Below the pieces are notes generated by a model, which saw only the letters and a list, made by a program, of their open reading frames with translations, made no database searches and had not been told where the DNA came from. Made by a program: the position numbers and the translations under genes. From a virus: a stretch of DNA of 64,000 bases. Positions 1 to 64,000 of the stretch are shown here, piece by piece. The DNA lies in IMG/VR virus record IMGVR_UViG_3300037862_000152, positions 1 through 64,000 of that record; one strand, given 5' to 3'. Each line of letters starts with the position of its first letter. The first letter of the stretch is position 1.

Positions 1-930
1 GTGTCGGTAAAGCCATGGAGATTTGACATGGCCAGAAACGCGACCCTAGCAGCAATGCCTCAGGATCTAGACTATTGCATCGCCTTAGATATGGACGAAG
101 TGTTGCTCCCTGGTTGGCGCGAAGAGTTAGAACAAGCCCTCGAAAAGGGCACCACCAGGCCTCGCTATGAGTACACTTGGAGTTGGAAGAACTCAGCTGA
201 GACCTCCCCAGGGCTTGTTTACGGAGGGGATAAGATTCACTCACGTTTTGGCTATCGCTGGAAGCATCCAGTACACGAAGTTTTGACTAGATATGGTGAT
301 GAAGCAGAGACACAGAGCTGGACAGGGCTAAAAATACATCACCATCCAGATAATACAAAGCCCAGGTCGCAGTACTTGCCATTGTTGGCGCAAGCTGTGA
401 AGGAAGATTTGTACGATGACAGAAATGCTTTTTATTACGCCAGAGAGCTTTATTTTTACGGCCGATATGAAGAGGCTGCTGTCGAATTCAAGCGACACCT
501 AAATCTACCAACTGCTACATGGGCCCCGGAACGTGCTGCATCTATGCGATATCTATCCAAAGTAGAGCCGGATAACAGAGTTGACTGGCTAATACAGGCT
601 GTCGCTCAGGCCCCTGGTAGACGAGAGCCACTAGTTGAGTTGGCTCAGTACTACTACGAACAAGGTTCTTGGGATAGCTGCAGGACTTACGCAACGAATG
701 CATGCGCTATACCCGAAAGACCATTAGAGTATCTTTGCGAGGATTTTGCATGGGGTGACCTACCCTGGGACTTAGCCGCGGTTTCGAGCTACAACCTTGG
801 GCTGTACTCGGAGGCAGTGAGCTACAATACTACTGCTCTATCTCTAAGTAACGATAGTAGGCTTGCTGTAAATCAGCTTCACTATGATCATGCTTTAGAG
901 CAGCAGAGACTATCCTCGAGTAATGACTAG
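1..930 (+). CDS. Family 2 glycosyltransferase, 3' part (SunS/SPBc2-like, TPR tail)
   Basis: Partial gene: the reading frame is open at the first base of the window, and the visible protein starts in the middle of a GT-A fold, so the N-terminus lies outside. The DMDE at residues 30-33 is the metal-binding DxD-type motif of family 2 glycosyltransferases, and HHHP at about 113-116 fits the following catalytic region. From about residue 130 to the end the protein is helical with repeats of TPR character (YARELYFYGRYEEAAVEFKR, then similar blocks), as in the tetratricopeptide glycosyltransferases of SPBc2-type prophages and actinophages. It would sugar-modify a phage or host protein or surface glycan; the acceptor is unknown. 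It is one of only two plus-strand genes and converges on the primase-helicase gene. Confidence 0.75.
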   Translation: MSVKPWRFDMARNATLAAMPQDLDYCIALDMDEVLLPGWREELEQALEKGTTRPRYEYTWSWKNSAETSPGLVYGGDKIHSRFGYRWKHPVHEVLTRYGDEAETQSWTGLKIHHHPDNTKPRSQYLPLLAQAVKEDLYDDRNAFYYARELYFYGRYEEAAVEFKRHLNLPTATWAPERAASMRYLSKVEPDNRVDWLIQAVAQAPGRREPLVELAQYYYEQGSWDSCRTYATNACAIPERPLEYLCEDFAWGDLPWDLAAVSSYNLGLYSEAVSYNTTALSLSNDSRLAVNQLHYDHALEQQRLSSSND

Positions 931-954
931 TTACTAGATACGTTACTTATACAG

Positions 955-1011
955 TTGGCCCGTGTTTTTCTTGACAAGCTTTTGCCAAGGACGGTACGGG
1001 CCAATTTTTTT
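955..1011 (+). terminator. Long-loop terminator after the glycosyltransferase gene
   Basis: A perfect 9-bp stem (TTGGCCCGT at 955-963 with ACGGGCCAA at 996-1004) is followed at once by seven T residues. The loop of about 32 nt is long for an intrinsic terminator and contains a small secondary hairpin. It lies 25 bp after the stop codon on the plus strand. Confidence 0.6.
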
Positions 1012-1054
1012 GACATTTGCTACAGACGTAGTCTTTTTTACTCAATATAGGGTT

Positions 1055-1103
1055 ACCTATCAGTAGTTGATCACTTAGTTCAATTATGTCACTACTGATA
1101 AGG
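1055..1103. repeat. Inverted repeat between convergent genes
   Basis: A 10-bp perfect inverted repeat (TATCAGTAGT at 1058-1067, ACTACTGATA at 1091-1100) extends by three or four further pairs across a one-base bulge. The loop is 23 nt. No clear T-run follows on the minus side, so I call it a hairpin rather than a terminator. Confidence 0.4.
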
Positions 1104-1128
1104 TTCTTTTATTTAATAACTTTCAAAG

Positions 1129-3771
1129 TTAGATTAAGTTGCTCCATGAAACTTCAGAAGAATTGCTCACAATTGAGAGATTCTTGGACATATCTTTAAT
1201 TTCGGCTTTTGATCCAGTACCAACAACTTTTAGCCCTCTGTCAGTTATCTTCCTGTGGAAGGCTATCTGCGTCATTGGGCGTTCGCCGCGATCTTCACTC
1301 CAGAATTTATAAGTCATAAACAAGTCTTTTACACGCAAAGAGGCTCCAGGCATATCTTTTGTCTCTTCATCTAGGAAGATCCCAATTCTGTCTTCATTCT
1401 TTCGATAGACTTCTGCAGCTTCCTTCACAACCGTACACCAGCCAAGCGGGTCCGACTCTGAAGAGTTGAGGTACCTAATGGCACCCTCTACCGCCCAGGA
1501 AAGCACGGCTGGTAGTCCTCCGTCTAGATCAGAAAGGTATGGCTTTAGGCTACTGTCAGGCTTGTCAGGAATGTTAAGGAGAGGAATGGGCCTCAACCTG
1601 CGCCACATTGCATCATCGGTAATAATCGGCTTGTGGTTCGTAGTCACCCAGAGCTTACCTTGAGATTTAAAAGTAAAAGGTCTCTCTCCAGGAGATCTGC
1701 CCTGCAACTCCTGAGAACCAGTCATCTTTTTGACTTGATTCTCTTTCATTCGACCGCCATCAGGCAACTCATCTAGCCAAATCATACGTCGCCCCCTAAC
1801 CTCTGCCATGTAGTACTCGTCAGTCCTACTGGACATACCGTCATTAGACGCTAGGACCTGACTATCTAAAGAAAAAGCATACTCTTTTGTGCCCAATGCG
1901 TTTACAATAGTTTCCACAAAAGTGTTCTTACCAGACCCTGGAGGGCCATATACCAAGAACATAACGTCCTGCTCTACTAGTCCCGTCAGGGTGTATCCTA
2001 CGGCCTTTTGAAGCCATCTCTGATACTCTTCGTCTCCGTCTGTTACAAAGTTTAAGAACTCAGTCCAACGAATATTTTTTAGTCCGGGTGTGTAAGAGAC
2101 AGGTGTGTTTTTTGTCATATATAAATCTGGACGCCCCTTGAGAAGTTCTCCAGTCTTTAGGTCAATAATTCCATTAGACGCGCCTAAAAGATGTGGCTTA
2201 TCGTCCCACTGATCAACGTGAGATGTTATTCTCTCGTCAGTGTGCGAGCTGGCTATCATGTTGGAGATTCTAGTATTAGACTTACCTTGCTTGGCCCAGG
2301 AAACAAGCTCCTGCTTCTTTGAATCGTCTCCAGGGCCGTAGTTTATGACTTCACCGGCAATCATTGGGGAGACTCTTTTCGCAAGTTCTTTAATCTTTAG
2401 CTGTTCTACGTCATGCTTCCAATGGGCCCCGTCCCAATAAAACCATCCTAAACTTTCTGTATATCTTACTACTGAAGAGAACGCGTCAATCATGCGACGC
2501 CCATTGCCAGTATCAGTTAGTGTGCGATAACCTTCTCGACCACCGTCAGACTCACTTACGGCATCCACGTCGTTGGGAATATTTAGATTACCACCGCTTG
2601 AAGCCTGAGTTACAGACATACCTCTAGATGCTAAATCTTTGATTTGCTGACCAAGATTATAAGTAGGAGTTGGCCCCCCTGAGTCATCCGTGCCTCCCAG
2701 GACAATCGGAACAATTATGTCCCTGCTAGGAATCTTCTCCTCTTGGTTCTTAGCTGCCCACTCGGTTCCTTCACCTTTTACCCACTCGCTTAGACCGCCC
2801 CAGCCTAAATCAATCTTGGGATTATTGGCCACGAAATCAATTGCTCTATGAACGTGCATAAGCAGGGAGTTTTGCCCCTCGAGCTCCATTGGAGGTTTTA
2901 CCATCTCTGCGTTGAATCTAATCATCAATGTTTCGATGTAAGTTCGGTTTGCGTTATCGGTACCGTATTTGTTTGCCAGCGCACAGGCTAAGCGATAGAT
3001 GTCCACAGCACGAGAGCCTTCACTAATGCCCTCTTCCATAATTTTATCAACATCAACTTTTTCACCGGCAAATTCAAGCTCACCAATCCAGGACCAGTCA
3101 GCGGTTCCGTAGACTCCAGTGCCACGGGCCTTCTTCTTAGGTCGGATAACATTCAACAATTCCTCTGGAGCCTGCGCTATGTCCATCTCCCAGGGGGCAT
3201 GTCCAGGTTTCCATACGTAGTTAACGCCAGAGAAATGTCTAGATGGCGTAAGTAGTATGTATCCGTTGTGCTTAACGTCAATTCCGCCAAGACCTTCGCT
3301 TTTAAAGTTTCCTATGAACTTTTCGTTAGGGTCACATTTATATATAAGGTGACGACCACGAGTAGGCCTCCCTTGACGGTCGTCCCAAACGCCAGTTATT
3401 GCCTCTACAGTAGGAGGTAGGGCCCCTTCTGCGCGATTTTCTAGTGTTATGAACGACTCATCGCCGCCAGAGCGAGGGTCTACATCAATAACCAAGAAGC
3501 CGGATTCTTTAGCAAAAACTCCAACATTGTAGTCCGGATTGATCCCCCACCAAGTAGCAAGCTGCTCTAAGTCGTCCGTCGCTTGGGTATTCCAGTTGTT
3601 AATAGCCGGGTGCTTTCCAATTTCCTTGGAATCTATATGGGTCTTACCACAGGTACATTTACCGTCCCTGCCAAGACCGTGTACTGGTAGTATTTTCCAA
3701 CCGTACTTGCTGGCATAATAAGCCGCAGCAGGCCCGAGGCGTCCAGAGGACTCTTCCCATTGACTTGCCAT
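1129..3771 (-). CDS. Bifunctional PrimPol primase / SF3 (D5-type) helicase
   Basis: An 880-residue replication protein with two recognisable parts. Residues ~15-200 resemble the bifunctional primase/polymerase (AEP superfamily) domain: the metal-binding acidic motif is DVD at 96-98, followed by GRHLIYK and GIDVKHNGYILLTPS (~139-176). Residues ~520-790 resemble the D5-N/P4-type superfamily 3 helicase: Walker A GPPGSGKN at 609-616, Walker B MIWLDE at 663-668 and a sensor asparagine in TTNHKP near 712. A winged-helix-like tail follows. A CTC-GKTH cysteine pair near 39-41 could bind metal. It would prime and unwind DNA at the phage origin together with the family A polymerase encoded at 11.7-13.5 kb. 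It is last in the minus-strand genome order and has its own intergenic promoter region. Confidence 0.9.
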   Translation of the reverse strand: MASQWEESSGRLGPAAAYYASKYGWKILPVHGLGRDGKCTCGKTHIDSKEIGKHPAINNWNTQATDDLEQLATWWGINPDYNVGVFAKESGFLVIDVDPRSGGDESFITLENRAEGALPPTVEAITGVWDDRQGRPTRGRHLIYKCDPNEKFIGNFKSEGLGGIDVKHNGYILLTPSRHFSGVNYVWKPGHAPWEMDIAQAPEELLNVIRPKKKARGTGVYGTADWSWIGELEFAGEKVDVDKIMEEGISEGSRAVDIYRLACALANKYGTDNANRTYIETLMIRFNAEMVKPPMELEGQNSLLMHVHRAIDFVANNPKIDLGWGGLSEWVKGEGTEWAAKNQEEKIPSRDIIVPIVLGGTDDSGGPTPTYNLGQQIKDLASRGMSVTQASSGGNLNIPNDVDAVSESDGGREGYRTLTDTGNGRRMIDAFSSVVRYTESLGWFYWDGAHWKHDVEQLKIKELAKRVSPMIAGEVINYGPGDDSKKQELVSWAKQGKSNTRISNMIASSHTDERITSHVDQWDDKPHLLGASNGIIDLKTGELLKGRPDLYMTKNTPVSYTPGLKNIRWTEFLNFVTDGDEEYQRWLQKAVGYTLTGLVEQDVMFLVYGPPGSGKNTFVETIVNALGTKEYAFSLDSQVLASNDGMSSRTDEYYMAEVRGRRMIWLDELPDGGRMKENQVKKMTGSQELQGRSPGERPFTFKSQGKLWVTTNHKPIITDDAMWRRLRPIPLLNIPDKPDSSLKPYLSDLDGGLPAVLSWAVEGAIRYLNSSESDPLGWCTVVKEAAEVYRKNEDRIGIFLDEETKDMPGASLRVKDLFMTYKFWSEDRGERPMTQIAFHRKITDRGLKVVGTGSKAEIKDMSKNLSIVSNSSEVSWSNLI

Positions 3772-3837
3772 TATATTGAAATCCTAGTTATTCTATAAAA
3801 ATGCATGGATCTTTCTTTGTGCTTAGTGACTAATAGC

Positions 3838-3866
3838 ATTCTACACGTCACTATGAGAAATACAAG
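3838..3866 (-). promoter_or_regulatory. Candidate sigma70-type promoter for the primase-helicase gene
   Basis: On the minus strand CTTGTA (3861-3866) and TAGAAT (3838-3843) are separated by 17 bp. They lie in the 261-bp AT-rich spacer between divergent genes, about 65 bp upstream of the start at 3771. The -35 box is a poor match, so confidence is moderate. Confidence 0.35.
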
Positions 3867-4003
3867 TCATTAAATAGAAATAATATAAATTTTAAAAATT
3901 TACCACGTTAAGAGCACCCAATAGAATGTTTTTTATTGAGGTACAATTATCTAGAGGAATCCAGCAGGTTCAGTTGGGTATACGACATTCGCGCAAACTC
4001 AAG

Positions 4004-4027
4004 GTTTAAGTTTAGGTTTAGGTTTAT
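4004..4027 (+). repeat. Four tandem GTTTAR/T hexamers before a plus-strand start
   Basis: GTTTAA, GTTTAG, GTTTAG and GTTTAT follow each other directly and end 5 bp before the ATG at 4033. No normal Shine-Dalgarno sequence is seen here, unlike most genes of the window, so the repeat sits where the ribosome would bind. Confidence 0.6.
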
Positions 4028-4032
4028 ATTTT

Positions 4033-4455
4033 ATGACTGAAGATCAAATGATGCTGTTAACCGCTATAGCTGTAGCAATAACAACAATACTAGCAGCCTG
4101 GTTTGCGGTAGTTAGGTTAATTCGTCCCATGTATCTTGGTATAAGGCGCCGCATTTTAACCTGGGAGAATTTCATGGCCGACTGGTCGGGAGAGAAAGCT
4201 AGACCAGGCAGGGGTGCAACATTAGGGGTGATGGAGCGGTTGAGTGACATCGACGGAAATCTAAAAAATAATGGCGGAAACTCTTTAAAGGATTCAGTAG
4301 ATAAGGTTCATCAGAAATTAGATGAAGGAAACAAAAACATCTACAAGCTTGACAGGCGTATATACAGGATAGAAAAAAAGCTAGAGATGGATAGCCGCCC
4401 CGCGGACGATTCCACGCCAATAGAAAAGCTTATTGAGCGAGATAAAAAATCCTAA
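4033..4455 (+). CDS. Small membrane protein with coiled-coil tail
   Basis: A 140-residue protein with one strong N-terminal membrane helix (about 6-27), a basic juxtamembrane segment, then GVMERLSDIDGNLKNNGGNSLKDSVDKV and a charged coiled coil. Proteins with this TM plus 'NGG-SLKDAV' layout recur in actinophages and are sometimes called holin-like or membrane proteins; I recall the pattern but cannot assign a job. It is on the plus strand, and its last four bases overlap the end of the convergent WhiB-like gene, so transcripts of the two overlap. Confidence 0.7.
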   Translation: MTEDQMMLLTAIAVAITTILAAWFAVVRLIRPMYLGIRRRILTWENFMADWSGEKARPGRGATLGVMERLSDIDGNLKNNGGNSLKDSVDKVHQKLDEGNKNIYKLDRRIYRIEKKLEMDSRPADDSTPIEKLIERDKKS

Positions 4456-4922
4456 GGAAGTTTTTTCTTCTTCCTGTCCTCTTGGTTGTAATACGCCTCT
4501 ACAGCATTAGCGCTAGTTCGACTCTGCCAAGAAAAGCTACACTCCTTGCAGTAGACAACTTTCATAGTTGACCACCGCCCAGCATCAGGCCGGTCGATAA
4601 TTTTAGTACCAAGACTTTTAGTCTTAGCTTTACAGTAGGGACAGATTGGTAACCTCTTGTGACGCATCTCCTGACCCTCCCAATTAACTGACAGAGTTCT
4701 ACGTATTTGCTCCGGACCAAGACCTCCCCAGATTCCCCAAATTTGTTTATTATTTAATGCCCATTGAGTGCAATCTTTTCTTACAGGACAAACACCACAC
4801 AGTTTTTTAGCTTGATATTGCTTAGAGGGCTTGTTGGCAAAAAAGTTAGGAGTCTGTTCTTGATTTTCAGGTTTAGCACACTCTGCATCATCGTACCAAT
4901 CCGGCAAGTCTTCAAACATCAA
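4452..4922 (-). CDS. whiB: WhiB-family Fe-S regulator with C-terminal zinc ribbon
   Basis: A 156-residue protein. Residues ~10-80 are a WhiB domain: cysteines 15, 42, 45 and 51 (C-x26-C-x2-C-x5-C) would hold a 4Fe-4S cluster, and GIWGG at 63-67 is the family turn that contacts the sigma factor. WhiB proteins occur only in Actinobacteria and their phages and act with the housekeeping sigma factor at promoters. Unusually, residues ~90-130 add a second metal site, CPYC (94-97) and CKEC (125-128), which looks like a zinc ribbon, where many WhiB proteins carry only a basic AT-hook-like tail. The start codon overlaps the stop of the upstream gene by four bases. It is a candidate regulator of phage or host transcription. 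Confidence 0.9.
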   Translation of the reverse strand: MMFEDLPDWYDDAECAKPENQEQTPNFFANKPSKQYQAKKLCGVCPVRKDCTQWALNNKQIWGIWGGLGPEQIRRTLSVNWEGQEMRHKRLPICPYCKAKTKSLGTKIIDRPDAGRWSTMKVVYCKECSFSWQSRTSANAVEAYYNQEDRKKKKLP

Positions 4923-5284
4923 TTCTCTATCTCGACTAGCGTCAGATCGAATAGATCGATTAGTTCTATTTCGTTTTTTATAGAGTTACCGTCACTGTCT
5001 GAAATAGTTGGGTGATACTCGCCATCTTCAAAACCAGCCTGAAGATAGTTTATCACGGCACGCTCGACTAAAGAAAACCCTTGCCCCAAAGAATAAGAAA
5101 TCCCATCTCTTTGTAATAAAGAGGCGAGTGCACCTCTGACGACATCTTCGTTTAGATCAATATGGCCATTGGTATAATATATATAAGAACTCGTGCTGTC
5201 AGGCTCATACTCATTGCCCTCCCAAGTGAACCAGAGAGATTCGCCGATTCGTATATCCTTCATAAGTAGAATCTTACTACTCAC
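4919..5284 (-). CDS. Conserved-looking hypothetical protein
   Basis: A 121-residue acidic protein that I do not recognise. It is predicted mixed alpha/beta with no membrane segment and no cysteines. It overlaps the WhiB-like gene by four bases (ATGA), so the two are probably translated as a coupled pair. An internal ATG at residue 8 is an alternative start. Confidence 0.65.
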   Translation of the reverse strand: MSSKILLMKDIRIGESLWFTWEGNEYEPDSTSSYIYYTNGHIDLNEDVVRGALASLLQRDGISYSLGQGFSLVERAVINYLQAGFEDGEYHPTISDSDGNSIKNEIELIDLFDLTLVEIEN

Positions 5285-5322
5285 AAGCCTCTAAAAATTA
5301 AATACTACCGTAGATTACAAAA

Positions 5323-5577
5323 TTAGCTATTAAATGAGCTAGTTACACTCTTTTTAACCGATCCATACACTGTCACCTGATAGATTCCAGCTTCTATAGA
5401 ACTCTCTATCTCAGCCACGGTCTCGGCCTTGGGGTAGGATATCTTAAACTCGAAGTCCACTCTATTTTCTACCTCTTTTTCAGAGATATCAAGAAAATTA
5501 GCAACTTGATAAGCAGCTAAAGACTTAGCTTCGTTTATAGTAGCTGCAACTAGTTTTAATTCAAAACTTGTCCTCAT
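5323..5577 (-). CDS. Small hypothetical protein
   Basis: An 84-residue protein of unknown function. The pattern (beta strand, amphipathic helix AATINEAKSLAAYQVANFL, then two strands ending in YQVTVYGSVKK) suggests a small alpha/beta fold. It abuts the gene upstream (stop and start are adjacent at 5577/5578), so it belongs to the same transcript as 5578-6000. Confidence 0.65.
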   Translation of the reverse strand: MRTSFELKLVAATINEAKSLAAYQVANFLDISEKEVENRVDFEFKISYPKAETVAEIESSIEAGIYQVTVYGSVKKSVTSSFNS

Positions 5578-6000
5578 TTATTTAATTCTTTTCTCTAGCT
5601 TGTATGGAGAATAGTGGACACCTTTAAGCTCAGGTAGCTTTCCGTCCGTTGCGTTAAAAATAACATCTCCATACCTAACAGCCACCACATTACCGCGTCT
5701 CCCGTTGTGAGTGGGGCCGAGGTTTCCCTCGAAAGCGTCAGGAAAGACTCTAACTTCGTCTCCAACAAGTATATTTCCAGGTTGTAGGGCTATCCAAACC
5801 TCTTCTGTAACCTCTTCAAGGTCAATCGCCTGATTCAATGCCAGCTTCGAGAATACCTCTATTGTTTCTCTGGACATGGGTCCACTTAAATTAAAGTTTT
5901 CCCAAACTGAGAGGAGCTGCAAGACAGCTTTTCCACTGCCAATTTTCACTTTTGCTGCCTCTAACTGCTTCTTAACCCACTCGTGATTTACTTCAGGCAT
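5578..6000 (-). CDS. Hypothetical protein with SH3/KOW-like C-terminus
   Basis: A 140-residue protein. The first ~75 residues are helical; residues ~78-125 (VGDEVRV, then GRRGNVVAVRYGDVIF) look like a small SH3/KOW-type beta barrel, a fold often used to bind nucleic acid or protein. This fold call is from pattern only. It starts 18 bp after the glycosyltransferase-like gene and forms an operon with the next two genes. Confidence 0.6.
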   Translation of the reverse strand: MPEVNHEWVKKQLEAAKVKIGSGKAVLQLLSVWENFNLSGPMSRETIEVFSKLALNQAIDLEEVTEEVWIALQPGNILVGDEVRVFPDAFEGNLGPTHNGRRGNVVAVRYGDVIFNATDGKLPELKGVHYSPYKLEKRIK

Positions 6001-6018
6001 TTGTACCTCTCTTGTACT

Positions 6019-7005
6019 CTAATTAAATATTCTACTAGTTATTAATTGGTCTAATTGTTCTACCGAAGGGATGGCTCTCACATAGTCTTCTCGTTGCGTT
6101 TGTGCAAGGGATCTCCTATCTTCTGAGCTCATGTCTTCTATTTGATAGGCAAGTTTTGACCACGAAGGGCTAAAGTTAACTGTCTCTAACCAGTCGGTTG
6201 CAATTGGTGTGAGAGTATTCATTCCTTGAACATATCTATATGTCCACCAAGTTCCAACCTTTCTTTCCTGCGGTGGAATTATTAGCCCCACAGAGTCCAG
6301 AATTGTTTCGGTTGCTTCTTGATCAGGGTATCCCCTTTTGGACCTAACGTCCACTGTCTCGTACTTAATTGTTTTAGCTAGAGACTGTGACCAGCCTAAA
6401 TTAGCATCATCTATCGACCAAAACGGCTGACGTACGTCTGATTCCACAGGGTCCGTTAAATTAATAGCGTCAAGATTTAAGCTAATAATAGAGCTACCTA
6501 CATCTAAACCAAAAGACTTCACAATTGACTCATCCGACTTCCAGGGAAGTCCCGGAAAAATAGTTACAGGCCAGGCATTGTTATTAAGTTTATCTATGAC
6601 ATCTGGTATTGAGGTAGACGTCAAAGCTTCCGCGTACTCCCACCTGTTAGCATAAAAGGCAGGGAACAGTCCACTAATTAAATTCTTGCTTGACCTATTG
6701 ATGCTGTTTTTATACTGCCAAATCTGAGGAGAGTCAACAACTAATTTTAGTCTGGGATCATCCCAAAGTAAGTTCATAACATGAAGGCCTCCGTAGGCCT
6801 TGTTAGCACTGAGAGACGTCGGCGGGGATACCCCAACTACGACATAGTCATACTCAGCAAGGTCTTCCAGAGACCACTTAACACTAGGGATCGCCCAAGA
6901 AACTTCTGCAACCCTACCTACAGCTTTGGCCAAAGTGCCAAAATATCTAGTAGTTTTAGGGGGCTTACAGTGGTACGAGGACATTCCTGTAAATAGTATT
7001 TTCAT
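6019..7005 (-). CDS. Probable GT-B-type glycosyltransferase
   Basis: A 328-residue protein that opens with a Rossmann-like strand-loop-helix (MKILFTGMSSY) and continues with alternating strands and helices (YDYVVVGVSPP, LKLVVDSP). The C-terminal half has the helix-rich GxGxxxP-like region VGLIIPPQERKVGTWW followed by a long helix, as in two-domain GT-B enzymes. I recall actinophage proteins of this build annotated as glycosyltransferases, but no diagnostic catalytic residue can be named, so the assignment is tentative. Its start is followed upstream by a strong terminator, so it probably begins a transcription unit. Confidence 0.5.
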   Translation of the reverse strand: MKILFTGMSSYHCKPPKTTRYFGTLAKAVGRVAEVSWAIPSVKWSLEDLAEYDYVVVGVSPPTSLSANKAYGGLHVMNLLWDDPRLKLVVDSPQIWQYKNSINRSSKNLISGLFPAFYANRWEYAEALTSTSIPDVIDKLNNNAWPVTIFPGLPWKSDESIVKSFGLDVGSSIISLNLDAINLTDPVESDVRQPFWSIDDANLGWSQSLAKTIKYETVDVRSKRGYPDQEATETILDSVGLIIPPQERKVGTWWTYRYVQGMNTLTPIATDWLETVNFSPSWSKLAYQIEDMSSEDRRSLAQTQREDYVRAIPSVEQLDQLITSRIFN

Positions 7006-7023
7006 TTTGTCGCCTTAAGAATG

Positions 7024-7057
7024 TTTAGAGGGGCCTCTTACGGGAAGCCCCTCTAAA
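7024..7057 (-). terminator. Terminator after the DUF669 gene
   Basis: A perfect 11-bp stem (TTTAGAGGGGC / GCCCCTCTAAA) with a 12-nt loop sits just past the stop codon of the DUF669 gene. The T-run on the minus side is short. Confidence 0.65.
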
Positions 7058-7065
7058 TCAATGTT

Positions 7066-7614
7066 CTAGAACGGAGTGTCTTCTCCGCTTACTGGGGACA
7101 CCGGTGCTGCTGGTGGAGCAAAGGCCGGAGCCGGAGCTGGAGCTGGAGCTGGAGCAGGCGCGGCTGAAACTGCCACTGCCTGGGGGGCTTCAGTTGCAGT
7201 AGAGCTATCACCCTTGTGGTACTGGGAGATTTCATTACTGATGTTACCCTGATAGGTGCGGGTACCGATGGAGCCACGGAAAGTGCGGTTCATCAGTGCT
7301 GCCTCAATCTGAGCATTACTAGGATTTGACTTGAAGTACTCCCGATTTAGCCCAAGGATACCGATCTTCATGAAGAACATGTTGAGCGCCTTAGGGTTTT
7401 CAGGTGAGATTACAAGATTGTCCCATACGCGACGATTAGCGTGCGGACCACCCTGTACCTCTGTGGTTAGCTTAAACATGGTCTTACCAGTCTGAGCCAT
7501 TGTTGCCTTGGCATCAATTACCTTCAGTTCGTACTCACCTTTTGGTAGGGGCTCGTAAGAATTAGTAGTTTCTCCTGCTTCGGCAATTATGCTGTCCCAA
7601 TTTAGTGAACTCAT
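7066..7614 (-). CDS. DUF669-type ssDNA-binding protein with SSB-like tip
   Basis: A 182-residue protein. Residues ~15-130 match the DUF669 pattern (PLPKGEYELKVIDAK, then KLTTEVQGGPHANRRVWDNL), a phage family found next to annealing ATPases and thought to bind single-stranded DNA. Residues ~140-175 are a low-complexity Ala/Pro linker. The last residues, GEDTPF, resemble the acidic DDxPF tip by which bacterial SSB recruits partner enzymes. The gene abuts the Sak4-like ATPase, and together with the nuclease and helicase upstream it makes a recombination/replication module. Confidence 0.75.
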   Translation of the reverse strand: MSSLNWDSIIAEAGETTNSYEPLPKGEYELKVIDAKATMAQTGKTMFKLTTEVQGGPHANRRVWDNLVISPENPKALNMFFMKIGILGLNREYFKSNPSNAQIEAALMNRTFRGSIGTRTYQGNISNEISQYHKGDSSTATEAPQAVAVSAAPAPAPAPAPAPAFAPPAAPVSPVSGEDTPF

Positions 7615-8393
7615 TACTTATCTCCTGACTTATTTTTACTAGTGGATTCGGTCTTCTTTTCTCCGAAGACCATGTCGAGAAGACGCTCTACACCGAGATC
7701 GCCTTGCTCAACTATTTTTCCCAGGCGACCCTGAACTCGCTCGCCAGCTTCGTACTGACTTGTTCGCTCAACATACATCCTGCGGACTTTATATGGTAGC
7801 TGTAGAGGGTCCGGATTAGGGATCTCTTCAACTGTTATGGCTCCAAGTACATCATAGAAGTATGGAGCCTGAACTGCAAGCTGACCTTGGAGGTAGGGAC
7901 GATATACACCATCCTGACCTTTTCGTGCCATAGCTGTTAGTATCACGGCCTCGAGAGGTTGTGTCGGGTGCATCGTGAGGTCACGAAGGTCACGAAGTAG
8001 TGCACCCATGTGACGAAGTAGCTCGCCCCACTGTTGCATTTTCATTTGCTCTGTGCCAGCGATGTTGTCCATGCACTTAACCTGCAACTCCGAGATGGAG
8101 TCAATGATTAGGGACTTGAACTGGTGCTTACCGCTCTGAAGCCATTGAAATGCCTTCATGACAGTTTCGTATTCGCGGACTTGGACCACTACAGTGTCCC
8201 AAGTGCCGTCGGCTATTGGCGGCTCCTCCTTCATCGGATCCCAGTATTTGGCAGTAATTGGGAGGAATCGATGTCCACCCTCAACGTCCAACATGAGCCG
8301 AGGATAGGGGGACGTTACCGCAAAGGTTGATTTACCAACCTTTGATTCTCCATAGACCATTAAAGTCAGGGAGCGCTGTACGTCGTTAGACAT
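7614..8393 (-). CDS. Sak4-like RecA-fold ATPase (AAA_24)
   Basis: A 259-residue RecA-fold ATPase. Walker A is GESKVGKST at 15-23, and the hydrophobic strand with aspartate SLIIDSISEL near 95-104 is Walker B. Size and layout fit phage Sak4-type single-strand annealing ATPases, which act with a DUF669/SSB-like partner; that partner is the very next gene (start and stop share one base at 7614). It likewise overlaps the RecB-like nuclease upstream at 8393, so all three should be translationally coupled. Confidence 0.8.
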   Translation of the reverse strand: MSNDVQRSLTLMVYGESKVGKSTFAVTSPYPRLMLDVEGGHRFLPITAKYWDPMKEEPPIADGTWDTVVVQVREYETVMKAFQWLQSGKHQFKSLIIDSISELQVKCMDNIAGTEQMKMQQWGELLRHMGALLRDLRDLTMHPTQPLEAVILTAMARKGQDGVYRPYLQGQLAVQAPYFYDVLGAITVEEIPNPDPLQLPYKVRRMYVERTSQYEAGERVQGRLGKIVEQGDLGVERLLDMVFGEKKTESTSKNKSGDK

Positions 8394-9322
8394 TACTCAT
8401 TTCCTTTTTTCTCGTTGTTGTAGTAACCGTAAGGGTCGGAGACCGCAAACGCATCGCTAAGTGCCGCCTCTGCGGCAGAGCCGTCATCAAAGAGCGGACA
8501 AGTAGCGAAGAATTGACACTTCCACTTGCAATCCTTAGTGGGTGTAGGATATGCATTTCTATAGTGACTACCGCCAGCATCCAGTGCTTCACGCACGTCC
8601 AGCATGTCGGTTAGTGTGCCTTCTAGTTGATCTAGAAAAGCACGGAGTGTAAACCTATTGTGTCGAACCTCAATTTGATCGTAGAAAGGGGCCTTGGCAT
8701 ATGCGCCACGCTTAACTTTACGTAGCATCGTAAAGATTGCTCCATCTGTACGCTCGCCCTCTACTTCCTGAGCTTCATCTAAAAGCATGTAAGTCTTGAC
8801 TTGTTCGTTCATGTGTGCCATGGAACCGAAATCAGCAAAAGAGCCACCTACGGTCTTAAAGTCACGAATCATGCGAGCACCGTCAAGCTTTCGACGTACA
8901 CGCATGTCAATCTTGCCCTGAAGGATGACTTTACCGTCAAGCATCGGACGCTCGAGGATCTCTTCTGTGGAAATCATTTCGAGTTCTGCGTCAATACCTT
9001 CTTGCTCAACCCACTCGAGGTACCCCTCAAGCATGATGCGACCTAATTCAGCTTCGCTTTCTAGTTTCGAGGTATCCCTATAGTCTTTTGTGAGAGTTTC
9101 CATGTCAACACGCACCAAATCACTGTGCGCCTCTAAAAGGTCTTGTCCAGTTGAGTAGTGTCGATCTAGAGCCTCGTGGATACGAGACCCAAGAGCCAGA
9201 GCTCCAGTAAAATCTTGCATCTTTGGTTTTAGGCGACGGTAATAAGTCAACCACCAACGTCTGCGGCAATCCTTAAATGTTTGAATCTCTGAGTTAGATA
9301 TTCTAATTGGCTCATTTGTCAT
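8393..9322 (-). CDS. Cas4/RecB-like PD-(D/E)XK nuclease with Fe-S cysteines
   Basis: A 309-residue nuclease. The N-terminal SNSEIQTFKDCRRRWWLTYY is the typical start of the RecB/Cas4 (PDDEXK_1) family. The catalytic core is visible as GKIDMRV (~134-140) and IRDFKTV (~150-156), giving the D...DxK triad. Cysteines at 18 and, near the end, CKWKCQFFATC match the four-cysteine cluster of Fe-S-containing exonucleases such as Cas4/AddB. It would resect DNA ends for the neighbouring annealing ATPase. It overlaps both neighbours (9319-9322 upstream). Confidence 0.85.
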   Translation of the reverse strand: MTNEPIRISNSEIQTFKDCRRRWWLTYYRRLKPKMQDFTGALALGSRIHEALDRHYSTGQDLLEAHSDLVRVDMETLTKDYRDTSKLESEAELGRIMLEGYLEWVEQEGIDAELEMISTEEILERPMLDGKVILQGKIDMRVRRKLDGARMIRDFKTVGGSFADFGSMAHMNEQVKTYMLLDEAQEVEGERTDGAIFTMLRKVKRGAYAKAPFYDQIEVRHNRFTLRAFLDQLEGTLTDMLDVREALDAGGSHYRNAYPTPTKDCKWKCQFFATCPLFDDGSAAEAALSDAFAVSDPYGYYNNEKKGNE

Positions 9323-11145
9323 TTAGTGTTCTCAATTCCTTCAAGTAGCATTCTCTTCAGTTGCTCCTTATCCTTTACAATTTCTTCAAAGTTCTCGGCC
9401 TTTACGTCAAGAGCATCTATAACTCTCTCTTCAATAGAGCCTTCTGTGACATAATCTGTTATCAAAACAGAGTCATGGATTTCTGACCCAATCCTGTGAA
9501 CACGATCTAGCGCTTGTTTATAGTCAACAAGTGACCACGGTCTCTGAAGCATAACAAGTCTTCTTGCTGCTGTCAAGGTAATTCCAACACCACCAGCTTG
9601 CGCAGTGAACAGGATCCATTTTGTCTTACCAGCCTGAAAATCGTCAACAGCTTGCTGGCGCTCCTCTTGTGACTGAGCACCAGTAATTAATCCGTGCCTT
9701 ATCCCTTCCTTCTGCATACGCGCACTAAGGATTTCGATAAGTTGCCTAGAAACTGCACATACAGCAACAGAATCTTCGCCAAAGTCCTTATTGCTAATAT
9801 CATCCATTAATGCGTCTACCTTGCAGGATGGGTCGGAGAGCAGAACCTTCTCCTTGCCAGATTCATCGACTGTGACACTTGCATACGCGCTTGCAAACTG
9901 CAGTAATCTTATTGTCTGTACGAGCGGATCAGGCGCGACAATAACGTCGCCAGTACTAGAGTCAATAGAACCATCTTTATCAATCATTGCAATCATGTTT
10001 TCAGACATTTGCCTATAAGCCTTCAGCTGTTTAGCATTCATCTCGACATCACGGCGATCTCTAAGCACAGCCGGGAGCCAGGGAAGAACTATAGTTTTCA
10101 GCATTCTTCTCATTCGAGGGTTTATGCTTGCATAAAACTCCTCTTCTTTCTCTGGCTTAAGCCCCAAGACCATCATCCCGCCGAAAGCATTTAGCATCGT
10201 GTTTACAAAGCGATCAATCCACTTAGTCTTACTAGGCCACTCACTGGGCTTTAACCAGTGCAAGATTGGCCAGAGGTCTACTACATCTTTTGCAATTGGT
10301 GTTCCAGTTAGTGCAAAACGTATTTCCGCGTCACCACTGGCAGCCCAAAGAGCTCTAGTCTGCTTTGACTTAGGATCTTTAGAGCGGTGAATCTCGTCGG
10401 CAACTATTGCCTTAAAATTCATACCATTTAATTCACGTTTGTGTACTTCGCAACGTGCCTCAGAGATTTTCGAATCGTGCCCACCGCAGTCCTGGCATCG
10501 TGCCAACGCAATCGATCCGTAACCCAGAAGCCGTGAGTGGGAGCGCAAAGACTCCCAGTTTATAACAAAAACTTGACTGGGCTCGTCAAATAATCCTCTA
10601 CGCTTGCTAGCAGGTCCTTTTATTATCGTTACAGCCATCTCAGGCCACCAACGCTCAAACTCTCGCTTCCAGTTACTCTTTAGTGTATTTGGGCACACTA
10701 TTAATATTGGAAAAACTTCTTCGCCTTGCTCACTTAGTTTCTTTAGAGCTCTAATTGCTTGAGCAGTCTTACCAAGACCCGGCTCGTCGGCCAGAAGCGC
10801 TTGTCTCGCACTTGCAAGAAATGCTACTCCAGCCTTCTGATGTGGAAACAAGTCTTCGTTATCTGAATCGTCGTAAGACTCAAGTTCTCTAAGACTATTT
10901 GTTGGTGCAATCCTCTGCTCAAGCTCATTCTTAGCCCAGCCTCCTAAAAGAGGCCCTATCTCGAGGTCATGCTTAAAAGTAGACCTAAGAGCAAGACACC
11001 CACCCCAGGACACGGGGATTCGCCAAATCTTTAGCTTGACATCCCAGCTGGCACCGGGCAGGGCTTTGCAAATCTCTTTATATCGATATTCAGCAAAGAT
11101 GTTGATGTGCGTTAGCTCTGTGTTCAGCTCTACACTTATAGTCAT
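9319..11145 (-). CDS. SNF2-family helicase with HARP-like N-terminus (SMARCAL1-like)
   Basis: A 608-residue superfamily 2 translocase. Walker A is in DEPGLGKTAQ (120-129), Walker B is DEIH at 250-253, and the C-terminal lobe has the SNF2 motif V/VI stretch GVGITLTAARRLVMLQRPWS...DRVHRIG. Residues ~10-75 (WDVKLKIWRIPVSWGG) resemble the HARP domain of SMARCAL1-type annealing helicases, which rewind RPA/SSB-coated forks. A CxxC...CxxH cluster at ~217-235, between the lobe-1 motifs, may bind zinc. Its place between the resolvase and the Cas4-like nuclease fits fork remodelling or recombination-dependent replication. Confidence 0.85.
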   Translation of the reverse strand: MTISVELNTELTHINIFAEYRYKEICKALPGASWDVKLKIWRIPVSWGGCLALRSTFKHDLEIGPLLGGWAKNELEQRIAPTNSLRELESYDDSDNEDLFPHQKAGVAFLASARQALLADEPGLGKTAQAIRALKKLSEQGEEVFPILIVCPNTLKSNWKREFERWWPEMAVTIIKGPASKRRGLFDEPSQVFVINWESLRSHSRLLGYGSIALARCQDCGGHDSKISEARCEVHKRELNGMNFKAIVADEIHRSKDPKSKQTRALWAASGDAEIRFALTGTPIAKDVVDLWPILHWLKPSEWPSKTKWIDRFVNTMLNAFGGMMVLGLKPEKEEEFYASINPRMRRMLKTIVLPWLPAVLRDRRDVEMNAKQLKAYRQMSENMIAMIDKDGSIDSSTGDVIVAPDPLVQTIRLLQFASAYASVTVDESGKEKVLLSDPSCKVDALMDDISNKDFGEDSVAVCAVSRQLIEILSARMQKEGIRHGLITGAQSQEERQQAVDDFQAGKTKWILFTAQAGGVGITLTAARRLVMLQRPWSLVDYKQALDRVHRIGSEIHDSVLITDYVTEGSIEERVIDALDVKAENFEEIVKDKEQLKRMLLEGIENTK

Positions 11146-11172
11146 CTTATTTCCGTTCTTTCTTGTGTGTAT

Positions 11173-11201
11173 ATACTACTTATATTATCAGAAAAAAACA
11201 A
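11173..11201 (-). promoter_or_regulatory. Sigma70-type promoter for the recombination operon
   Basis: TTGTTT (11196-11201) and TAGTAT (11173-11178) on the minus strand are 17 bp apart, in an 85-bp AT-rich gap about 30 bp upstream of the SNF2 gene start. It could drive the coupled block 11145-7066. Confidence 0.5.
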
Positions 11202-11230
11202 CTTTGTAACTTATTTTCTTGATAAACAAA

Positions 11231-11689
11231 TTATTCTTCTAATAATCTTATTGGTTTCCATCCAGTTTTGACCAATCTTAATAGGCCATGTCTAATTGCA
11301 TCAAGTGCGTGACCTTCACCACCCCTATGCCAGTATTCTAACTTTTTAAGGTTTTTATTGTCAAACATTGCTTTTGCATCCGCAGGCGATTGAAAGTAGA
11401 TGTCATCAGCAGCCCTACCAGAGTCAAGTAGGCATTGTCTGAGTATGCCTATTTGCTCTAGGGAGTAGGGCGCTTGAGAGTTTCTGACAGTTTGAGCGTT
11501 TATCGTAAACCTCTCGCAAACAACCTCTGCAGCAGGGTGATCAAGTAAAGCGTCACGTAGCGGCTTGGCGTAGTCTTCCTGTTGTACTTCAATAGACCAC
11601 TCTAAAACCGGCTCACCGCTCGTCTGGTGGCTAAATAGGGCTATACCAGTAGCTTTACCTGGATCAACTGCTAGAACGTGTCTAATCAT
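11231..11689 (-). CDS. RuvC-like Holliday junction resolvase
   Basis: A 152-residue RNase H-fold nuclease. Acidic residues in the expected places are VDPG (D9), CERF (about E60) and the C-terminal HALDAIRHG. It is short, like other phage RuvC homologues, and would cut branched DNA before packaging. Its start overlaps the polymerase stop by one base, so it is coupled to the polymerase. Confidence 0.8.
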   Translation of the reverse strand: MIRHVLAVDPGKATGIALFSHQTSGEPVLEWSIEVQQEDYAKPLRDALLDHPAAEVVCERFTINAQTVRNSQAPYSLEQIGILRQCLLDSGRAADDIYFQSPADAKAMFDNKNLKKLEYWHRGGEGHALDAIRHGLLRLVKTGWKPIRLLEE

Positions 11690-13506
11690 TAGTATTTTGC
11701 TCCCCAGTGCTCTAGTGGACCGTCAGCATCAGCCGTGAGCTGCACTTCCCATCCTTCTGTTGTAGTCATGCATTCTTTAACTATTCTTTTAATTTCTTCT
11801 GCGTCAGCGCGAGGCGCGTTCAGCACTATTTCATCGTGTACGGGAACAATAAGTAGATGAGTTAGATCCGCTGCGTCCAACTTTACAAGGTTAGACTTAA
11901 AGACTTCTGCTGCGCCGCCTTGTATCATGTAATTCACAAGCGTATACACTCGGTCCTCGTCGCAGGGTAGTCGTCTACCAGTCCAAGTTTTTGCGTAACC
12001 CTGACCTTCGGAATGTAGTCGCCGCAGTCCGACAGCTTCAACTTTTTTCTGAAATAGGGTCATGCCCGGAAAGCGTCTATCAAAAGCGTTAGAGACAGTT
12101 CGCATTTGCTCTTCTGGCACGCCTGCGGTTAGAGCTTGTTTAGATATTCCGGCACCGTATAGACGCCCATAAATAACACCCTTAATTAGATTGCGTCGCT
12201 TGTCAGATTTTTGCATAGATGGGTCTTGGTAAATCTCTCGACCAATCTCAGTAAACGGATCAGATCCCGTAGCATCGGCGGTTTTGAAGAGGTTAATAAG
12301 ATTTTCATCCTCAGAAAGAGATGCAAACATACGAAACTCGACTTGGTCAAGGTCCGAAGTTATAATTACGTGGTCGTCATCTTTGGGTAAGAATGCACGC
12401 CGAACAACGTCATCACCCTTGGGCAAAGTCTGAAGGGCCGGATTATTGATAGACATTCGACCAGTACGGGCGCCCATTGTCTTAATAGACGGGTGAACAA
12501 AGCCGTCTACATTGTCGTTTATAAAGTTTAAGAAGTAGGTACCAGCAATTTTGTCAGCTTTTCGCTGTTTTAACATAACATCAGCAAGGTTCTTAACTTC
12601 ATCAGTTCCATTTATAGTAAAATACTTAAGTTGATCTTTAGATAAAGAAGCTTGACCGCTAGGGGTTCTTTCATTAATCTCTGCACCCATTCGATCCTGA
12701 AATAGCCGTGCCATCTGAGCATTGCTAGTGACAGAGGAGCCATAAGTGTCCTTAACCCAGTCCTTCACTGTTTCCGTATACGTGACAAGTTCATCATATT
12801 TCTTCTGAGAATAGTCAAGATCAACCCTGGCGCCGTTGAGCTCCATAGTGGTAACTATTCGTCTTGTATTCATCTCTAATTCGTAGGCATAGTGAAAAGC
12901 AGTTCCAGGCTTCACCTGCGGCCAGAACTCTGCGAACAATCTCATAGTCAGGATAGGGTCCATTGCTCCATAAGCCCAATATGGCTCGTATTCTATAGGA
13001 ACAGTTCCCCAGGTCCAGCCGTTTTTGGCTAATCCGGCAGCAAGCTCATCTTGCAAGTAAGCGGCAAAAGGATCAATGTATCGAGCGGTTAAGGTTTTTA
13101 GTGCACCGGAGCCCAAAGGGTCCAACAATTGAGCCATAATCATGGTGTCGTGGGCCCGATGCCATGGAATCTTCCACTTAGAGTGAAGTTCAAAGAATTT
13201 TGCTTCAAAAGCAACATTGTGACAGACTATTAGGCCTTCGTATCTGGCCATTCCCTGATAGAAAGCGCCACGCCACTCATCCCAGGGTATTGACCAACCA
13301 ATATCTGAATCGCCCACCTGAACAAGCCGTAATCTACCCTTCCAGGGAGATAGTGCATCGTTTCGATCCCTACCTGGTAGTTCACCAGTTTCGGTATCTA
13401 TTGAAATAGCGTCGTAAGGTCGTTTTTGACCTAGCCAGGATAGAAAGCGATTAGCTTGATCTAAACTGTCCACTAGCTCAAATTGGACCCCTCTGAGTCC
13501 TGTCAT
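11689..13506 (-). CDS. polA: DNA polymerase, family A, with 3'-5' exonuclease
   Basis: A 605-residue polymerase. The exonuclease domain is intact at its first motif (SIDTET, D37 and E39). Polymerase motif A is SDLDQVEFR (~385), motif B is RNLIKGVIYGRLYGAG (~435-450) and motif C is VPVHDE (554-559). It lacks a 5'-3' exonuclease domain, as usual for phage enzymes. In motif A the usual tyrosine after the catalytic aspartate is leucine (SDLDQ rather than SDYSQ), which is common in phage PolA. It is the main replicative polymerase candidate of this phage. Confidence 0.93.
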   Translation of the reverse strand: MTGLRGVQFELVDSLDQANRFLSWLGQKRPYDAISIDTETGELPGRDRNDALSPWKGRLRLVQVGDSDIGWSIPWDEWRGAFYQGMARYEGLIVCHNVAFEAKFFELHSKWKIPWHRAHDTMIMAQLLDPLGSGALKTLTARYIDPFAAYLQDELAAGLAKNGWTWGTVPIEYEPYWAYGAMDPILTMRLFAEFWPQVKPGTAFHYAYELEMNTRRIVTTMELNGARVDLDYSQKKYDELVTYTETVKDWVKDTYGSSVTSNAQMARLFQDRMGAEINERTPSGQASLSKDQLKYFTINGTDEVKNLADVMLKQRKADKIAGTYFLNFINDNVDGFVHPSIKTMGARTGRMSINNPALQTLPKGDDVVRRAFLPKDDDHVIITSDLDQVEFRMFASLSEDENLINLFKTADATGSDPFTEIGREIYQDPSMQKSDKRRNLIKGVIYGRLYGAGISKQALTAGVPEEQMRTVSNAFDRRFPGMTLFQKKVEAVGLRRLHSEGQGYAKTWTGRRLPCDEDRVYTLVNYMIQGGAAEVFKSNLVKLDAADLTHLLIVPVHDEIVLNAPRADAEEIKRIVKECMTTTEGWEVQLTADADGPLEHWGAKY

Positions 13507-13528
13507 TTTGTCTTTTCATTTTAGTTGA

Positions 13529-13999
13529 TTACGGGATTACCTCAAAATTATATACAGAATTAATCTCTATGTCAACCTTAGATGCGGATTCTAATAATCT
13601 TTGTGCGACTCCAGTTAGATACTTTGCCCCATTTTGATCATACTTGTATAGAGCGCTCAATACAGCATCGGGTTTATCGCTAACTTGAGCCCAAGTGCGA
13701 TTTTTTTCAGGAAAAACCAGGACCGCACTCTCATCAGGGTTGCACTCTTCGCAGGCAACGGCCTCTTCGTGCAGTTCAACCGCTGGCCCTTCTTGGAGGT
13801 TATATTTCTTCACTAAATGACAAGCGGCTCCATGGAACATTAGAGAAACGCCAACCCTAGATAAAACATAAGAGCCGTTCTCTGTCTTATAGAGCTTGAA
13901 CTCGATCCATCTCAGAGAGTTGTACCTCTCCGAACTAGACTCCGCTACCAAGGTGCCATTAAACTGCAAAGTCCTGGATCCATCTCTCACTTCATGCAT
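13529..13999 (-). CDS. Conserved hypothetical protein
   Basis: A 156-residue protein not assignable to a function. It is mostly beta in pattern with the segment VELHEEAVACEECNPDES in the middle, which carries a CxxC pair. I recall similar proteins encoded near replication genes in actinophages, but that is memory, not proof. It lies between the tail fibre and the polymerase gene. Confidence 0.65.
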   Translation of the reverse strand: MHEVRDGSRTLQFNGTLVAESSSERYNSLRWIEFKLYKTENGSYVLSRVGVSLMFHGAACHLVKKYNLQEGPAVELHEEAVACEECNPDESAVLVFPEKNRTWAQVSDKPDAVLSALYKYDQNGAKYLTGVAQRLLESASKVDIEINSVYNFEVIP

Positions 14000-14005
14000 A
14001 TGTCT

Positions 14006-16768
14006 TTAGTTTCCTTCTAGTGCTTCCAGCCTAGCCTCGAGTGCGTCGTTCTTTTCGGACAGTTCTTGAACTGCCTTAATGAGTGGAGCTATAAAGGCGT
14101 CATACTCGATACTTAGGTAAGTTGTGTTGTCTTCGCCCTCTTCGGGGTCACCGACAATCATTTCGTTAACGACGTTGTCGTTGTCGTCAAATAGAGGCTG
14201 CACTTCCTGCGCAATTAGGCCATAGCTAACCGGACCGTTTTCTTCAGTAATAAATTGAAACTTAACTGGGCGCAGTTGGTTTATAAGATCCAAGCTGTTT
14301 TCCAGCTCTATAACGTTTTCCTTTAGCCGTGCGTCAGATGCCGCTGGACCAAAAAGCCCTTGGGTCTCAAAAGTAGTGGACCTGCCTACAGAGGAAGTAG
14401 TACCTAGCGATGAGAAGACCACTTGCCCGCATCTCCCCCCAGCGGTTATGTTAGAGCTAGTTCCAACTGTTCCCAGGCCTCCATTTATTTGCGTAGAGAC
14501 CAGCCCTATAGAAATACCTGCAGACCCGGTTCCACTAAGGGTAAACACGCCAGCGTTAATGGCGGCCTGTATACGACCAACCTCAGACCCGTTATTACCA
14601 TACACCACGATAGAATTGCTAACCTGACTGATCAGAATTCGCTTTCCTGACGCAGCAGTTTGCAGACTCGTTCCAGTAATAGTTCCAGCTTTTATGTTAT
14701 CTGCGTTTATGTTTGACACCGTCACCTTGCTGGCGTCAATTGTCCCTGTCGTTATCTTGCTACCACTAATTGTGGTACCAGCCGCAAGGATGTCTCTGCT
14801 ACTGCCAAGCGCAATAAATGTGTTTGCTGCAACTATTGGGGTTACTATCCCATTTGGGCTAACAACGGTTTCGTTAATTGAACCAGCACCAGAACTATTA
14901 ATTGCGTTGATAATGTCCTGTGTGCTTAGGCTATTGTCTGGGAGATTGTTAATGGCAGTTGTCAAATCCGAGGTTTTTGCGTAACCACTAATGTTAATAC
15001 TGCCAGTTAAGCTAACAGCTCCTGTGTTTGCATCAATGTTTACGGTTTGAGCACCACCATTGTTGTATGCTCTTAGTCCATTTGTATCAAGGATAAGACC
15101 ACTCTGATCCCCAAAGCCGCCAGCCACGTTCTGGCCTGTCTGAATCCCCAATCCTGTAATTAGTTGACCATTTAATGTCCCTATGTCTAGTAAATCAAAC
15201 GTCACAACTTTGCTAACTTTAGCCGTAAAGGTTCCCTGCTGAGAGGCCTCTTTATTTCCGTAAATGTCCGTCAAAACAAACCGAACATAGTAAGCAGCAC
15301 CATCAGTTAGGTCATTAGCATTAACCAGCAAGTACCCGCCAGGAATAGCAGAAAACTTACCGTAAAAAGAGCCTGCAGGAAAAGCCCCGTCTGTTATTGA
15401 AAAACCATTAATAGTAGAGAGATGGACTTCAACTTCGTAGGCATCTGATGGAGGAGTAGTGAAGTCTTGTTGTAGACCGTTCCATTCAAATCTGGGTGTT
15501 CCTAAATACTGGGTAATCTGTGGAGGGGTAGGAGCCTTAATCTCTTTTGCAGCAGGCACAGTGGCTACTGTAATATCAGCTGGAGCAGATGGCAGCCCAC
15601 CGCTATCTATAGCATAGACCCTAAAAGTAACGTTTTTAGGTACTTCAAAGCCATCTTGAGTCCACTCACTATCATCGCCGGGAACTACTCCAGATTTATT
15701 CCACTTGTCGGAAGCGGAATATCTATACCAAACGTCAAAGCCAAATAAGTCATCGAGAGGACCACCAGTAGCGTTTGTGGTTGGATTAGTCCATGTCAGA
15801 GTGACCGTAGCAACACCTGCTTGTATGCCATTGACACCACGAGTGCTAGTTTCAGCAGATAAGTTAGTGACGGGTGCTGGTGCTATCCCGTCGTCGCCAA
15901 CATATGAGCTAAAGCTCACCCAGCGAAAATCTTTCCAAATATAGACAACATCGGAATCTCCGCTACTATCAATCCAGGTGGCACCTTCTCGGACATACTC
16001 ATGAGCTACTGCGTATATGTATCTAATAATTGTGACAACAGGAGTTACACCAATGGGTTCTGCTAGCGGGCTGGAAATCTCGTACTCAACATACGTAGGC
16101 TCTACGGCCGTGAGCCTAAATAGACCGTCTATGCCAAAAATAATAGGGTTTTCAACCCCGAGCTCAACATATAGTATGTCATCGACTTTAAACTTATGGG
16201 CATCTGTGAGATTTATCCGCACAGTACTACCTGTTGCTTGGTAGCTAGCTATCCTAGCCCTAACCGAAAGAGATTTAGCACCAGAAAAGGAACCGGGAGC
16301 CGCGACATTGGTTTTGTACACCAACGAATGACTTAAGTTGCTTTCTTGTGCACTAGGAGTGTACTGCCAAGTTTTTCTACCCTCTTGATCCCAGTCGGGA
16401 GATCCTTCCCTGATAGCTATAAAGCTATCTCCCGAAATCTCTAAACTAACCGAGCTCGTGCCATTTAGTCCACTGACCTGGAGTCTATCTCCTACACCCG
16501 CTCCAGTGTCGGACTCAAAAAACAACTCAACCTGAGAGCCCGACCCCGTTACCTTGTTCCCATAAAAGTATGCTTTATAAATTGGCTTATATTGGAATGG
16601 TGCACTGTCAGAGACAATGACGTCAATCGCATCCGCAGCTGTTTCTTGAATAAAGGCGGCTTGATTCGCACTAAGAAGGTCAATAGGCCTAAGTTCCAGG
16701 CCTTTCACTCTCCTATCGAGTGTGCTTAATAAGTTAGTTAGTTTTTTTCTACGACGCCTAATTGCCAA
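14006..16768 (-). CDS. Tail fibre with FN3-like domain and S74 intramolecular chaperone
   Basis: A 920-residue host-recognition protein. Residues ~295-400 look like a fibronectin type III repeat (PAPVTNLSAETS...VTLTWTNP...). Residues ~520-800 are glycine/asparagine/threonine-rich beta repeats typical of trimeric fibres. The C-terminus from SDARLKENV (~805) to the end is a peptidase S74 chaperone domain (LRPVKFQFI, YGLIAQEVQPLF) with a terminal coiled coil; in endosialidase-type fibres this domain folds the trimer and then cuts itself off before its conserved serine. It overlaps the upstream tail gene by 11 bases. As the most distal tail gene it should be the main receptor-binding protein. Confidence 0.88.
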   Translation of the reverse strand: MAIRRRRKKLTNLLSTLDRRVKGLELRPIDLLSANQAAFIQETAADAIDVIVSDSAPFQYKPIYKAYFYGNKVTGSGSQVELFFESDTGAGVGDRLQVSGLNGTSSVSLEISGDSFIAIREGSPDWDQEGRKTWQYTPSAQESNLSHSLVYKTNVAAPGSFSGAKSLSVRARIASYQATGSTVRINLTDAHKFKVDDILYVELGVENPIIFGIDGLFRLTAVEPTYVEYEISSPLAEPIGVTPVVTIIRYIYAVAHEYVREGATWIDSSGDSDVVYIWKDFRWVSFSSYVGDDGIAPAPVTNLSAETSTRGVNGIQAGVATVTLTWTNPTTNATGGPLDDLFGFDVWYRYSASDKWNKSGVVPGDDSEWTQDGFEVPKNVTFRVYAIDSGGLPSAPADITVATVPAAKEIKAPTPPQITQYLGTPRFEWNGLQQDFTTPPSDAYEVEVHLSTINGFSITDGAFPAGSFYGKFSAIPGGYLLVNANDLTDGAAYYVRFVLTDIYGNKEASQQGTFTAKVSKVVTFDLLDIGTLNGQLITGLGIQTGQNVAGGFGDQSGLILDTNGLRAYNNGGAQTVNIDANTGAVSLTGSINISGYAKTSDLTTAINNLPDNSLSTQDIINAINSSGAGSINETVVSPNGIVTPIVAANTFIALGSSRDILAAGTTISGSKITTGTIDASKVTVSNINADNIKAGTITGTSLQTAASGKRILISQVSNSIVVYGNNGSEVGRIQAAINAGVFTLSGTGSAGISIGLVSTQINGGLGTVGTSSNITAGGRCGQVVFSSLGTTSSVGRSTTFETQGLFGPAASDARLKENVIELENSLDLINQLRPVKFQFITEENGPVSYGLIAQEVQPLFDDNDNVVNEMIVGDPEEGEDNTTYLSIEYDAFIAPLIKAVQELSEKNDALEARLEALEGN

Positions 16769-18800
16769 TTTTATCCACCTCTGGTTCTGTAACTAGTTCA
16801 AGAGAAACTTCTTCAGGAAACGATGGGTTGTCCGGGATAGTTACCTCAAACGCATCTATCTTCCTAAGCAGTACCTGCCTATTTGTGCCATCTCTCAGTT
16901 CTATATAGCTTTGTAGACGCAAGTTGACAAAATCATCATTAATAATAACTGAGCACCAATCCCCCGGTTTATAGCTCCCCACCTCGGGAGTCAGTGATCC
17001 GTTTACTGAGATAGTGAAATTGCTAACAGGTGGTCTAGCTTCATCTAAGTATCTACTTGCGTAGATCTGCAGTAACGCTTCATCTGCTGATTCTACAGTT
17101 TCAGTCTGGTCTATAATTGGCCATCCTCTGCTCAGTAAGTCAACGTCCGCCGCTGCTGCATATGGCTGACTAGCATCACCACTGAGATCTGGGTCATTAC
17201 CTTGTACCCAAAAGCGAGTTGCCGAATCTTCCGCACTCTCTTCTAGAGATGCAGAACTGACGTTCCCTGGGTACTCAAACACATTAATATCGGCACCAAA
17301 CGCACTAACGGGTGCGAGCTCTCCAACAGGCAGCTTGCCCTCGGGCAGCGTTGATAGGTATGTCGCGAGGCTTGGTGGTATTAGTGGTAGAAACTTAAAT
17401 ATTTTTTTAAACTTATTAGTAACTTCGTCAAACTCGCAATCGATACGGTACTCAAAGCCATTAGGTACGTTGGAGTATTCGTCTAGTATGTCTCCAATTG
17501 GTTTTAACTCATAACCGCGTATAGTGCTGTTCCTCTGCTTTTTGTCGCTAGAAGGAGTCCCTTCGAATTGTATCCCTAGCGTAGAATTGTTTGCATAGGA
17601 TCCGTAGGTAGAGTAGGTTACTGCAGGGGACACGGTAGCTTCGGCATCCGCTGCGGCTGGGCTAAAGGCTATGATGTTGCCAGCAGATACAAACTGAAAG
17701 TTATTTGCTCCGGGAGTACCAACCGAACTGATTGTATGGAAGCCATCTACTGTAGGGTTTAAATTCTCAATATATACAATTGCACCGAGGTTAAAGTTAT
17801 GAGCTGCTTCTGTCGTGACCGTAACTACAGAATTGAGCCTCTGCCAGAAAGCAAGTCCAGAAGATGAAGTTAGTGCTGATGCTACCGTTAGGTCAGGTCC
17901 CTGATTGTCATAACTAAAAGTACTGTCATTTAAAACTTCTTTAACTTTTGCCTCTAAAGTATTAAAACCATTTCCGGAGTCTGTGACTTCAATTTTTTGA
18001 CCCACTACTAATTGATGCGGCTGTTTTAAGATTATGGAAGCAACGTTTCCTGACCGACTGTATAGCTCAATCTCATTGAAAAGATCGATGCCTGGCTCAA
18101 TTGCGTCATTAGCAAAGCTAAGATCAAAAAAATCATTCTCTAGCTCTCCAAGAATGTAGCGCGCATATTCGTAAGTGTCCTGTCTAATTTCTACAGTCAT
18201 TATAGCAGGTTCTACGATTTGATCCGGAATTGTCTTAGTGACGCCTTGACCGGTTACGTACTCAGCTGTGGTAGTGAAGCTATCAGTACCGTTGGTAGTG
18301 AGGACGCTGTAATATCCGTTATATTGACGCCTATCTGTACCCCAGTCTAAATACACTGGCTCGCCCACAATGAAAGCGTATTCCGTAAAATCTAGATTTA
18401 TAGTAGCAACACCGGCAACTACCTCTGCGTTGCCGCTGAATGAATTTGAAAAGGTTTGCCAAAGCACCCTGTTGTATAGATAGCTGGTAAATTCAGATGC
18501 CGAAACCTCTAGGTTTTTTGATACGATGTCATATGTTCTCGACCATATAATTCCGCCCCAAACCGTGACACCGTTTCTGGTAACAAAAAGTGCTCTTGTA
18601 CCGGGCAGAGTGTTTTCATAGAGACTTAGATTGTAAGTATCCTCTGTGATGGGTATGGATCCAGAAAAAGTCCCAGACTCCCGTAAGGATCGACTATAAG
18701 AGACGCCAACAAAGGGCACCTCGGCAAGCAAGGTATTGCTGACTAGGTCCACCACAAAATATCGGTAGTCTACTTGCGCAACTTGTCTCGTTTTTGTCAT
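16758..18800 (-). CDS. Minor tail protein, hub / ReqiPepy6 Gp37-like
   Basis: A 680-residue tail protein. The start (YRYFVVDLVSNTLLAEVPFVGVSYSRSLRESGTFSGSIP) and the stretch VWGGIIWSRTYD match the hub-like (Gp27/Gp37-type) tail proteins of actinobacterial siphophages. A central beta-rich insertion (~240-400) with repeated 'LVVGQKIEVTDSGNGFN' and 'FNLGAIVYIENL' segments looks like duplicated beta domains. It lies between the distal tail protein and the fibre, where the hub/adhesin adaptor is expected. Confidence 0.75.
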   Translation of the reverse strand: MTKTRQVAQVDYRYFVVDLVSNTLLAEVPFVGVSYSRSLRESGTFSGSIPITEDTYNLSLYENTLPGTRALFVTRNGVTVWGGIIWSRTYDIVSKNLEVSASEFTSYLYNRVLWQTFSNSFSGNAEVVAGVATINLDFTEYAFIVGEPVYLDWGTDRRQYNGYYSVLTTNGTDSFTTTAEYVTGQGVTKTIPDQIVEPAIMTVEIRQDTYEYARYILGELENDFFDLSFANDAIEPGIDLFNEIELYSRSGNVASIILKQPHQLVVGQKIEVTDSGNGFNTLEAKVKEVLNDSTFSYDNQGPDLTVASALTSSSGLAFWQRLNSVVTVTTEAAHNFNLGAIVYIENLNPTVDGFHTISSVGTPGANNFQFVSAGNIIAFSPAAADAEATVSPAVTYSTYGSYANNSTLGIQFEGTPSSDKKQRNSTIRGYELKPIGDILDEYSNVPNGFEYRIDCEFDEVTNKFKKIFKFLPLIPPSLATYLSTLPEGKLPVGELAPVSAFGADINVFEYPGNVSSASLEESAEDSATRFWVQGNDPDLSGDASQPYAAAADVDLLSRGWPIIDQTETVESADEALLQIYASRYLDEARPPVSNFTISVNGSLTPEVGSYKPGDWCSVIINDDFVNLRLQSYIELRDGTNRQVLLRKIDAFEVTIPDNPSFPEEVSLELVTEPEVDKIGN

Positions 18801-18822
18801 AATTGTCGTTTAGTCCTTAGAG

Positions 18823-19737
18823 TTAGCCTATCCAGCCTGACCTATACAATATTCTACAGCTTCCCGAACCGTTGTATGAGAGAGTATTGGGTCCTGGTTG
18901 TAGATATATCCAATCTAATAGGGTAGCCGTCTTATACCTACCACTAAGAACCGATTCACCCTCAATTAAGAGGACTTCTCGATTCATAGAATCAATTTCT
19001 AGAGTTTGACCGGACACAATAGAATCTACAATAGCTATGGAACCTCCGCCTACTCTAGATATGCGCACGGGGGATGCTGCAGAGGCACTAACTGGGCCAA
19101 AAAGCTCAAAGACTACAGGAACCGGAGTGTTGCCAAGGTTATTTACGGTGATCCCACCAGAGTTTAGACCCGCGGTTCGGAAGTTGTTTGCAGCTCCCTC
19201 CACCCACTCGTATTTTATGGGGTCCGCTGCTTTAAATCCCACTGAAAAGTTAGTTCGGCCACGCGCAGAGATGGTTTCAATTTGCGGAGCACCACTCAAT
19301 CTGACATATGCAGCTTTTGCGACTGGAGATTCGTTAACAATAAGCCAATCAGCGGTTCGCACTAGATTAGTTGCTCTAATGAGCTTGTCGCGAGCTGCTG
19401 CCACTTGTGATGGGTCCTGGGTCAAGAAAGATCCGGTCAGTGTTATATTCCTAGCTCCATAGCGTCCTACAGCATCGTAGTCTCCGTCCCCCCAACCACG
19501 TCTTAGGGATGGGAGTTCAGGCTCGGCCTGCTGCCACCAGCCCTCTAAATCTGTCATAACCCAAACTACGCCGTTCTCATCGATAGTGTTTAGCGTTAAG
19601 GATCCTATAGCTACGTCAGCAGCTAACTTGAGCCCAGTTATGTGTGGTGTTGGTAGAGGACTAAGCCCTAAGTTTACTTTTTTATTTTCGTTTTCTTGCG
19701 CAGCAGCATTTGTTGTTGAATCATAATATTCATACAT
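18823..19737 (-). CDS. Distal tail protein (Dit-like)
   Basis: A 304-residue protein directly after the tape measure gene, whose start it overlaps by one base. The N-terminal beta domain and central RGWGDGDYDAVGRYGARNITLTGSFL region followed by a jelly-roll-like C-terminus fit the siphovirus Dit family. It would form the ring joining tail tube and hub. Confidence 0.75.
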   Translation of the reverse strand: MYEYYDSTTNAAAQENENKKVNLGLSPLPTPHITGLKLAADVAIGSLTLNTIDENGVVWVMTDLEGWWQQAEPELPSLRRGWGDGDYDAVGRYGARNITLTGSFLTQDPSQVAAARDKLIRATNLVRTADWLIVNESPVAKAAYVRLSGAPQIETISARGRTNFSVGFKAADPIKYEWVEGAANNFRTAGLNSGGITVNNLGNTPVPVVFELFGPVSASAASPVRISRVGGGSIAIVDSIVSGQTLEIDSMNREVLLIEGESVLSGRYKTATLLDWIYLQPGPNTLSYNGSGSCRILYRSGWIG

Positions 19738-22502
19738 CAGAAGGCACCCTTTCTAACTTTGAAAGCAATTCTACGGGAAACTTCTTCAGCCAGTTCTTTA
19801 GCGTCCATGCCTGGAGTGGCGTATACATTAATTGTGTTAACTACACTTGGTTTATTGCTACTATTTTCAGCACCTGACAACACTTGGATAAGAGCTCTAT
19901 CACGACGAGAGAGCCCACTAGGATCTAGTGGCTCAATGCGCTCTGGTCGCCCCGCCTCAGCCACAGTTACTATCTGACCACCGGATTGAGGTAGCACAAC
20001 ACCACCCTTAGCCAAGCGAGGGAGTTGAATTTCGGAAAGCAACGGCAAATTGAAGCCTAGCTTGTTACCACCAATTAGTGGAACCCAATCTGGAACCTCA
20101 AATTGTATCTCGTTTATCTTAGAGATAATAAAGTTGAGCCCCTTAATCCAGAAATTCACGAATCCTTCTGCAAAACCGATTAGATTGTTAATTACGTCTT
20201 TGAAAAAAGTTTTAATATTATTGAATACGGTCTCAAAGAAGCCACCTATATTGCCAATTGCATCTTGGAAGAAGCCCACGAAGCCATCCCAAAAGAGCTT
20301 TAGATTCTCTACCGTTCTCCCAAAGCTCTCGGAAATACTTTCGCCGAGTCCAGTGAAGAAGGCACCAATGTTCCCTATGAGACCGGAGATGAAGTCGACA
20401 AAACCTTGCCAGATTTTTTTGCCAATCTCTGTCTGACTAAAGAAATAAACCAGGGCAGCTATTACTAAAGCGATTACAGTAATAATTGCGCCAAGAGGGT
20501 TAGTAGCGAATGCAACCCTAATTGCTGTACCGATAGCTATAAGTATGGTTTTGATAAGTGTAAAAAGGCCCATAAAGACCCCTTTTATAAATGTACCAAT
20601 TCCACCAAAGAATTTACCTAGTTTTATACCGTCTACTCCAATTAGGCTAAGACCTTTTCTTAGTAAGAGAATTGGTGTGGCAAGAGTGAAGAGTACACCA
20701 ATAATCGGCAATAATACGAAGTTCAACAGTAATGTACCAGCGAGAGAGATAGCGTTAAAAATCTGGAGAACAGGGAACAATGCTCCAATAAAGTCCTGAG
20801 CTTGTTTAGTTTCTAGGACATCTTTAATAGTCCCAGCAATTAGGTTAAGAGTGTCAAAAAAGGACGTCAGTGCCCCGTCAGCAGTTAATGCATTTCCTAT
20901 ACCAACAAGGTTCTCAATTAGCTCCAGGAGCCCAGGGAGGCCTTCTAAGAAGCTGTTAAACAATGTTTCAAACTGAGGGCCTAAATCACGTAGTCCTTGT
21001 AAGAAGGCACCAATCTCAGGCCTAGCACCAAGCTCAAGTATGAAGCCTAGGATATCCCCAATTATTTGAAGAAGAATAATTCCATTATCAGTAGCACCAG
21101 CAAGTGTCTTCTTAAACTCTTCATTCTCGCCAAGTCCAGCAAAACCCGTACCAACAGTCTCTAGCCAGGTTAGTAGAGCTCCAGCAGCTCCGCTAGACGT
21201 GGCAGCAGTACCAAGAGCACCAAATCCAGAAAGAAATAAACCAAGAATGCCTACTAGTTGCTTGAGTATTGCATACGAGTCACCAAATGTTTTTGTTAAG
21301 TCCCCGTTCTCATTTAGACCCTTTAGATTAGCCAGAGAACCAGAAGTCCCCTTTTCTAGGTCCCCGAATAACGCAGTTATTACAGGCTGAGCCGCAACTA
21401 GAAGTTGTAAGAATATCCCAAAGACGTTACCAAGCACTGCTCCTAGTGTCTCGATGCTCCCACCTTCGGCTGACATCATTTCTAGGATGTCTATTACCGC
21501 TTGTCCACCACCGTTGTCTAGAATTCCGTTAAAGAAACTCTGGCCAGCACGCCCTAGGGCTAAACCAAAGTTGTCAATAGCAGTTTCAAAGTCTTCAGTA
21601 CGAAGAAGTTCCGTCTCTACTCTCTTAAAGCCAGAAATCAGGGATGGGATAAACCCTTTAGAAATTCTATTTTCTAATTCATCAAATAGCGGCTTTAAAG
21701 AAATTAAATACTGAGCAAAAGCCTTTTGACTTGCATTCAGGCCGGCGAAAGGATCGTCTCCGCCTACGCTGGAGGGTACTACCCCATCTTTTTGCTGCTT
21801 CTGTAGGTCAGCAGCATTGTCTTTCGCCCTACGGAAAGCTAGCTCTGCTTCTTCATACCCTAGCTGGGCTTCGCGGCGAGCGCGAGAATTTGGCGGAAGG
21901 TCCTGAACTCGTATTAAATTCTCCCGGGCAACTTCCAGATTGAGCGCAGCTCGAGACTCTGCGTTAGCTGCCGCCTCAGCGTCGAAGCCTAGTTGTTGAA
22001 GCTCTTCGCGTATTACAGCAATTGACTTACCAAGAGCCCCGTTTTGTTTCGTAGCTTTAGATACTGCAGCACCAATACCACTTAGGCCAATTTTGGCACC
22101 AATAGCCGCAATACCGAGTGTTACAAACCCTCCAGCAACCACCCCAAGAGCTGGGCCCGCTGCGGCGAGAACTCCAACCAATGTAACTAGTACTCCGCCA
22201 AGCGCACCAACAGCGCCTACAACTCCTATAATGGCAGGGGAGAGGAAGTTGCTTATTCGTACTAAACTCTGCAACCTCTCCCTGGCTGCACGAGCAGGGC
22301 CCTCGATGGATTTAAATCCAGATCCAAGCTTTTTGAATACTCCGCCTTGCTCAGCGTTGAAAGCACTTACAAAAGACTTACCAACAGAACCTCCGGCGCT
22401 TCGAGCACTTGTCGAAACGCCGGTAAGGTCCTTCTTTAACTGTTGCGCAGCGCCAGCAGTAATAAACCGCACTAAGACTGATGCGCTACCTACAACTGCC
22501 AT
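19737..22502 (-). CDS. Tape measure protein
   Basis: A 921-residue protein with alternating hydrophobic, Gly/Ala-rich membrane-like segments (e.g. ~85-160 and ~570-720) and coiled-coil stretches. At its C-terminus is the glycine-rich LAKGGVVLPQSGGQIVTVAEAGRPERIEPLDPSG that ends many phage tape measures. It follows the tail assembly chaperones, as usual. By the common rule of about 0.15 nm per residue its length would imply a tail near 140 nm (inference). Confidence 0.92.
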   Translation of the reverse strand: MAVVGSASVLVRFITAGAAQQLKKDLTGVSTSARSAGGSVGKSFVSAFNAEQGGVFKKLGSGFKSIEGPARAARERLQSLVRISNFLSPAIIGVVGAVGALGGVLVTLVGVLAAAGPALGVVAGGFVTLGIAAIGAKIGLSGIGAAVSKATKQNGALGKSIAVIREELQQLGFDAEAAANAESRAALNLEVARENLIRVQDLPPNSRARREAQLGYEEAELAFRRAKDNAADLQKQQKDGVVPSSVGGDDPFAGLNASQKAFAQYLISLKPLFDELENRISKGFIPSLISGFKRVETELLRTEDFETAIDNFGLALGRAGQSFFNGILDNGGGQAVIDILEMMSAEGGSIETLGAVLGNVFGIFLQLLVAAQPVITALFGDLEKGTSGSLANLKGLNENGDLTKTFGDSYAILKQLVGILGLFLSGFGALGTAATSSGAAGALLTWLETVGTGFAGLGENEEFKKTLAGATDNGIILLQIIGDILGFILELGARPEIGAFLQGLRDLGPQFETLFNSFLEGLPGLLELIENLVGIGNALTADGALTSFFDTLNLIAGTIKDVLETKQAQDFIGALFPVLQIFNAISLAGTLLLNFVLLPIIGVLFTLATPILLLRKGLSLIGVDGIKLGKFFGGIGTFIKGVFMGLFTLIKTILIAIGTAIRVAFATNPLGAIITVIALVIAALVYFFSQTEIGKKIWQGFVDFISGLIGNIGAFFTGLGESISESFGRTVENLKLFWDGFVGFFQDAIGNIGGFFETVFNNIKTFFKDVINNLIGFAEGFVNFWIKGLNFIISKINEIQFEVPDWVPLIGGNKLGFNLPLLSEIQLPRLAKGGVVLPQSGGQIVTVAEAGRPERIEPLDPSGLSRRDRALIQVLSGAENSSNKPSVVNTINVYATPGMDAKELAEEVSRRIAFKVRKGAF

Positions 22503-22518
22503 GATCTGCCTTTATGCC

Positions 22519-22887
22519 TTATCCACCGATAGGGGGGTCTAGTAGTGCACCAAATGGTGCTAGTGATTCACCCTTAACATCAGTTGCAGGGGTGAAACCT
22601 TTGCTTATGTACTTTGTTGTAGCTGGATCCTGGAAGCCTAGATCTTCGTGATCATTAATATACTGACGACCACCAGAGCCGGCACTAGAACCAGAGCTAT
22701 CTACTGCATAGTTGTATGGCATTCCATACAATTCATAAAGCCCAGTGCGCATCTTAGACACAGATTCGGCTTCCTCCCCACTTTGGTAGTGGGTGTCCTC
22801 TTCAAAGAAGTAGTGCAAAACGTCGCACATGTCTTCTCCGTTCATTTCCTTGAGGTCTATTTTCATTGTTAGGGCTTTTCCATTCAC
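22519..22887 (-). CDS. Tail assembly chaperone, distal (T-like) frame
   Basis: Open frame just before the tape measure gene, listed from a possible GTG at 22887. That GTG has no visible Shine-Dalgarno sequence, and the frame stays open for about 105 bases further upstream inside the preceding gene, with protein-like sequence (LLTWAVDLWHYV). Its frame is -1 relative to the upstream gene. It is therefore more likely the second part of a frameshifted G-GT-type chaperone than a free-standing protein. Such chaperones coat the tape measure during tail assembly. Confidence 0.7.
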   Translation of the reverse strand: MNGKALTMKIDLKEMNGEDMCDVLHYFFEEDTHYQSGEEAESVSKMRTGLYELYGMPYNYAVDSSGSSAGSGGRQYINDHEDLGFQDPATTKYISKGFTPATDVKGESLAPFGALLDPPIGG

Positions 22888-22913
22888 GTAGTGCCAAAGA
22901 TCGACTGCCCAGG

Positions 22914-23249
22914 TTAGGAGACCTTTGGCTGCTCTTCCGGGCGTGCCGTCAACTGACCAGTTATCCAGCCAACAATCTCTCCAAGAGCCTCTACGGTTAC
23001 AATTTTATCTTTGCTATCGAGCAAGGCATCAAAGCGTTCATAGCTCTCTGAGATAAGAACATCTTTAAAGAATCCAGTAATCATCGCTGCTTGCTCTGCG
23101 GGATCTTCGCTTGCTACTTTAGCTGTTAGGTTTAGAAGAACTTTTCCTTGAATAGCTTTAACGCACTCAAACTCTTCCCCATGCAACTTAAACTTGGGGG
23201 ATTCTTTTTCTCCTACAAAATCGCTACCAAAATCTTTCATTTCAGCCAT
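22914..23249 (-). CDS. Tail assembly chaperone, proximal (G-like) frame
   Basis: A 111-residue protein with FKLHGEEFECVKAIQGKVLLNLTAKVASEDPAEQAAMI, the typical opening of actinophage tail assembly chaperones. It lies two steps before the tape measure. The last 90 bases overlap an open -1 frame that continues into 22519-22887; the best slip point is near the CCAAAG just before its stop, which is not a classical heptamer. Confidence 0.8.
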   Translation of the reverse strand: MAEMKDFGSDFVGEKESPKFKLHGEEFECVKAIQGKVLLNLTAKVASEDPAEQAAMITGFFKDVLISESYERFDALLDSKDKIVTVEALGEIVGWITGQLTARPEEQPKVS

Positions 23250-23321
23250 CTCTGCATCTCTTTTCTATAGTCATTTATTGATAAAGGTACGTTAATACCT
23301 GTATCTATTCTACCGTAAGTG

Positions 23322-23840
23322 CTAGATAACTATTTTTGGCTTGACGAAGTATTTGAGCTGCCGCGTGAGGTACCTATTTGGCCTGTTCCCGGGGTGAAAA
23401 ACACTGCTTGTATATATCATTCTTCCATTTTTAGAGAACTTTAAGTTCTTTCCGGAAGATGCAGTAATTATGTGAGGCTTTGTACCCTCGTGATGCGCGT
23501 AAGCGTAGTTTTTATCTGAGCCAATTATTACATATTGACCAGTGGAGTTACCTAGGTGTCTTTTATATATGGAGGACCTTAATGCGCCCGTTTTTACCCC
23601 CACACTTTTTCTTGCCTGCATCTGCGCCAGTACCGCTCGCTTCTCCACTTCGCGCCACAGAGGACCTGCTGGAGTATTTAAGAAAGTCTTAAGGGCGCTC
23701 TTATAAACGTTAACTTTAGTAATGGTATAGGTTGTAGTTATGCCACCGGTTACGCCGCGACCTCGACCTGCATTTTTAAAAGATCTAGCAGCTTTACCTA
23801 TCGCATAAGTTCCCCAGGAGTCTGGTAGGCCTCTTGGCAT
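23322..23840 (-). CDS. HK97 gp10-like neck/tail completion protein
   Basis: A 172-residue basic protein. VEKRAVLAQMQARKSVGVKTGALRSSI followed by YAYAHHEGTKPHII and a C-terminal HPGNRPNRYLTR is the familiar pattern of HK97 gp10-like proteins, which join head and tail. It lies in the connector cluster between capsid and tail genes. Confidence 0.8.
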   Translation of the reverse strand: MPRGLPDSWGTYAIGKAARSFKNAGRGRGVTGGITTTYTITKVNVYKSALKTFLNTPAGPLWREVEKRAVLAQMQARKSVGVKTGALRSSIYKRHLGNSTGQYVIIGSDKNYAYAHHEGTKPHIITASSGKNLKFSKNGRMIYTSSVFHPGNRPNRYLTRQLKYFVKPKIVI

Positions 23841-23850
23841 ATGGTTCCCC

Positions 23851-24354
23851 TTACGGTATTGTCATTGTCAACGTCATGTTGACAAGTTGAAAGCCACCTT
23901 CTGGTGGACTAACGTCTAGACTGACTACTATGCCCGGGCCATAGCCGCCTGTTTCATCCCACATGTCAAACTTCCTGGCTGACTCAAGAAGCACCCAAGA
24001 GTCGATTGCAGACTTACCCGAGTACTCTTGAATTTTTTCAGCAGACGGGGGCCTACCATTGACACCGACAGTTGGGACCTCGCGCGCAATAGAGATGCCA
24101 ACAGTGGCACTCCTTGGTACGTAGCAACGCTGAGGCTGCCCAACCTCTTCACCGGGAGTTCCTAGGAATGCCTCTATAAAGTAAACAACGAGTTGATCAC
24201 AATCAATAGCCGGCTGACCCATGGTCCAGTAGCGACGGTTAGGTAGCTCAACATTGTATTCCGCAAAAGCTGCCTCAATCCGAGGGACTATTCCGTCCAG
24301 CATGTTTTTCAGATTGAGGGCACCTTCGGCAACTCCTGATTGGTCAATTAGCAT
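23851..24354 (-). CDS. Probable tail terminator / neck protein
   Basis: A 167-residue protein in the place where the tail terminator is usually encoded, just before the gp10-like gene. The sequence (helix, then beta strands ending GGFQLVNMTLTMTIP) fits a small alpha/beta ring protein. The name rests mainly on synteny. Confidence 0.55.
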   Translation of the reverse strand: MLIDQSGVAEGALNLKNMLDGIVPRIEAAFAEYNVELPNRRYWTMGQPAIDCDQLVVYFIEAFLGTPGEEVGQPQRCYVPRSATVGISIAREVPTVGVNGRPPSAEKIQEYSGKSAIDSWVLLESARKFDMWDETGGYGPGIVVSLDVSPPEGGFQLVNMTLTMTIP

Positions 24355-24357
24355 GTG

Positions 24358-24537
24358 TTACTCCTCAGTTGAGGTCTCCTGTACAGGGGACTCTTCTAAT
24401 TCTACTTGCATTTCTACTTCCGGAGCTTTTTCAACCGGTGGCTTTGGCGCGGCAGTTTTTTTAACAGCCTTAGGGGCGGTTTTTGGCTGCGGAGCACCTA
24501 GCATGTCTTGGGCACGGAAGTTAGTTTGAGCTGACAT
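24358..24537 (-). CDS. Short Ala/Pro/Lys- and Glu-rich structural-region protein
   Basis: A 59-residue protein taken from the ATG at 24537, which has an AGAAGA-like ribosome site 4-5 bases upstream; a longer frame from 24585 would lie inside the neighbour. It begins with FRAQDMLGAPQ, then a Lys/Ala/Pro tract, then a glutamate-rich tail. It has no recognisable domain; it could be a disordered neck or decoration component. Confidence 0.55.
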   Translation of the reverse strand: MSAQTNFRAQDMLGAPQPKTAPKAVKKTAAPKPPVEKAPEVEMQVELEESPVQETSTEE

Positions 24538-24550
24538 AATATCTTCTTTC

Positions 24551-25636
24551 TTAATACATCTTGATCTGGAGGTTTCCAGATGCAAGTTCTTCTACCGAGC
24601 CTTCGGCAGTTGACCAGAGTTCCCAGGTCCCCGGGTCAACCATGCCAAGAGCGGCATTGGCTTTCGCATACGGGATGGTGAACGAAACTGTCAGCAAGGA
24701 CTCGTCTGCACTGATATCGGAAGAATCCAATATAACGGATTTGGAGCCTCCGTAATTTCTCAACCTCACTTCTAGTGAGGGGTTGGGGAACAGAGGAGAT
24801 AGATCAAGGATACGTGATGAATCCCAAGTAACAGTGGACCCGATACTAGATACAAGATCATAATCTGAGTTCTTGGGAAGTTCTACTGTTTTTGGTGTGT
24901 ACCTGCGAGCTCTTGGAGCATCTACAGAAAATACTTTTGCTTTTCGGCGAGCATTATCCGGGTTTACTACTTTTAGGAATAAATCAATCTCATATACTCC
25001 GGTACGCAGCTCATCAATAAACTCTTGGTTATCTAGGATTGTGTAAGACACTCCCTGACGTGACACAGACGTAACGCGCTGAGGCAGTTCACAATCTTCA
25101 TCACCAGACCACAAGCGAGCAAACTCAATGGCCAATTTACGAGCTGCCATTTTGCCTGCTACGGGGACGGGAATTCCATAAGAATAAGTGATTTCAGTAT
25201 TGCAAGGAGTCCAAGGAGTTCCCGCACTGACGTGAATAGTTGAATGATCTACTAGGTAATAGTTACTAGGATCAATAATGGTTCCCTGGCTGTTTCGCAT
25301 TGAATGTATCTTAGTAACTGGACGACCGCGAAGTTTTATTCTAGAGTCAGCAGACATTCCATCTGCAGTCAGCTCGGAGTACTCATCGTAGTCACTAGAG
25401 GGAATGTTGTAGACACTTCCACCAAAAAGCACTGCACTATTAGTGTTTTTAGAAGCCCCCATGCGGTTGTTTCTAAGAGTGCAGGTATACCTCTCCGTAA
25501 CAATTGTGACACCAGTATATTTTCTGCCCGACATGGCCCAAAGCAAGTTAGACGCAACCTGCACCGCCTCATCGGCATACTCGGTGAAGCCGTAGTTTCC
25601 CAGCTCTTCAGTTGTTATCCATAAATTACTAGCCAT
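24551..25636 (-). CDS. Head-tail connector (adaptor-like) with beta extension
   Basis: A 361-residue protein. Residues 1-220 (WITTEELGNYGFTEYADEAVQVASNLLWAMSGRKYTGV, KMAARKLAIEFARLW) look like the helical head-tail adaptor of HK97 gp6 type. The rest is beta-rich and may be an added immunoglobulin-like domain. It lies between the tail tube gene and the terminator/gp10 genes. Confidence 0.65.
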   Translation of the reverse strand: MASNLWITTEELGNYGFTEYADEAVQVASNLLWAMSGRKYTGVTIVTERYTCTLRNNRMGASKNTNSAVLFGGSVYNIPSSDYDEYSELTADGMSADSRIKLRGRPVTKIHSMRNSQGTIIDPSNYYLVDHSTIHVSAGTPWTPCNTEITYSYGIPVPVAGKMAARKLAIEFARLWSGDEDCELPQRVTSVSRQGVSYTILDNQEFIDELRTGVYEIDLFLKVVNPDNARRKAKVFSVDAPRARRYTPKTVELPKNSDYDLVSSIGSTVTWDSSRILDLSPLFPNPSLEVRLRNYGGSKSVILDSSDISADESLLTVSFTIPYAKANAALGMVDPGTWELWSTAEGSVEELASGNLQIKMY

Positions 25637-25652
25637 GATGTCCTTCTAAGTA

Positions 25653-25704
25653 AAACGGGCAATGCATCCAGTATCTAGGATACCAAGAGACGCATCGCCC
25701 GTTT
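25653..25704 (-). terminator. Strong hairpin after the tail tube gene
   Basis: A 13-bp stem with one mismatch (AAACGGGCAATGC at 25653-25665 with GCATCGCCCGTTT at 25692-25704), a 26-nt loop and a following TTTT on the minus strand. It would end or thin out transcription after the highly expressed tail tube gene. Confidence 0.7.
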
Positions 25705-25721
25705 AGCTACTTAACTTTCGC

Positions 25722-26756
25722 TTAGTCCTCGTTTGAACGAATTACGTTGTCTACAGTTACATCAGCATTGAAGTTGATGTTACCTGGGACGTTGTACTGA
25801 CCTTCGGAAGTTGATGTTGGTGAGAACACCAAAGCAGTAGGTGCAGTTACGGTGGTTACGCCAGCATCTGCAGCAACCTTAGCGTAAGAGATTGTCTTGG
25901 CAGTTACGTTAGTCAGTGTGTATGTACCGTTGTAGGTCAAATCAATTCCCTCAACATTGACAGTTTCGCCAACCGTAAATCCATGAGTGTCCTCAAGTGT
26001 AAGGATTGCCTTGTTAGAGAGGATCTCTTTCTTAGTTACATTGAACTTGGCACTTGTATCTAGGTTAGTGATCTCAGTGTAGCCACCAGACACGCTGTCC
26101 CAGGTAAAGAACCCGGACAGGCCAGTTGGGGCCCAGTCAGCACGCGAGTAGCTGTATGGACGCTCTGCAGCAACTGGGAACTCCCAGCGGCCGTCGGGTC
26201 CAGACATAAAGGTGGCATTTCCTAGCCCATAGCCCTCGAAAGTAGTGGCAAGCATGCCGTTTTCAATAACACGATCACCTGATAGGCGTAGTTTTGCATA
26301 TGGAAACACCCAGTGGAAGTAGGGAAGAACATTAGCCTTCTTGCCTTCCTTCACAGCATGAGACCAGGCTTCAATTGCAACACCGTTACCAGCTGGGTCG
26401 TCGCCGACGCCAGGTGATGCGTAACCAATTGACTTATTGGCTCCGTTCACGTTCTTACGTAGCAACAGTCCACCAGAGATAAGAGCAGATAGCTCAGAGT
26501 CTGGCTCGCAGATAGCAAGTTCCATAGTGATTCGCTTTAGAGTGTCCGGAGCCTTGTAGGTCACGCAAACAACGCCATTAGCGTTCTTTTCGGTGATCTC
26601 GTCGCCTTCTTCATACTCTGGGGTGAACGAGGCACGCATGAAGCCGCTAGTTACATAGCTGTCTCCAGGGCCGTTTAGCAGGTTGCCAGCTGAATCTAGG
26701 CGAGTGACACGGACTGACACACCTTGAATGCTGGCTGCATATTCTTGAGTAGCCAT
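25722..26756 (-). CDS. Major tail tube protein with C-terminal added domain
   Basis: A 344-residue protein. The first ~215 residues follow the actinophage tail tube pattern (ASIQGVSVRVTRLDSAG, PEYEEGDEITEKNANGVVCVTYKAPDTLKRITMELAIC). Residues ~230-330 (FNVTKKEILSNKAILTLEDTHGFTVGETVNVEG) are a separate beta domain that would decorate the tail; the same 'HGFTVGETVNV' style is seen in the hub-like protein at 16758-18800. A strong hairpin follows. Confidence 0.8.
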   Translation of the reverse strand: MATQEYAASIQGVSVRVTRLDSAGNLLNGPGDSYVTSGFMRASFTPEYEEGDEITEKNANGVVCVTYKAPDTLKRITMELAICEPDSELSALISGGLLLRKNVNGANKSIGYASPGVGDDPAGNGVAIEAWSHAVKEGKKANVLPYFHWVFPYAKLRLSGDRVIENGMLATTFEGYGLGNATFMSGPDGRWEFPVAAERPYSYSRADWAPTGLSGFFTWDSVSGGYTEITNLDTSAKFNVTKKEILSNKAILTLEDTHGFTVGETVNVEGIDLTYNGTYTLTNVTAKTISYAKVAADAGVTTVTAPTALVFSPTSTSEGQYNVPGNINFNADVTVDNVIRSNED

Positions 26757-26780
26757 TTAGCTATTCTCCTTATTTCTTGA

Positions 26781-27644
26781 TTAAGCTGTTAGATCAACTC
26801 TGACAGCTAGGTGGATGGATGTGTCAAAGTAAACTGCCGCTGGGCGGATTGCCTTGATACGCATGTCATTTGCATTACCCGACACGTCATAAGCTTGCGC
26901 TAGATTGTCGTTTACGACGTCGACGTCACCAAGGTAAACCTTGACAAGACCTGTGCCATAAATCCATTTGTTGGTGGCTGATGCAGCAGCACCAGTTGCA
27001 CCTGTTGGGCCATTACCTGAATAGCCTGCACCCACAACTACAGGGGTGCCAAGTCTAGTGACAAGAGTTCCGTCTTTTGACGTCTCTAATCTATTATTTA
27101 GAAGCGAAGCTACATCGCTGGTCATGTGGATTACTCCAAGCTCACCGGCATTTGAAGCAACCGCCATTGAGCGCTCCAGTTCAGCAAGGGCTAAAATAGC
27201 ACCAAGTGCAGTTCCACTGTTAACTAAAGCAGTTCCGGCATCAGATAGGGCTTTATTGTCGTGCGACTCTCCTTTACGGATAGCACCGTCCCAAAGTTCT
27301 GCCTCTATGGACTTCTGGCTCATGCCTTCGATCTGACGAGACAGTCTAGCAATTCTGTCAATAGCGTTGAAACTTAGTCCCGAGCGCGTCTCGGTCAATT
27401 CGATAAAAAACGGCTTGATGTCATCGTAGTAGTTGATAACTCCGCCGGCAACTACAGATCCGCTGGTGCTGTCTGTGTCATCCCAGTTTTTGAGCTCCTG
27501 TACGGTGGTTTCCCATTCTTGGGCAAAACCTCGGACCCACTGGTCCTCTCCTGGAGCGTTCTCTGGCTCAACAACAGCAAGTAGACCAAAGGCGGATGGC
27601 ACGATTGCGGGTGCCGATACTACGCCTGTCTTAGTGAAAGCCAT
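26781..27644 (-). CDS. Capsid-like or minor head protein
   Basis: A 287-residue protein directly after the capsid gene. The middle and C-terminal parts (LAELERSMAVASNAGELGVIHMTSDVASLLNNRL, GTPVVVGAGYSG, KWIYGTGLVKVYLGD, AAVYFDTSIHLAVRVDL) read like the P- and E-loop regions of HK97-fold coat proteins. It could be a minor capsid or penton protein or an encapsulin-like paralogue. This is pattern reading, not a confirmed homology. Confidence 0.5.
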   Translation of the reverse strand: MAFTKTGVVSAPAIVPSAFGLLAVVEPENAPGEDQWVRGFAQEWETTVQELKNWDDTDSTSGSVVAGGVINYYDDIKPFFIELTETRSGLSFNAIDRIARLSRQIEGMSQKSIEAELWDGAIRKGESHDNKALSDAGTALVNSGTALGAILALAELERSMAVASNAGELGVIHMTSDVASLLNNRLETSKDGTLVTRLGTPVVVGAGYSGNGPTGATGAAASATNKWIYGTGLVKVYLGDVDVVNDNLAQAYDVSGNANDMRIKAIRPAAVYFDTSIHLAVRVDLTA

Positions 27645-27674
27645 TTCATTCCTTACTTAAGAACTTAAAATTTA

Positions 27675-27715
27675 GGGGGTGGGAGCCCCCCGAGCCTAAG
27701 CCCGGGGAGCCACCC
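27675..27715 (-). terminator. GC-rich hairpin after the major capsid gene
   Basis: GGGTGG-GA-GCCCC pairs with GGGG-AG-CCACCC around a short loop, directly past the capsid stop codon. The weak T-rich stretch after it suggests partial termination that would raise capsid over downstream products. Confidence 0.6.
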
Positions 27716-27729
27716 TATTCAATTACTTT

Positions 27730-29931
27730 TTAGAGCTCGATTGCAGCTGCAGAAGCGCCACCAGTGGTGTCGCGTAGGGCAGCGGCTACACCGTTGACCG
27801 AGATGGTTGAAGTTACCTTTAGAGATTCGATGCCAACCTTGGCAACGTTCTCGAAGGTCTCAACGAACATCTTGTAGTCGTTGGTGCCGACTAGGCTGGA
27901 GTCGCGGATGATTCCGAGGTCCAGGGTACCTCCGTCTAGGAACAAGAATGTTCCTTCGGCGAATAGGTACCAGTCGAAGCTGTCTGCGAACTCGGTCATA
28001 ACGCCCGTAGCCTGTGCGCCAAAAGCGCCTGCATCAAGAGATGCAATTAGGTCGACGTTTGCACCGGCTAGGTAACCGTTGATCTCGGACTGGCCGACAC
28101 CTAGGGTTCCGTCGCCTGGCATTGACAGAGTCAAGTCAGCGGACATTGCGTCATACACCCAAGCTGGGACGATTGCCTTTAGGCGAGCGTCTGGCGATAG
28201 GCGGTGACGGCTACGGTAACCAGCTGCTGCACGGCGGATCTGGACTAGGAAGTCGCGACCAAAGCCGATTAGTGAGGTGGTAGTGATAGAGGTTGATGCT
28301 GCACCAATAGCGGACAGCAAGTTAACCTCTGCCTCGCGTGCGTGCTGAGTTAGACCAAGCTCGTTGTGACGAGCGATCAACTCTGGGTACGCGCGAGTCA
28401 TTAGGTTACCGAACTGCATCTGTAGAGTTACAGCGTCAGTTGATACTACGTTTTCTCCAGCAGCAACAACGGTAAGGCTAGCTTTTGTTGCGCCACCTGG
28501 GGTAGCGTCAGTAGCAGCAGTCCATACACCAACAGCATCTGCGTGAGCAGACAGGATTGGAGGAGTTACGAAGCGAACGCCACCACGGTCAGCCTGGAAC
28601 GCAGGAAGTGCGTCACGAACTGGACGTGCGGTGGTGCCACCAATGCTGTAGACCTCATAGCGGACTTCGGCTGGGGCAGCGTGTCCACCAGAAGCAATAA
28701 GTGCTTCTGAGGAAGTTACAGCCTCAATCTTTGCAGCGTTCTCTAGAGGGTCTGAGGACAATATGCGGTCTTCTGCGTACTGTGTGGTGAAAGATGCAAC
28801 AATGTGCTGCTCTCCGTCGCCACCGTTTACACGGCGAAGAGAGTGAAGTCTCTTTTCCATGGCCTGAGCAACATCAGACATGCTATTAATAGTGCTTCCC
28901 GCGGTGTATCCAGGAATGTCAGCGCCAGCAGTGATTGCCACTGGAGCCTCTGTTACCCGAACTACTGGTTGACGGTCGGCTGGGGCCTCGAAAGGCTGTT
29001 CAGCTGCAGCGGTCACTGCCTGCTCCTTCTGCTCTTCTACGAGAGCTGTTGATGTTTCAATAATTTCTTCTGACGAAAGCTCTGCTTCTTCTACCACTTC
29101 GGCAACTGCTTCTGCAGTCTCCTCTGTAGATAGTTCGGCGGATTCTTCGGTTGGGGTTGATAGTTCAGAACCGTCTACCTGATTAGTTGATGCTTCGATT
29201 GTGGCGTCCTCGACAACCTCGATAACCTCTTCGGTAACAACTTCTCCCTCAGCAGAGAACTCTGCTTCGGTATCGGTTGTAGCTTCAGTGATTTCTTCGA
29301 TGGCAGCCTCAGTCTCGACTGAAGTCTCTGCGACAGCTTCTTCAACTACAACTTCTGCTACCTCTTCGGTAGAAAGTTCAGTTTCGGTTGTAGTCTCTTC
29401 GACAACGGCGTCTCCTGCAGCCTCGAGGGAGGTCTCGTCAGAAGCGGATGCCTTAATTGACATCTCTTCTTCTTCCTCTTCCTTTTCCTCTTCTTCGGCT
29501 GGCATTTCCTCTGCCTCTACCTCGGTCTCAGGGGTTACCTCTTCTGGAGTTTCTTCCATAGGGGCTTCCTCTACCATAGGCTCATCTTCGGTCATGGCCA
29601 TTTCCTCTCCGACGTCCTCTGCTTCACCCTTAACACGGGCAGTAGCTTCAGCAGCACGGGCTGCAAGTTCTGCAGTCTGAGCTTCGCGGTTTGATAGTTC
29701 TCCGCGTACCATGTCTAGAGAGTCAGCTAGTAACGTCATAGCATCAACTGTCTCAGGAGTCGGGTCTTCACCCTCAACCATTTCAAACTGCGAGATGATG
29801 TCTGCTTGTAGCTCTGCGACTTGTTCGTCACCAAGCTCAGAAATTGCATCTAGCTGAGTCTTTATCTGGTCGTACACTGTACCTCCTAGGCCAGTTATTT
29901 TTGGATGTCTAGCATCCTTGATTACAGTCAA
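27730..29931 (-). CDS. Major capsid protein with long acidic N-terminal region
   Basis: A 733-residue protein in two parts. Residues ~330-733 resemble an HK97-fold coat (PVRDALPAFQADRGGVRFVTPPIL, LTQHAREAEVNLLSAIGAAS, FLVQIRRAAAGYRSRHRLSPDARLKAIVPAWVYDAM, DWYLFAEGTFLFLDGGTLDLGIIRD). Residues ~90-310 are extremely rich in Glu with Thr/Val/Ala, almost without basic residues. HK97 itself uses an N-terminal delta domain as built-in scaffold that the protease removes; this region is about twice that size and much more acidic. A maturation-protease-like gene lies just upstream, so cleavage around residue 320-335 is expected. Confidence 0.85.
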   Translation of the reverse strand: MTVIKDARHPKITGLGGTVYDQIKTQLDAISELGDEQVAELQADIISQFEMVEGEDPTPETVDAMTLLADSLDMVRGELSNREAQTAELAARAAEATARVKGEAEDVGEEMAMTEDEPMVEEAPMEETPEEVTPETEVEAEEMPAEEEEKEEEEEEMSIKASASDETSLEAAGDAVVEETTTETELSTEEVAEVVVEEAVAETSVETEAAIEEITEATTDTEAEFSAEGEVVTEEVIEVVEDATIEASTNQVDGSELSTPTEESAELSTEETAEAVAEVVEEAELSSEEIIETSTALVEEQKEQAVTAAAEQPFEAPADRQPVVRVTEAPVAITAGADIPGYTAGSTINSMSDVAQAMEKRLHSLRRVNGGDGEQHIVASFTTQYAEDRILSSDPLENAAKIEAVTSSEALIASGGHAAPAEVRYEVYSIGGTTARPVRDALPAFQADRGGVRFVTPPILSAHADAVGVWTAATDATPGGATKASLTVVAAGENVVSTDAVTLQMQFGNLMTRAYPELIARHNELGLTQHAREAEVNLLSAIGAASTSITTTSLIGFGRDFLVQIRRAAAGYRSRHRLSPDARLKAIVPAWVYDAMSADLTLSMPGDGTLGVGQSEINGYLAGANVDLIASLDAGAFGAQATGVMTEFADSFDWYLFAEGTFLFLDGGTLDLGIIRDSSLVGTNDYKMFVETFENVAKVGIESLKVTSTISVNGVAAALRDTTGGASAAAIEL

Positions 29932-29993
29932 GGCCGAGGGACTCTGCGTAAAAACGAGAGGCGCTCCACCTAGGGATAATTTTACCCTACTTT

Positions 29994-32900
29994 TTAGGTA
30001 AGGAGTCGGAGCAACTTGCTCATCTCAGATTGAACTTCACCCTGAGAGTACAGATCTGCACCCGACATGTAGGATTTCAAACTTTGCGTAGCAATATTTG
30101 CATCCTTTTTACCGATTTTTGCCTCGACACGGGTAATCATTTTCTTGATTAAATCCTTTAGTCCAAACGGTAGATCGCTAAACTTTAGTTTTTCTGCGTC
30201 CTTACCAAAAGGCAGGGGCAGATTTGAAATAACCTTGCCCAACTCTCCGGCAGTTGCGCGAACATTCTCCAATGCTTCTGAATTTAAGGCTTTTGAGTCA
30301 ATTCGGTCGATCATGCCGATCAGCTCGCCGCTTGCGTCCGCAGAAGCCTGATAGTCACCAGCAAAGTCTAGGTTCTCAGCATCTTCAGCTTTTTTCAATG
30401 CTTTTGTCAGACCTGCAACACCTAAGTTCTGTTTTAGGCGAGCCAGAACCGTTCGGTACTTACCCTTTGCGTCGCGTGGCTGGTTTACACCGGAGATGTA
30501 TTTAGGCTTGCCACCCTCGTCTAGACCGTTGGGGTCTATTTTACCAGACTTGACGTCCTTAGCTGCTTCAATCTCTTCTTCGGTTTGCTTGTCGGCTTCA
30601 GACTTTGCGTCTTTTAGCTTCTTTAGCTCAGTTTCAGAGATTTCATCTTTCGGAACAGCAGCCACCACTGTTTCAACAGGTAAGTCGCAACCACAATCAG
30701 AATTTGCTGCGGCAGTGATTGATCTACGCATTAAGTCAACCTTGTCGGCTGCTTCCGTAGAGTTTGCATAAGCCCATTCCTGAGGAATCATACTAAATCC
30801 CTTTAATTGACGAGCACGCTTGGTTATGTGCTTACGCACTGCGGATTTCTCAGAGTCTTTTGCTCTTCCGTACGCTTTAATGGAGTTTTGTAAATCAGAA
30901 GTGTCACGAATGGGGTAAGAGCCATCTTTCATGGCGTAGCCCTTTTCTGCTAACTCCATCCTTAGATCACTTGGGATCTTAGCCAGCTCTGATACTGCAG
31001 CAGCAATTAGTGATTTTTCCTTCATCAGGGTAGCGCTAGCGGTTATTGCCTCTAGATTGGCCTCGCGAAGAGATTTCTTGGCAGCTCTTACTCTCATCTT
31101 TAGGTCTGGAGCAGTAGCGGCGAGCTGACCTAGAGTGTTTGCTTTCTGAGATAACGTCTGAACTGCTTGGCTTTTTAGTACTGCCATATGGCTAGCTCCA
31201 GCGGCAACAAGCGCGAATATTTTGCCGGATGCAATCATTGCACGTGCAGTAGGGAATCCAGGAACGTTAACTTGACAAACAGCAACCAGTTCTAAGGACC
31301 CATTAATTGGACGCCAATCCCCAGAAGGTGCTGAGGCGCGAAGTGCTCGTATCTGCATTTCATCAGCGTCTGGACGCAAGCAGCCAGATACCCAAATACC
31401 AAACTGATCCTCGCCAGCGTGCACATCTGCAATAGCTGAGGCGGTGTCGTCGTAATGTCTGGCAGCAGATGAAGCGTCCGCATTTAGTGGAGCATGGCCA
31501 CCAGCAAGGGTTAGTTGACCAACGGTGACATCAGTGCCCTCGGCAGTACTGACTACTCCAGTGTTGAAGTATGCGTACTTGCTACGAGATCGAGGAGGCT
31601 TAGTTGAGCGTGGCAGTCCAATGTGGCTAATGTGCCACGCGGCTATGTGTCCGTAGACACGACCGTCTTTATCTATAGTTAGTGGCGTTGGCTTGAGAAG
31701 TTTCTGGTCAGCAAACCATTGGGCAGGTGGTGCCATTGGAATCTCGGATTCCAGGTACCCAGAAGCCATGATTGGTTCAAGGTCGCAAAAACCGTCAATG
31801 CATTCTTCATATATGCCATCTTTAGGGGTCACTTCGTACTCCTGCTCCCCTTGTTCTTGCAATGATATGCTGCACTCCTGAAATGCAGGCTTAGCTACAA
31901 TTGTAGCAGCCATAATACGGGCCTTGTTTATGGTCAATTTATCCTTGCCCATAACTTCGCCATCTTCAGAGTTTTCAGTCTTTGGGCTCTTGTTTTCTTG
32001 TGCCTCAAATTGATCTAAATCCACGGAGACTCCACGCAAGAAACCATATCTAACTAATCTCTCTGCCTCGCGACCGTAAGGGCCGGAATCAAAAACACCA
32101 CGAGCGTTTCCAACACCTCCCTCAATCCTTTCAACGTAGTCAATTCGACCTACAACTACGGATCCATCGTGACCTGCACCAGTTTTGATCTGCCAAAGAA
32201 GCGGGATCGGTAAGTCACGTACGCTTATCGAGCCTTTTTTAAATTTTCTACCATCACCAGATTCGGCTTCTTCAGGCACAATCAGAGGTATGTAGAATTC
32301 AGCCCCGGACTTACCATAGGAAGCATCAGCGATTAGAGCAACCTTTTCACGCGCATCGGATGCTATTGCTGCTAGACGAGACTTTTCAAAGACTGCTGAA
32401 TCAAATTCTTTCTCAGTTGCAAATAGAGAAGTAGAAGCTTTTAAGCCCTTTCTCTTTCCAACATTTTTTTCGCTTCCAGTGTAGACACCAGTTACTTCCT
32501 TGTGGCGAAGTTGGCAGTAGCCCTTCGCGCGTGGGCCCATGTATTTAGAGAGCTGGCGAACACAGCGAGTCCAATCACCGGGAGTGTTCCAACGGATTTT
32601 TGCTGCGCCCTTGCCCTTAGTCCAGTAGCGACGAAGTGCATCTGCATTACCACGGTTACGGTCAGCACCACCAGCTGAGAGCAACGGCTCCACTACTCTT
32701 TCCCAGAAAATGGAGAATTCGTATGCGGATGCCTGCATAGGTGAAGCCTCGTCAGCTTGCTTAAGTACATCGTCTAGAACTTTTTTATCATCAAGCTCGA
32801 CTACGGGAGGTGGTGTTGATGATTTTAAGTCCATTAGAAGCTGTTCACTTCTCTGCCACTTGCCCTCTTTGCGCTCGTATATTTCCGGCTGCGTAGAGCT

Positions 32901-34358
32901 TGTTGCTGCAGGAACAATTGCAATCAAATCCATTACCGCACCCTTGTCGTCAGGAGACACGATCGCTAAGTATTTAGCAGTGACGTCCGATTCCGACGGG
33001 TCGTTAATCTGATCTACGTCACCAGTGGCGGCGGCGTTTATACCGTGACGTTCTTTAACTAATTTCTTGTCATATGCCTTTAAACCCTTAGGCTTGTCAT
33101 CATAAGTTTTATAAGACTTACGCATTTTTGCTACATATGATGGAAAATCATTAATAATGGAATTAATATCTTTATCACTCAAAACTGGCAGTGTCCCGGG
33201 TAGACGAGCAATTGGAGAGTTTCTTGGGGTCCTGGGCTCGGCAACGATACCGCTGAGGTCTAAGGGAGCGATGTTTTTTGGAACTGGCATCGGCCCCTCA
33301 ACGGAGTCTTCACCTTGCGTGAATTTAGAGTCCACGGAAATATCTTTTCCGCTGTCAAGTTTTACCTTAACTTTTCCCATCGCGTAATCAATCCCGGTAA
33401 TTACTCCAGAACCTCGCTCTGTGTCTCCGCCAACAACAGTTCGCGAGCCGACCTTAACAAAAAGCCCACTAGCGTCTCTCGGCTGAGTTTTGGCTAGATT
33501 AGATCTTTCTTCAGGAGTAAAGTCACCGTCTTTATCTGTAGGGGAATCTGTGGTCCCGGCAGCAGTAATAACCCTGTCGATCATTACAAAGTCTTCTTCC
33601 ATAAGACCATCGGCTACAAGCCTGGTTTCTTCTGGGTCTATCTCATCTAATCTAACCGGCTGATTAGGTCTAGCCTGTAGAAAGGCTGAAATAATTACCG
33701 CAGCAGAGGGGTCTATTATTACATGGTCGAACTCGGAAGTTTCAATATCAGCATCTAAAGCTCGGTCGTATGAATAAACATCACCATCAACGTGGCCCAT
33801 GTCGTCCCAGCCGCAGTCGTCCCAGACGGATACCATTCCATCAACATCAATTTTATATAGACGATCTATACCAGAATTGTCTAGACGTATACGAACCATG
33901 AATTCTGGCCCAAGGAATAGGTCTAATTCGTGGGCTTGCTTAAACGCACTGAGGTCAGGCTCATAGTGGGGCGTTTCTCTGTAATCGGATTCGCCATGAG
34001 ATAGATCATATCCACCTGCAGCGATGGCTCTTTTGTTTTCACGCTCTACAATTGCAGAAGCCCATCTCTGCCCAGCGTCTCCACCCCAAAGAGCCCATGC
34101 AATGCGGCCGTTAGATGGAAACCCATCTTCTCCACGCTCATAGCCTTTTGCTTTCTTGTCAACCTCATGACGAGGGAAGTATTTAGCAATGTGACGAATT
34201 TTTTCGATACCAATTTGACCGCCCTTTGCAAGAGTACGGGCGCTATTAATTCCTACCGGTGTGCCACCTCGCTTGGCCTCCTTGCGCCAGTTTAAAGCCT
34301 TTTTAGCTTCATTCTGAACGCCGCCAGGGATGGTGTACATACGATTAGTGCTCATCAT
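29994..34358 (-). CDS. Giant capsid maturation protease / head morphogenesis protein
   Basis: A 1454-residue head protein. Residues ~5-125 (VQNEAKKALNWRKEAKRGGTPVGINSARTLAKGG, then FPSNGRIAWALWGGDAGQRWA) form a domain common in phage head proteins. Residues ~683-850 (SGAEFYIPLIVPEEAESGDGRKFKK... and the end LTINKARIMAATIVAKPAF) match the S78-type prohead protease pattern. A QPRD-x-G motif occurs at ~293 and ~1294. The rest is helical and charged. The size is several times that of a normal prohead protease, so it probably combines protease with other internal head functions. It directly precedes the capsid gene. Confidence 0.75.
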   Translation of the reverse strand: MMSTNRMYTIPGGVQNEAKKALNWRKEAKRGGTPVGINSARTLAKGGQIGIEKIRHIAKYFPRHEVDKKAKGYERGEDGFPSNGRIAWALWGGDAGQRWASAIVERENKRAIAAGGYDLSHGESDYRETPHYEPDLSAFKQAHELDLFLGPEFMVRIRLDNSGIDRLYKIDVDGMVSVWDDCGWDDMGHVDGDVYSYDRALDADIETSEFDHVIIDPSAAVIISAFLQARPNQPVRLDEIDPEETRLVADGLMEEDFVMIDRVITAAGTTDSPTDKDGDFTPEERSNLAKTQPRDASGLFVKVGSRTVVGGDTERGSGVITGIDYAMGKVKVKLDSGKDISVDSKFTQGEDSVEGPMPVPKNIAPLDLSGIVAEPRTPRNSPIARLPGTLPVLSDKDINSIINDFPSYVAKMRKSYKTYDDKPKGLKAYDKKLVKERHGINAAATGDVDQINDPSESDVTAKYLAIVSPDDKGAVMDLIAIVPAATSSTQPEIYERKEGKWQRSEQLLMDLKSSTPPPVVELDDKKVLDDVLKQADEASPMQASAYEFSIFWERVVEPLLSAGGADRNRGNADALRRYWTKGKGAAKIRWNTPGDWTRCVRQLSKYMGPRAKGYCQLRHKEVTGVYTGSEKNVGKRKGLKASTSLFATEKEFDSAVFEKSRLAAIASDAREKVALIADASYGKSGAEFYIPLIVPEEAESGDGRKFKKGSISVRDLPIPLLWQIKTGAGHDGSVVVGRIDYVERIEGGVGNARGVFDSGPYGREAERLVRYGFLRGVSVDLDQFEAQENKSPKTENSEDGEVMGKDKLTINKARIMAATIVAKPAFQECSISLQEQGEQEYEVTPKDGIYEECIDGFCDLEPIMASGYLESEIPMAPPAQWFADQKLLKPTPLTIDKDGRVYGHIAAWHISHIGLPRSTKPPRSRSKYAYFNTGVVSTAEGTDVTVGQLTLAGGHAPLNADASSAARHYDDTASAIADVHAGEDQFGIWVSGCLRPDADEMQIRALRASAPSGDWRPINGSLELVAVCQVNVPGFPTARAMIASGKIFALVAAGASHMAVLKSQAVQTLSQKANTLGQLAATAPDLKMRVRAAKKSLREANLEAITASATLMKEKSLIAAAVSELAKIPSDLRMELAEKGYAMKDGSYPIRDTSDLQNSIKAYGRAKDSEKSAVRKHITKRARQLKGFSMIPQEWAYANSTEAADKVDLMRRSITAAANSDCGCDLPVETVVAAVPKDEISETELKKLKDAKSEADKQTEEEIEAAKDVKSGKIDPNGLDEGGKPKYISGVNQPRDAKGKYRTVLARLKQNLGVAGLTKALKKAEDAENLDFAGDYQASADASGELIGMIDRIDSKALNSEALENVRATAGELGKVISNLPLPFGKDAEKLKFSDLPFGLKDLIKKMITRVEAKIGKKDANIATQSLKSYMSGADLYSQGEVQSEMSKLLRLLT

Positions 34359-34367
34359 ACTCCGTTA

Positions 34368-34760
34368 TTAAGATGGGGTTACTTCAGAGGGGTCGACTGA
34401 TTCGCCAGCCGAAATTATCCTGCTAAATCCTGAGATGTCGGCTACGGAGAGATCCTCGCCACGCCCCCAAGCTTGAATTACTGTCGGGTTCCACTCTTCG
34501 TCATCATCTGGGTCGGAGTCTTTTGCAAGAAGGATATCTGTGTCCCAGTCGAAAGAGTAGATCGTATACTTCTCAGGGGATGTGATGTACCCATTCAAGG
34601 GTTCTTCTGCGCGCGATGCCACTTCCCAGTCTTCACCTTTGATTCGGCCCATAATGCCGAACATGCTAAACATGTAGATTCCATCTACTTGGTCGGTGTT
34701 TTTGTCTACATAAAAGTAAATCGTAGGGTCACCAGAAAGTTCAAACTTCTCTTCAGCCAT
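34368..34760 (-). CDS. Hypothetical protein in the head gene cluster
   Basis: A 130-residue acidic protein with a beta-rich pattern (PTIYFYVDKNTDQVDGIYMFSMFG). I do not recognise it. It lies 10 bp before the giant protease gene and probably shares its transcript. A 164-bp AT-rich gap with a TATTAT box precedes it. Confidence 0.6.
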   Translation of the reverse strand: MAEEKFELSGDPTIYFYVDKNTDQVDGIYMFSMFGIMGRIKGEDWEVASRAEEPLNGYITSPEKYTIYSFDWDTDILLAKDSDPDDDEEWNPTVIQAWGRGEDLSVADISGFSRIISAGESVDPSEVTPS

Positions 34761-34924
34761 AATGTTGATCCTAACCTTTCGGTAGCTAGTTGGATCCAGC
34801 TACAATCTTATCATATAATACTTACTATTTATCTGAGAGCCTACTCAGGGGTACCTAGTTAGTAGAATTTTTTAACTTTATTGTAATAGTATACTAATTT
34901 ACACCAAAGTCAGAGGACTCTCAA

Positions 34925-35716
34925 TCAAGAGGGCCCTGGTCTTTCAGCGGTGTTTTTTAGCTGTAGGTCCCTAGCAGCGATAGCCTCGTCGTAGTCGTCA
35001 AAGACTTCTCCCTCTTGAGGATCGTACTTAGATCCAATGCGATCTGCATCATAAGCCATAATTACTACATCTGGCTCACCGTTATTAAATTTACTGTAGG
35101 TTTCTTTGTCCCAGCCATCTGGTGCGAACTCATTATTCCATCGCACTCGAGCTACCGGCTTGAATCCTGCCTTAGCGTATATTTCTGGCAGCACAGTATC
35201 ATATGCATCTAGCCTGTCACCACCTTGATCTACCATCTGAGATAGCATCGATGAGATAGCTCCCTTGTGTGGCGAGTCTCCATAGACAAAACCAGAGACA
35301 ATGTCACCATTGGGCTTTAGTGCAATCCCTGCCGTACCGTCCTCTGTGGAGAATAGTCGCATAGCTTGGTATTCCTCAAGGTCATAGACATATACGGATG
35401 ATGCCCATTTATTATTCTGCTTCAGTAGTTCTATAGATGCACGAAAATCTTCAGCATCTTTTACTGGATCAAGCTCAAATAGATCAGGAGTTGCAAGACC
35501 CTTATCTCGGAGCTCTTGGGCGCGAGCTGTCTCGGGTAGCTTACTCTCTACAGAAAACCTAGTGCTTTCGCTTCCTGGATCTTCTCCTCGGTCCACTCCA
35601 CGTCCGGGAATGCTTTCGCCGCTCTGTCTCGATCTTCCTGAGTTACTGGTTGTTCCTGATCCTGAGCCATCGTTGTCCTCTTCTGGGCTATCGCCCCCTT
35701 GCGCAGGGGCTAATCT
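34925..35716 (-). CDS. GNAT-like C-terminal extension reached by -1 frameshift
   Basis: Open frame downstream of, and -1 to, the 949-codon head gene. A free start would be the GTG at 35596, but it has no Shine-Dalgarno sequence, and the frame runs open upstream to the slippery A AAA AAA at the end of the head gene. The upstream part encodes a Gly/Ser/Asn-rich linker (DGSGSGTTSNSGRSRQSG), as expected of a domain joint. From ~residue 95 on, the frame encodes AGIALKPNGDIVSGFVYGD, then AYDTVLPEIYAKAGFKPVARVRWNNEFAPDGWD, which resembles GNAT-type acetyltransferase-like domains found at the ends of phage head proteins. With frameshifting the fusion would be about 1211 residues, with 263 from this frame. 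Confidence 0.6.
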   Translation of the reverse strand, partial: RLAPAQGGDSPEEDNDGSGSGTTSNSGRSRQSGESIPGRGVDRGEDPGSESTRFSVESKLPETARAQELRDKGLATPDLFELDPVKDAEDFRASIELLKQNNKWASSVYVYDLEEYQAMRLFSTEDGTAGIALKPNGDIVSGFVYGDSPHKGAISSMLSQMVDQGGDRLDAYDTVLPEIYAKAGFKPVARVRWNNEFAPDGWDKETYSKFNNGEPDVVIMAYDADRIGSKYDPQEGEVFDDYDEAIAARDLQLKNTAERPGPS

Positions 35717-35724
35717 TTTTTTGG
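35690..35724 (-). promoter_or_regulatory. -1 ribosomal frameshift signal
   Basis: In the frame of the 949-codon gene the end reads CCA AAA AAA GAT TAG, giving the slippery heptamer A AAA AAA (35717-35723). Five bases later a GC-rich hairpin starts (GCCCC with GGGGC around TGCGCAAG, about 35694-35711). Slip, spacer and stem match the textbook -1 signal. Confidence 0.65.
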
Positions 35725-38559
35725 TATCTCTTCTCCAAGAGCGTACACTATGATTTCGGTTCCACCGCCACTAGTAGCTACTGTAAATGCAATACTTTCT
35801 TCGCCATCTTCGCCTCTAACGAACCTAGAAGACACGATCTCTCCGAGAGTACCTTCACCGTTTAGATTAGGCAACATGTCACCAGGCTCTAGATCATCTA
35901 CAACATCTGGTAACGGGGCGTCGGGCTCTGCGGCAAACGTGTCAACGCCTGTTGGGTCGTTAGGGCTGTCGGTAGAGGAGTCTCCGTAGAACCCAAGGTT
36001 TGCTCGGTGATCTCGTAGCTCTTTACCATCAATGTTTGGACTATATTTACTTAGCGGGGTGTCCTGGTCTTTCAGTATCCTCAACTGTATGGCGTTAAGG
36101 CGAACAGTTTTTCCATCGGCATCTTTTAGGTATATAAAGTCATTGTAATCGTAGCCTTCATTACCTGGGCTAACGTTGACGTTAGGTGCATATCCAATTA
36201 CAACGAGGTTCAATAGCTCTTCCTTGTTGTTTTTGTACTCCACAACCTGGCCAGGCTCAATAGGCGTGACACGGTTCTTTGATGCGTAAGGATTAGCCTT
36301 AGTCTCAGCGTCTAGATCGTATGTTTTGCCCATAGACATCCTAGAGGCGTTAGTAATTAGTCCGCCCATCTTGCGAGCGCTTTCCTCAGGGAACCGATTT
36401 TTAAATTCTAGTCTTAGCTGTTTTCTAGCCGCCCTGTGGGCACGTGAATCAATAGGAAGTCTTCCGAACACTCCAAGGAGACCGTGATATATCGCATCTT
36501 TCAGCTCAGGGTCGTCAGAGTTGTCCTTGTACTCAGGGTAAGCTTCCCAAATACTAAGTACGTCTCGGTGCTTGAATGTGCCCTTGTCTTTGTGGAAAAT
36601 CTTTGGACGGCCATTGCCATAGAAAGTTGCAAGACCTTCTGGGGTAAACATTTTCTGCTTCATCTTGTACCACTCAGCACGCTCTCTGAGAGAGGCCTCG
36701 CCGAAACCAGGAATAGGTGAAGCATTTCCCTGCTTCAATGGCTCAACGCTGAGTAGTTTAGCCATCAGACCATCCGAGGAGTTGTCTTTCCTAAAGACTG
36801 ATGTTATAGAGTGACGCTTGTCGTAGTGAATTAGAGTTTCAACTTCGCCAGTCTCGGGATCAGTCCAATTCATGGAGTAAACTAAGGCTTTAGATCCAGT
36901 GTTAGATGCTTTAAGCTCAAAAATTCTGCCGTCGCTGTCTATTCTGCGATCGAGAATTAGCGCGTCGCCCTCGGGAGTAAATTTAGCGTTTGGATACGCT
37001 TCGGCTAGCGAGTTCAGTAGCTCAAACGGGTCGGAAGCTTGCTTCCTCTTTCCGTTATTGTCAAAGTATTCTAGTATGCGTCCCATTTTAGTTATGAAGG
37101 CAGGTATCTTTTTTCTAACTGCCTCGGTGCGCTCTTCATCAGTTAGGGGGCTGTGAACGATGTCGCCGCCATCATCGATCTTATCTTCAGGCGGGCCTTC
37201 TGTAGTACTAGTTGGCGGAAGTAGAGGTGGCTCTTCTTTAGTAGTAGGTAGCTCTGTGGTCTTATCTACCGGTTTTGGAGCGGGCTTAGCTGGCTTAGCT
37301 GGTTTTGCTTTCGCAGTTGGCTCAGTAGGCTCGGTAGGCTGAGCGATAGTAGCTTTTCTGCCTTGCACAACGTTAAGTTTCCTGGTCAGATCTATAGGAA
37401 CCTCTGCTACGGTGCCATCCTCATTCTGTAGTTTCATGAATGATCTACCGCCACTGCTGGGATCCAATTTCAAGTCAACAATGACGGAATCTTTACCTGC
37501 CTTCGAGCGAACTACGTCTCCAACATTTAGATTCATAGGAGCCGTTGGCTTGAGGCTGCTTTTTTCACTAAACAGCTCGTCCAGAGCCTCGAATTTTACC
37601 TCGGTATCTCCATGCAGACTGACTTCAGCCATAATATTTGCAATTGCATTGTCTGCGACTTTAGCGGGGTTTCGGTTTTTTACGTCAGCTGGGGTCCACA
37701 TGTCGCGTAACATATCAGGATCAAGCACCCCGGTAGGAAGTGTAGATTTGCTACCTACCTTCTCATTGCGAATCCTAACAACACTTCCATCTGGGTTATA
37801 CCAATAGTCATTAGTGTCCCACGTCCCGCCATACATCCGTGTTCCTGGTACAAACCTGGCACCAGGTTGAATGCCTCCTGTAGAGTCTATAAGACCCGCG
37901 TCACGTAGCTTTATGACCTCGAGTGCAGACTTTGGTATGAGATCAATAAAAGGAGAGTCTGCCTTGCCCGCTTCGTCTAGAAGTTTGTTAACGTCTTCGC
38001 CTTCAACAGCTTGCTCTGCAAGTGCTGGTGGAAGTTTTGCTAGAGGCTCCTTGTCGCGCTCTGCGCGGAATTCTTTATCTTCCTCATCAGTCAGTCCATT
38101 GGTGGCAAGTTCAATATCTAGCTCATCGCCCGGCTGAGCGTTCATGTTCTCTAGCTTCTGAGGCATATCAGCTATTGACTTAGGAAGGTCATGCTGCAGA
38201 TCGGGGTCAATACCCTTCTTCTTCAAGAAGTCGCGATTTATCTGAATCTTGGACTCTAGCTCACCATTTTTAGAGTCTACTTCAAGTACCGTATTTTCTG
38301 GAATTCCCGAAGCTCCGTAGCCCTTGTCAACGAGCATGCGAATATCATTTTTTTCACCCTTTTTGGTTGCAGTGCCTCCAACGGCCCTACCTTTTACTTT
38401 TAATATTTTGCCATTAGAGAGCGAGACGCTTGCAAACATGGCTGCGCCTGTTGTTACCCAACGACCTTTTTTATCACGAGGTTGCTTCCTAGCCCTCAGG
38501 CTTTTTGAAGCACTAGAGTTTCCACCCACTGCAATTATTGACTTAAGGGAGTCGGACAT
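35710..38559 (-). CDS. Large multidomain head-associated protein
   Basis: A 949-residue protein. It begins with the motif QPRDKKGRW (~24-32) that is also found twice in the giant protease protein. The rest is a chain of small beta domains (e.g. LNVGDVVRSKAGKDSVIVDL ~345; VEYKNNKEELLNLVVIGY ~765; LEPGDMLPNLNGEGTLGEIV ~890), each opening with a 'GD-V' turn like SH3/KOW barrels. A Pro/Lys/Ala/Thr-rich linker sits at ~405-450. Position between portal/Dps genes and the protease suggests an internal or minor head protein. It ends at a probable -1 frameshift site, so a longer form is expected. Confidence 0.7.
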   Translation of the reverse strand: MSDSLKSIIAVGGNSSASKSLRARKQPRDKKGRWVTTGAAMFASVSLSNGKILKVKGRAVGGTATKKGEKNDIRMLVDKGYGASGIPENTVLEVDSKNGELESKIQINRDFLKKKGIDPDLQHDLPKSIADMPQKLENMNAQPGDELDIELATNGLTDEEDKEFRAERDKEPLAKLPPALAEQAVEGEDVNKLLDEAGKADSPFIDLIPKSALEVIKLRDAGLIDSTGGIQPGARFVPGTRMYGGTWDTNDYWYNPDGSVVRIRNEKVGSKSTLPTGVLDPDMLRDMWTPADVKNRNPAKVADNAIANIMAEVSLHGDTEVKFEALDELFSEKSSLKPTAPMNLNVGDVVRSKAGKDSVIVDLKLDPSSGGRSFMKLQNEDGTVAEVPIDLTRKLNVVQGRKATIAQPTEPTEPTAKAKPAKPAKPAPKPVDKTTELPTTKEEPPLLPPTSTTEGPPEDKIDDGGDIVHSPLTDEERTEAVRKKIPAFITKMGRILEYFDNNGKRKQASDPFELLNSLAEAYPNAKFTPEGDALILDRRIDSDGRIFELKASNTGSKALVYSMNWTDPETGEVETLIHYDKRHSITSVFRKDNSSDGLMAKLLSVEPLKQGNASPIPGFGEASLRERAEWYKMKQKMFTPEGLATFYGNGRPKIFHKDKGTFKHRDVLSIWEAYPEYKDNSDDPELKDAIYHGLLGVFGRLPIDSRAHRAARKQLRLEFKNRFPEESARKMGGLITNASRMSMGKTYDLDAETKANPYASKNRVTPIEPGQVVEYKNNKEELLNLVVIGYAPNVNVSPGNEGYDYNDFIYLKDADGKTVRLNAIQLRILKDQDTPLSKYSPNIDGKELRDHRANLGFYGDSSTDSPNDPTGVDTFAAEPDAPLPDVVDDLEPGDMLPNLNGEGTLGEIVSSRFVRGEDGEESIAFTVATSGGGTEIIVYALGEEIPKKD

Positions 38560-38614
38560 AAATTTAATCCTTTATATAGATAGAAAGCTATTCTAAATTT
38601 TACCCTAATAAAAC

Positions 38615-39343
38615 CTAACTGACTTGATTCTTTTTATTTTTTAAGGTTTCCACGTGATAAACAGTAACTGGACTGAGCGCACCACTGGAAATTAGGACAT
38701 TCAGCCTAGTGGTCGCATGCAATACCTCTATGCCGCCGGAGCCTATATCAAAAGCAGAAAGAAGTGCTTCTTTGGCAAAGTCATCCAAGTCAGGGGCACC
38801 ATAGACCCACTCAAGGGAGTCTGCAATTGAAGAGTCTCTTCCCGGATGTCCGGCTGGTAGAAGAATAGAATACTCTGATAAATCTTCAAGATCCTCAGAA
38901 ACGCCTTCGGTTGCATATTCTACGTATGTGAATACTTCCCACAGAATCGCTAACTCAAGTTCTTCGGTGTCTCCGAGGTAGCTATATTTGTCGCAGGCTT
39001 TTCTAGCAACTTGATAGGCATCTTCTTTGCGAACTCGCCTGGAGTGCCCAAACTCACTATTAACACTTGCAACTATCTCATCTATGGATGCCGCAGAAGG
39101 GACGCAGTTTGGTACTTTTTTGCCGTTCTTCTTTTTTGTACCTACTTGGACATATCCCTTCCAGCAAGGATCGTCAGAGTCTTTTTCTAGAGCCGCTGCT
39201 TCGTGCGCTGAATCTTTCATTAACTCTCCGTCTGGCATATAGTGATAACCTTCGGGAGCTTCCTTCTTATCGTTATCGAGAATCTGTTCTGGTGAAGCGT
39301 ACTCTCCAGAGGCGTTTAAAACTTTATCAAAGTACTCAGACAT
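38615..39343 (-). CDS. Head-region hypothetical protein with DPCWKGYVQVG motif
   Basis: A 242-residue protein. Residues ~55-85 contain DDPCWKGYVQVGTKKKNGKKVPNCVP, a short motif recurrent in structural proteins of tailed phages, in which two cysteines flank a basic turn. The C-terminal half is helical. I know no function for it. It is encoded immediately after the Dps-like gene with no gap. Confidence 0.65.
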   Translation of the reverse strand: MSEYFDKVLNASGEYASPEQILDNDKKEAPEGYHYMPDGELMKDSAHEAAALEKDSDDPCWKGYVQVGTKKKNGKKVPNCVPSAASIDEIVASVNSEFGHSRRVRKEDAYQVARKACDKYSYLGDTEELELAILWEVFTYVEYATEGVSEDLEDLSEYSILLPAGHPGRDSSIADSLEWVYGAPDLDDFAKEALLSAFDIGSGGIEVLHATTRLNVLISSGALSPVTVYHVETLKNKKNQVS

Positions 39344-39802
39344 TTAGCGAACTCCTAGGAATGCATTGATCTGCCAGTTGAATGTTTTATGTGTATCAAT
39401 ACGGCCTGCAAGAAAATCCATTAGTCCTTGCTCATTGCACTCTTCTGCCATCTTAAATGCGTCGAATAGAGAGTGAACTAATTCATCATTAACTCTTTTA
39501 GCAGACTGAAGCAAGAAAACGGGAGAAGTTCCATCTAAGCGCTCTTCTTTGATAGAGGACATCTCTATATAGTCACTTAGAAGATATGGCGCAGGGAATC
39601 CAGCTTTAAGAATATTTTCGCCCAACTCGTCTATTGAGCCGTCTACATCCTTATATAGAGTCTTAAAGAACTTATGATACTCACCAAAGTCTGGGCCCAA
39701 GACGTTCCAGTGATAGCCGTGGAGGATAAATTTAGCCGTGACTGTATTAGCCAGTAATTTTGCCAATCTTGCAACTAGTTCTGGTTTTTGATCAATATGC
39801 AT
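39344..39802 (-). CDS. dps: Dps-type ferritin with complete ferroxidase site
   Basis: A 152-residue protein of normal Dps length. HWNVLGPDF and EYHKFFKTLYKDVDGSIDELGE are the family signatures. The four ferroxidase ligands known from Listeria Dps (His31, His43, Asp58, Glu62) are all present at the same numbers here. Dps proteins form 12-mers that oxidise ferrous iron with peroxide and store it, and often bind DNA. This one lacks a long basic tail. It is embedded in the packaging/head operon, one base from the portal gene, so it would be made late; a role in the virion or in protecting DNA against oxidative damage is inference. Confidence 0.88.
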   Translation of the reverse strand: MHIDQKPELVARLAKLLANTVTAKFILHGYHWNVLGPDFGEYHKFFKTLYKDVDGSIDELGENILKAGFPAPYLLSDYIEMSSIKEERLDGTSPVFLLQSAKRVNDELVHSLFDAFKMAEECNEQGLMDFLAGRIDTHKTFNWQINAFLGVR

Positions 39803-39803
39803 G

Positions 39804-41552
39804 TTAAGCCTCTGGCTCTGCTAGTGGTGGCGGTGTTGTTTCTTCTTGCGTTGATTCTTCAGCAACATCTTCTGTAGTTGACGAAGCACCAGTACCCGCT
39901 GGGGTCAAAAGATCATCAATCTCTGGGGGAATAGCAGCACCATTATTTTCCATGGTCTGCTGCCTGAGTGCACCCATCATCTCTGGAGCCACCGACTGTA
40001 GCATCGCCTCGGTAAGTTCAGGTGTTACCATGCCTTTTTGCATCACTAAACGAAGTGCAAGCTCTTTAGCATCCGGTGCGTCTGCCGCAGAGAATCCATG
40101 TGCGCGACGCCAGGTGTCAAATGATACTGCCATCTTGTCAAATCCAGAGTCCGCGTCTGTAGCGCGGTCGTTTCTGGTAGACACTAGGCTAGGATCATAC
40201 CAAATGCAGACATCTTTAACTTCTGCCTCAGAGTAACCGTTGGCAATTAGGTATGGACGTAAATACATGACTGTCAAGGCGTCAACTATCAGAAGCATCA
40301 GAGGCTCAATGTGAGCCTTGTAGAGGCTCTCGTCTATCTGCAGCGCGTTAGAGTACTTAACGTTGGCAAGTCCCGTTACGATGTCTTTGGGGACGTCTAG
40401 GCCCTGCATGATACGCTCTAGTACACGGTCGGAGCGCTCTCCAAGAGCTGGGTCGAAGGAACGTTCGAACTTAAACTGCTTGATCTTGTCGCCAAGCTCT
40501 GCTGGACCACGGATAATTAAGGGCACAACTGCAGATGCAGAATCTTCGTCCTTAATCGGGGTGGTCATTGCATCGATTAGCTGATCTTCGAAGTCGTCTG
40601 CGGCCTCTTCGGGATTATATTGCTCGTTGTAATTACCGTCTTCGTCGTACGGGTAGTCTGGGTCCGGAGTCGAAGCCACCGATAGGCCGTCAGGTAGGTA
40701 GAGAGCACCAGCGTTAAGGCGAGATCTTGCAGTCGCACGGAATGTCCTATTCAGTAGTAGCAATTCAGCGCAAAGGTCCAATAAACCTCTTAGGGAAGAG
40801 TCAGATTCCTGACTATAGCGAGGGTGAGCTCGCCAAATGCGACCAACATATGAAGTTTTTGGTAGATGAATGATATCACCAGTACCCTTTCCAACACCAC
40901 CGGTGCCAGCTGGGTCACTGCGAGGATTAAGAATGTAATTACCCCTAGAATCAACTTGTAGCTCATCGGTTGATCTGATGTCCCAGGTCTCGGGGTAGCC
41001 CGATCCTAGTCGTTCTGGGACCTGAACTAGGTAGCACTCTCCAGTAACTTGCAAGTTTAGCGCTGCGTCTTTTAAAAGACCAGGCTGTCCACCGTAGGCA
41101 GAGCTCAAGCGGTCGAGGGCTCGCTGAGCAGCTTGTGCTAGTCGGGGCTCTATCTTAGCTACTGAAACAATTGGAGAAGGTGCTTCACTCGGATTGCCTA
41201 TAGCTGCTGCGTATAGACGAATTCTTGAGACAACAGACGCAACTAGGTTGAAGGCATATTTAATCTCACCAATTGCGTCGTAGTATTCCCATGCTTCGCC
41301 CTGCCAAGAGGTAGCGGCGGAGTTCCTGCGAGCTTTAAAGTACTCTGCTTCAGTTTTATCATCTAGCTTTACTTGAGCAGCAGCAGCAGTTATTGGTCTA
41401 GGTGCGTTGAACGCGCGTGGTTCAGCATAAATAATACCAAAAGAGTCAACTGAGACACCCGGGGCAATGCTAGTAGTGTTCTTTGGGGCGGAGGCGCGTA
41501 AATTACGGCCGGAAGCCTGTAACTGCTGTGGTTCTTTTTTAAAAATACCCAA
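39804..41552 (-). CDS. Portal protein
   Basis: A 582-residue protein after the terminase, as usual for a portal. The pattern AWEYYDAIGEIKYAFNLVASVVSRIRLYAA, EPRLAQAAQRALDRLSS and GLDVPKDIVTGLANVKYSNALQIDESLYKAHIEPLMLLI (the crown/stem helices) fits actinophage portals. The last ~50 residues are a disordered Glu/Thr/Pro tail. It follows a small membrane protein gene and is followed at once by the Dps gene. Confidence 0.88.
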   Translation of the reverse strand: MGIFKKEPQQLQASGRNLRASAPKNTTSIAPGVSVDSFGIIYAEPRAFNAPRPITAAAAQVKLDDKTEAEYFKARRNSAATSWQGEAWEYYDAIGEIKYAFNLVASVVSRIRLYAAAIGNPSEAPSPIVSVAKIEPRLAQAAQRALDRLSSAYGGQPGLLKDAALNLQVTGECYLVQVPERLGSGYPETWDIRSTDELQVDSRGNYILNPRSDPAGTGGVGKGTGDIIHLPKTSYVGRIWRAHPRYSQESDSSLRGLLDLCAELLLLNRTFRATARSRLNAGALYLPDGLSVASTPDPDYPYDEDGNYNEQYNPEEAADDFEDQLIDAMTTPIKDEDSASAVVPLIIRGPAELGDKIKQFKFERSFDPALGERSDRVLERIMQGLDVPKDIVTGLANVKYSNALQIDESLYKAHIEPLMLLIVDALTVMYLRPYLIANGYSEAEVKDVCIWYDPSLVSTRNDRATDADSGFDKMAVSFDTWRRAHGFSAADAPDAKELALRLVMQKGMVTPELTEAMLQSVAPEMMGALRQQTMENNGAAIPPEIDDLLTPAGTGASSTTEDVAEESTQEETTPPPLAEPEA

Positions 41553-41570
41553 GACGGGCTCCCTGTCTGT

Positions 41571-41861
41571 TTAGCGCTCTGTCCAAGCGGAAATAATTCC
41601 AATCAAGGCAGATATAGCCAAGACTAATGATACCACAAAGGTAAGTTGAGGTAGGATTGACGCTCCGACGACAAAAATGCCCGCCATCCAGAACCCTGTA
41701 CACCAGTTACAAGTGATTAAGTACCCAATTTTAGTGGTTGGTGGGAACTTTGACCAAACCTTATTGCGAAATCCGTCTGCAATGGCGTCGGTTGTGATCA
41801 AATGGGTTGCACGGTACGCTCCAAGAGCGAGAATTACAAAAGTAAACGCATCTATAGTCAT
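41571..41861 (-). CDS. Membrane protein, DUF1360-like
   Basis: A 96-residue protein with two or three membrane helices (about 6-22, 47-70, 72-92) and the CNWCTGFW turn typical of DUF1360 proteins. It lies between terminase and portal genes. Its role is unknown. Confidence 0.7.
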   Translation of the reverse strand: MTIDAFTFVILALGAYRATHLITTDAIADGFRNKVWSKFPPTTKIGYLITCNWCTGFWMAGIFVVGASILPQLTFVVSLVLAISALIGIISAWTER

Positions 41862-41862
41862 A

Positions 41863-42222
41863 TTAATCCTTAATTGAGCTTAAAGTCCTGTATGGATTCC
41901 AACCACGAAGGCGAGAACCGCATCCGCAGGCGGTATCTTTCTTAAATGCTAGCATCTTACCGCTAATAGTTACAACCCTTGTGTCCTCGTCGGGCTTTTT
42001 TGATAGGAATACTTGGGCGTACTTCTCTTGAAACACTACAACAGGTCCGTCATGGTCATCTTTTGCTACTACTATTTCGGTTTCGGTTAATATTACTCTA
42101 GTTTTGCTCATATAGTTAGCACCATGAGTAGGTTGATAGCTGTTCAGCTGAGAAATATCTTCTAACCTATCTGCTGCTACTGCAGATAAGTGGCATGGGA
42201 ACTTGTCTAAAATAATTTTCAT
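41863..42222 (-). CDS. Hypothetical protein with CGCGSRLRGW tail
   Basis: A 119-residue protein. A beta-rich core (TRVILTETEIVVAKDDHDGPVVVFQEKYAQVFL) is followed by ACGCGSRLRGWNPYR near the end, a pattern I recall from other actinophage proteins without known function. The ATG at 42222 sits just after the terminase stop with an AGGG upstream; a second ATG at 42111 would drop the first 37 residues. Confidence 0.6.
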   Translation of the reverse strand: MKIILDKFPCHLSAVAADRLEDISQLNSYQPTHGANYMSKTRVILTETEIVVAKDDHDGPVVVFQEKYAQVFLSKKPDEDTRVVTISGKMLAFKKDTACGCGSRLRGWNPYRTLSSIKD

Positions 42223-42224
42223 GA

Positions 42225-43646
42225 CTATCTAGCCCTAAAAACGCGGCCAACTTGGCCAGTATTAGGCCTAGTTACGCCCATTTTGCGATCTGCGAGGCTT
42301 TTCGCACGCAATTTACCACCAGAAAAGCCCGGTGGTGGTTTAATTAGTAGAGCAGTCATAGCGTGAACCATTGCATCGATGCGGTCAGGGGATTTACCCT
42401 CTCCTGGGATCCAAGAGTACATCTGAGATTCTAGTTCTGGGAGGTAGTTCACGTGGTGGACTCGTCCTTGCTCGTATGCAAGAAGAATTGGCTCTGCTCT
42501 TAGCTGTTTTCCGTACTTTGAGTGGACCTCAAGGACTGTGACGCTGGGGTCAATAGAGTTGATGGCATTTCGTACGAGCGCGCCACCTTGATTAACTTCG
42601 GCAACAACGGGACAACCCCACTTACGAGCCATTTCCACAACTTTACGGGCCCAGGTGTCTGGGGAACCATGAATTGAAGCGTCCTCAAGAACCCAAGCAT
42701 TACGCTTATAGAGGTCGTGTTCTGCAGTCGATGCGCAGACAACAATACCGCACTCGTCGCGGGGATTTTCAGCAACCGAAGGGTCGACGCCGATAACACG
42801 TAGCGGAGTAGACGCAGGGTAATCAGTGTGTCTAGCTGCTTCAACCAATTCTTCATTCCACATCGCTCCTTCTAGGTCATCAAGCATCTCGCCATAGAGC
42901 TCCTGTCGAGCTAGCGACGTGCCTTCGTAGACGCCCATAATAGTTTCAAGATATGCACCGGAGAGATTTCCAGCATTGTCCATTGTGGAGCCTTTTGTGA
43001 CAACTACCTTTGCGGCAGTCGCCTTGTCTGTGCGAGATTCTTCAATAAGTTTATAGAGAAGCGGAGTGCGCTTCGGAGTGGTGGTGGCCAAGATCTGAGG
43101 ATTCTTACCAAGACGAGTACCGACTCGTAAGTTGTCAAAAGCAGTCATGCCCGCAGCGTCTGGGGTCTGCCGCCAGGCGGCAACTTCGTCCCCCCATGCG
43201 TGACTAAATTGTGGTCCACGCAAACCATCAGGTTCGTCTGCCGTAAACAATGTCGCAGTGTTACCGTTCGGCCAAGTTAGGCGTCTTTTAGACGGCTCGT
43301 AGTGTGGCTTCTCTGAAGGAGGGGAAATGTTTATGATCCCGGATTCGCCCTCGACGATTACGTCTCGAACGTCAGCAGCAGTACGAGCAACAAGTGCAAA
43401 CCGACGTTGACCTTCAGTTGTGTACTTTGCCGTCTCGCGAACCCACTCGGAGGCCATTCTGGTTTTTCCAAATCCACGCCCGGCAAGAACCAACCAAACA
43501 TTCCAGTCGTCAGTAGGAGGAAGTTGCTCGGGGCGCGCCCAAACTTTCCAGTCCCAGAGTAGGGCGTCTGGATCAATCCCCTCTAGTGCAGCAGCCTGCT
43601 CCTCTGGAGGGAGCATTGCAATAAGTTCCATAATACTTTTAGCCAT
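42225..43646 (-). CDS. terL: Terminase large subunit
   Basis: A 473-residue packaging motor. Walker A is AGRGFGKT (55-62), Walker B is the hydrophobic strand with DE in SHAWGDEVAAW, and the motor coupling motif ILATTTPKR follows. The nuclease domain has GVDPS and DRIDAMVHA, giving the acidic residues that cut concatemers. It cuts and pumps phage DNA into the prohead through the portal encoded downstream. Confidence 0.93.
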   Translation of the reverse strand: MAKSIMELIAMLPPEEQAAALEGIDPDALLWDWKVWARPEQLPPTDDWNVWLVLAGRGFGKTRMASEWVRETAKYTTEGQRRFALVARTAADVRDVIVEGESGIINISPPSEKPHYEPSKRRLTWPNGNTATLFTADEPDGLRGPQFSHAWGDEVAAWRQTPDAAGMTAFDNLRVGTRLGKNPQILATTTPKRTPLLYKLIEESRTDKATAAKVVVTKGSTMDNAGNLSGAYLETIMGVYEGTSLARQELYGEMLDDLEGAMWNEELVEAARHTDYPASTPLRVIGVDPSVAENPRDECGIVVCASTAEHDLYKRNAWVLEDASIHGSPDTWARKVVEMARKWGCPVVAEVNQGGALVRNAINSIDPSVTVLEVHSKYGKQLRAEPILLAYEQGRVHHVNYLPELESQMYSWIPGEGKSPDRIDAMVHAMTALLIKPPPGFSGGKLRAKSLADRKMGVTRPNTGQVGRVFRAR

Positions 43647-43680
43647 AAGGTCTCCAGTCTAGCGCATAGAAAAATAAACA

Positions 43681-43710
43681 AAAACCCCCTGTATCTCTAC
43701 AAGGGGTTTT
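43681..43710. terminator. Terminator between HTH gene and terminase
   Basis: AAAACCCC-CTGTA pairs with TACA-AGGGGTTTT (one bulge, 4-nt loop) and can end transcripts in both directions. It lies 20 bp after the stop of the HTH gene at 43731 and 37 bp before the terminase start. Confidence 0.75.
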
Positions 43711-43730
43711 CTTTTACAAACTGTTAGTTG

Positions 43731-44330
43731 TTACTTACCGTCTAGCGCACGATTGTCGCGAATGATGGGCATGTACACCTTTGATGTTGCAGTGATTGCC
43801 TTCTTGTATCCGTAACGAACCAAGCGGAATCGAATAGCTCCGTGAGTAATTCCTAGGCGCTTAGCCAAACGATAGAGCGTAACCTCTTCTACAGTGTGTG
43901 CGTGGTTTAGAAGAGCAGTATATTCTTCTGCTTCTTCGCGATACTTAGTCCCGTTCGAGCGAACCTGCTGAGCGTACGGCTGAAGTTCTAACAAACGTTG
44001 CAAGGTCTTAGGCGATGGCTCGATGTATTCGCGCTTTGGCTTTTCGAATTTTATCGGTGGCTCTGGAATGTCAAGTGAGTGCTCCGAGAGTTTGGGGTCA
44101 GCTGGCCACATCATGTGCTGGGTTTTGGATATCTGTCGAACCCTTTCCCTAGTAATACCACTTGCCCCGGCTATTGCTTCGAATGTCCAGTCAGCGTCGG
44201 CTAGGGATCGGATTATGCCGTCTCTACTTGAAAGGCTTAATCCAGGAGTTGAAAAGAATTCGTGCACCTCTTTAGGGAGCTGCTGATTCTTCTTCTGGTA
44301 CTTAGGTGCTTCTATCATAATTATTGTCAT
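43731..44330 (-). CDS. HTH protein, candidate small terminase
   Basis: A 199-residue protein with two helix-turn-helix segments: LADADWTFEAIAGASGITRERVRQIS (~43-68) and LYRLAKRLGITHGAIRFRLVRYGY (~154-178). Position just before the large terminase suggests the small terminase subunit, which binds the packaging site, but a transcription factor is as likely. It has a paralogue at 45791-46294 with the same layout. Confidence 0.6.
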   Translation of the reverse strand: MTIIMIEAPKYQKKNQQLPKEVHEFFSTPGLSLSSRDGIIRSLADADWTFEAIAGASGITRERVRQISKTQHMMWPADPKLSEHSLDIPEPPIKFEKPKREYIEPSPKTLQRLLELQPYAQQVRSNGTKYREEAEEYTALLNHAHTVEEVTLYRLAKRLGITHGAIRFRLVRYGYKKAITATSKVYMPIIRDNRALDGK

Positions 44331-44635
44331 TTCTTTTTTCTCTGCTTGATGTAAGCCGGGCTGTCTGGGAGAACTTGAGTAACTATCACGGTGAAGTAAT
44401 CGTCTTCAAGTTGAGCGGGGGTACTGGAAACTCTAACATCTACAACGTGAATCATAGACTCCATGGTCCTAACTATTTTGTCAATATCATCTGTTGTTGC
44501 AGAATCTGGGTGCGCAATTTCTATCACGCAGTCATCTATCTCGAAGACACCGCTATAGGGTAGCAAGTCAAGAAAATGCTGAGGACTAGACGCTCTTATA
44601 GTCTTTGCAATAGGAGTCATTGACCCCATTTTCAA
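44327..44635 (-). CDS. Small hypothetical protein
   Basis: A 102-residue alpha/beta protein of unknown function. The first possible start is TTG at 44635, which overlaps the stop of the membrane protein upstream; ATG codons at 44629 and 44620 are alternatives. It overlaps the next gene by four bases. Confidence 0.55.
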   Translation of the reverse strand: MKMGSMTPIAKTIRASSPQHFLDLLPYSGVFEIDDCVIEIAHPDSATTDDIDKIVRTMESMIHVVDVRVSSTPAQLEDDYFTVIVTQVLPDSPAYIKQRKKK

Positions 44636-44802
44636 CTACTTGCCTGAGAGGCAAGAAAGGCTAGTGTGAGCGCAGATGCAGAGAGTGCAATAGTAGTTGA
44701 TACATCTTTAGTGATATAGGCATTAATAATTGCCGCTATAGATAGTAAAACCGCAAACACTGCTGCCCACTCGATGGAACGTAGAAATCTAATTAGCTTC
44801 AT
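44632..44802 (-). CDS. Small two-helix membrane protein (holin candidate)
   Basis: A 56-residue protein starting MKLIRFLRSIEW. Two hydrophobic helices (about 12-30 and 36-53) joined by a short YITKDVST turn give a holin-like hairpin topology. It lies between two small genes and close to the secreted NlpC/P60 enzyme. Holin function is inferred from size, topology and context only. Confidence 0.6.
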   Translation of the reverse strand: MKLIRFLRSIEWAAVFAVLLSIAAIINAYITKDVSTTIALSASALTLAFLASQASS

Positions 44803-44808
44803 AGTATG

Positions 44809-45000
44809 TTATTTCTCTTTTCGTCGTTTAGCGGGGTAGATAACTCCTAGGAGCGGTGCAGGAGGAGGTAGCTTTCGCTTAGTCTTATTTTTTACTTTTT
44901 GTTTTCGTACCTTATGGATCGTGTAGTACTTAGGAACAACGTAGATACCAAAAATTATTGCTATAAACGCTGTCCATGAAACTATCGTATCTATGTTCAT
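44809..45000 (-). CDS. Small membrane protein with basic tail
   Basis: A 63-residue protein from the ATG at 45000, which has GGAGA five bases upstream; an ATG at 45012 would add four residues. One N-terminal membrane helix (about 4-25) is followed by a very basic, proline-rich cytoplasmic tail. It lies next to the lysin and the two-helix membrane protein, so a part in lysis is possible. Confidence 0.6.
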   Translation of the reverse strand: MNIDTIVSWTAFIAIIFGIYVVPKYYTIHKVRKQKVKNKTKRKLPPPAPLLGVIYPAKRRKEK

Positions 45001-45027
45001 GTCTGTCTCCATCGAAATATCATAACA

Positions 45028-45696
45028 CTAATAACGGATATATGCAACCTTGCTATTCTCGGAGTCTGCAAACTGCGCAATATTCTGCATTACGGTGTCT
45101 TTGTTCGCATTAAGCGCGTCTATCATTAGACCACCACCGAGGTAGATTCCAACGTGATACGCGTTCTCGAAGCCAATATTGGTAAACGCCACTATGTCTC
45201 CTGGAATAGGCGCGTCTACAACTGTGCCTTCATTTTGTTGAGAGGTAGCGGAGTGTGGGAGGGTGATTCCTCTGTAGGTCTCGTAAAACCAAAGTGTGAG
45301 ACCGGAACAATCCCAGGCTTGAGGGGTAGATCCACTGAGAACGTAAGGAGTGACTCCAACGTATTTAGCTAGGTCTGCAAGAGCTACGTCTATATCAACG
45401 TAGAGCTGCTCTTGAGCCTCAAGTGCAATTTCTTTTTGTTTCTTCACTATGTAGATATAACTCTGCTTAGCTTCTAACGTGCCCTGTAGCTCAGCAATTT
45501 TACCGTTTAGGTTGGCAAACTCATCAGCGTGTTCCATTAATGGCGAGATCTCTTCGGTTACAGCTACCGTCTGGTAGATAATCTTGACGTTCTCGAGGTT
45601 CTCAGCGGGGTTAATCTCTTCTGCTACTGCTCCAGAGGTTGATGCTGTCATGCTTATTGCTGCTAAAAATATTAGTGCTTCTGAAATTTTATTCAT
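45028..45696 (-). CDS. Secreted NlpC/P60 peptidoglycan endopeptidase
   Basis: A 222-residue protein with a signal peptide (about 1-26, ending SGAVAEE), a coiled coil (~55-110) and a C-terminal NlpC/P60 domain. The catalytic cysteine is C130 in WDCSGL and the histidine is H181 in AYHVGIYLG. The build matches RipA-type endopeptidases of Actinobacteria that cut peptide stems of the cell wall. As a phage gene it is either the endolysin, exported by the signal, or a virion/host-wall enzyme. Confidence 0.85.
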   Translation of the reverse strand: MNKISEALIFLAAISMTASTSGAVAEEINPAENLENVKIIYQTVAVTEEISPLMEHADEFANLNGKIAELQGTLEAKQSYIYIVKKQKEIALEAQEQLYVDIDVALADLAKYVGVTPYVLSGSTPQAWDCSGLTLWFYETYRGITLPHSATSQQNEGTVVDAPIPGDIVAFTNIGFENAYHVGIYLGGGLMIDALNANKDTVMQNIAQFADSENSKVAYIRY

Positions 45697-45790
45697 AGTT
45701 CACGACCTACCTTTCCTTGCGTTAGTACTCAGTCGTATTGCCCACTATATAGGGGCGTTTATTAAGTTGTCAAGTTGTAGGTTTAAAAAT

Positions 45791-46294
45791 CTATAATTTC
45801 ACCCTCTTGTACATAGCTCTGTAAGTAACTCCCGCCGCCTCAGCGAGCTCCCTTATGGGCACTCCTTTTTGATAGAGAGTGATACACACCCCAGAGAGTC
45901 GGTCATTAGCCACGGCCGCGGCAGATGTTGTTGCCATCCGTGATCTGTACCCACGTGCTAGTGGCGCTAGCTCCTGGATTGCGTAGAAAGATTCTTGAGG
46001 TATGCCTGGTGACTCAAATGCTGGCTTCCCGTAACTACCTTCCTCGGTTCTGTAAACAGGGGTCGGGATAGGGGCGTCTGTTTCCGGTTGCGGATTGTTT
46101 TCCTCGCGAATAACCCAGCTGCGCACCGTTGTCCTAGGTCGCTTGGGCAGCATTGCGGATCCGATGGAATCTAGAGACCAACCTGCGTGATATAAATCAT
46201 GGACGCGCTTAACTTGATCTATTTTACCAAGAGAATTTAGGAACTCTACCTCTTGAGGGGGGAGCTGCTGACCACGTGCGGTTCTTCTAGACAT
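45791..46294 (-). CDS. HTH protein, paralogue of the 43.7-kb HTH protein
   Basis: A 167-residue protein with an N-terminal helix-turn-helix (LYHAGWSLDSIGSAMLPKRPRTTVRSWV, ~34-61) and a C-terminal one (LYQKGVPIRELAEAAGVTYRAMYKRV). Between them ELAPLARGYRSRM corresponds to ELQPYAQQVRSNG of the other protein. The start at 46294 has no Shine-Dalgarno sequence, but a TAAAAT box lies six bases upstream, so the mRNA may be leaderless. It is first in the late direction and may control that region. Confidence 0.65.
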   Translation of the reverse strand: MSRRTARGQQLPPQEVEFLNSLGKIDQVKRVHDLYHAGWSLDSIGSAMLPKRPRTTVRSWVIREENNPQPETDAPIPTPVYRTEEGSYGKPAFESPGIPQESFYAIQELAPLARGYRSRMATTSAAAVANDRLSGVCITLYQKGVPIRELAEAAGVTYRAMYKRVKL

Positions 46295-46300
46295 CCATCC

Positions 46301-46306
46301 ATTTTA
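46301..46306 (-). promoter_or_regulatory. -10 box giving a possible leaderless mRNA
   Basis: TAAAAT on the minus strand ends six bases before the ATG at 46294, so transcription could start at the start codon. No good -35 box is visible. Confidence 0.35.
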
Positions 46307-47035
46307 CCGGATGAATGTCCAGTTTAGTAGACAGGGCTAGGTTTGGACGTATTTTTTTGGAAAATTTTTTGGATTTTTTATTGGAATAAGGGCGTTTACG
46401 ATACGAGGTTTTGGAATTAGAGGGGGGTATGCTACACTGGCCATGAACTGATTTTGACGGGTGAGACGGAAGCGGTATGCCTACGGGTGCGTTTCAAACG
46501 TTTCCTAAAAACATAGGGGTCTGCCAGCTTTACATAACGACAAGGGGTAATAAGCAAGTGCTGCAATTTATGCAAAAAAACGTCAAAGAATAAAAGATGA
46601 TTTATGTAGTGATGATGCTCCAACTGAGAGTGTTGTCTAGTAGTTGTCACTAGTGCCAAGTAGTTATAGTTTCTAACTATTGACTAGTAACTAGGGATCA
46701 AACTCTCAAGGTCACTCAAGGATTTTTACTAGGGCGCGTCCATAGAAGATTCATTAGGTGAGAGTAGCGATCCTGTAGACACCCTAAAAGTGCTTATCGG
46801 CATCTTGACGAGTTATCTAGATCCTCTAATAAACTCCATAAGCAATTGCCACAAGATGCGGCAGGTAGTCTGAGGAACTAATCACTAGGGGGGTGTGGCT
46901 TATTGATGGTTGATGATAACTATCTATCAACCTAAAGTAGCTACTAACAATTGGGGCGCTACATTAGCCGTGTTCGGCACAACAAGTCACACCTGGCTAT
47001 GATCACTAACTGCTAGTGGCTAGGGCTACGGCAAT
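46307..47035. other. Long noncoding region between early and late blocks
   Basis: About 730 bp without a convincing gene in either direction. It holds a plus-strand promoter (46411-46438), a 7-bp stem GGAAGCG/CGTTTCC near 46466-46503, dense CTAGT/AACTA repeats at 46630-46700, interleaved complementary blocks near 46791-46859 that could form a pseudoknot, and a hairpin GGTTGAT/ATCAACC near 46911-46935. It could be a structured RNA, an origin or both. Confidence 0.5.
46411..46438 (+). promoter_or_regulatory. Plus-strand sigma70-type promoter in the noncoding region
   Basis: TTGGAA (46411-46416) and TACACT (46433-46438) are 16 bp apart on the plus strand, against the direction of all nearby genes. 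Transcripts would run into the noncoding block and could stop at the hairpin at 47040-47070. Confidence 0.45.
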
Positions 47036-47037
47036 GG

Positions 47038-47072
47038 AAAACCCCCTAACCTTTTGGGGGCTAGGGGGTTGC
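47038..47072 (-). terminator. Hairpin after the 47.1-kb gene
   Basis: AACCCCCTA (47040-47048) pairs with TAGGGGGTT (47062-47070), with T residues after it on the minus strand. The stem could also stop plus-strand transcripts. Confidence 0.7.
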
Positions 47073-47081
47073 GGTTAGTGA

Positions 47082-47294
47082 TTAGCGACGGTGTGCGGGG
47101 TTATGGGTCTCTCCCGCAATACTCAAGGTCTCGTGATTCAGGTCACTAATTTCATAGCCCAGGATCTGACCAGTTGCAAGTAGTTCGGCATAGAACTCTT
47201 CCAGTTGCTCTAGTCTGCCCGCCTGCGGTGCAAAATGATAAAGATTTTCTAATCCCGAAGATGCTACTACTGCTACTACTAATGATTCATTCAT
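47082..47294 (-). CDS. Small hypothetical protein
   Basis: A 70-residue protein of unknown function; helical C-terminal half, no cysteines. It has its own motif-bearing promoter and its own terminator. AAAGGGAT lies upstream of the ATG. Confidence 0.6.
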   Translation of the reverse strand: MNESLVVAVVASSGLENLYHFAPQAGRLEQLEEFYAELLATGQILGYEISDLNHETLSIAGETHNPAHRR

Positions 47295-47335
47295 TTTATC
47301 CCTTTGTTTTTTATAAGCTATCTACTTATGGAATA

Positions 47336-47404
47336 AGACTATCACGGTATTAGAGTTTGTCAAGCTGCTACCCGTAGTAAATACCTTAGTAAAAAAGTGG
47401 ATAC
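47336..47404 (-). promoter_or_regulatory. Promoter with GTATCCACTTTTTTAC element, copy 1
   Basis: Element at 47389-47404, 25-bp spacer, TTGACA at 47358-47363, 16-bp spacer, TAGTCT at 47336-47341. It drives the gene starting at 47294. Confidence 0.75.
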
Positions 47405-47405
47405 C

Positions 47406-47429
47406 CGCCAGTGCGCCAGTGCGCCAGAC
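47406..47429. repeat. Three tandem CGCCAGTG/AC octamers
   Basis: CGCCAGTG, CGCCAGTG and CGCCAGAC follow directly upstream of promoter element copy 1. Related CGCCAGACA units lie at 47521-47538. Confidence 0.6.
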
Positions 47430-47520
47430 ACTCCAGGATCGAATCTAACGGCTTAGCCTATTGCCCTAGTGTGATTGCCTAGGCAACACCATTGACGCGC
47501 TCTGACGCTCTTGCTAGGCA

Positions 47521-47538
47521 CGCCAGACACGCCAGACA
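47521..47538. repeat. Two tandem CGCCAGACA units
   Basis: Two direct 9-bp copies just before the terminator of the 47.6-kb gene. The AGACACGCC string is also repeated three times inside the small basic gene at 54667-54762. Confidence 0.5.
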
Positions 47539-47542
47539 GTGG

Positions 47543-47572
47543 AAAACCCCTAGAGCGTTAGCCCTAGGGGTT
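47543..47572 (-). terminator. Hairpin after the 47.6-kb gene
   Basis: AACCCCTAG (47545-47553) pairs with CTAGGGGTT (47564-47572), followed by TT on the minus strand. Confidence 0.7.
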
Positions 47573-47588
47573 GAAGCAGTGTGGCTAG

Positions 47589-47840
47589 TTACCACTTGAA
47601 TGAATCGGAGTCACTGCGGGACGCTACGAGCTCATCCAAGTCGCCGTGAAACTTTGGGTCATAAGCAGAAATGTTCCACCTAGTGCCGCAGCACTCGCAG
47701 AAATCCATGAAGTCTACGCCTAGCTCACGCGCTTGAGCATAAGCATCGTCCTCGGTAGCAGCGATAAGCACCGCAATGCGTGGCATCCCGTCAAGGAATA
47801 CTCCACCAGTGTTGCTCTGGTCAAGAATGAATTTTGTCAT
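47589..47840 (-). CDS. Small hypothetical protein with CECC motif
   Basis: An 83-residue protein. The middle AATEDDAYAQARELGVDFMDFCECCGTRWN joins a helix to a CxCC cluster that could bind metal. Its function is unknown. Single-gene unit with its own promoter (perfect TTGACA, no 16-bp element) and terminator. Confidence 0.65.
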   Translation of the reverse strand: MTKFILDQSNTGGVFLDGMPRIAVLIAATEDDAYAQARELGVDFMDFCECCGTRWNISAYDPKFHGDLDELVASRSDSDSFKW

Positions 47841-47883
47841 TTTGAACCCCTTCTAGCAGCTCCCCTTGAGCTAACTAAGTTCA

Positions 47884-47913
47884 GCTTAGCAGGATAACGG
47901 CACGCGTGTCAAG
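47884..47913 (-). promoter_or_regulatory. Sigma70-type promoter without the 16-bp element
   Basis: TTGACA (47908-47913), 18-bp spacer, TAAGCT (47884-47889), upstream of the gene starting at 47840. Confidence 0.75.
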
Positions 47914-47951
47914 TCAATCCAGGAAGTTTTTGATAACAACTTGGTAACGCG

Positions 47952-47976
47952 AAAACCCCCACTCGGAAGTAGGGGT
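47952..47976 (-). terminator. Hairpin after the 48.0-kb gene
   Basis: ACCCC-C-ACT pairs with AGT-A-GGGGT around CGGA, with T residues following on the minus strand. Confidence 0.6.
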
Positions 47977-47996
47977 CGCGTGATGAATCGGTGTAG

Positions 47997-48161
47997 CTAG
48001 TCAAGTTCGACTAGCAACATCACTTTGACTTGGCTAGGGTCTTTGAGAGTGTTACGGCACTCAATTAGGCGTGCAGTGGCAACTTCCTCGGTGGCGTAGA
48101 ACTCTGGCGTAAAGAACTCTCCCAAGTCTCCTGCGAACACTACGGCGAATGGCTTATTCAT
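47997..48161 (-). CDS. Short hypothetical protein
   Basis: A 54-residue protein starting MNKPFAVVFAGDLGEFF, with AAGGGGTTCAAG upstream of the ATG. It reads like a small alpha/beta fold (strand, helix VATARLIECRNTL, strand VKVMLLVEL). It is framed by its own promoter and terminator, which supports it as a real gene. Function unknown. Confidence 0.65.
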   Translation of the reverse strand: MNKPFAVVFAGDLGEFFTPEFYATEEVATARLIECRNTLKDPSQVKVMLLVELD

Positions 48162-48203
48162 CTTGAACCCCTTATCCGATAGCCCCCTTGGCTATCTATC
48201 TAA

Positions 48204-48233
48204 AGCTTACTGTATGGCGCATAAGTGTGTCAA
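48204..48233 (-). promoter_or_regulatory. Sigma70-type promoter without the 16-bp element
   Basis: TTGACA (48228-48233), 18-bp spacer, TAAGCT (48204-48209), upstream of the gene starting at 48161. Confidence 0.75.
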
Positions 48234-48244
48234 GTCAATCGGCA

Positions 48245-48275
48245 ATAAAAAACCCCGCCACTAGGACGGGGCTTT
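48245..48275 (-). terminator. Hairpin after the 48.3-kb gene
   Basis: CCCCG (48253-48257) pairs with CGGGG (48267-48271), with inner pairs and a run of T on the minus strand. Confidence 0.6.
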
Positions 48276-48290
48276 CAGTAAATCTTGTGG

Positions 48291-48554
48291 CTACTCAGGA
48301 TCGCAGTAGTCACAGCCCGATGCCCTATAAGGGCAATCTATAAAACCGTCTTTCAGTTCCTCAAGGACGTCCTGCCACAGCGTCCTGCCACTCCACGGGT
48401 CTTTGATGCCGTCCTCGTAACTGAACGCCCTAGTGTGAGTGTCACCACCACCGCAGATTTTTCCAGCGGGTGCTTCAAGCTGATACACCCCGCCATCATC
48501 AACAAGTGCAGCGCCTAACTCTGCTACTTTGGCGAATGCCTTTTGCTTACTCAT
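48291..48554 (-). CDS. Small hypothetical protein, Cys-rich C-terminus
   Basis: An 87-residue protein. The tail DCPYRASGCDYCDP holds three cysteines, plus one at ~34, which could make a metal site. Function unknown. Single-gene unit driven by promoter element copy 2. Confidence 0.6.
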   Translation of the reverse strand: MSKQKAFAKVAELGAALVDDGGVYQLEAPAGKICGGGDTHTRAFSYEDGIKDPWSGRTLWQDVLEELKDGFIDCPYRASGCDYCDPE

Positions 48555-48595
48555 TCTTACCCCTTATCTGCTAACCTTCTTGGCTAGCTAAAGCT

Positions 48596-48667
48596 AGCTT
48601 ATCACGATCACGGCAAACTTGTCAAGTTCTTTCCCACAGCAAAAAACTCTAGTAAAAAAGTGGATAC
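48596..48667 (-). promoter_or_regulatory. Promoter with 16-bp element, copy 2
   Basis: Element at 48652-48667, 26-bp spacer, TTGACA at 48620-48625, 18-bp spacer, TAAGCT at 48596-48601. It drives the gene starting at 48554. Confidence 0.75.
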
Positions 48668-48695
48668 ACCCCCGCCCCGCCAAAAATCCAGACAG

Positions 48696-48738
48696 CAGAA
48701 TACCCCCCGATTTCTCGGGAGGCACTCTCGGTATTCTG
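48696..48738 (-). terminator. Hairpin at the end of the 48.7-kb gene
   Basis: CAGAATACC (48696-48704) pairs perfectly with GGTATTCTG (48730-48738), with inner CCCCGA/TCGGGA pairs. It abuts the stop codon at 48740. Confidence 0.6.
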
Positions 48739-48739
48739 G

Positions 48740-49093
48740 TTACTTGAACAGCGACACGACTAGCCCGAATACGGTCTTGTCCGCCTTGAAACACGCTTCA
48801 TAAGCTTCGGGAAACTCTAGCGCCAACTTGGCTTCATCAATCCCTTTACGGCTTCTCCAATCGTAGCGAGCGAACTCGATACCTTGGTGAGTAAGCGTGT
48901 CGAACTCTGAAGTCTTTGAAGTCTTGTTCACCCCAAAAGCGATTTCGATTTCGGCGGTAATCGCAACCTTTAGTTTCTCAAGGCGCGTGATTTCGGCGCG
49001 TAGTTCAACCAACTCACGAACTTGACCTACAACTACTTTGGTCGCCTTGGTGGTCTTGGTGGTGGTGGCTTGCGCCTTGGTGGTTACTGACAT
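48740..49093 (-). CDS. Coiled-coil protein, paralogue of the 56.7-kb protein
   Basis: A 117-residue protein. A Lys/Thr-rich start is followed by a coiled coil (VRELVELRAEITRLEKLKVAITAEIE, ~26-51) and a C-terminal region with FPEAYEACFKADKT. The protein at 56700-57032 has the same order and the matching FPEAYEASLKSSQQ. Function unknown; the shared tail suggests a defined small domain. Single-gene unit with element copy 3. Confidence 0.7.
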   Translation of the reverse strand: MSVTTKAQATTTKTTKATKVVVGQVRELVELRAEITRLEKLKVAITAEIEIAFGVNKTSKTSEFDTLTHQGIEFARYDWRSRKGIDEAKLALEFPEAYEACFKADKTVFGLVVSLFK

Positions 49094-49147
49094 TTTTTGC
49101 CCCTTTGATTTTTAGCTCGGTTACTAACCAATTGGCTAGTAGGAACT

Positions 49148-49220
49148 AGCTTACCCCTATTCACCCTTTTGCGCAAATCGGCTGCTAGAGCGTGTCGGAA
49201 ATTAGTAAAAAAGTGGATAC
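49148..49220 (-). promoter_or_regulatory. Promoter with 16-bp element, copy 3
   Basis: Element at 49205-49220, 28-bp spacer, TTGCGC at 49171-49176, 17-bp spacer, TAAGCT at 49148-49153. Weak -35 box. It drives the gene starting at 49093. Confidence 0.7.
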
Positions 49221-49245
49221 CTCAAACTCCCGCCAGACAAAAAAA

Positions 49246-49264
49246 TACCCCGCAAAAGCGGGGC
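49246..49264 (-). terminator. Hairpin after the 49.3-kb gene
   Basis: CCCCGC (49248-49253) pairs with GCGGGG (49258-49263) around AAAA; a T-rich run follows on the minus strand. Confidence 0.7.
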
Positions 49265-49278
49265 ATCTTCTCTCGAAC

Positions 49279-49452
49279 CTAAAAGTTCTCGTTCACCCAA
49301 TCGGTGAGTTCGTCAAGCTCTACGGCAGTTCGTAGCAAGTCTAGGAATTCCTCGCTCTCCTGGAGCAAGTAAGCGGGAACTGTAGTCTCGCCTTGAACCA
49401 TACTAAGCGTGTTGCTAACGCCTACTCGATTTACCAGTGCCATTTTTATCAT
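49279..49452 (-). CDS. Short acidic hypothetical protein
   Basis: A 57-residue protein starting MIKMALVNRVGVSN. AGGAGAG lies five bases before the ATG at 49452. The C-terminal half is an acidic helix (LDLLRTAVELDELTDWVNENF). It lies 12 bp after the membrane protein gene and shares its transcript. Function unknown. Confidence 0.65.
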   Translation of the reverse strand: MIKMALVNRVGVSNTLSMVQGETTVPAYLLQESEEFLDLLRTAVELDELTDWVNENF

Positions 49453-49464
49453 TTTGTCTCTCCT

Positions 49465-49707
49465 TTATTTCTGCCCGTAGTTGTAACGGCGGTAAGCCAA
49501 GAACCAAGTTACTGCCGCAATTATCATTACCCAACCACTAGCTAAACCAAAGTCTGCTAGTGCGGGCATTAGCTGCTCATTCTGCCACCAAGAACCCGCT
49601 TTATTTAGGTCAAGGATCGATGCAAGTGTGCCTACAAAAATAAGCCCGCTTAGCATTGTCGCCCAAGATGAAACATTGGCTACTCTCTCGTAAGTCTGGT
49701 TAGTCAT
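49465..49707 (-). CDS. Small two-helix membrane protein
   Basis: An 80-residue protein with hydrophobic helices at about 14-33 and 52-72. It could be inserted in the host membrane early in infection; function unknown. First gene of a two-gene unit with a perfect TTGACA promoter and no 16-bp element. Confidence 0.7.
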   Translation of the reverse strand: MTNQTYERVANVSSWATMLSGLIFVGTLASILDLNKAGSWWQNEQLMPALADFGLASGWVMIIAAVTWFLAYRRYNYGQK

Positions 49708-49748
49708 TTTGTCTCCTTTTTACCAACCCCCCTTGGGTTGATACCCAA

Positions 49749-49777
49749 AGTCTAATACTAAAGTTGTCACTTGTCAA
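49749..49777 (-). promoter_or_regulatory. Sigma70-type promoter without the 16-bp element
   Basis: TTGACA (49772-49777), 17-bp spacer, TAGACT (49749-49754), upstream of the gene starting at 49707. Confidence 0.75.
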
Positions 49778-49791
49778 GCTCTACGGCAAAC

Positions 49792-49815
49792 AAAAAACCC
49801 GCTATCTCTAGCGGG
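49792..49815 (-). terminator. Hairpin after the 49.8-kb gene
   Basis: CCCGCTA (49798-49804) pairs with TAGCGGG (49809-49815) and is followed by six T residues on the minus strand. Confidence 0.8.
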
Positions 49816-49832
49816 CTAATTGTTTTTTTGAA

Positions 49833-50003
49833 TTACAAGAATTCAAAAGGATCGGTGTCTCCGAAATAATCTTCGAACTCTTGATAGTTACCAGATTCCA
49901 AAGTCTCTGACAAGTCATCATAGACAGTTCCCTTGTCACCATTTTTTGACATTTCGATTCTCTCGTAGATGTCGGCGGCAATAGGCGTAGTATCTTTTTG
50001 CAT
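49833..50003 (-). CDS. Short acidic hypothetical protein
   Basis: A 56-residue protein starting MQKDTTPIAADIYERIEM and ending with a very acidic stretch (EFEDYFGDTDPFEF). AAAGGGAG lies upstream of the ATG. Its own promoter (copy 4) and terminator support it as a real gene. An acidic early protein of this size could mimic DNA or bind a host protein, but nothing shows which. Confidence 0.65.
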   Translation of the reverse strand: MQKDTTPIAADIYERIEMSKNGDKGTVYDDLSETLESGNYQEFEDYFGDTDPFEFL

Positions 50004-50035
50004 TTTATCTCCCTTTGTTTAGTTGTTGTGGTGCA

Positions 50036-50107
50036 ACTCTACCACGCTAAGCGACAAACCGCAACTCGATCCCGCGCCCAAGTAGCAGTGCGTAAAAAAG
50101 TGGATAC
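50036..50107 (-). promoter_or_regulatory. Promoter with 16-bp element, copy 4
   Basis: Element at 50092-50107, 27-bp spacer, TTGCGG at 50059-50064, 17-bp spacer, TAGAGT at 50036-50041. It drives the gene starting at 50003. Confidence 0.7.
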
Positions 50108-50131
50108 CGACTACTCGCGCTCGCAAAAAGA

Positions 50132-50156
50132 AAACCCCTAGCCAGAGACTAGGGGT
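50132..50156 (-). terminator. Hairpin after the 50.2-kb gene
   Basis: ACCCCTAG (50134-50141) pairs with CTAGGGGT (50149-50156); TTT follows on the minus strand. Confidence 0.75.
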
Positions 50157-50175
50157 GATCGGTATAGGGTTGCCC

Positions 50176-50298
50176 CTACTTGGTTGTCACGAACAATGCG
50201 CCCAGTTCCATAAAGGCTTCAACGGTGGCGTCCGCGTTCCAAGCATCAACCGATACTGTGACGGTTTTGAAGTCTGGATAAGTTGCGATAATTGTCAT
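50176..50298 (-). CDS. Very short hypothetical protein
   Basis: A 40-residue protein (MTIIATYPDFKTVTVSVDAW at the start) with AAGGGG upstream. Its promoter and terminator are both strong and well placed, which is the main evidence for it. Function unknown. Confidence 0.55.
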   Translation of the reverse strand: MTIIATYPDFKTVTVSVDAWNADATVEAFMELGALFVTTK

Positions 50299-50340
50299 TC
50301 TGAACCCCTTTTCCGATAACCCACTTGATTATCTATCTAT

Positions 50341-50369
50341 AGATTACTAGCTTTACTGGATAGTGTCAA
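50341..50369 (-). promoter_or_regulatory. Sigma70-type promoter without the 16-bp element
   Basis: TTGACA (50364-50369), 17-bp spacer, TAATCT (50341-50346), upstream of the gene starting at 50298. Confidence 0.75.
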
Positions 50370-50399
50370 GTCAATCGGCAACAAAGTTTTGGGCATGAA

Positions 50400-50426
50400 A
50401 AAACCCTTGGGGGTTAGCCCAAGGGT
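50400..50426 (-). terminator. Hairpin after the 50.4-kb gene
   Basis: ACCCTTGGG (50403-50411) pairs with CCCAAGGGT (50418-50426); a T-rich run follows on the minus strand. Confidence 0.8.
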
Positions 50427-50436
50427 CAATTCCTGG

Positions 50437-50982
50437 TTAGTAGCTGTAGAGCTTTTGAACACCCTTCGGGAAGTTCTCTCGAAGATAGTCCTCACCTTCG
50501 GTGGTGAAGTTGGTGGTCAAGTAGACACCGCAACCACAAGTGTGTGGATAGTCACTCTCCCCAAGTTCGTAATTCGGGGTGCATGACGCTCCTACACCTA
50601 ACTCCTCGGAGTTCTCGGTGTATGAATTAGTGGACTTACCGCTTCGCCATTCAAGCGAGTTGTCTCTCGCAAAATCAACGGCACAAGTCTGACAAGCTAC
50701 TTCAACAAAATCGTGATTCCAAACTTCATAAGTGTCATAAAGCCTAAATTGCACATTCTGGATTCGCTTGAGCTGCTCTCCGAAGTAACTGTATGCCAAC
50801 GACTTAGTGTTGTCGGTGTCTGAAGAATAAGTCTCTTCAAAGTCCTCACCATAGAGCTGCCCAAACACGCGATACTCTCGGTGTCCTCCTTGGTCAGTAA
50901 ATCTAAATCCAACTTGGATCCAATTCTCTGGATTCAATTCTTCGGATTCAATTCCTACCCAACGCGTAATGATGTTAGTCAT
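50437..50982 (-). CDS. Hypothetical protein with cysteine clusters
   Basis: A 181-residue acidic protein. Cysteines in CQTCAVDF and later in SCTPNY and HTCGCGVYL suggest a metal-binding core, perhaps a zinc ribbon within a larger fold. I do not recognise the family. Single-gene unit with promoter copy 5 and a terminator. Confidence 0.65.
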   Translation of the reverse strand: MTNIITRWVGIESEELNPENWIQVGFRFTDQGGHREYRVFGQLYGEDFEETYSSDTDNTKSLAYSYFGEQLKRIQNVQFRLYDTYEVWNHDFVEVACQTCAVDFARDNSLEWRSGKSTNSYTENSEELGVGASCTPNYELGESDYPHTCGCGVYLTTNFTTEGEDYLRENFPKGVQKLYSY

Positions 50983-51035
50983 TTTGCTCTCCCTTTATTT
51001 AGTTTCTAAGTATGTAGCTGATTGGCTACTCCGAT

Positions 51036-51106
51036 AGCCTAGCAGGATTTTCTGCCAAAAGCAAATCGCGAGCGCCGACACGGAACCTTGGTAAAAAAGT
51101 GGATAC
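51036..51106 (-). promoter_or_regulatory. Promoter with 16-bp element, copy 5
   Basis: Element at 51091-51106, 26-bp spacer, TTGCTT at 51059-51064, 17-bp spacer, TAGGCT at 51036-51041. It drives the gene starting at 50982. Confidence 0.7.
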
Positions 51107-51133
51107 GCTCCCGCTGCAAACTAAGGCAGCAAA

Positions 51134-51162
51134 AAAACCCCCGCCAACTTTTGACGGGGGTT
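51134..51162 (-). terminator. Hairpin after the 51.2-kb gene
   Basis: AACCCCCG-C-CAA pairs with TTG-A-CGGGGGTT (51136-51162), followed by T residues on the minus strand. Confidence 0.75.
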
Positions 51163-51176
51163 AGTTTGTTTGGTCA

Positions 51177-51521
51177 TCAGCTCAGGTCACTGAACGCATC
51201 TCTGAAAATTTGGCACACTCGCTCGATACTCGCTGCGTTTATGGAATCAAGCCCTAGTGTCTCACCTTCATCATCAGTTCCACCAGTGAAAACAATAGTT
51301 CCCATAATAGGCGCAGAATAAAAAGCTTGGGCGATTAGGTTCAGCTTCAAGTCGTTCCTTAGTAGCCCTTCTTCATTCACCCATAGGGTTAAATCGTTGG
51401 CTAGGTCTACGGCTTCAATCAAGCCATCAACGGCAGCTTGTAACACGCTCAAAGCGTTCGAATCTAGGTCTAGCTCAGTAATCTCGCCATCAGGTGCAAC
51501 TTGCAGCGCTAACTTAGCCAT
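51177..51521 (-). CDS. DUF3846-like protein
   Basis: A 114-residue protein taken from the ATG at 51521, which shares a base with the upstream stop (TGATG). LSVLQAAVDGLIEAVDL, LTLWVNEEGLLRNDL and VFTGGTDDEGETLGL match the pattern of DUF3846, a small family common in phages and plasmids of Actinobacteria with no known function. Coupled to the 66-residue gene before it. Confidence 0.75.
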   Translation of the reverse strand: MAKLALQVAPDGEITELDLDSNALSVLQAAVDGLIEAVDLANDLTLWVNEEGLLRNDLKLNLIAQAFYSAPIMGTIVFTGGTDDEGETLGLDSINAASIERVCQIFRDAFSDLS

Positions 51522-51721
51522 CAGCGAACCTGAACCCAACTGGCAGCTACCTGTAGCAAGTTATCGTAGTCGCCACTCATTGAGCGATTTATGTATTGGT
51601 CAATTTCTATCTGAGGAACTTCGGCACGCTTTAGCGCCTTTGAAACTGCGCCCATAATTGAATACGCATTTCCATCATTCCCAGTGAGTTGAACTTGAAT
51701 CTCTGGATACTTTACTCCCAT
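51521..51721 (-). CDS. Small conserved phage/plasmid protein
   Basis: A 66-residue protein. VQLTGNDGNAYSIMGAVSKALKRAEVPQIEIDQYINRSMSGDYDNLL is a pattern I recall in many phage and mobile-element hypotheticals. Function unknown. First gene of a two-gene unit with promoter copy 6. Confidence 0.75.
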   Translation of the reverse strand: MGVKYPEIQVQLTGNDGNAYSIMGAVSKALKRAEVPQIEIDQYINRSMSGDYDNLLQVAASWVQVR

Positions 51722-51769
51722 TTTGTTGCCCCTTCATTCTGCGACTTAGTAACTTATGTTACTTATCAA

Positions 51770-51840
51770 AGCCTATCAAGAAACACCGAAAACGCAAGTC
51801 CATCGGCAGAATTGCGAGCGCCGAGTAAAAAAGTGGATAC
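51770..51840 (-). promoter_or_regulatory. Promoter with 16-bp element, copy 6
   Basis: Element at 51825-51840, 27-bp spacer, TTGCGT at 51792-51797, 16-bp spacer, TAGGCT at 51770-51775. It drives the gene starting at 51721. Confidence 0.7.
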
Positions 51841-51879
51841 GCCTGGAGTTGCTGTAACTTTTTACGAACGGCACAAAGA

Positions 51880-51921
51880 AACCCCGTCGACCAAAAGGGG
51901 GTAAGGTCGACGGGGTTTTTT
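51880..51921. terminator. Perfect 13-bp terminator
   Basis: AACCCCGTCGACC (51880-51892) pairs with GGTCGACGGGGTT (51905-51917). T-runs allow termination in both directions. It follows the zinc-ribbon gene at 51.9 kb. Confidence 0.8.
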
Positions 51922-51938
51922 CTTAGGGGGTTAGGTAG

Positions 51939-52088
51939 TTAGTGCAAAATCTTTTTTACTTCGGCGTTGAACCACTCATCAAAACTCTCGCCACACTTCT
52001 TGCAAAGTGGGTGAACGCTTTCGACTTCCGCCATTATCGGCGTGTCACACTTGTAACACTCTGTAAGTTCTCTAACGACGATACTCAA
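51939..52088 (-). CDS. Short zinc-ribbon protein
   Basis: A 49-residue protein read from a TTG at 52088, with AAGGAG five bases upstream. CYKC and CKKC, spaced 19 residues apart, make a zinc ribbon. Its start lies inside the end of the membrane protein gene (17-base overlap), so the two are coupled. Function unknown; likely a small nucleic-acid or protein adaptor. Confidence 0.65.
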   Translation of the reverse strand: MSIVVRELTECYKCDTPIMAEVESVHPLCKKCGESFDEWFNAEVKKILH

Positions 52089-52356
52089 CGCCACTCCTTA
52101 TTCTCGGTGGAACTTCTTTGGCATTGACTACGATAGTAGCCCCTGTAAAAATTACGCCAGCCCCTATTAGTGATAGCCAGCCATTCAAAACATCAGGTAA
52201 CGGCGTTAGGAAATTGATTAGCAAAAAGAAACCGCAAGCCACTCCAATTCCGTAAAAGACACTAGCCTTTAGTTCGGCTTCACGAATTTTGTGCGCCCAG
52301 ATTATGTTTCGTGTTTCGAGAAACTTGTTTCTCGCTTTAGTCCACTCTGGCTTCAT
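52072..52356 (-). CDS. Small membrane protein
   Basis: A 94-residue protein: a charged N-terminal helix (1-28), then two membrane helices (about 32-50 and 58-78) and a short basic tail. Function unknown. Its start shares a base with the stop of the gene upstream (52356), so it is the second gene of a three-gene unit. Confidence 0.7.
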   Translation of the reverse strand: MKPEWTKARNKFLETRNIIWAHKIREAELKASVFYGIGVACGFFLLINFLTPLPDVLNGWLSLIGAGVIFTGATIVVNAKEVPPRIRSGVEYRR

Positions 52357-52604
52357 TAGGCTCTCAACTCGCTGTCGATTGGGTCACGAAAGAACTTGTC
52401 CACTATCGTGGTATGCAAGTTGTAGAGACTTGTATGCGCTCTCTCACTTGACCCTGAAAGATAAAGCAAGGCTTGATTTTGTAATTCTGGCTTCAAGCAC
52501 TCTGCCCAGATTGCGGCTTTAGTTCTCTCGGAGTAGTTTGTCTCTCCGCCTAGCTTCATAACCATTTCGAAAACCATTTTGGCTTCGCGATTTTCTGACT
52601 TCAT
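52356..52604 (-). CDS. Small helical hypothetical protein
   Basis: An 82-residue protein from the ATG at 52604 (AAGGGAGAAC upstream); the longer open frame would run through the promoter. It begins MKSENREAKMVFEMVMKLGG and is helical. Function unknown. First gene of the unit driven by promoter copy 7. Confidence 0.65.
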   Translation of the reverse strand: MKSENREAKMVFEMVMKLGGETNYSERTKAAIWAECLKPELQNQALLYLSGSSERAHTSLYNLHTTIVDKFFRDPIDSELRA

Positions 52605-52632
52605 TTTGTTCTCCCTTTTTGTTGTTACCCAA

Positions 52633-52706
52633 ACTCTAGCACACTCGGCAGACAAAGTGCAACTTCTTGTGAACGGCGTAGAAACCTTCAGTAAAAAAGT
52701 GGATAC
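52633..52706 (-). promoter_or_regulatory. Promoter with 16-bp element, copy 7
   Basis: Element at 52691-52706, 28-bp spacer, TTGCAC at 52657-52662, 18-bp spacer, TAGAGT at 52633-52638. It drives the gene starting at 52604. Confidence 0.7.
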
Positions 52707-52724
52707 ACCCCCGCCCAAAGAAAA

Positions 52725-52758
52725 CGCGAGACAAGAAAAGGGGATAGCTTGTCTCGCG
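52725..52758 (-). terminator. 11-bp hairpin after the 52.8-kb gene
   Basis: CGCGAGACAAG (52725-52735) pairs perfectly with CTTGTCTCGCG (52748-52758); TTTTC follows on the minus strand. Confidence 0.75.
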
Positions 52759-52811
52759 CTTCTTATAGGGGGGCAAGCAGTTTTACAACTTACTAAGGTT
52801 GTTAGGGGGAC

Positions 52812-53081
52812 TTAGTCTTCTTCGGCACACCAAGTATCGAGGTGATGAGAGATAATAATTGCCCTAGCAGGCGCTTCGATTTCTCCTCGGAAACTTACGC
52901 CAGCAGGCAGGCTAACCATTTTGTCTAGGTCATCTTCCCAGTAGGCGTTGATGGCTTCTATGCAAGTTGGCACCATCGACTCAGGTACGGGTGGATAGTG
53001 GTTGGAACGTAGATGCCAAGCAAGTGCCTGCTCCAGCGTCAAGTCAGTGTCTGCCATTGCGGCAGCTTGTAGGCTCCCCAT
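52812..53081 (-). CDS. Hypothetical protein
   Basis: An 89-residue protein from the ATG at 53081, which overlaps the upstream stop (TAATG). LEQALAWHLRSNHYPPVPESMVPTCIEAINAYWEDDLDKMV is a pattern I recall in small phage proteins of actinobacterial phages, without a function. Coupled to the 127-residue gene. Confidence 0.7.
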   Translation of the reverse strand: MGSLQAAAMADTDLTLEQALAWHLRSNHYPPVPESMVPTCIEAINAYWEDDLDKMVSLPAGVSFRGEIEAPARAIIISHHLDTWCAEED

Positions 53082-53464
53082 TAGGCAGTCGCCCAGTGTT
53101 GCTCGACTAAGATTTCTTGAATGTCTTCGGCTAAAAGGAACTCTGCAAAACTCCAAGTCATTCCGCCCATAGTTACTAGCTGCAACGGAAAATCAATAAT
53201 CGAAGGATAGTAGGACTCTTCGAAAAGAATTTCATCGTGGTCGCCACCGAGTAGCCCAAAACCAGTTTCGCTGGCCCAGTTGTCACCAATAATGTTGCTG
53301 ATGAAGATGCGTGAACCATAAGCGACGTCGCTCCATCGAGGTTGAGCTGCGAGTAGAGCGGCACGAGTGTCATAAAACTTTGACTCTCCACCTGAGTGAC
53401 TGTATAGGTGAATTGCGTCACCATTGGCGTGAGTCTTGATAACCCACTGTGTTCTTGAACCCAT
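53081..53464 (-). CDS. Hypothetical protein
   Basis: A 127-residue protein of unknown function, opening WVIKTHANGDAIHLYSHSGG and containing aromatic-rich segments (SYYPSIIDFPLQLV). I recall similar 'HLYSHWGG' proteins in phages and plasmids. First gene of a two-gene unit with promoter copy 8. Confidence 0.65.
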   Translation of the reverse strand: MGSRTQWVIKTHANGDAIHLYSHSGGESKFYDTRAALLAAQPRWSDVAYGSRIFISNIIGDNWASETGFGLLGGDHDEILFEESYYPSIIDFPLQLVTMGGMTWSFAEFLLAEDIQEILVEQHWATA

Positions 53465-53493
53465 TTGAGTTCCTCCCTTTCGTTGTTGGTATA

Positions 53494-53568
53494 AACCTAG
53501 CAGAATGCCCGGTATTGCGCAAGTTCTTTCTGCGAGCGCCGGCGAAGTCGTAGTAAAAAAGTGGATAC
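53494..53568 (-). promoter_or_regulatory. Promoter with 16-bp element, copy 8
   Basis: Element at 53553-53568, 30-bp spacer, TTGCGC at 53517-53522, 17-bp spacer, TAGGTT at 53494-53499. It drives the gene starting at 53464. Confidence 0.7.
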
Positions 53569-53582
53569 ACCTCAGCGAAAGA

Positions 53583-53631
53583 AAAACTCCCCAATTCCGC
53601 TCGCTGTCGGATTTTATTGGAGAGTGAGTTT
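53583..53631 (-). terminator. Hairpin after the 53.6-kb gene
   Basis: CTCCCCAAT (53587-53595) pairs with ATTGGAGAG (53616-53624) with one mismatch, and an inner TCCG/CGGA stem. Confidence 0.5.
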
Positions 53632-53637
53632 TACGGC

Positions 53638-53856
53638 TCAGTAAAAGTCTGGCTTGTCGTCCCAGTGTTCGGACTCTCGCTCCTGAGCTAGGTCAATCGT
53701 CATCTCTTCTTTACAGTTTGGGCATACGGCAAAAAGCATTTCAACCAAGTCGTCACTTGAACCTAACGCCTCACCTGTCCAAAGGCACTCTCCGCAAGTG
53801 AACTCTCGCTCCATTTGAACCTGTCCAATACCTGAGCCATCTATGCTCCCGAACAT
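53638..53856 (-). CDS. Small zinc-ribbon protein
   Basis: A 72-residue protein with CGEC (~21-24) and CPNC (~45-48), a treble-clef/ribbon type zinc site, and an acidic tail. Its start shares a base with the upstream stop at 53856, so it is coupled to the 36-residue gene. Function unknown. Confidence 0.7.
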   Translation of the reverse strand: MFGSIDGSGIGQVQMEREFTCGECLWTGEALGSSDDLVEMLFAVCPNCKEEMTIDLAQERESEHWDDKPDFY

Positions 53857-53966
53857 TAGAGAACTCCTGCGTATGCGTCATAGCAATACTGGCAAGCCTC
53901 ATCTGAGTCTGTGTCGAGAACTACGGGTGTGTAGTTGTCGCAGATTTCGCAGAACTGTGTATCCAT
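53856..53966 (-). CDS. 36-residue zinc-finger peptide
   Basis: A very short protein from the ATG at 53966 (AAGAAGGGCA upstream). CEIC at 6-9 and CQYC at 26-29 form a minimal two-CxxC zinc finger. Placement directly after promoter copy 9 and coupling to the next zinc-ribbon gene support it as real. Confidence 0.65.
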   Translation of the reverse strand: MDTQFCEICDNYTPVVLDTDSDEACQYCYDAYAGVL

Positions 53967-53994
53967 TTTATTGCCCTTCTTTCTGATTAGTATC

Positions 53995-54065
53995 AGTATC
54001 TCAGAGTTATCGGCAGATGTCAAGCCAACTCCCTGTCTGTCTAAACTCAGTAAAAAAGTGGATAC
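53995..54065 (-). promoter_or_regulatory. Promoter with 16-bp element, copy 9
   Basis: Element at 54050-54065, 26-bp spacer, TTGACA at 54018-54023, 17-bp spacer, GATACT at 53995-54000. It drives the gene starting at 53966. Confidence 0.75.
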
Positions 54066-54082
54066 GCTCCAGGGCAAAAAGA

Positions 54083-54106
54083 AACCCCGCTTTTTACGGC
54101 GGGGTT
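54083..54106 (-). terminator. Hairpin after the 54.1-kb gene
   Basis: AACCCCGC (54083-54090) pairs with GCGGGGTT (54099-54106), followed by TTCTTTTT on the minus strand. Confidence 0.8.
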
Positions 54107-54127
54107 CTCTCGGGGGTCTTGGTGACA

Positions 54128-54334
54128 CTAATCGCTGAGTTGGTCGCCTAAGTCGTTCAGGTAATCGACAAGTTCAATCCTATACGCGATCGGGTCGCAA
54201 GCCTTTAGGATTTGTGAAGCGTAAAAAGTTAGCCCCCCAATTTTGAAAGTTGGATACGACTCGTCTAGCATTTCGTCAAATAGCTCTGCTGAGTTCTCTG
54301 CTGAGTCGTCCATCATTTTGTATAGGCTGTCCAT
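54128..54334 (-). CDS. Small acidic protein, paralogue of the 55.3-kb protein
   Basis: A 68-residue acidic protein. YPTFKIGGLTFYASQILKACDPIAYRIELVDYLNDLGDQL is nearly the same as the C-terminal part of the protein at 55334-55543, so the two arose by duplication. Function unknown. Its start shares a base with the upstream stop at 54334. Confidence 0.75.
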   Translation of the reverse strand: MDSLYKMMDDSAENSAELFDEMLDESYPTFKIGGLTFYASQILKACDPIAYRIELVDYLNDLGDQLSD

Positions 54335-54498
54335 TAGTTTTCCTCCTCATCTGTATTCCAAGTCCAGCCCCTAGTTAGCTTATTGTAAACTGGCTGTAGC
54401 ACCGCATAACTTAGCGGGTTTCTGTCAAGCTTCTGCCCTAGTAAATCGGCTAAAGCTTTGGCTTCCTCGTTGGTCAAAAAATACGCTGTCTCACTCAT
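54334..54498 (-). CDS. Short hypothetical protein
   Basis: A 54-residue protein from the ATG at 54498 (AAAGGGAAG upstream). It starts MSETAYFLTNEEAKALADLL and is helical. Function unknown. First gene of the unit under promoter copy 10. Confidence 0.65.
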   Translation of the reverse strand: MSETAYFLTNEEAKALADLLGQKLDRNPLSYAVLQPVYNKLTRGWTWNTDEEEN

Positions 54499-54523
54499 TA
54501 GCTTCCCTTTCTGTTGATACTCA

Positions 54524-54597
54524 AGTATCGCATAGTTCCCCCTAATTGCGCAAGTCACTACGGCAAGATTATTTACGGCAAGTAAAAAAGTGGATAC
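54524..54597 (-). promoter_or_regulatory. Promoter with 16-bp element, copy 10
   Basis: Element at 54582-54597, 28-bp spacer, TTGCGC at 54548-54553, 18-bp spacer, GATACT at 54524-54529. It drives the gene starting at 54498. Confidence 0.7.
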
Positions 54598-54613
54598 GGC
54601 GAGCGCCGAGACA

Positions 54614-54646
54614 AAAACCCCGCAAGACACTAAATCTTACGGGGCT
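54614..54646 (-). terminator. Hairpin after the 54.7-kb gene
   Basis: CCCCGCAAGA (54618-54627) pairs with TCTTACGGGG (54635-54644) with one mismatch; T-rich run follows on the minus strand. Confidence 0.7.
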
Positions 54647-54666
54647 TTCTGTTAGGGGGGCTAACT

Positions 54667-54762
54667 TTATTTGGCGTGTCTTGCTCGCTTGGCGTGTCTT
54701 GGTTGTTTGGCGTGTCTGCCCGCAGGCTTTTTCAAGCCCAACTTCACTAGCAATTTACTCAT
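54667..54762 (-). CDS. 31-residue basic peptide with RHAK repeats
   Basis: A tiny, very basic protein starting MSKLLVKLGLKKPAG and ending in three copies of RHAK (GRHAKQPRHAKRARHAK). The repeat is also in the DNA: AGACACGCC recurs every 18 bp on the minus strand. It follows the 54.8-kb gene by two bases, within the same unit and before its terminator. It looks like a histone-tail-like nucleic-acid-binding peptide, but that is inference. It may not be translated. Confidence 0.5.
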   Translation of the reverse strand: MSKLLVKLGLKKPAGRHAKQPRHAKRARHAK

Positions 54763-54764
54763 AC

Positions 54765-54977
54765 TCAACTCACCCAAGCCTTGGAGTCTATGTCACTTGC
54801 AAAACGCTGAGCGTCACTCCAGGCAGACTCTCCATAGAAATAAGTTGCCTTCTTGCCCACAGGAACTACTTTCCAGTAATCCTCATCGAATACGGCAGTC
54901 CCAGACTCGATAGTAACCATTTCGGACTCATAAGCGAGTTCCCATTCTTTTACGGCAGTAATACTTGGCTTTGTCAT
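54765..54977 (-). CDS. Small hypothetical protein
   Basis: A 70-residue protein from the ATG at 54977, which has GGGAGGAC upstream. The pattern (EYWKVVPVGKKATYF-like strands, then helix SDAQRFASDID) suggests an alpha/beta fold. Function unknown. It starts one base after the stop of the gene upstream. Confidence 0.65.
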   Translation of the reverse strand: MTKPSITAVKEWELAYESEMVTIESGTAVFDEDYWKVVPVGKKATYFYGESAWSDAQRFASDIDSKAWVS

Positions 54978-54978
54978 T

Positions 54979-55173
54979 TTAGTCCTCCCATTCATCAGTA
55001 GGTCTGCCCTCAAGAACGGCAGCTACAAAACGGAGTTTATCGCTATCAGTGAGGTCACCCAGTAAAGCCCATTGAGCTTCAGTGAGTTCGTCATAGTCAA
55101 AGGTTATTAGCCCTCCTGTCCCATAGTTTCCATCTTCGGAAACATAAGATACCGCAGTTGTGTATTGTGCCAT
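54979..55173 (-). CDS. Small acidic hypothetical protein
   Basis: A 64-residue acidic protein (AQYTTAVSYVSEDGNYGTGG at the start, then YDELTEAQWALLGDL). I recall similar short phage proteins but no function. First gene of a three-gene unit with promoter copy 11. Confidence 0.65.
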   Translation of the reverse strand: MAQYTTAVSYVSEDGNYGTGGLITFDYDELTEAQWALLGDLTDSDKLRFVAAVLEGRPTDEWED

Positions 55174-55204
55174 TAGTTTTCTCTCCCTTTCTGTTGATAC
55201 TCAA

Positions 55205-55274
55205 ACCTTACTACGAATTACGGCGTTCCGCAAGTTGTCGGCAAACTAATCGGCGACAGTAAAAAAGTGGATAC
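55205..55274 (-). promoter_or_regulatory. Promoter with 16-bp element, copy 11
   Basis: Element at 55259-55274, 25-bp spacer, TTGCGG at 55228-55233, 17-bp spacer, TAAGGT at 55205-55210. It drives the gene starting at 55173. Confidence 0.7.
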
Positions 55275-55288
55275 AGTCCTACGGCACG

Positions 55289-55315
55289 AAAAAACCCCTG
55301 CCTTTCGGCAAGGGC
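55289..55315 (-). terminator. Hairpin after the 55.3-kb gene
   Basis: On the minus strand CCCTTGCC pairs with GGCAGGGG around a GAAA tetraloop and is followed by six T residues. Confidence 0.8.
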
Positions 55316-55333
55316 TTCGGCGCTGTTGCGAAC

Positions 55334-55543
55334 CTAGTCATTCATTTTGTCGTTCAGGTCGTCGAGGTAATCAGTTAGCTCAATCCTGTATGCAACGGGG
55401 TCGCAGCTTTTTAGAATTTGTGACGGGTAGAAAGTTAGTTCTCCCATTTTTACGACTGGATAAATTTCATCGAGCATTTCGCAAAAGCCTTCCTCTTGCG
55501 CTTCTTCGGCATCTATCAAGATGCTCTCTGGATTATCGTACAT
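55334..55543 (-). CDS. Small acidic protein, paralogue of the 54.1-kb protein
   Basis: A 69-residue protein. MLDEIYPVVKMGELTFYPSQILKSCDPVAYRIELTDYLDDLNDKM aligns residue for residue with the protein at 54128-54334. Both also share the 68/69-residue length. Function unknown. Single-gene unit with promoter copy 12. Confidence 0.75.
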   Translation of the reverse strand: MYDNPESILIDAEEAQEEGFCEMLDEIYPVVKMGELTFYPSQILKSCDPVAYRIELTDYLDDLNDKMND

Positions 55544-55572
55544 TTGTTGCCCCTTTCGTTGTTGTTATCTAA

Positions 55573-55634
55573 ACCTTACTACAGAATTAGCAAAACACCT
55601 AATCCAGTCTAGAAGTTCGTAAAAAAGTGGATAC
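55573..55634 (-). promoter_or_regulatory. Promoter with 16-bp element, copy 12
   Basis: Element at 55619-55634. TAAGGT at 55573-55578 is the best -10; at 18 bp TTAGGT (55597-55602) is the -35, only 16 bp from the element. This copy departs from the usual 25-30 bp spacing. It drives the gene starting at 55543. Confidence 0.6.
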
Positions 55635-55650
55635 GCCCCAGTAAATGCAA

Positions 55651-55680
55651 AAAACCCCAACACCTAAGTGTCGAGGTTTT
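55651..55680 (-). terminator. Hairpin after the ClgR-like gene
   Basis: On the minus strand AACCTCGACAC pairs with GTGTTGGGGTT (two G-T pairs), followed by six T-rich bases. Confidence 0.75.
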
Positions 55681-55692
55681 TCGGGTTTTGCC

Positions 55693-56004
55693 CTAGATAA
55701 CTAGGTCAGAGTATTGCTCGACCCAACGAGAATTTCGGATAAATAAACTTTCGGGCGTATCTGGAATAAAGGTGGCTTCGCCCGTCATTCGATAGCCAGC
55801 TTCGATAATCAGCCAATAGCTCTGGACACCCAGTCCGTTGGCAATCGCTTCGATCGTATCTGACGAGGCTTCTTTCACTCCCCGTTCAATGTCCGACAGG
55901 TGTCCTATCGACACGAACCCCTTAGTGGACACGCCTCTTAGGGTAAGGCTTTTAGCAAGCCGTTGCTCACGAACTACCTCGCCTAGTGCGTGCCTGAATC
56001 GCAT
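55693..56004 (-). CDS. ClgR/XRE-family HTH regulator
   Basis: A 103-residue regulator from the ATG at 56004 (a TTG two codons earlier is possible). HALGEVVREQRLAKSLTLRGVSTKGFVSIGHLSDIERGVKEASSDTIEAIANGLGV is very close in pattern to the HTH of actinobacterial ClgR, including YLSEIERG-KEASS-like residues after the recognition helix (here HLSDIERGVKEASS). ClgR activates clp protease and other stress genes in Actinobacteria. A phage copy could redirect host proteolysis or control phage genes. Last gene of a three-gene unit under promoter copy 13. Confidence 0.85.
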   Translation of the reverse strand: MRFRHALGEVVREQRLAKSLTLRGVSTKGFVSIGHLSDIERGVKEASSDTIEAIANGLGVQSYWLIIEAGYRMTGEATFIPDTPESLFIRNSRWVEQYSDLVI

Positions 56005-56006
56005 TG

Positions 56007-56192
56007 TCAAGAGTGTCCGTCCAATCTATGCTCGGTTTCGTCAATCTCCAAGCCGTCCCAGTCCACAGAAGTCCAGCTAAGCGTGCCGTTCGTTTTGGCA
56101 AGCTCGTCTATGTAGGCGTTGATAATACGCTCGCCTTCCTCGCCGTTTGGTATCGGTTGGTCAATGTGTAGCCGTAGCACTATGGTTTGCAT
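56007..56192 (-). CDS. Small hypothetical protein
   Basis: A 61-residue acidic protein (MQTIVLRLHIDQPIPNGEEG...). A strand-helix-strand pattern suggests a small ferredoxin-like or alpha/beta fold. Function unknown. Its start shares a base with the upstream stop at 56192. Confidence 0.65.
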   Translation of the reverse strand: MQTIVLRLHIDQPIPNGEEGERIINAYIDELAKTNGTLSWTSVDWDGLEIDETEHRLDGHS

Positions 56193-56548
56193 CAGTTATC
56201 CTCGCCGTCCTCGCTGTGGTCACAGTTATCGTGGTTGTGCGGTCTGTCCCAGCCACTAGCCTCGGTTTCCCAGCCGTTGTCCTCGATAATCTTCTGGACT
56301 ATCTCGCCACATTCCATAGCGGTAACTTTTAGGTTATTCACTAATTCTTCTACTTCCTGTATCATCTGCTCTGGTGAGCCGTTTAGCGCAAGCCTTTCCT
56401 TATACTGCTCGGCAAGCCCGCAAGCGACTCTCAATGCACGATACATAGTTGGGTCGGCGTAGCTTTCCTTCAAATAATTTTCGACTAACACGCCTGTTAT
56501 TGACAGGCTCAAAGCTGTGATTTCTTCTAGCTCTAGTGGTGTGTTCAT
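56192..56548 (-). CDS. Helical hypothetical protein with His/Asp tail
   Basis: A 118-residue helical protein ending in a His/Asp/Asn-rich tail (RPHNHDNCDHSEDGEDN) that could bind metal. Function unknown. First gene of the unit that ends in the ClgR-like regulator. Confidence 0.65.
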   Translation of the reverse strand: MNTPLELEEITALSLSITGVLVENYLKESYADPTMYRALRVACGLAEQYKERLALNGSPEQMIQEVEELVNNLKVTAMECGEIVQKIIEDNGWETEASGWDRPHNHDNCDHSEDGEDN

Positions 56549-56575
56549 TTTGTCTCCCTTTTCGTTTGATGTATG

Positions 56576-56650
56576 TATCTAATCACACTTGGTGCAACTT
56601 TGCAACTCTGGTGTGAAGTTTTTACGGAACTCCAGTAAAAAAGTGGATAC
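56576..56650 (-). promoter_or_regulatory. Promoter with 16-bp element, copy 13
   Basis: Element at 56635-56650, 29-bp spacer, TTGCAA at 56600-56605, 18-bp spacer, TAGATA at 56576-56581. It drives the gene starting at 56548. Confidence 0.7.
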
Positions 56651-56663
56651 GGCGCTGGTGGTG

Positions 56664-56697
56664 AGAAAGGGGCTGAGCTTTTCGCCCAACCCCTTCT
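56664..56697 (-). terminator. Hairpin after the 56.7-kb gene
   Basis: AGAAAGGGG pairs with CCCCTTCT across one bulge; the loop is about 17 nt. Confidence 0.5.
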
Positions 56698-56699
56698 GG

Positions 56700-57032
56700 T
56701 TATTTCGTTCGTGTGACGGAACGAATGGTGAACTGCTGGCTGGACTTCAAGGAAGCCTCATACGCCTCTGGAAAATTCTCTTCCAAGAACTTTGAATCGA
56801 CACGAACTGGGTTGCTCTCGATAATGCGAGCCACCTCAATGTTGTGGTGGATAAGGGTCAGGTTCGCCTTGCCAACCTGCGATAGAACTTCCTTGCGGAG
56901 TTCCTCAACACGAACCTTCGCTGTGTTGTAGGTGGAACGAACTTCGGAAAGCTCGTTGATTAGTTCCACGATTTGTCGTGAAACTTTGACAGTGCCTTCT
57001 GACGCTGTCTGGGACGAAGTGGCTGTTGCCAT
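56700..57032 (-). CDS. Coiled-coil protein, paralogue of the 48.7-kb protein
   Basis: A 110-residue protein: Ala/Thr/Ser-rich start, coiled coil (VELINELSEVRSTYNTAKVRVEELRKEVL), then IEVARIIESNPVRVDSKFLEENFPEAYEASLKSSQQFTI. The order and the FPEAYEA(S/C) block match 48740-49093. Function unknown. Single-gene unit with promoter copy 14. Confidence 0.7.
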   Translation of the reverse strand: MATATSSQTASEGTVKVSRQIVELINELSEVRSTYNTAKVRVEELRKEVLSQVGKANLTLIHHNIEVARIIESNPVRVDSKFLEENFPEAYEASLKSSQQFTIRSVTRTK

Positions 57033-57088
57033 TCTGTCCCCCCTTTCTTTTTTGGGCTACTTTTGTTTCGCCCTAATTGGATACTCCA

Positions 57089-57161
57089 ATCCTAGCAGGG
57101 TTACCTAGCAAAAAGGAAGCCTTTTCTGAAAATAGTTTGAAGTCAGTAAAAAAGTGGATAC
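57089..57161 (-). promoter_or_regulatory. Promoter with 16-bp element, copy 14
   Basis: Element at 57146-57161, 27-bp spacer, TTCCTT at 57113-57118, 18-bp spacer, TAGGAT at 57089-57094. Weak -35 box. It drives the gene starting at 57032. The next 87 bp (57162-57248) show no gene or clear signal. Confidence 0.65.
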
Positions 57162-57248
57162 GGGATTTGGTTTCGAGATCGGCGGGCTTGACTTTTCATG
57201 TGCGGTCAAAAGTGCGGGCTTTGCTGTTGCTGACCTCAGGGTATGGCG

Positions 57249-57290
57249 AAACCCCAACTACCAAAAAGGGGATAAAGGTAGTTGGGGTTT
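57249..57290. terminator. Perfect 14-bp hairpin after the VWA gene
   Basis: AAACCCCAACTACC (57249-57262) pairs with GGTAGTTGGGGTTT (57277-57290) around a 14-nt loop. It lies about 90 bp past the VWA gene stop and is nearly symmetrical for both strands. Confidence 0.75.
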
Positions 57291-57380
57291 CTATTACCTG
57301 TCCGTCAGGAACTTATTCTCAGAAAAGGGGGTAACTGAGGGTAGCTCAACCTCTGGATAGGCAATCCGTTATGGGTTAGT

Positions 57381-59222
57381 TCAGGCGCTTGCCCCAACCT
57401 TCCCCAAAGCTTCGCTTGCCGACTTGCCGACTAGCAACGCAATCTGAGCGGTGTCGAGCTGGTCGAGGTGGACGCCCCAGTTCGCCTGTCGGATAAGGTT
57501 GCTCGCTGGTGAGCCGTAGCAATCTTTTGGAGTAATCCAAAGAACTGCCACGCCGTTTTGCTTGCACTCGGTGAGCATAGCTACGGCTCTCTCACGCTCT
57601 TGAGATGTGTATTGTCCGTCCGATACATTGACAACCATTCTCACGCCTGTCCCAAAAGTCAGTCCGAGTTCGCCGTCTAGTGCGCTCCAAGCCTCGCCGA
57701 ACTTTTCAGTTCCGTCTGGTGCGGTGTAGACAGAAACTTCGTCTAGCCTCTGACCTCTGCGGAGAGTAGGGAATACACCCGAGCCGTAGTAAACCATAGC
57801 TGTCTCGGCTTGGATTCGGCGACCTGCCTCGCCCATGACCCACGCTGTGGTCGCCATAGCTTGCATAGCAGAACCCATTGACCCTGAAATGTCCACCATG
57901 ATACCGAGGCGTAGTGTCGGGTCGTCTGTGTGCTTGCGAGACTTCGACTTCCAAGCTGGTAGTTCGCCTCGGCGACCCATAGCTTCGCTTGCCTTATTCT
58001 GGACGGCATTACGAGCAATCAGGCGACCCTGTGGCGCTTGAGTCTTGCGAACATGAACGGAACGCTCACGATACTTCGCCTTGTCCAACATCTGCGCTAC
58101 CTTGACTGCGCTGGCTCGCTCTGCGCCAGTTGGCGCTCGGCGCTCGCTGACTGTCGAGTTTGAGTTTGAGCCAGTTGCATTATGGCTCTTGTCAAAGATT
58201 TTGCGAGCTGTGTCCTGTTTCTGATTCTTGGACTTGGATTCCTCTTGGCGAGCCTTGGCTTCGTCCTGCCACTTCTCTTGAGTCTCTTGGTCTGCCAACT
58301 TGTCGTTAGCTGAAAGCTCTGTGGTCATTCCTTGGTCGCTCATTTTATCGAGCAACTTTTGAACGCCTTCACTTGGAGACTTGCCTTCGCCTTCGCCTTC
58401 GCCTTCGCCTTCGCTTGGCTCGAAAGCTGAGCCTGTCCCCTGTGGCTCACCTTCGGGGTCTGCCTCACGCAATAACTCGACCCACTTCTTAGCAAGCGTA
58501 ATAGCTTCCTCGACCTGTGGAACTGTGAGCTTTTGGAACGCAACCCAAACTAGGCGCAAATCCTCATAAAGTTTTTCACCGAGAATGGAAACAACAATCT
58601 TGTAAATGTCTATGACATCTGACCTGTCCAAAACTCTGGCGTCATACCGAGCAAGCGATAGCCCTGCAAGATTCGCAACGACCCATAGGTCGCTACCGAG
58701 AGTTGCCAGTTGCTTTTCGTCCACGCCTTCGAGCGCCATTTCCAAAGCTGAGGCTCTGAGGAACTCTCTGTTTAGTGGTCGCTCAAGAACGCCCTTGGCT
58801 TCGATTCTGGATTCCTCTAACAACATGAAGGCTTGACCTTCTTGGTTGTCTAGCTGAGTCTGCAAGTAGTTTGTGTCCCAAGCTGTGTGCTTGGCGTGGA
58901 GTGCTTCGTGAAAAATGATTCCAGTTGCCATTGGGAACTCATACTGAACTGTGCGCTCATTGAAATCTCCAACGAACTCTGGCGTAGTAATTTCACCGAA
59001 CGCCTTTGAAGCGTTTATCTCAATCTCGGCTATGTCGGCGTAGTAAGCCGCAACTGCTTCGCCCTCGGCAACTTCGTCGCCACCCACGAATACAACTAGG
59101 TCGCCTCGAAGCGATAGGTCATTGACAAATCTGCTTATCTGGCTTCCAACTTTTAGCCACTCTGGACTAGTTGTAGTCTCTCGACTTGTAAGCCTTGAAC
59201 TCTTTACTTTGTAGTGTGCCAT
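57381..59222 (-). CDS. VWA-domain protein with N-terminal HExxH metallopeptidase-like domain
   Basis: A 613-residue protein. Residues ~95-145 carry HEALH (105-109) and, about 27 residues later, LLEESRIEA, the pattern of a zinc metallopeptidase with a downstream glutamate ligand. Residues ~260-420 are a charged, disordered linker with a GEGEGEGEG tract and many Lys/Glu. Residues ~440-600 are a von Willebrand A domain with an intact MIDAS: DISGS (D444, S446, S448) and VSDG (D535). This is the usual partner type of MoxR AAA+ ATPases, and the MoxR gene lies just upstream. Such pairs act as metal-dependent chaperones that remodel or activate a target complex; the phage target is unknown. It has its own TTGACA promoter. 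Confidence 0.85.
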   Translation of the reverse strand: MAHYKVKSSRLTSRETTTSPEWLKVGSQISRFVNDLSLRGDLVVFVGGDEVAEGEAVAAYYADIAEIEINASKAFGEITTPEFVGDFNERTVQYEFPMATGIIFHEALHAKHTAWDTNYLQTQLDNQEGQAFMLLEESRIEAKGVLERPLNREFLRASALEMALEGVDEKQLATLGSDLWVVANLAGLSLARYDARVLDRSDVIDIYKIVVSILGEKLYEDLRLVWVAFQKLTVPQVEEAITLAKKWVELLREADPEGEPQGTGSAFEPSEGEGEGEGEGKSPSEGVQKLLDKMSDQGMTTELSANDKLADQETQEKWQDEAKARQEESKSKNQKQDTARKIFDKSHNATGSNSNSTVSERRAPTGAERASAVKVAQMLDKAKYRERSVHVRKTQAPQGRLIARNAVQNKASEAMGRRGELPAWKSKSRKHTDDPTLRLGIMVDISGSMGSAMQAMATTAWVMGEAGRRIQAETAMVYYGSGVFPTLRRGQRLDEVSVYTAPDGTEKFGEAWSALDGELGLTFGTGVRMVVNVSDGQYTSQERERAVAMLTECKQNGVAVLWITPKDCYGSPASNLIRQANWGVHLDQLDTAQIALLVGKSASEALGKVGASA

Positions 59223-59262
59223 TTTGAATCTCCCTTTTGTCGGCGTTTCTGTGCTGTGTCTA

Positions 59263-59292
59263 ATTATGCACCCTAATGGGTAGGAGTGTCAA
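59263..59292 (-). promoter_or_regulatory. Promoter of the VWA gene
   Basis: TTGACA (59287-59292), 18-bp spacer, CATAAT (59263-59268). No 16-bp element. The -10 region (CATAATTAGAC) is the same as at the MoxR promoter. The -35 box lies inside the inverted repeat 59273-59330. Confidence 0.8.
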
Positions 59293-59330
59293 GTCCATTT
59301 CAGAAAAACTTCCCTGACACTCCCCATTAG
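59273..59330. repeat. 16-bp inverted repeat over the VWA promoter
   Basis: CTAATGGG-TA-GGAGTGTCA (59273-59291) is complementary to TGACACTCC-CCATTAG (59315-59330). One arm covers the -35 box and spacer of the VWA promoter. It may be an operator or a terminator of the MoxR transcript; no T-run follows, which favours an operator. Confidence 0.6.
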
Positions 59331-59350
59331 TCGAGGACACGAATACTCAA

Positions 59351-60427
59351 CTAAATCTTGGCTGGCATTATCGCTTCGCCGAATACTCGACCAAATACAT
59401 CTGAGGCAACTGGTCTGTCAATTTCTGGTGCGCTGGCAAGTAGATTCTGAACTGCCCACTTAGTTCCAAAGCTCTTTGCCAAGTCTCGGAAAGCTAGAAG
59501 CTCTCGGAATTGTGGTGACCATGAAGTCTCGCCATTCTCTACCTTTTTGGATAGATTCTGAGAAGCAACTACGGCACTCTGTGGAACGCCAAGCTTTTTA
59601 GCAAGCGCCCAATCTGTGGTCATTTCGGCATGAATAGCGAACCTCGATAGAAGCGCCTCACTCAGACGAACACCTGCGACATTTGGATTCGTGGCTGAAA
59701 CGACATAGAAGCCCTCTTTAGCCTTGATAGTGCCACGCTCTGGATTCTGAGTTACGACTAGCTCACGCCTTCCGTCCATTAGCCCATAAACAACTGACAT
59801 TACCTTCGGGTCAATCAACCCAATTTCGTCAATCAGAAGTGCCTTGCCCTCAGAAGCAGCTCTGGTCAAAACTCCGTCCACCCACTCAAAGCCACCGCTC
59901 TGAGTCTGGACATAGCCACCGACCAAATCGGCAACCTCAGTATCGCCTGAGCCAAGAATGGTATAAAGTTCCTCTGGAAAAGCAGCTTCAACTAAAGCTG
60001 TCTTGCCTGTTCCTGGGACTCCATAAAGTAGAATGGCATGACCTTCGGCTCTGGCTTTTCTCAGGACCTCGACATCTGTGTGGTCGCCCCAAGGTCGAGC
60101 ATAGTAGTCCTCACCATTTGGTCGAGGATAACTCTCCGAGCCTTCGAGCGAATCTGTGGTTTCCATTGTCTCAACTGTCTCTGCAAGGCTTGGGGTTTCT
60201 GCTCCCAAGTCTATCCCAAGTGGCTTGACTGCTCTTGCCCCTGCCTTCGAGCGAAGTGTTGCCCTGCCCTCTGGTCGCATTAGGCTGTCAAGAACCGAGG
60301 TAGTCACGCCCAAAGTTGGTAGTGCTACTGTGGACGATAGCTCTGTCAAAAGCTTCTCAAAGTCAAAGTCCAAGGCGCTACTGAGCGTTGGTGCTGGTGC
60401 TAGATAAATACTCTTTTTTAGATACAT
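59351..60427 (-). CDS. moxR: MoxR-family AAA+ ATPase
   Basis: A 358-residue AAA+ protein. An N-terminal ~100 residues of low similarity precede the ATPase core: Walker A GVPGTGKT (136-143), Walker B ALLIDEIG (196-203), sensor SATNP (244-248) and an arginine in LLSRFAIHAEM (262). The layout of CbbQ/NirQ/MoxR ATPases is followed, with the partner VWA protein encoded next. It would use ATP to drive VWA-dependent remodelling of a target protein. Confidence 0.88.
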   Translation of the reverse strand: MYLKKSIYLAPAPTLSSALDFDFEKLLTELSSTVALPTLGVTTSVLDSLMRPEGRATLRSKAGARAVKPLGIDLGAETPSLAETVETMETTDSLEGSESYPRPNGEDYYARPWGDHTDVEVLRKARAEGHAILLYGVPGTGKTALVEAAFPEELYTILGSGDTEVADLVGGYVQTQSGGFEWVDGVLTRAASEGKALLIDEIGLIDPKVMSVVYGLMDGRRELVVTQNPERGTIKAKEGFYVVSATNPNVAGVRLSEALLSRFAIHAEMTTDWALAKKLGVPQSAVVASQNLSKKVENGETSWSPQFRELLAFRDLAKSFGTKWAVQNLLASAPEIDRPVASDVFGRVFGEAIMPAKI

Positions 60428-60472
60428 TTTCGTGTCTCCCTTTAGTTTTCGTGTCGTTTTGTGTCTGGTCTA

Positions 60473-60500
60473 ATTATGCCAGTTTGTTTGGAAATGTCAA
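60473..60500 (-). promoter_or_regulatory. Promoter of the moxR gene
   Basis: TTGACA (60495-60500), 16-bp spacer, CATAAT (60473-60478). It overlaps the last codons and stop of the upstream gene. The CATAATTAGAC box matches the VWA promoter. Confidence 0.75.
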
Positions 60501-61112
60501 GACTGATTCACGAACTTTATTTATTCGGCGAATAACTGCTTGAGGTGTCTTGCTCTCGTCATGCAAAAGTGCCATGTCCTCGTTGGTAATCTCAACGGCA
60601 AGTGGAGTATCGTCACGAACTACCCAAGCTTGGACTACGGAATCCTCACGCTCACCATTTATGACTTCGCCATAAGCTGTGCCGAGTAGTTCACGCTTCA
60701 AAGTTAGCCTCAAAGTGCGCTGTCTGGACGCTACTTGCTGAAGAACTGGAAGCTCGTCAAATTCCTCTTTTGAGTAGTCCTCTACATTTGTGTAGTCGGA
60801 GTGGTGTCCACTAACAATTCCCATGTCTGGGTCGTCCAACTTGGCGAAGCCTCTGGTGTAGCTGGTATCCCACTGCGCCCTAGGCGAGTGTTCTGAAACA
60901 GTTCTGGTCATTACAACTGACTGCATAATCTTGCCAGTATCGTCCTGATACTGAGGAAAGATAATCACCTGTTTCGTGCTACTTGCTGCCCCATGCCAAC
61001 CGCAAACAGTTCTCTGCTGGTCGGGAGTGAGTGCAGGGTTTACTACCAACTCTAGGTAGACTGCCTTGCCAATAATCTTTGGCGCTGTTAGTGGTGCTGA
61101 TAATGAAGTCAT
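60474..61112 (-). CDS. Hypothetical protein
   Basis: A 212-residue protein from the ATG at 61112 (GGGGAG four to five bases upstream). Alpha/beta in pattern, with GKAVYLELVVNPALTPDQQRTVCGW near the start. I do not recognise it. It precedes moxR with no terminator between, so some read-through into moxR is likely and it may belong to the same functional module. Confidence 0.65.
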   Translation of the reverse strand: MTSLSAPLTAPKIIGKAVYLELVVNPALTPDQQRTVCGWHGAASSTKQVIIFPQYQDDTGKIMQSVVMTRTVSEHSPRAQWDTSYTRGFAKLDDPDMGIVSGHHSDYTNVEDYSKEEFDELPVLQQVASRQRTLRLTLKRELLGTAYGEVINGEREDSVVQAWVVRDDTPLAVEITNEDMALLHDESKTPQAVIRRINKVRESVLTFPNKLA

Positions 61113-61158
61113 GCGACTCCCCTTTCGATTCGTGTCTCTCACCTTTTGGCGATAAGAG

Positions 61159-61251
61159 AATCAAACCACAGAAAAGAGGGAATGTCAAATCTTTCGTGAA
61201 AAGTTTGGTAACAGTTTGGTAACGGCGCTAACCTAGTAAAAAAGTGGATAC
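61159..61251 (-). promoter_or_regulatory. Promoter with 16-bp element, copy 15
   Basis: Element at 61236-61251, 47-bp spacer, TTGACA at 61183-61188, 18-bp spacer, TTGATT at 61159-61164. The spacer is about 21 bp, or two helical turns, longer than usual and holds a direct repeat of GTTACCAAACT-type units. It drives the gene starting at 61112. Confidence 0.65.
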
Positions 61252-61266
61252 AGCTTTTAGACAAAA

Positions 61267-61289
61267 GAAAAACCCCACCGAAGTGAGGT
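61267..61289 (-). terminator. Hairpin after the Api92-like gene
   Basis: On the minus strand ACCTCAC pairs with GTGGGGT around TTCG, followed by TTTTTC. Confidence 0.75.
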
Positions 61290-61301
61290 CAATCTTTGTG
61301 A

Positions 61302-62066
61302 TTAGTCTTGTAGCGGCTTACCATCTTCGTCTACGAGAACAAACGAACCCAAGTCAGATTCTTCGACAGGCAATTTCTTTTCGCCCATTTCAATCTCTAA
61401 GTATTCGGCTCTAGCGTTTGTTGCGTCGCTCGAACTGAGACGATACACCTTTGTAACTTGAACAAAGATTTCTCGTTTGTTCGGGCAATCGTCATACCAA
61501 TCGTCCTTATCCTCTGCCCAAGAACAGGCGCAACTATCTTCTCTGTCACGATCAACATAGTCGGCGTGAGAATCTGGAATGTCGTATTCCTTGACAACAG
61601 TTAGCTCGCCTTTTGAGCCAACCAGCTCTCCACCCCAACCCTGCTCTTCTTCGTATGAAATGGCGAACTCTAGCTCGGGGAACTGCTCGACCATAGCTTT
61701 GAAAACTGGCTCTGGTGGCGACCAAGCTGTTTGAAATTCGAAGTTGGCGCTTGTTGCTTCAGCTTCTAACGAAACATCGCCAGCGTCCCACTTAGTGCTC
61801 CACTCTCGGCTGTTGAAGTTATACCAATTATTCTCTGTGTTGCCAGACTCCTTGCCCTCAACCCAGCCTTTGGTTTCGTGGTATTCTCCCGAGTGAATGC
61901 TTCCCTGTGGTGGCGCAATAAAGTTGGCGAATGAGAGTTCGGAATCCCACTTGTCCTCATCTGTTTCAACAAAGGTATTTGGCATAGCTTTTGCCTGCTC
62001 TATGAATCTCTGAACCTCGGCTTCGAGTCCTGTAACATAGACGCTGTTGAATACCCAGTTCGGCAT
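61302..62066 (-). CDS. Api92-like (DUF1281-type) phage protein
   Basis: A 254-residue acidic protein. MPNWVFNSVYVTG at the start, then SFANFIAPP and WSPPEPVFKAMVEQFPELEFAISYEEEQGWGGEL match the Api92-like family of phage and mobile-element proteins, which carries a ferredoxin-like fold of unknown role. CACSWAEDKDDWYDDCP adds a cysteine cluster. Its start shares a base with the upstream stop at 62066. Confidence 0.75.
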   Translation of the reverse strand: MPNWVFNSVYVTGLEAEVQRFIEQAKAMPNTFVETDEDKWDSELSFANFIAPPQGSIHSGEYHETKGWVEGKESGNTENNWYNFNSREWSTKWDAGDVSLEAEATSANFEFQTAWSPPEPVFKAMVEQFPELEFAISYEEEQGWGGELVGSKGELTVVKEYDIPDSHADYVDRDREDSCACSWAEDKDDWYDDCPNKREIFVQVTKVYRLSSSDATNARAEYLEIEMGEKKLPVEESDLGSFVLVDEDGKPLQD

Positions 62067-62359
62067 TAGTCGTTACCTACTAGAACTGCTAGTTCTTTCC
62101 CATAGGTGTAGTCGAGTTTTTCAACTACAGTTTTGCGAATCTCATCGCCATTGTCGTCATAGTTGTCAATGTCTGTGTAGGTGACTACCAATTCCATTTC
62201 GTCATTAGTGTCCACGCTTACCATTTCATAGTCCGAACCCGAACTCCAAAAGCCGAAACATTGTGGTGTCTGAGTTGCTACCGCAATTAGTGCGTCTAGG
62301 TTTTCAAACAGTTGGTCGTCACATTCAATGATGTCCGACCAGTAAATCCTTTTTGTCAT
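62066..62359 (-). CDS. Acidic hypothetical protein
   Basis: A 97-residue acidic protein from the ATG at 62359 (AAGGAGAG upstream). Mixed alpha/beta with many Asp residues. Function unknown. First gene of the unit under promoter copy 16. Confidence 0.65.
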   Translation of the reverse strand: MTKRIYWSDIIECDDQLFENLDALIAVATQTPQCFGFWSSGSDYEMVSVDTNDEMELVVTYTDIDNYDDNGDEIRKTVVEKLDYTYGKELAVLVGND

Positions 62360-62386
62360 TTTCTCTCCTTTTTTGGTGTTGAGACA

Positions 62387-62458
62387 ACAGTAGCACACTT
62401 GCAAGGAAAAAGTAATCTATTTGTGGAAATAATTTGAAACTAGCAAAAAAGTGGATAC
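62387..62458 (-). promoter_or_regulatory. Promoter with 16-bp element, copy 16 (one-base variant)
   Basis: Element at 62443-62458 reads GTATCCACTTTTTTGC, one change from the rest. 27-bp spacer, TTACTT at 62410-62415, 17-bp spacer, TACTGT at 62387-62392. It drives the gene starting at 62359. Confidence 0.65.
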
Positions 62459-62462
62459 AGAA

Positions 62463-62732
62463 CTAGAACCTGTCTAGCTCGTCCTCATCATCCTCAGACT
62501 CTTCGGTCTCAATTATGGGACTGGCACAATCAGTGCAGATCAAGTATTCGATCTCGTCCTCAAGAACGACGACAAACTGCTCAAAGCTATCGGTCTCGGT
62601 TGAGTGTCCAATTGGTTCTCCGCACACATCGCACTCAGTGAAGTCTAGCTGATCCGTCGACAACACCCCAGCGAACAGAGCGAGCGCAACATCGGAGTCG
62701 GTCTCGATTATGTGCAGCTCTATGTGTCTCAT
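62463..62732 (-). CDS. Acidic zinc-ribbon protein, probably leaderless
   Basis: An 89-residue protein from the ATG at 62732. CDVCGEP and CTDC form a zinc ribbon, and the tail is nearly all Glu/Asp. No Shine-Dalgarno sequence is present, but TACAAT lies seven bases upstream of the ATG. Function unknown. Its stop lies just before promoter element copy 16, with no hairpin between. Confidence 0.6.
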   Translation of the reverse strand: MRHIELHIIETDSDVALALFAGVLSTDQLDFTECDVCGEPIGHSTETDSFEQFVVVLEDEIEYLICTDCASPIIETEESEDDEDELDRF

Positions 62733-62739
62733 AGAAGTA

Positions 62740-62745
62740 ATTGTA
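62740..62745 (-). promoter_or_regulatory. -10 box giving a possible leaderless mRNA
   Basis: TACAAT on the minus strand ends seven bases before the ATG at 62732, so the transcript could begin at the start codon. A GCCGTCC/GGACGGC hairpin lies just upstream (62754-62775). Confidence 0.4.
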
Positions 62746-62753
62746 CAACGCAC

Positions 62754-62775
62754 GCCGTCCTGTTATTTGGACGGC
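62754..62775 (-). terminator. Hairpin after the 62.8-kb gene
   Basis: GCCGTCC (62754-62760) pairs with GGACGGC (62769-62775) around an 8-nt loop; no T-run follows on the minus strand, so termination is uncertain. Confidence 0.45.
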
Positions 62776-62802
62776 GCTCGCCGCAAGAACTGCACGCCGT
62801 TA

Positions 62803-63288
62803 CTACCAGCTAGAGGAATACTCAAGACTGATGTTCGTGAAGAAGTCTGGGGTCTCAGGTAGCTGTGTGAGTATCTCTGCAAGCCGTCTCGCCGTCTCGT
62901 CAATTTCTTCGAAGTAGTACTCGTCATACTCCGTCGACCCAAAGAAGGAGCCCACAGACGTCGGTAAGTGTTCCTCTGCATACTCTGGGTCTCCAGACTT
63001 GGCGACCCGTTCGCATAGGTCTATCAGCTCGCCGAGTTGGTCACGGCTCACTCCGTAACTACCGCAATCGTCCTCGCCGTCCTGGACATGTACAACGAAC
63101 CAGTTGTGGACAGCGGAACATTTACGCCAGTCCATAGCGGTGAACGTCACATACATATGAGTTCCTCCACCCAAGCCGGTCAGGCCTAGTGACTCCATAG
63201 TGTCTTTGTAAAGCTTTTGCTCAGACTCTGGTGAGCCTTCATATCCTCGGACATAGCGCTTGCCTGATAATGTCATGTCTAATCCCAT
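62803..63288 (-). CDS. Conserved phage hypothetical protein
   Basis: A 161-residue protein. MGLDMTLSGKRYV at the start, then WRKCSAVHNWFVVHVQDGEDDCGSYGVSRDQLGELIDLCERV form a pattern I recall in many phages and prophages ('MGLDMYL ... RKANAIHKWFV'). Function unknown. Single-gene unit with a TTGACT promoter and AAAGGGAG upstream of the ATG. Confidence 0.75.
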   Translation of the reverse strand: MGLDMTLSGKRYVRGYEGSPESEQKLYKDTMESLGLTGLGGGTHMYVTFTAMDWRKCSAVHNWFVVHVQDGEDDCGSYGVSRDQLGELIDLCERVAKSGDPEYAEEHLPTSVGSFFGSTEYDEYYFEEIDETARRLAEILTQLPETPDFFTNISLEYSSSW

Positions 63289-63316
63289 TTTGTTTCTCCC
63301 TTTCGTTAGTAGTTCA

Positions 63317-63345
63317 ACAGTAGCAGCAAGCCGCTAATTAGTCAA
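63317..63345 (-). promoter_or_regulatory. Sigma70-type promoter without the 16-bp element
   Basis: TTGACT (63340-63345), 17-bp spacer, TACTGT (63317-63322). Its -35 box overlaps the stop codon of the gene at 63338. It drives the gene starting at 63288. Confidence 0.65.
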
Positions 63346-63520
63346 GCATCATTTCTGGAGCGCAGTCGAAGCAGCCATAGTTAGTTCTGTTGTTGGTCAG
63401 CTCAATTGTGTAGCAGCTGCCGCAAGGTCGCATCTGCCTGAGGCAGTAGGTGCAGATATAGATCCCGTCAGTAACTGTCTGCTTCGGGTTGTGTTCGCAG
63501 CTTACGAATTCTTTTATCAT
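63338..63520 (-). CDS. Small zinc-binding protein
   Basis: A 60-residue protein with eight potential ligands: CEHNP near the start, CTYC, CGSC and CFDC. Two interleaved zinc sites are likely. Function unknown. AAAGGGAG lies upstream of the ATG, and a TTGCGC/TATAGT promoter precedes it. Confidence 0.7.
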   Translation of the reverse strand: MIKEFVSCEHNPKQTVTDGIYICTYCLRQMRPCGSCYTIELTNNRTNYGCFDCAPEMMLD

Positions 63521-63546
63521 TTATCTCCCTTTGTTGTGTTAGTAGA

Positions 63547-63575
63547 ACTATAACACCCAGATGGAGAAAGCGCAA
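63547..63575 (-). promoter_or_regulatory. Sigma70-type promoter without the 16-bp element
   Basis: TTGCGC (63570-63575), 17-bp spacer, TATAGT (63547-63552), upstream of the gene starting at 63520. Confidence 0.6.
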
Positions 63576-63615
63576 CTCGAGCTGGAGGACGACCATCTGA
63601 TCTCTTCTTTGCATG

Positions 63616-63786
63616 GTCCGTGAAAAGTAGCGCGCCGGCTTTGATTTTTTGCTGCTAGCGGGAATCATGCACGCCGCTTCATGAAAAGTCTAGTTCTGTT
63701 GGTGCAGGTTTCCATCAGGGTCTGGATGACCGGCCGCGGGAGTTTTACTCTTCGTAAGAAGTACTGCACGCCGCTCCGTGAAAAGT
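63616..63786. repeat. Direct repeats TGCACGCCGCTYCRTGAAAAGT
   Basis: Two 22-bp copies differ at two bases (63668-63689 and 63765-63786); a third partial copy, GTCCGTGAAAAGT, is at 63616-63628. They fill a 240-bp stretch without a gene. Shorter TGCACGCCG strings also occur near 62790. The role is unknown. Confidence 0.6.
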
Positions 63787-63812
63787 TTTAGGGTTTTGCT
63801 GAGACTCAATGA

Positions 63813-64000
63813 TTAGGTCAAGTTCTCTTGGATGTTCTTCATCACAAGCGAGCCCGTTTTAGTTTTATTGAATCGATCGTAGCGTTCCTGCAGACTTTTA
63901 AGCAATCCGAAAGTCGATGGCATTGTTATGCAGGCCATTGCTAACTCTTCTAGCTTTTCCGTCATCGTAAAGCGAACTAATTCTACGGGGCGGTCAGTAA
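63813..64000 (-). CDS. Hypothetical protein, 3' part (cut by window end)
   Basis: An open frame enters from beyond the window and ends at 63813. Visible residues include TEKLEELAMACITMPSTFG and SLQERYDRFNKTKTG; a possible start is the ATG at 63965, but the frame is open upstream to the edge. Function unknown. Confidence 0.45.
   Translation of the reverse strand, partial: TDRPVELVRFTMTEKLEELAMACITMPSTFGLLKSLQERYDRFNKTKTGSLVMKNIQENLT

Follow-up and report, generated by a model that had tools for sequence, protein, structure and literature searches.

Why should a tailed phage carry a gene for a ferritin-like protein among the genes that build its head? The question is raised by a minus-strand ORF at 39344-39802 of the 64,000-nucleotide stretch analysed here (the window, which is part of a 64,820-base IMG/VR fragment). 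It starts with ATG and encodes a 152-aa Dps-type mini-ferritin. The initial annotation had described this gene as joined to the portal-head operon with a one-base gap, and our analysis confirms this: the portal ORF (39804-41552, minus strand, 582 aa, TTG start as listed; PHROG 776, E=8.5e-102) ends at 39804, and dps starts at 39802. A Shine-Dalgarno-like AGAGG (39808-39812, minus strand) lies within the last portal codons, 5 bases upstream of the dps ATG. It is also present in the nearest relatives, and this arrangement fits translational coupling of dps with the portal gene. On the 3' side, dps is directly abutted by a minus-strand gene (38615-39343, start at 39343) for a 242-aa protein with the motif CWKGYVQVGTKKKNGKKVPNC, which is shared with Dps-DUF5824 fusion proteins of a sister clade (described below).

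The block to which these genes belong runs on one strand in the order terminase, portal, dps, head-operon proteins, a 1454-aa protein, major head protein and tail genes. The terminase large subunit (473 aa; 42225-43646, minus strand) matches Pfam Terminase_6N (2.4e-23), and the major head protein (733 aa; 27730-29931, minus strand) matches PHROG 777 (E=2.9e-72). Between dps and the latter lie a 949-aa head-operon protein with an N-terminal QPRDKKGRW motif (35710-38559, minus strand) and the 1454-aa multidomain head protein (29994-34358, minus strand), which has an N-terminal phrog_2859 match as well as matches to head-maturation-protease and portal-type PHROGs. These last two very large proteins contain short QPRD..G[RKL][FWY] motifs.

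The closest cultured relatives of the window's portal and terminase are actinophages, and hence the host of this phage is likely actinobacterial. Cultured-phage portals are 50-68% identical to that of the window; the Actinomycetia phage DSL-LC01, from lake water, reaches 68% for the portal and 73% for the terminase. Other close cultured phages are Microbacterium phages Pumpernickel, A3Wally, Cece and Zooman, Arthrobacter phage Mimi, and Gordonia phages Sixama and GodonK. A Dps 99% identical to the window's is encoded on a 129,571-base contig.

Sequence and predicted structure both place the protein in the Dps-fold mini-ferritin family. In Pfam it scores as Ferritin (PF00210; E=1.7e-14, 54.3 bits where the cut-off is 24.5) and among PHROGs as PHROG 3636 (2.6e-17), and its top sequence match among solved structures is Pseudomonas PaDps (PA0962, PDB 8ff9; 8e-19). 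An AlphaFold2 monomer model built from 61 phage sequences (pLDDT 96.4, pTM 0.91) has helices at 7-33, 39-66, 75-81, 94-121 and 125-149, i.e. the four long helices and short BC helix typical of Dps. In Foldseek, the best matches of this model are all Dps structures (TM 0.90), with PaDps again the nearest. Scores against three NCBIfam Dps equivalogs fall below their cut-offs (NF041388, 32.3 vs 170 bits; NF006975, 30.7 vs 114; NF052461, 19.7 vs 300), and the protein is therefore a Dps-fold member but none of these three named equivalogs. Neither of two PROSITE-type Dps signatures matches it. A chance or broken ORF is ruled out by the family match, the confident fold, and the conservation and purifying selection described below.

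The initial annotation called this Dps catalytically complete, citing its HWN and DELGE signatures and His31, His43, Asp58 and Glu62 at the same numbers as in Listeria Dps. All of these are there, although the residue following DELGE is N where R is usual. Across 155 distinct phage Dps, from all gene contexts, H31, W32, H43, D58 and E62 are invariant; the only other fully invariant columns are G36, F39, W143 and R152 (the last counted where the alignment reaches that column). The four metal residues have thus not been lost in relatives. Y50, part of the radical-trapping pair in Listeria, is retained in 150/155. Position 47 is another matter. The canonical Dps ferroxidase centre includes a fifth residue, an Asp (PMC6675082), and at this Listeria position the window Dps has Lys, as do 15/15 of its nearest relatives; Lys is invariant at this site throughout the window's clade. 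Asp occurs here in 2/155 distinct phage Dps, while other portal-linked phages mostly have Gly or Ala. As the bacterial Dps we sampled mostly have Glu or Met at this position, Asp47 is not universal, and Lys47 therefore leaves family membership standing.

Completeness hence depends on which Dps is taken as the standard. In PaDps, the di-iron site is bound by exactly H37, H49, D64 and E68, and iron is oxidised with H2O2 rather than O2 (PMC10002758). These four ligands align with H31, H43, D58 and E62 of the window Dps, so the PaDps-type site is kept in full, but only four of the five canonical residues are present. PaDps is the nearest solved relative by both sequence and fold and has these four ligands in common with the window Dps; it differs in being a cellular gene with about 27% identity, in having Glu where the window has Lys47, and in a large Tyr network that is not shared as such. 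Listeria innocua Dps (1qgh) resembles the window Dps in the numbering of H31, W32, H43, Y50, D58 and E62 and in the lack of a DNA-binding tail, but it has Asp47 instead of Lys and shares about 20% identity. From its residues and modelled fold, we predict the window Dps to be ferroxidase-competent.

Could such a protein instead condense or coat the phage DNA, in the style of E. coli Dps? The label of PHROG 3636, "DNA binding protein", would suit this, and DNA shielding was part of what the initial annotation envisaged. The window Dps is acidic (pI 5.46, charge -6), with neither a basic or lysine-rich N-terminal tail nor a C-terminal one, and we did not find shielding by binding to be borne out. 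Some Dps also protect DNA without binding it, according to the title of PDB entry 1o9r. We therefore consider coating very unlikely.

To see how firmly dps belongs to this locus, we can compare it with the portal gene beside it. Among the 80 nearest portals, dps immediately follows the portal gene in each case with enough downstream sequence. In a tree of 142 portals, dps lies directly 3' of the portal gene in 69/69 readable lineages of the window's clade, whereas in the sister clade it is present in 33 lineages and absent in 19. The soil isolates Pumpernickel, A3Wally, Cece, Zooman, Mimi, Sixama and GodonK all lack dps, as does DSL-LC01, which falls inside the sister clade. The gene has not merely moved in such cases; no relocated dps was found elsewhere in four IMG/VR contigs (37-131 kb) and four complete cultured phages that lack it beside the portal. 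Five loci retain just a stub of Dps consisting of the first helix, and in L303, L300 and L309 this helix is joined in frame to the remainder of a fusion protein, so that loss by in-frame deletion is directly visible. The simplest reading is that dps was gained before the two portal clades split and was then lost several times. Since several sister-clade lineages and DSL-LC01 live without it, dps is not essential to head assembly.

Dps and portal distances are strongly correlated (Mantel r 0.84; 0/999 permutations as high), which supports vertical inheritance of dps with the portal gene. Within the window's clade, dN/dS is 0.02-0.10 for dps against 0.07-0.12 for most portal pairs (with dS often saturated), values that point to strong purifying selection on dps. 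This history leaves little room for a recently captured host gene without a lasting role. The GC content of dps (0.41) is slightly below that of the portal gene (0.50), and alleles are swapped between close relatives, as a recent capture might lead one to expect. Nevertheless, all phage Dps form one clade, separate from all sampled bacterial Dps with 100/100 support (the bacterial sample being drawn with two peptide patterns and from 247 genomes of one actinobacterial class). Ordinary actinobacterial Dps also score only about 25-57 bits against a phage Dps profile, and conservation is long-standing. Within this sampling, the tree and profile scores refute recent capture, which we regard as scarcely credible. 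A stray host gene, the possibility that the initial annotation had left to phylogeny, is thus not what the tree returned: the phage clade stands apart, with dps fixed beside the portal gene.

Local exchange of dps alleles between close relatives does occur. The portals of L006 and L008 are almost the same while their Dps have diverged, and in L304/L306 vs L312 and L282 vs L283 near-identical portals accompany Dps that are clearly different or absent. A search of cultured phages with the window Dps gave only eight distant matches, none of them in the related actinophages, and repeating this search with a divergent Dps member gave no closer match. The best "bacterial" match, L069, proved to be phage sequence within a gammaproteobacterial MAG. 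In this Lake Erken MAG labelled Gammaproteobacteria, a major head protein gene (PHROG 2522) is followed by dps (L069:2175-4435); it is probably a mis-binned phage contig or an infecting phage.

The window Dps is a single-domain protein without a fusion partner, but in other phages the same domain is fused to head-linked proteins. In part of the sister clade, Dps is N-terminal in proteins about 400-730 aa long, followed in varying combinations by a cysteine-rich metallothionein-like stretch, a four-cysteine module, a CWDGYKQVGMKKGKNGNMVPNC motif and DUF5824. The Dps-DUF5824 fusions sit after the portal gene, in frame. The CW...PNC motif of these fusions is found in the window in a separate gene, the 3' neighbour of dps. 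Metallothionein-like stretches (e.g. CPLCGPVGCVCPGCDNGYCLCGEDCPCPQC) directly follow Dps in L282:5612-7789, L251:5093-6829, L264:1800-3113, L292:3086-3670 and L262, and in L286 the cysteine-rich stretch is kept without Dps. When a model of a Dps-DUF5824 fusion (pLDDT 72) was used for a fold search, only Dps matches were returned, with none for the partner domain.

In a second kind of fusion, the in-frame partner of Dps is Peptidase_S78, the prohead serine protease. A scan with these Dps gave 14 ORFs that match the protease strongly (E values of about 1e-31 to 1e-39 for those scanned with Pfam), with L395 (1e-6) and a weak case, L369, in addition. Dps precedes the protease in, for example, L370:4608-6818, L367:3289-5352, L372:3879-5450 and L405:717-2024, and follows it in L395:4320-6215; as both domain orders occur, the fusion arose more than once. 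The Dps tree likewise requires several changes to account for the fused proteins, at least two of which are forced by well-supported branches. Family matches across L370 and L383 confirm an HK97-type cassette of terminase, portal, the Dps-protease fusion and major head protein, and a phrog_2859 module is N-terminal in both the L370 fusion and the window's 1454-aa head protein. Elsewhere, dps follows the major head protein gene (L069, mentioned above) or lies between the minor and major head protein genes (L358). Multidomain Dps-fold proteins of this kind are also listed in BFVD; three entries from uncultured Caudovirales (A0A6J7WVS4, A0A6J7XDU5 and A0A6J7WPK9; 333-763 aa) have the same fold and 37-39% identity to the window Dps, and are annotated as Dps or "Prohead protease". 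These are known as database entries only.

Fusion to a prohead protease and to a DUF5824 protein next to the portal might suggest that head proteins use the Dps cage as a platform for assembly or as an internal scaffold, with its iron chemistry secondary. The canonical Asp47 has been lost, as has the A-E-R motif, which would be in keeping with such a structural or oligomerising module. A platform needs none of the four iron ligands or the radical-quenching Trp, yet these are invariant across the 155 sequences while most of the surface is variable, and clean in-frame loss of Dps from a fusion protein is tolerated. A mainly structural role thus seems improbable to us.

The fusions instead suggest where Dps goes. 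In phage T4, the prohead core holds the prohead protease together with passenger proteins (PMC9958956), and hence a Dps fused to this protease should enter the head. By this analogy, Dps is likely present in the virions of the protease-fusion relatives, and free portal-linked Dps, by kinship with the fused forms, may also lie inside the head. Our best explanation, to which we give about even chances, is that the window phage makes a ferroxidase-competent Dps with its head, most likely loads it there, and so guards its genome from iron and peroxide. The initial annotation had favoured a role during packaging or in virions over one in early host takeover. That preference is strengthened by the DUF5824 and prohead-protease fusions, although shielding by DNA binding finds no support here.

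For the dodecamer, its activity, timing, virion location and benefit, we infer the following course. Late in infection, dps would be translated with the portal gene, and its product would assemble as the usual 12-subunit cage. Fe(II) would be bound where two subunits meet, by H31/H43 from the first and D58/E62 from the second, and oxidised, most likely with hydrogen peroxide as in PaDps. Most likely the cage would be produced at the growing head and taken up into it. Iron and peroxide would then be removed from the surroundings of the genome, both while it is being packaged and once it is inside the particle, with less radical damage as the outcome, and the cage could possibly be released into the next host.

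Several observations speak against this explanation: the window Dps is free rather than fused, its canonical Asp47 is Lys, and in some phages dps lies outside the head genes altogether. Proteins of head operons also need not enter the head. In L381, L389, L404 and L412, dps is read from the other strand and has replication genes on one side and tail genes on the other (neighbours called by sequence inspection rather than family match). Linkage to head genes thus characterises the window's lineage and several others but does not extend to every phage Dps. In the same four loci, dps has genes for small lysine-rich proteins (AEKKKAPAKKTAAW..., KGRKSYEKANPGSDLKPPV) beside it.

Dps has previously been reported from phages. 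It occurs in Gratiaviridae and 36 other gut phages, where it was taken as an oxidative-stress gene (PMC8008677), and in Lactobacillus phages with dps near replication genes, which were given a similar stress-gene reading (PMC6669764). These proteins are also phage-encoded and Dps-like, with PHROG 3636 covering the family, and were described as auxiliary stress genes; our searches of these two papers found neither portal linkage nor head-protein fusion. The window Dps could be a late cytoplasmic antioxidant or iron buffer, which keeps host iron freed during takeover from forming radicals while genomes are packaged, and then stays in the lysate. The earlier readings, the relatives with dps outside the head genes and the unfused state of the window Dps are all compatible with this. 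What it leaves unexplained is the portal-locked position across a whole clade and the repeated fusions to the prohead protease and a portal-adjacent protein. We consider it a possible explanation, albeit a rather doubtful one.

Phage Dps has so far been filed as an accessory stress gene, but here it acts like a head-operon gene: its position is fixed, its catalytic residues are strictly conserved, and it has been fused more than once to head proteins, among them the prohead protease. We found no description of a portal-linked Dps or a Dps-prohead-protease fusion in the open-licence literature. The portal-locked lineage and the repeated head-protein fusions thus appear undescribed, although phage Dps itself is known and the sequences are public. 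Two known systems offer partial parallels. Polyvalent proteins are multidomain and encoded beside virion genes (PMC5512222); the sister-clade Dps fusions are alike in both respects, whereas the window Dps has a single domain and so falls outside this class. Neither Dps nor ferritin appears in the main text of that survey. Encapsulins show that an HK97-type shell can enclose ferritin-like cargo (PMC8346489), and the likeness lies in linking a ferritin-fold enzyme to such a shell. The window differs in that its Dps lies among the terminase, portal, protease, major head protein and tail genes of a phage head operon, rather than with an encapsulin shell.

If the cage does enter the particle, this encapsulin arrangement of an HK97 shell with ferritin-fold cargo has a counterpart in living phages; packaged genomes would be chemically protected, and the particles would carry iron. 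We tentatively propose, at somewhat less than even confidence, that the heads of a widespread lineage of tailed phages contain an active iron cage of the ferritin type. Head assembly would bring this cage in by one of three routes: as a free protein linked to the portal (the window's group), as a portal-adjacent metal-rich fusion (the sister clade) or as a prohead-protease fusion (the HK97-type phages). If true, these particles would be the viral equivalent of encapsulins that load iron. As dps lies inside the head block and is fused to a head-maturing enzyme in relatives, our results suggest that in many aquatic phages a scavenger of iron and peroxide is made, or carried, along with the particle.

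Some other genes near these loci were also noted. In DSL-LC01, the gene after the portal encodes RRDRKGRFAEMGG and has a DUF3626 match. In the window, an NlpC/P60 peptidase gene (45028-45696) is found upstream of the terminase gene, outside the tail genes. A 358-aa ATPase (59351-60427) matches PHROG 16448 as well as the "porphyrin biosynthesis" PHROG 249 (E=2.5e-21), and is possibly a cobalamin-type accessory gene.
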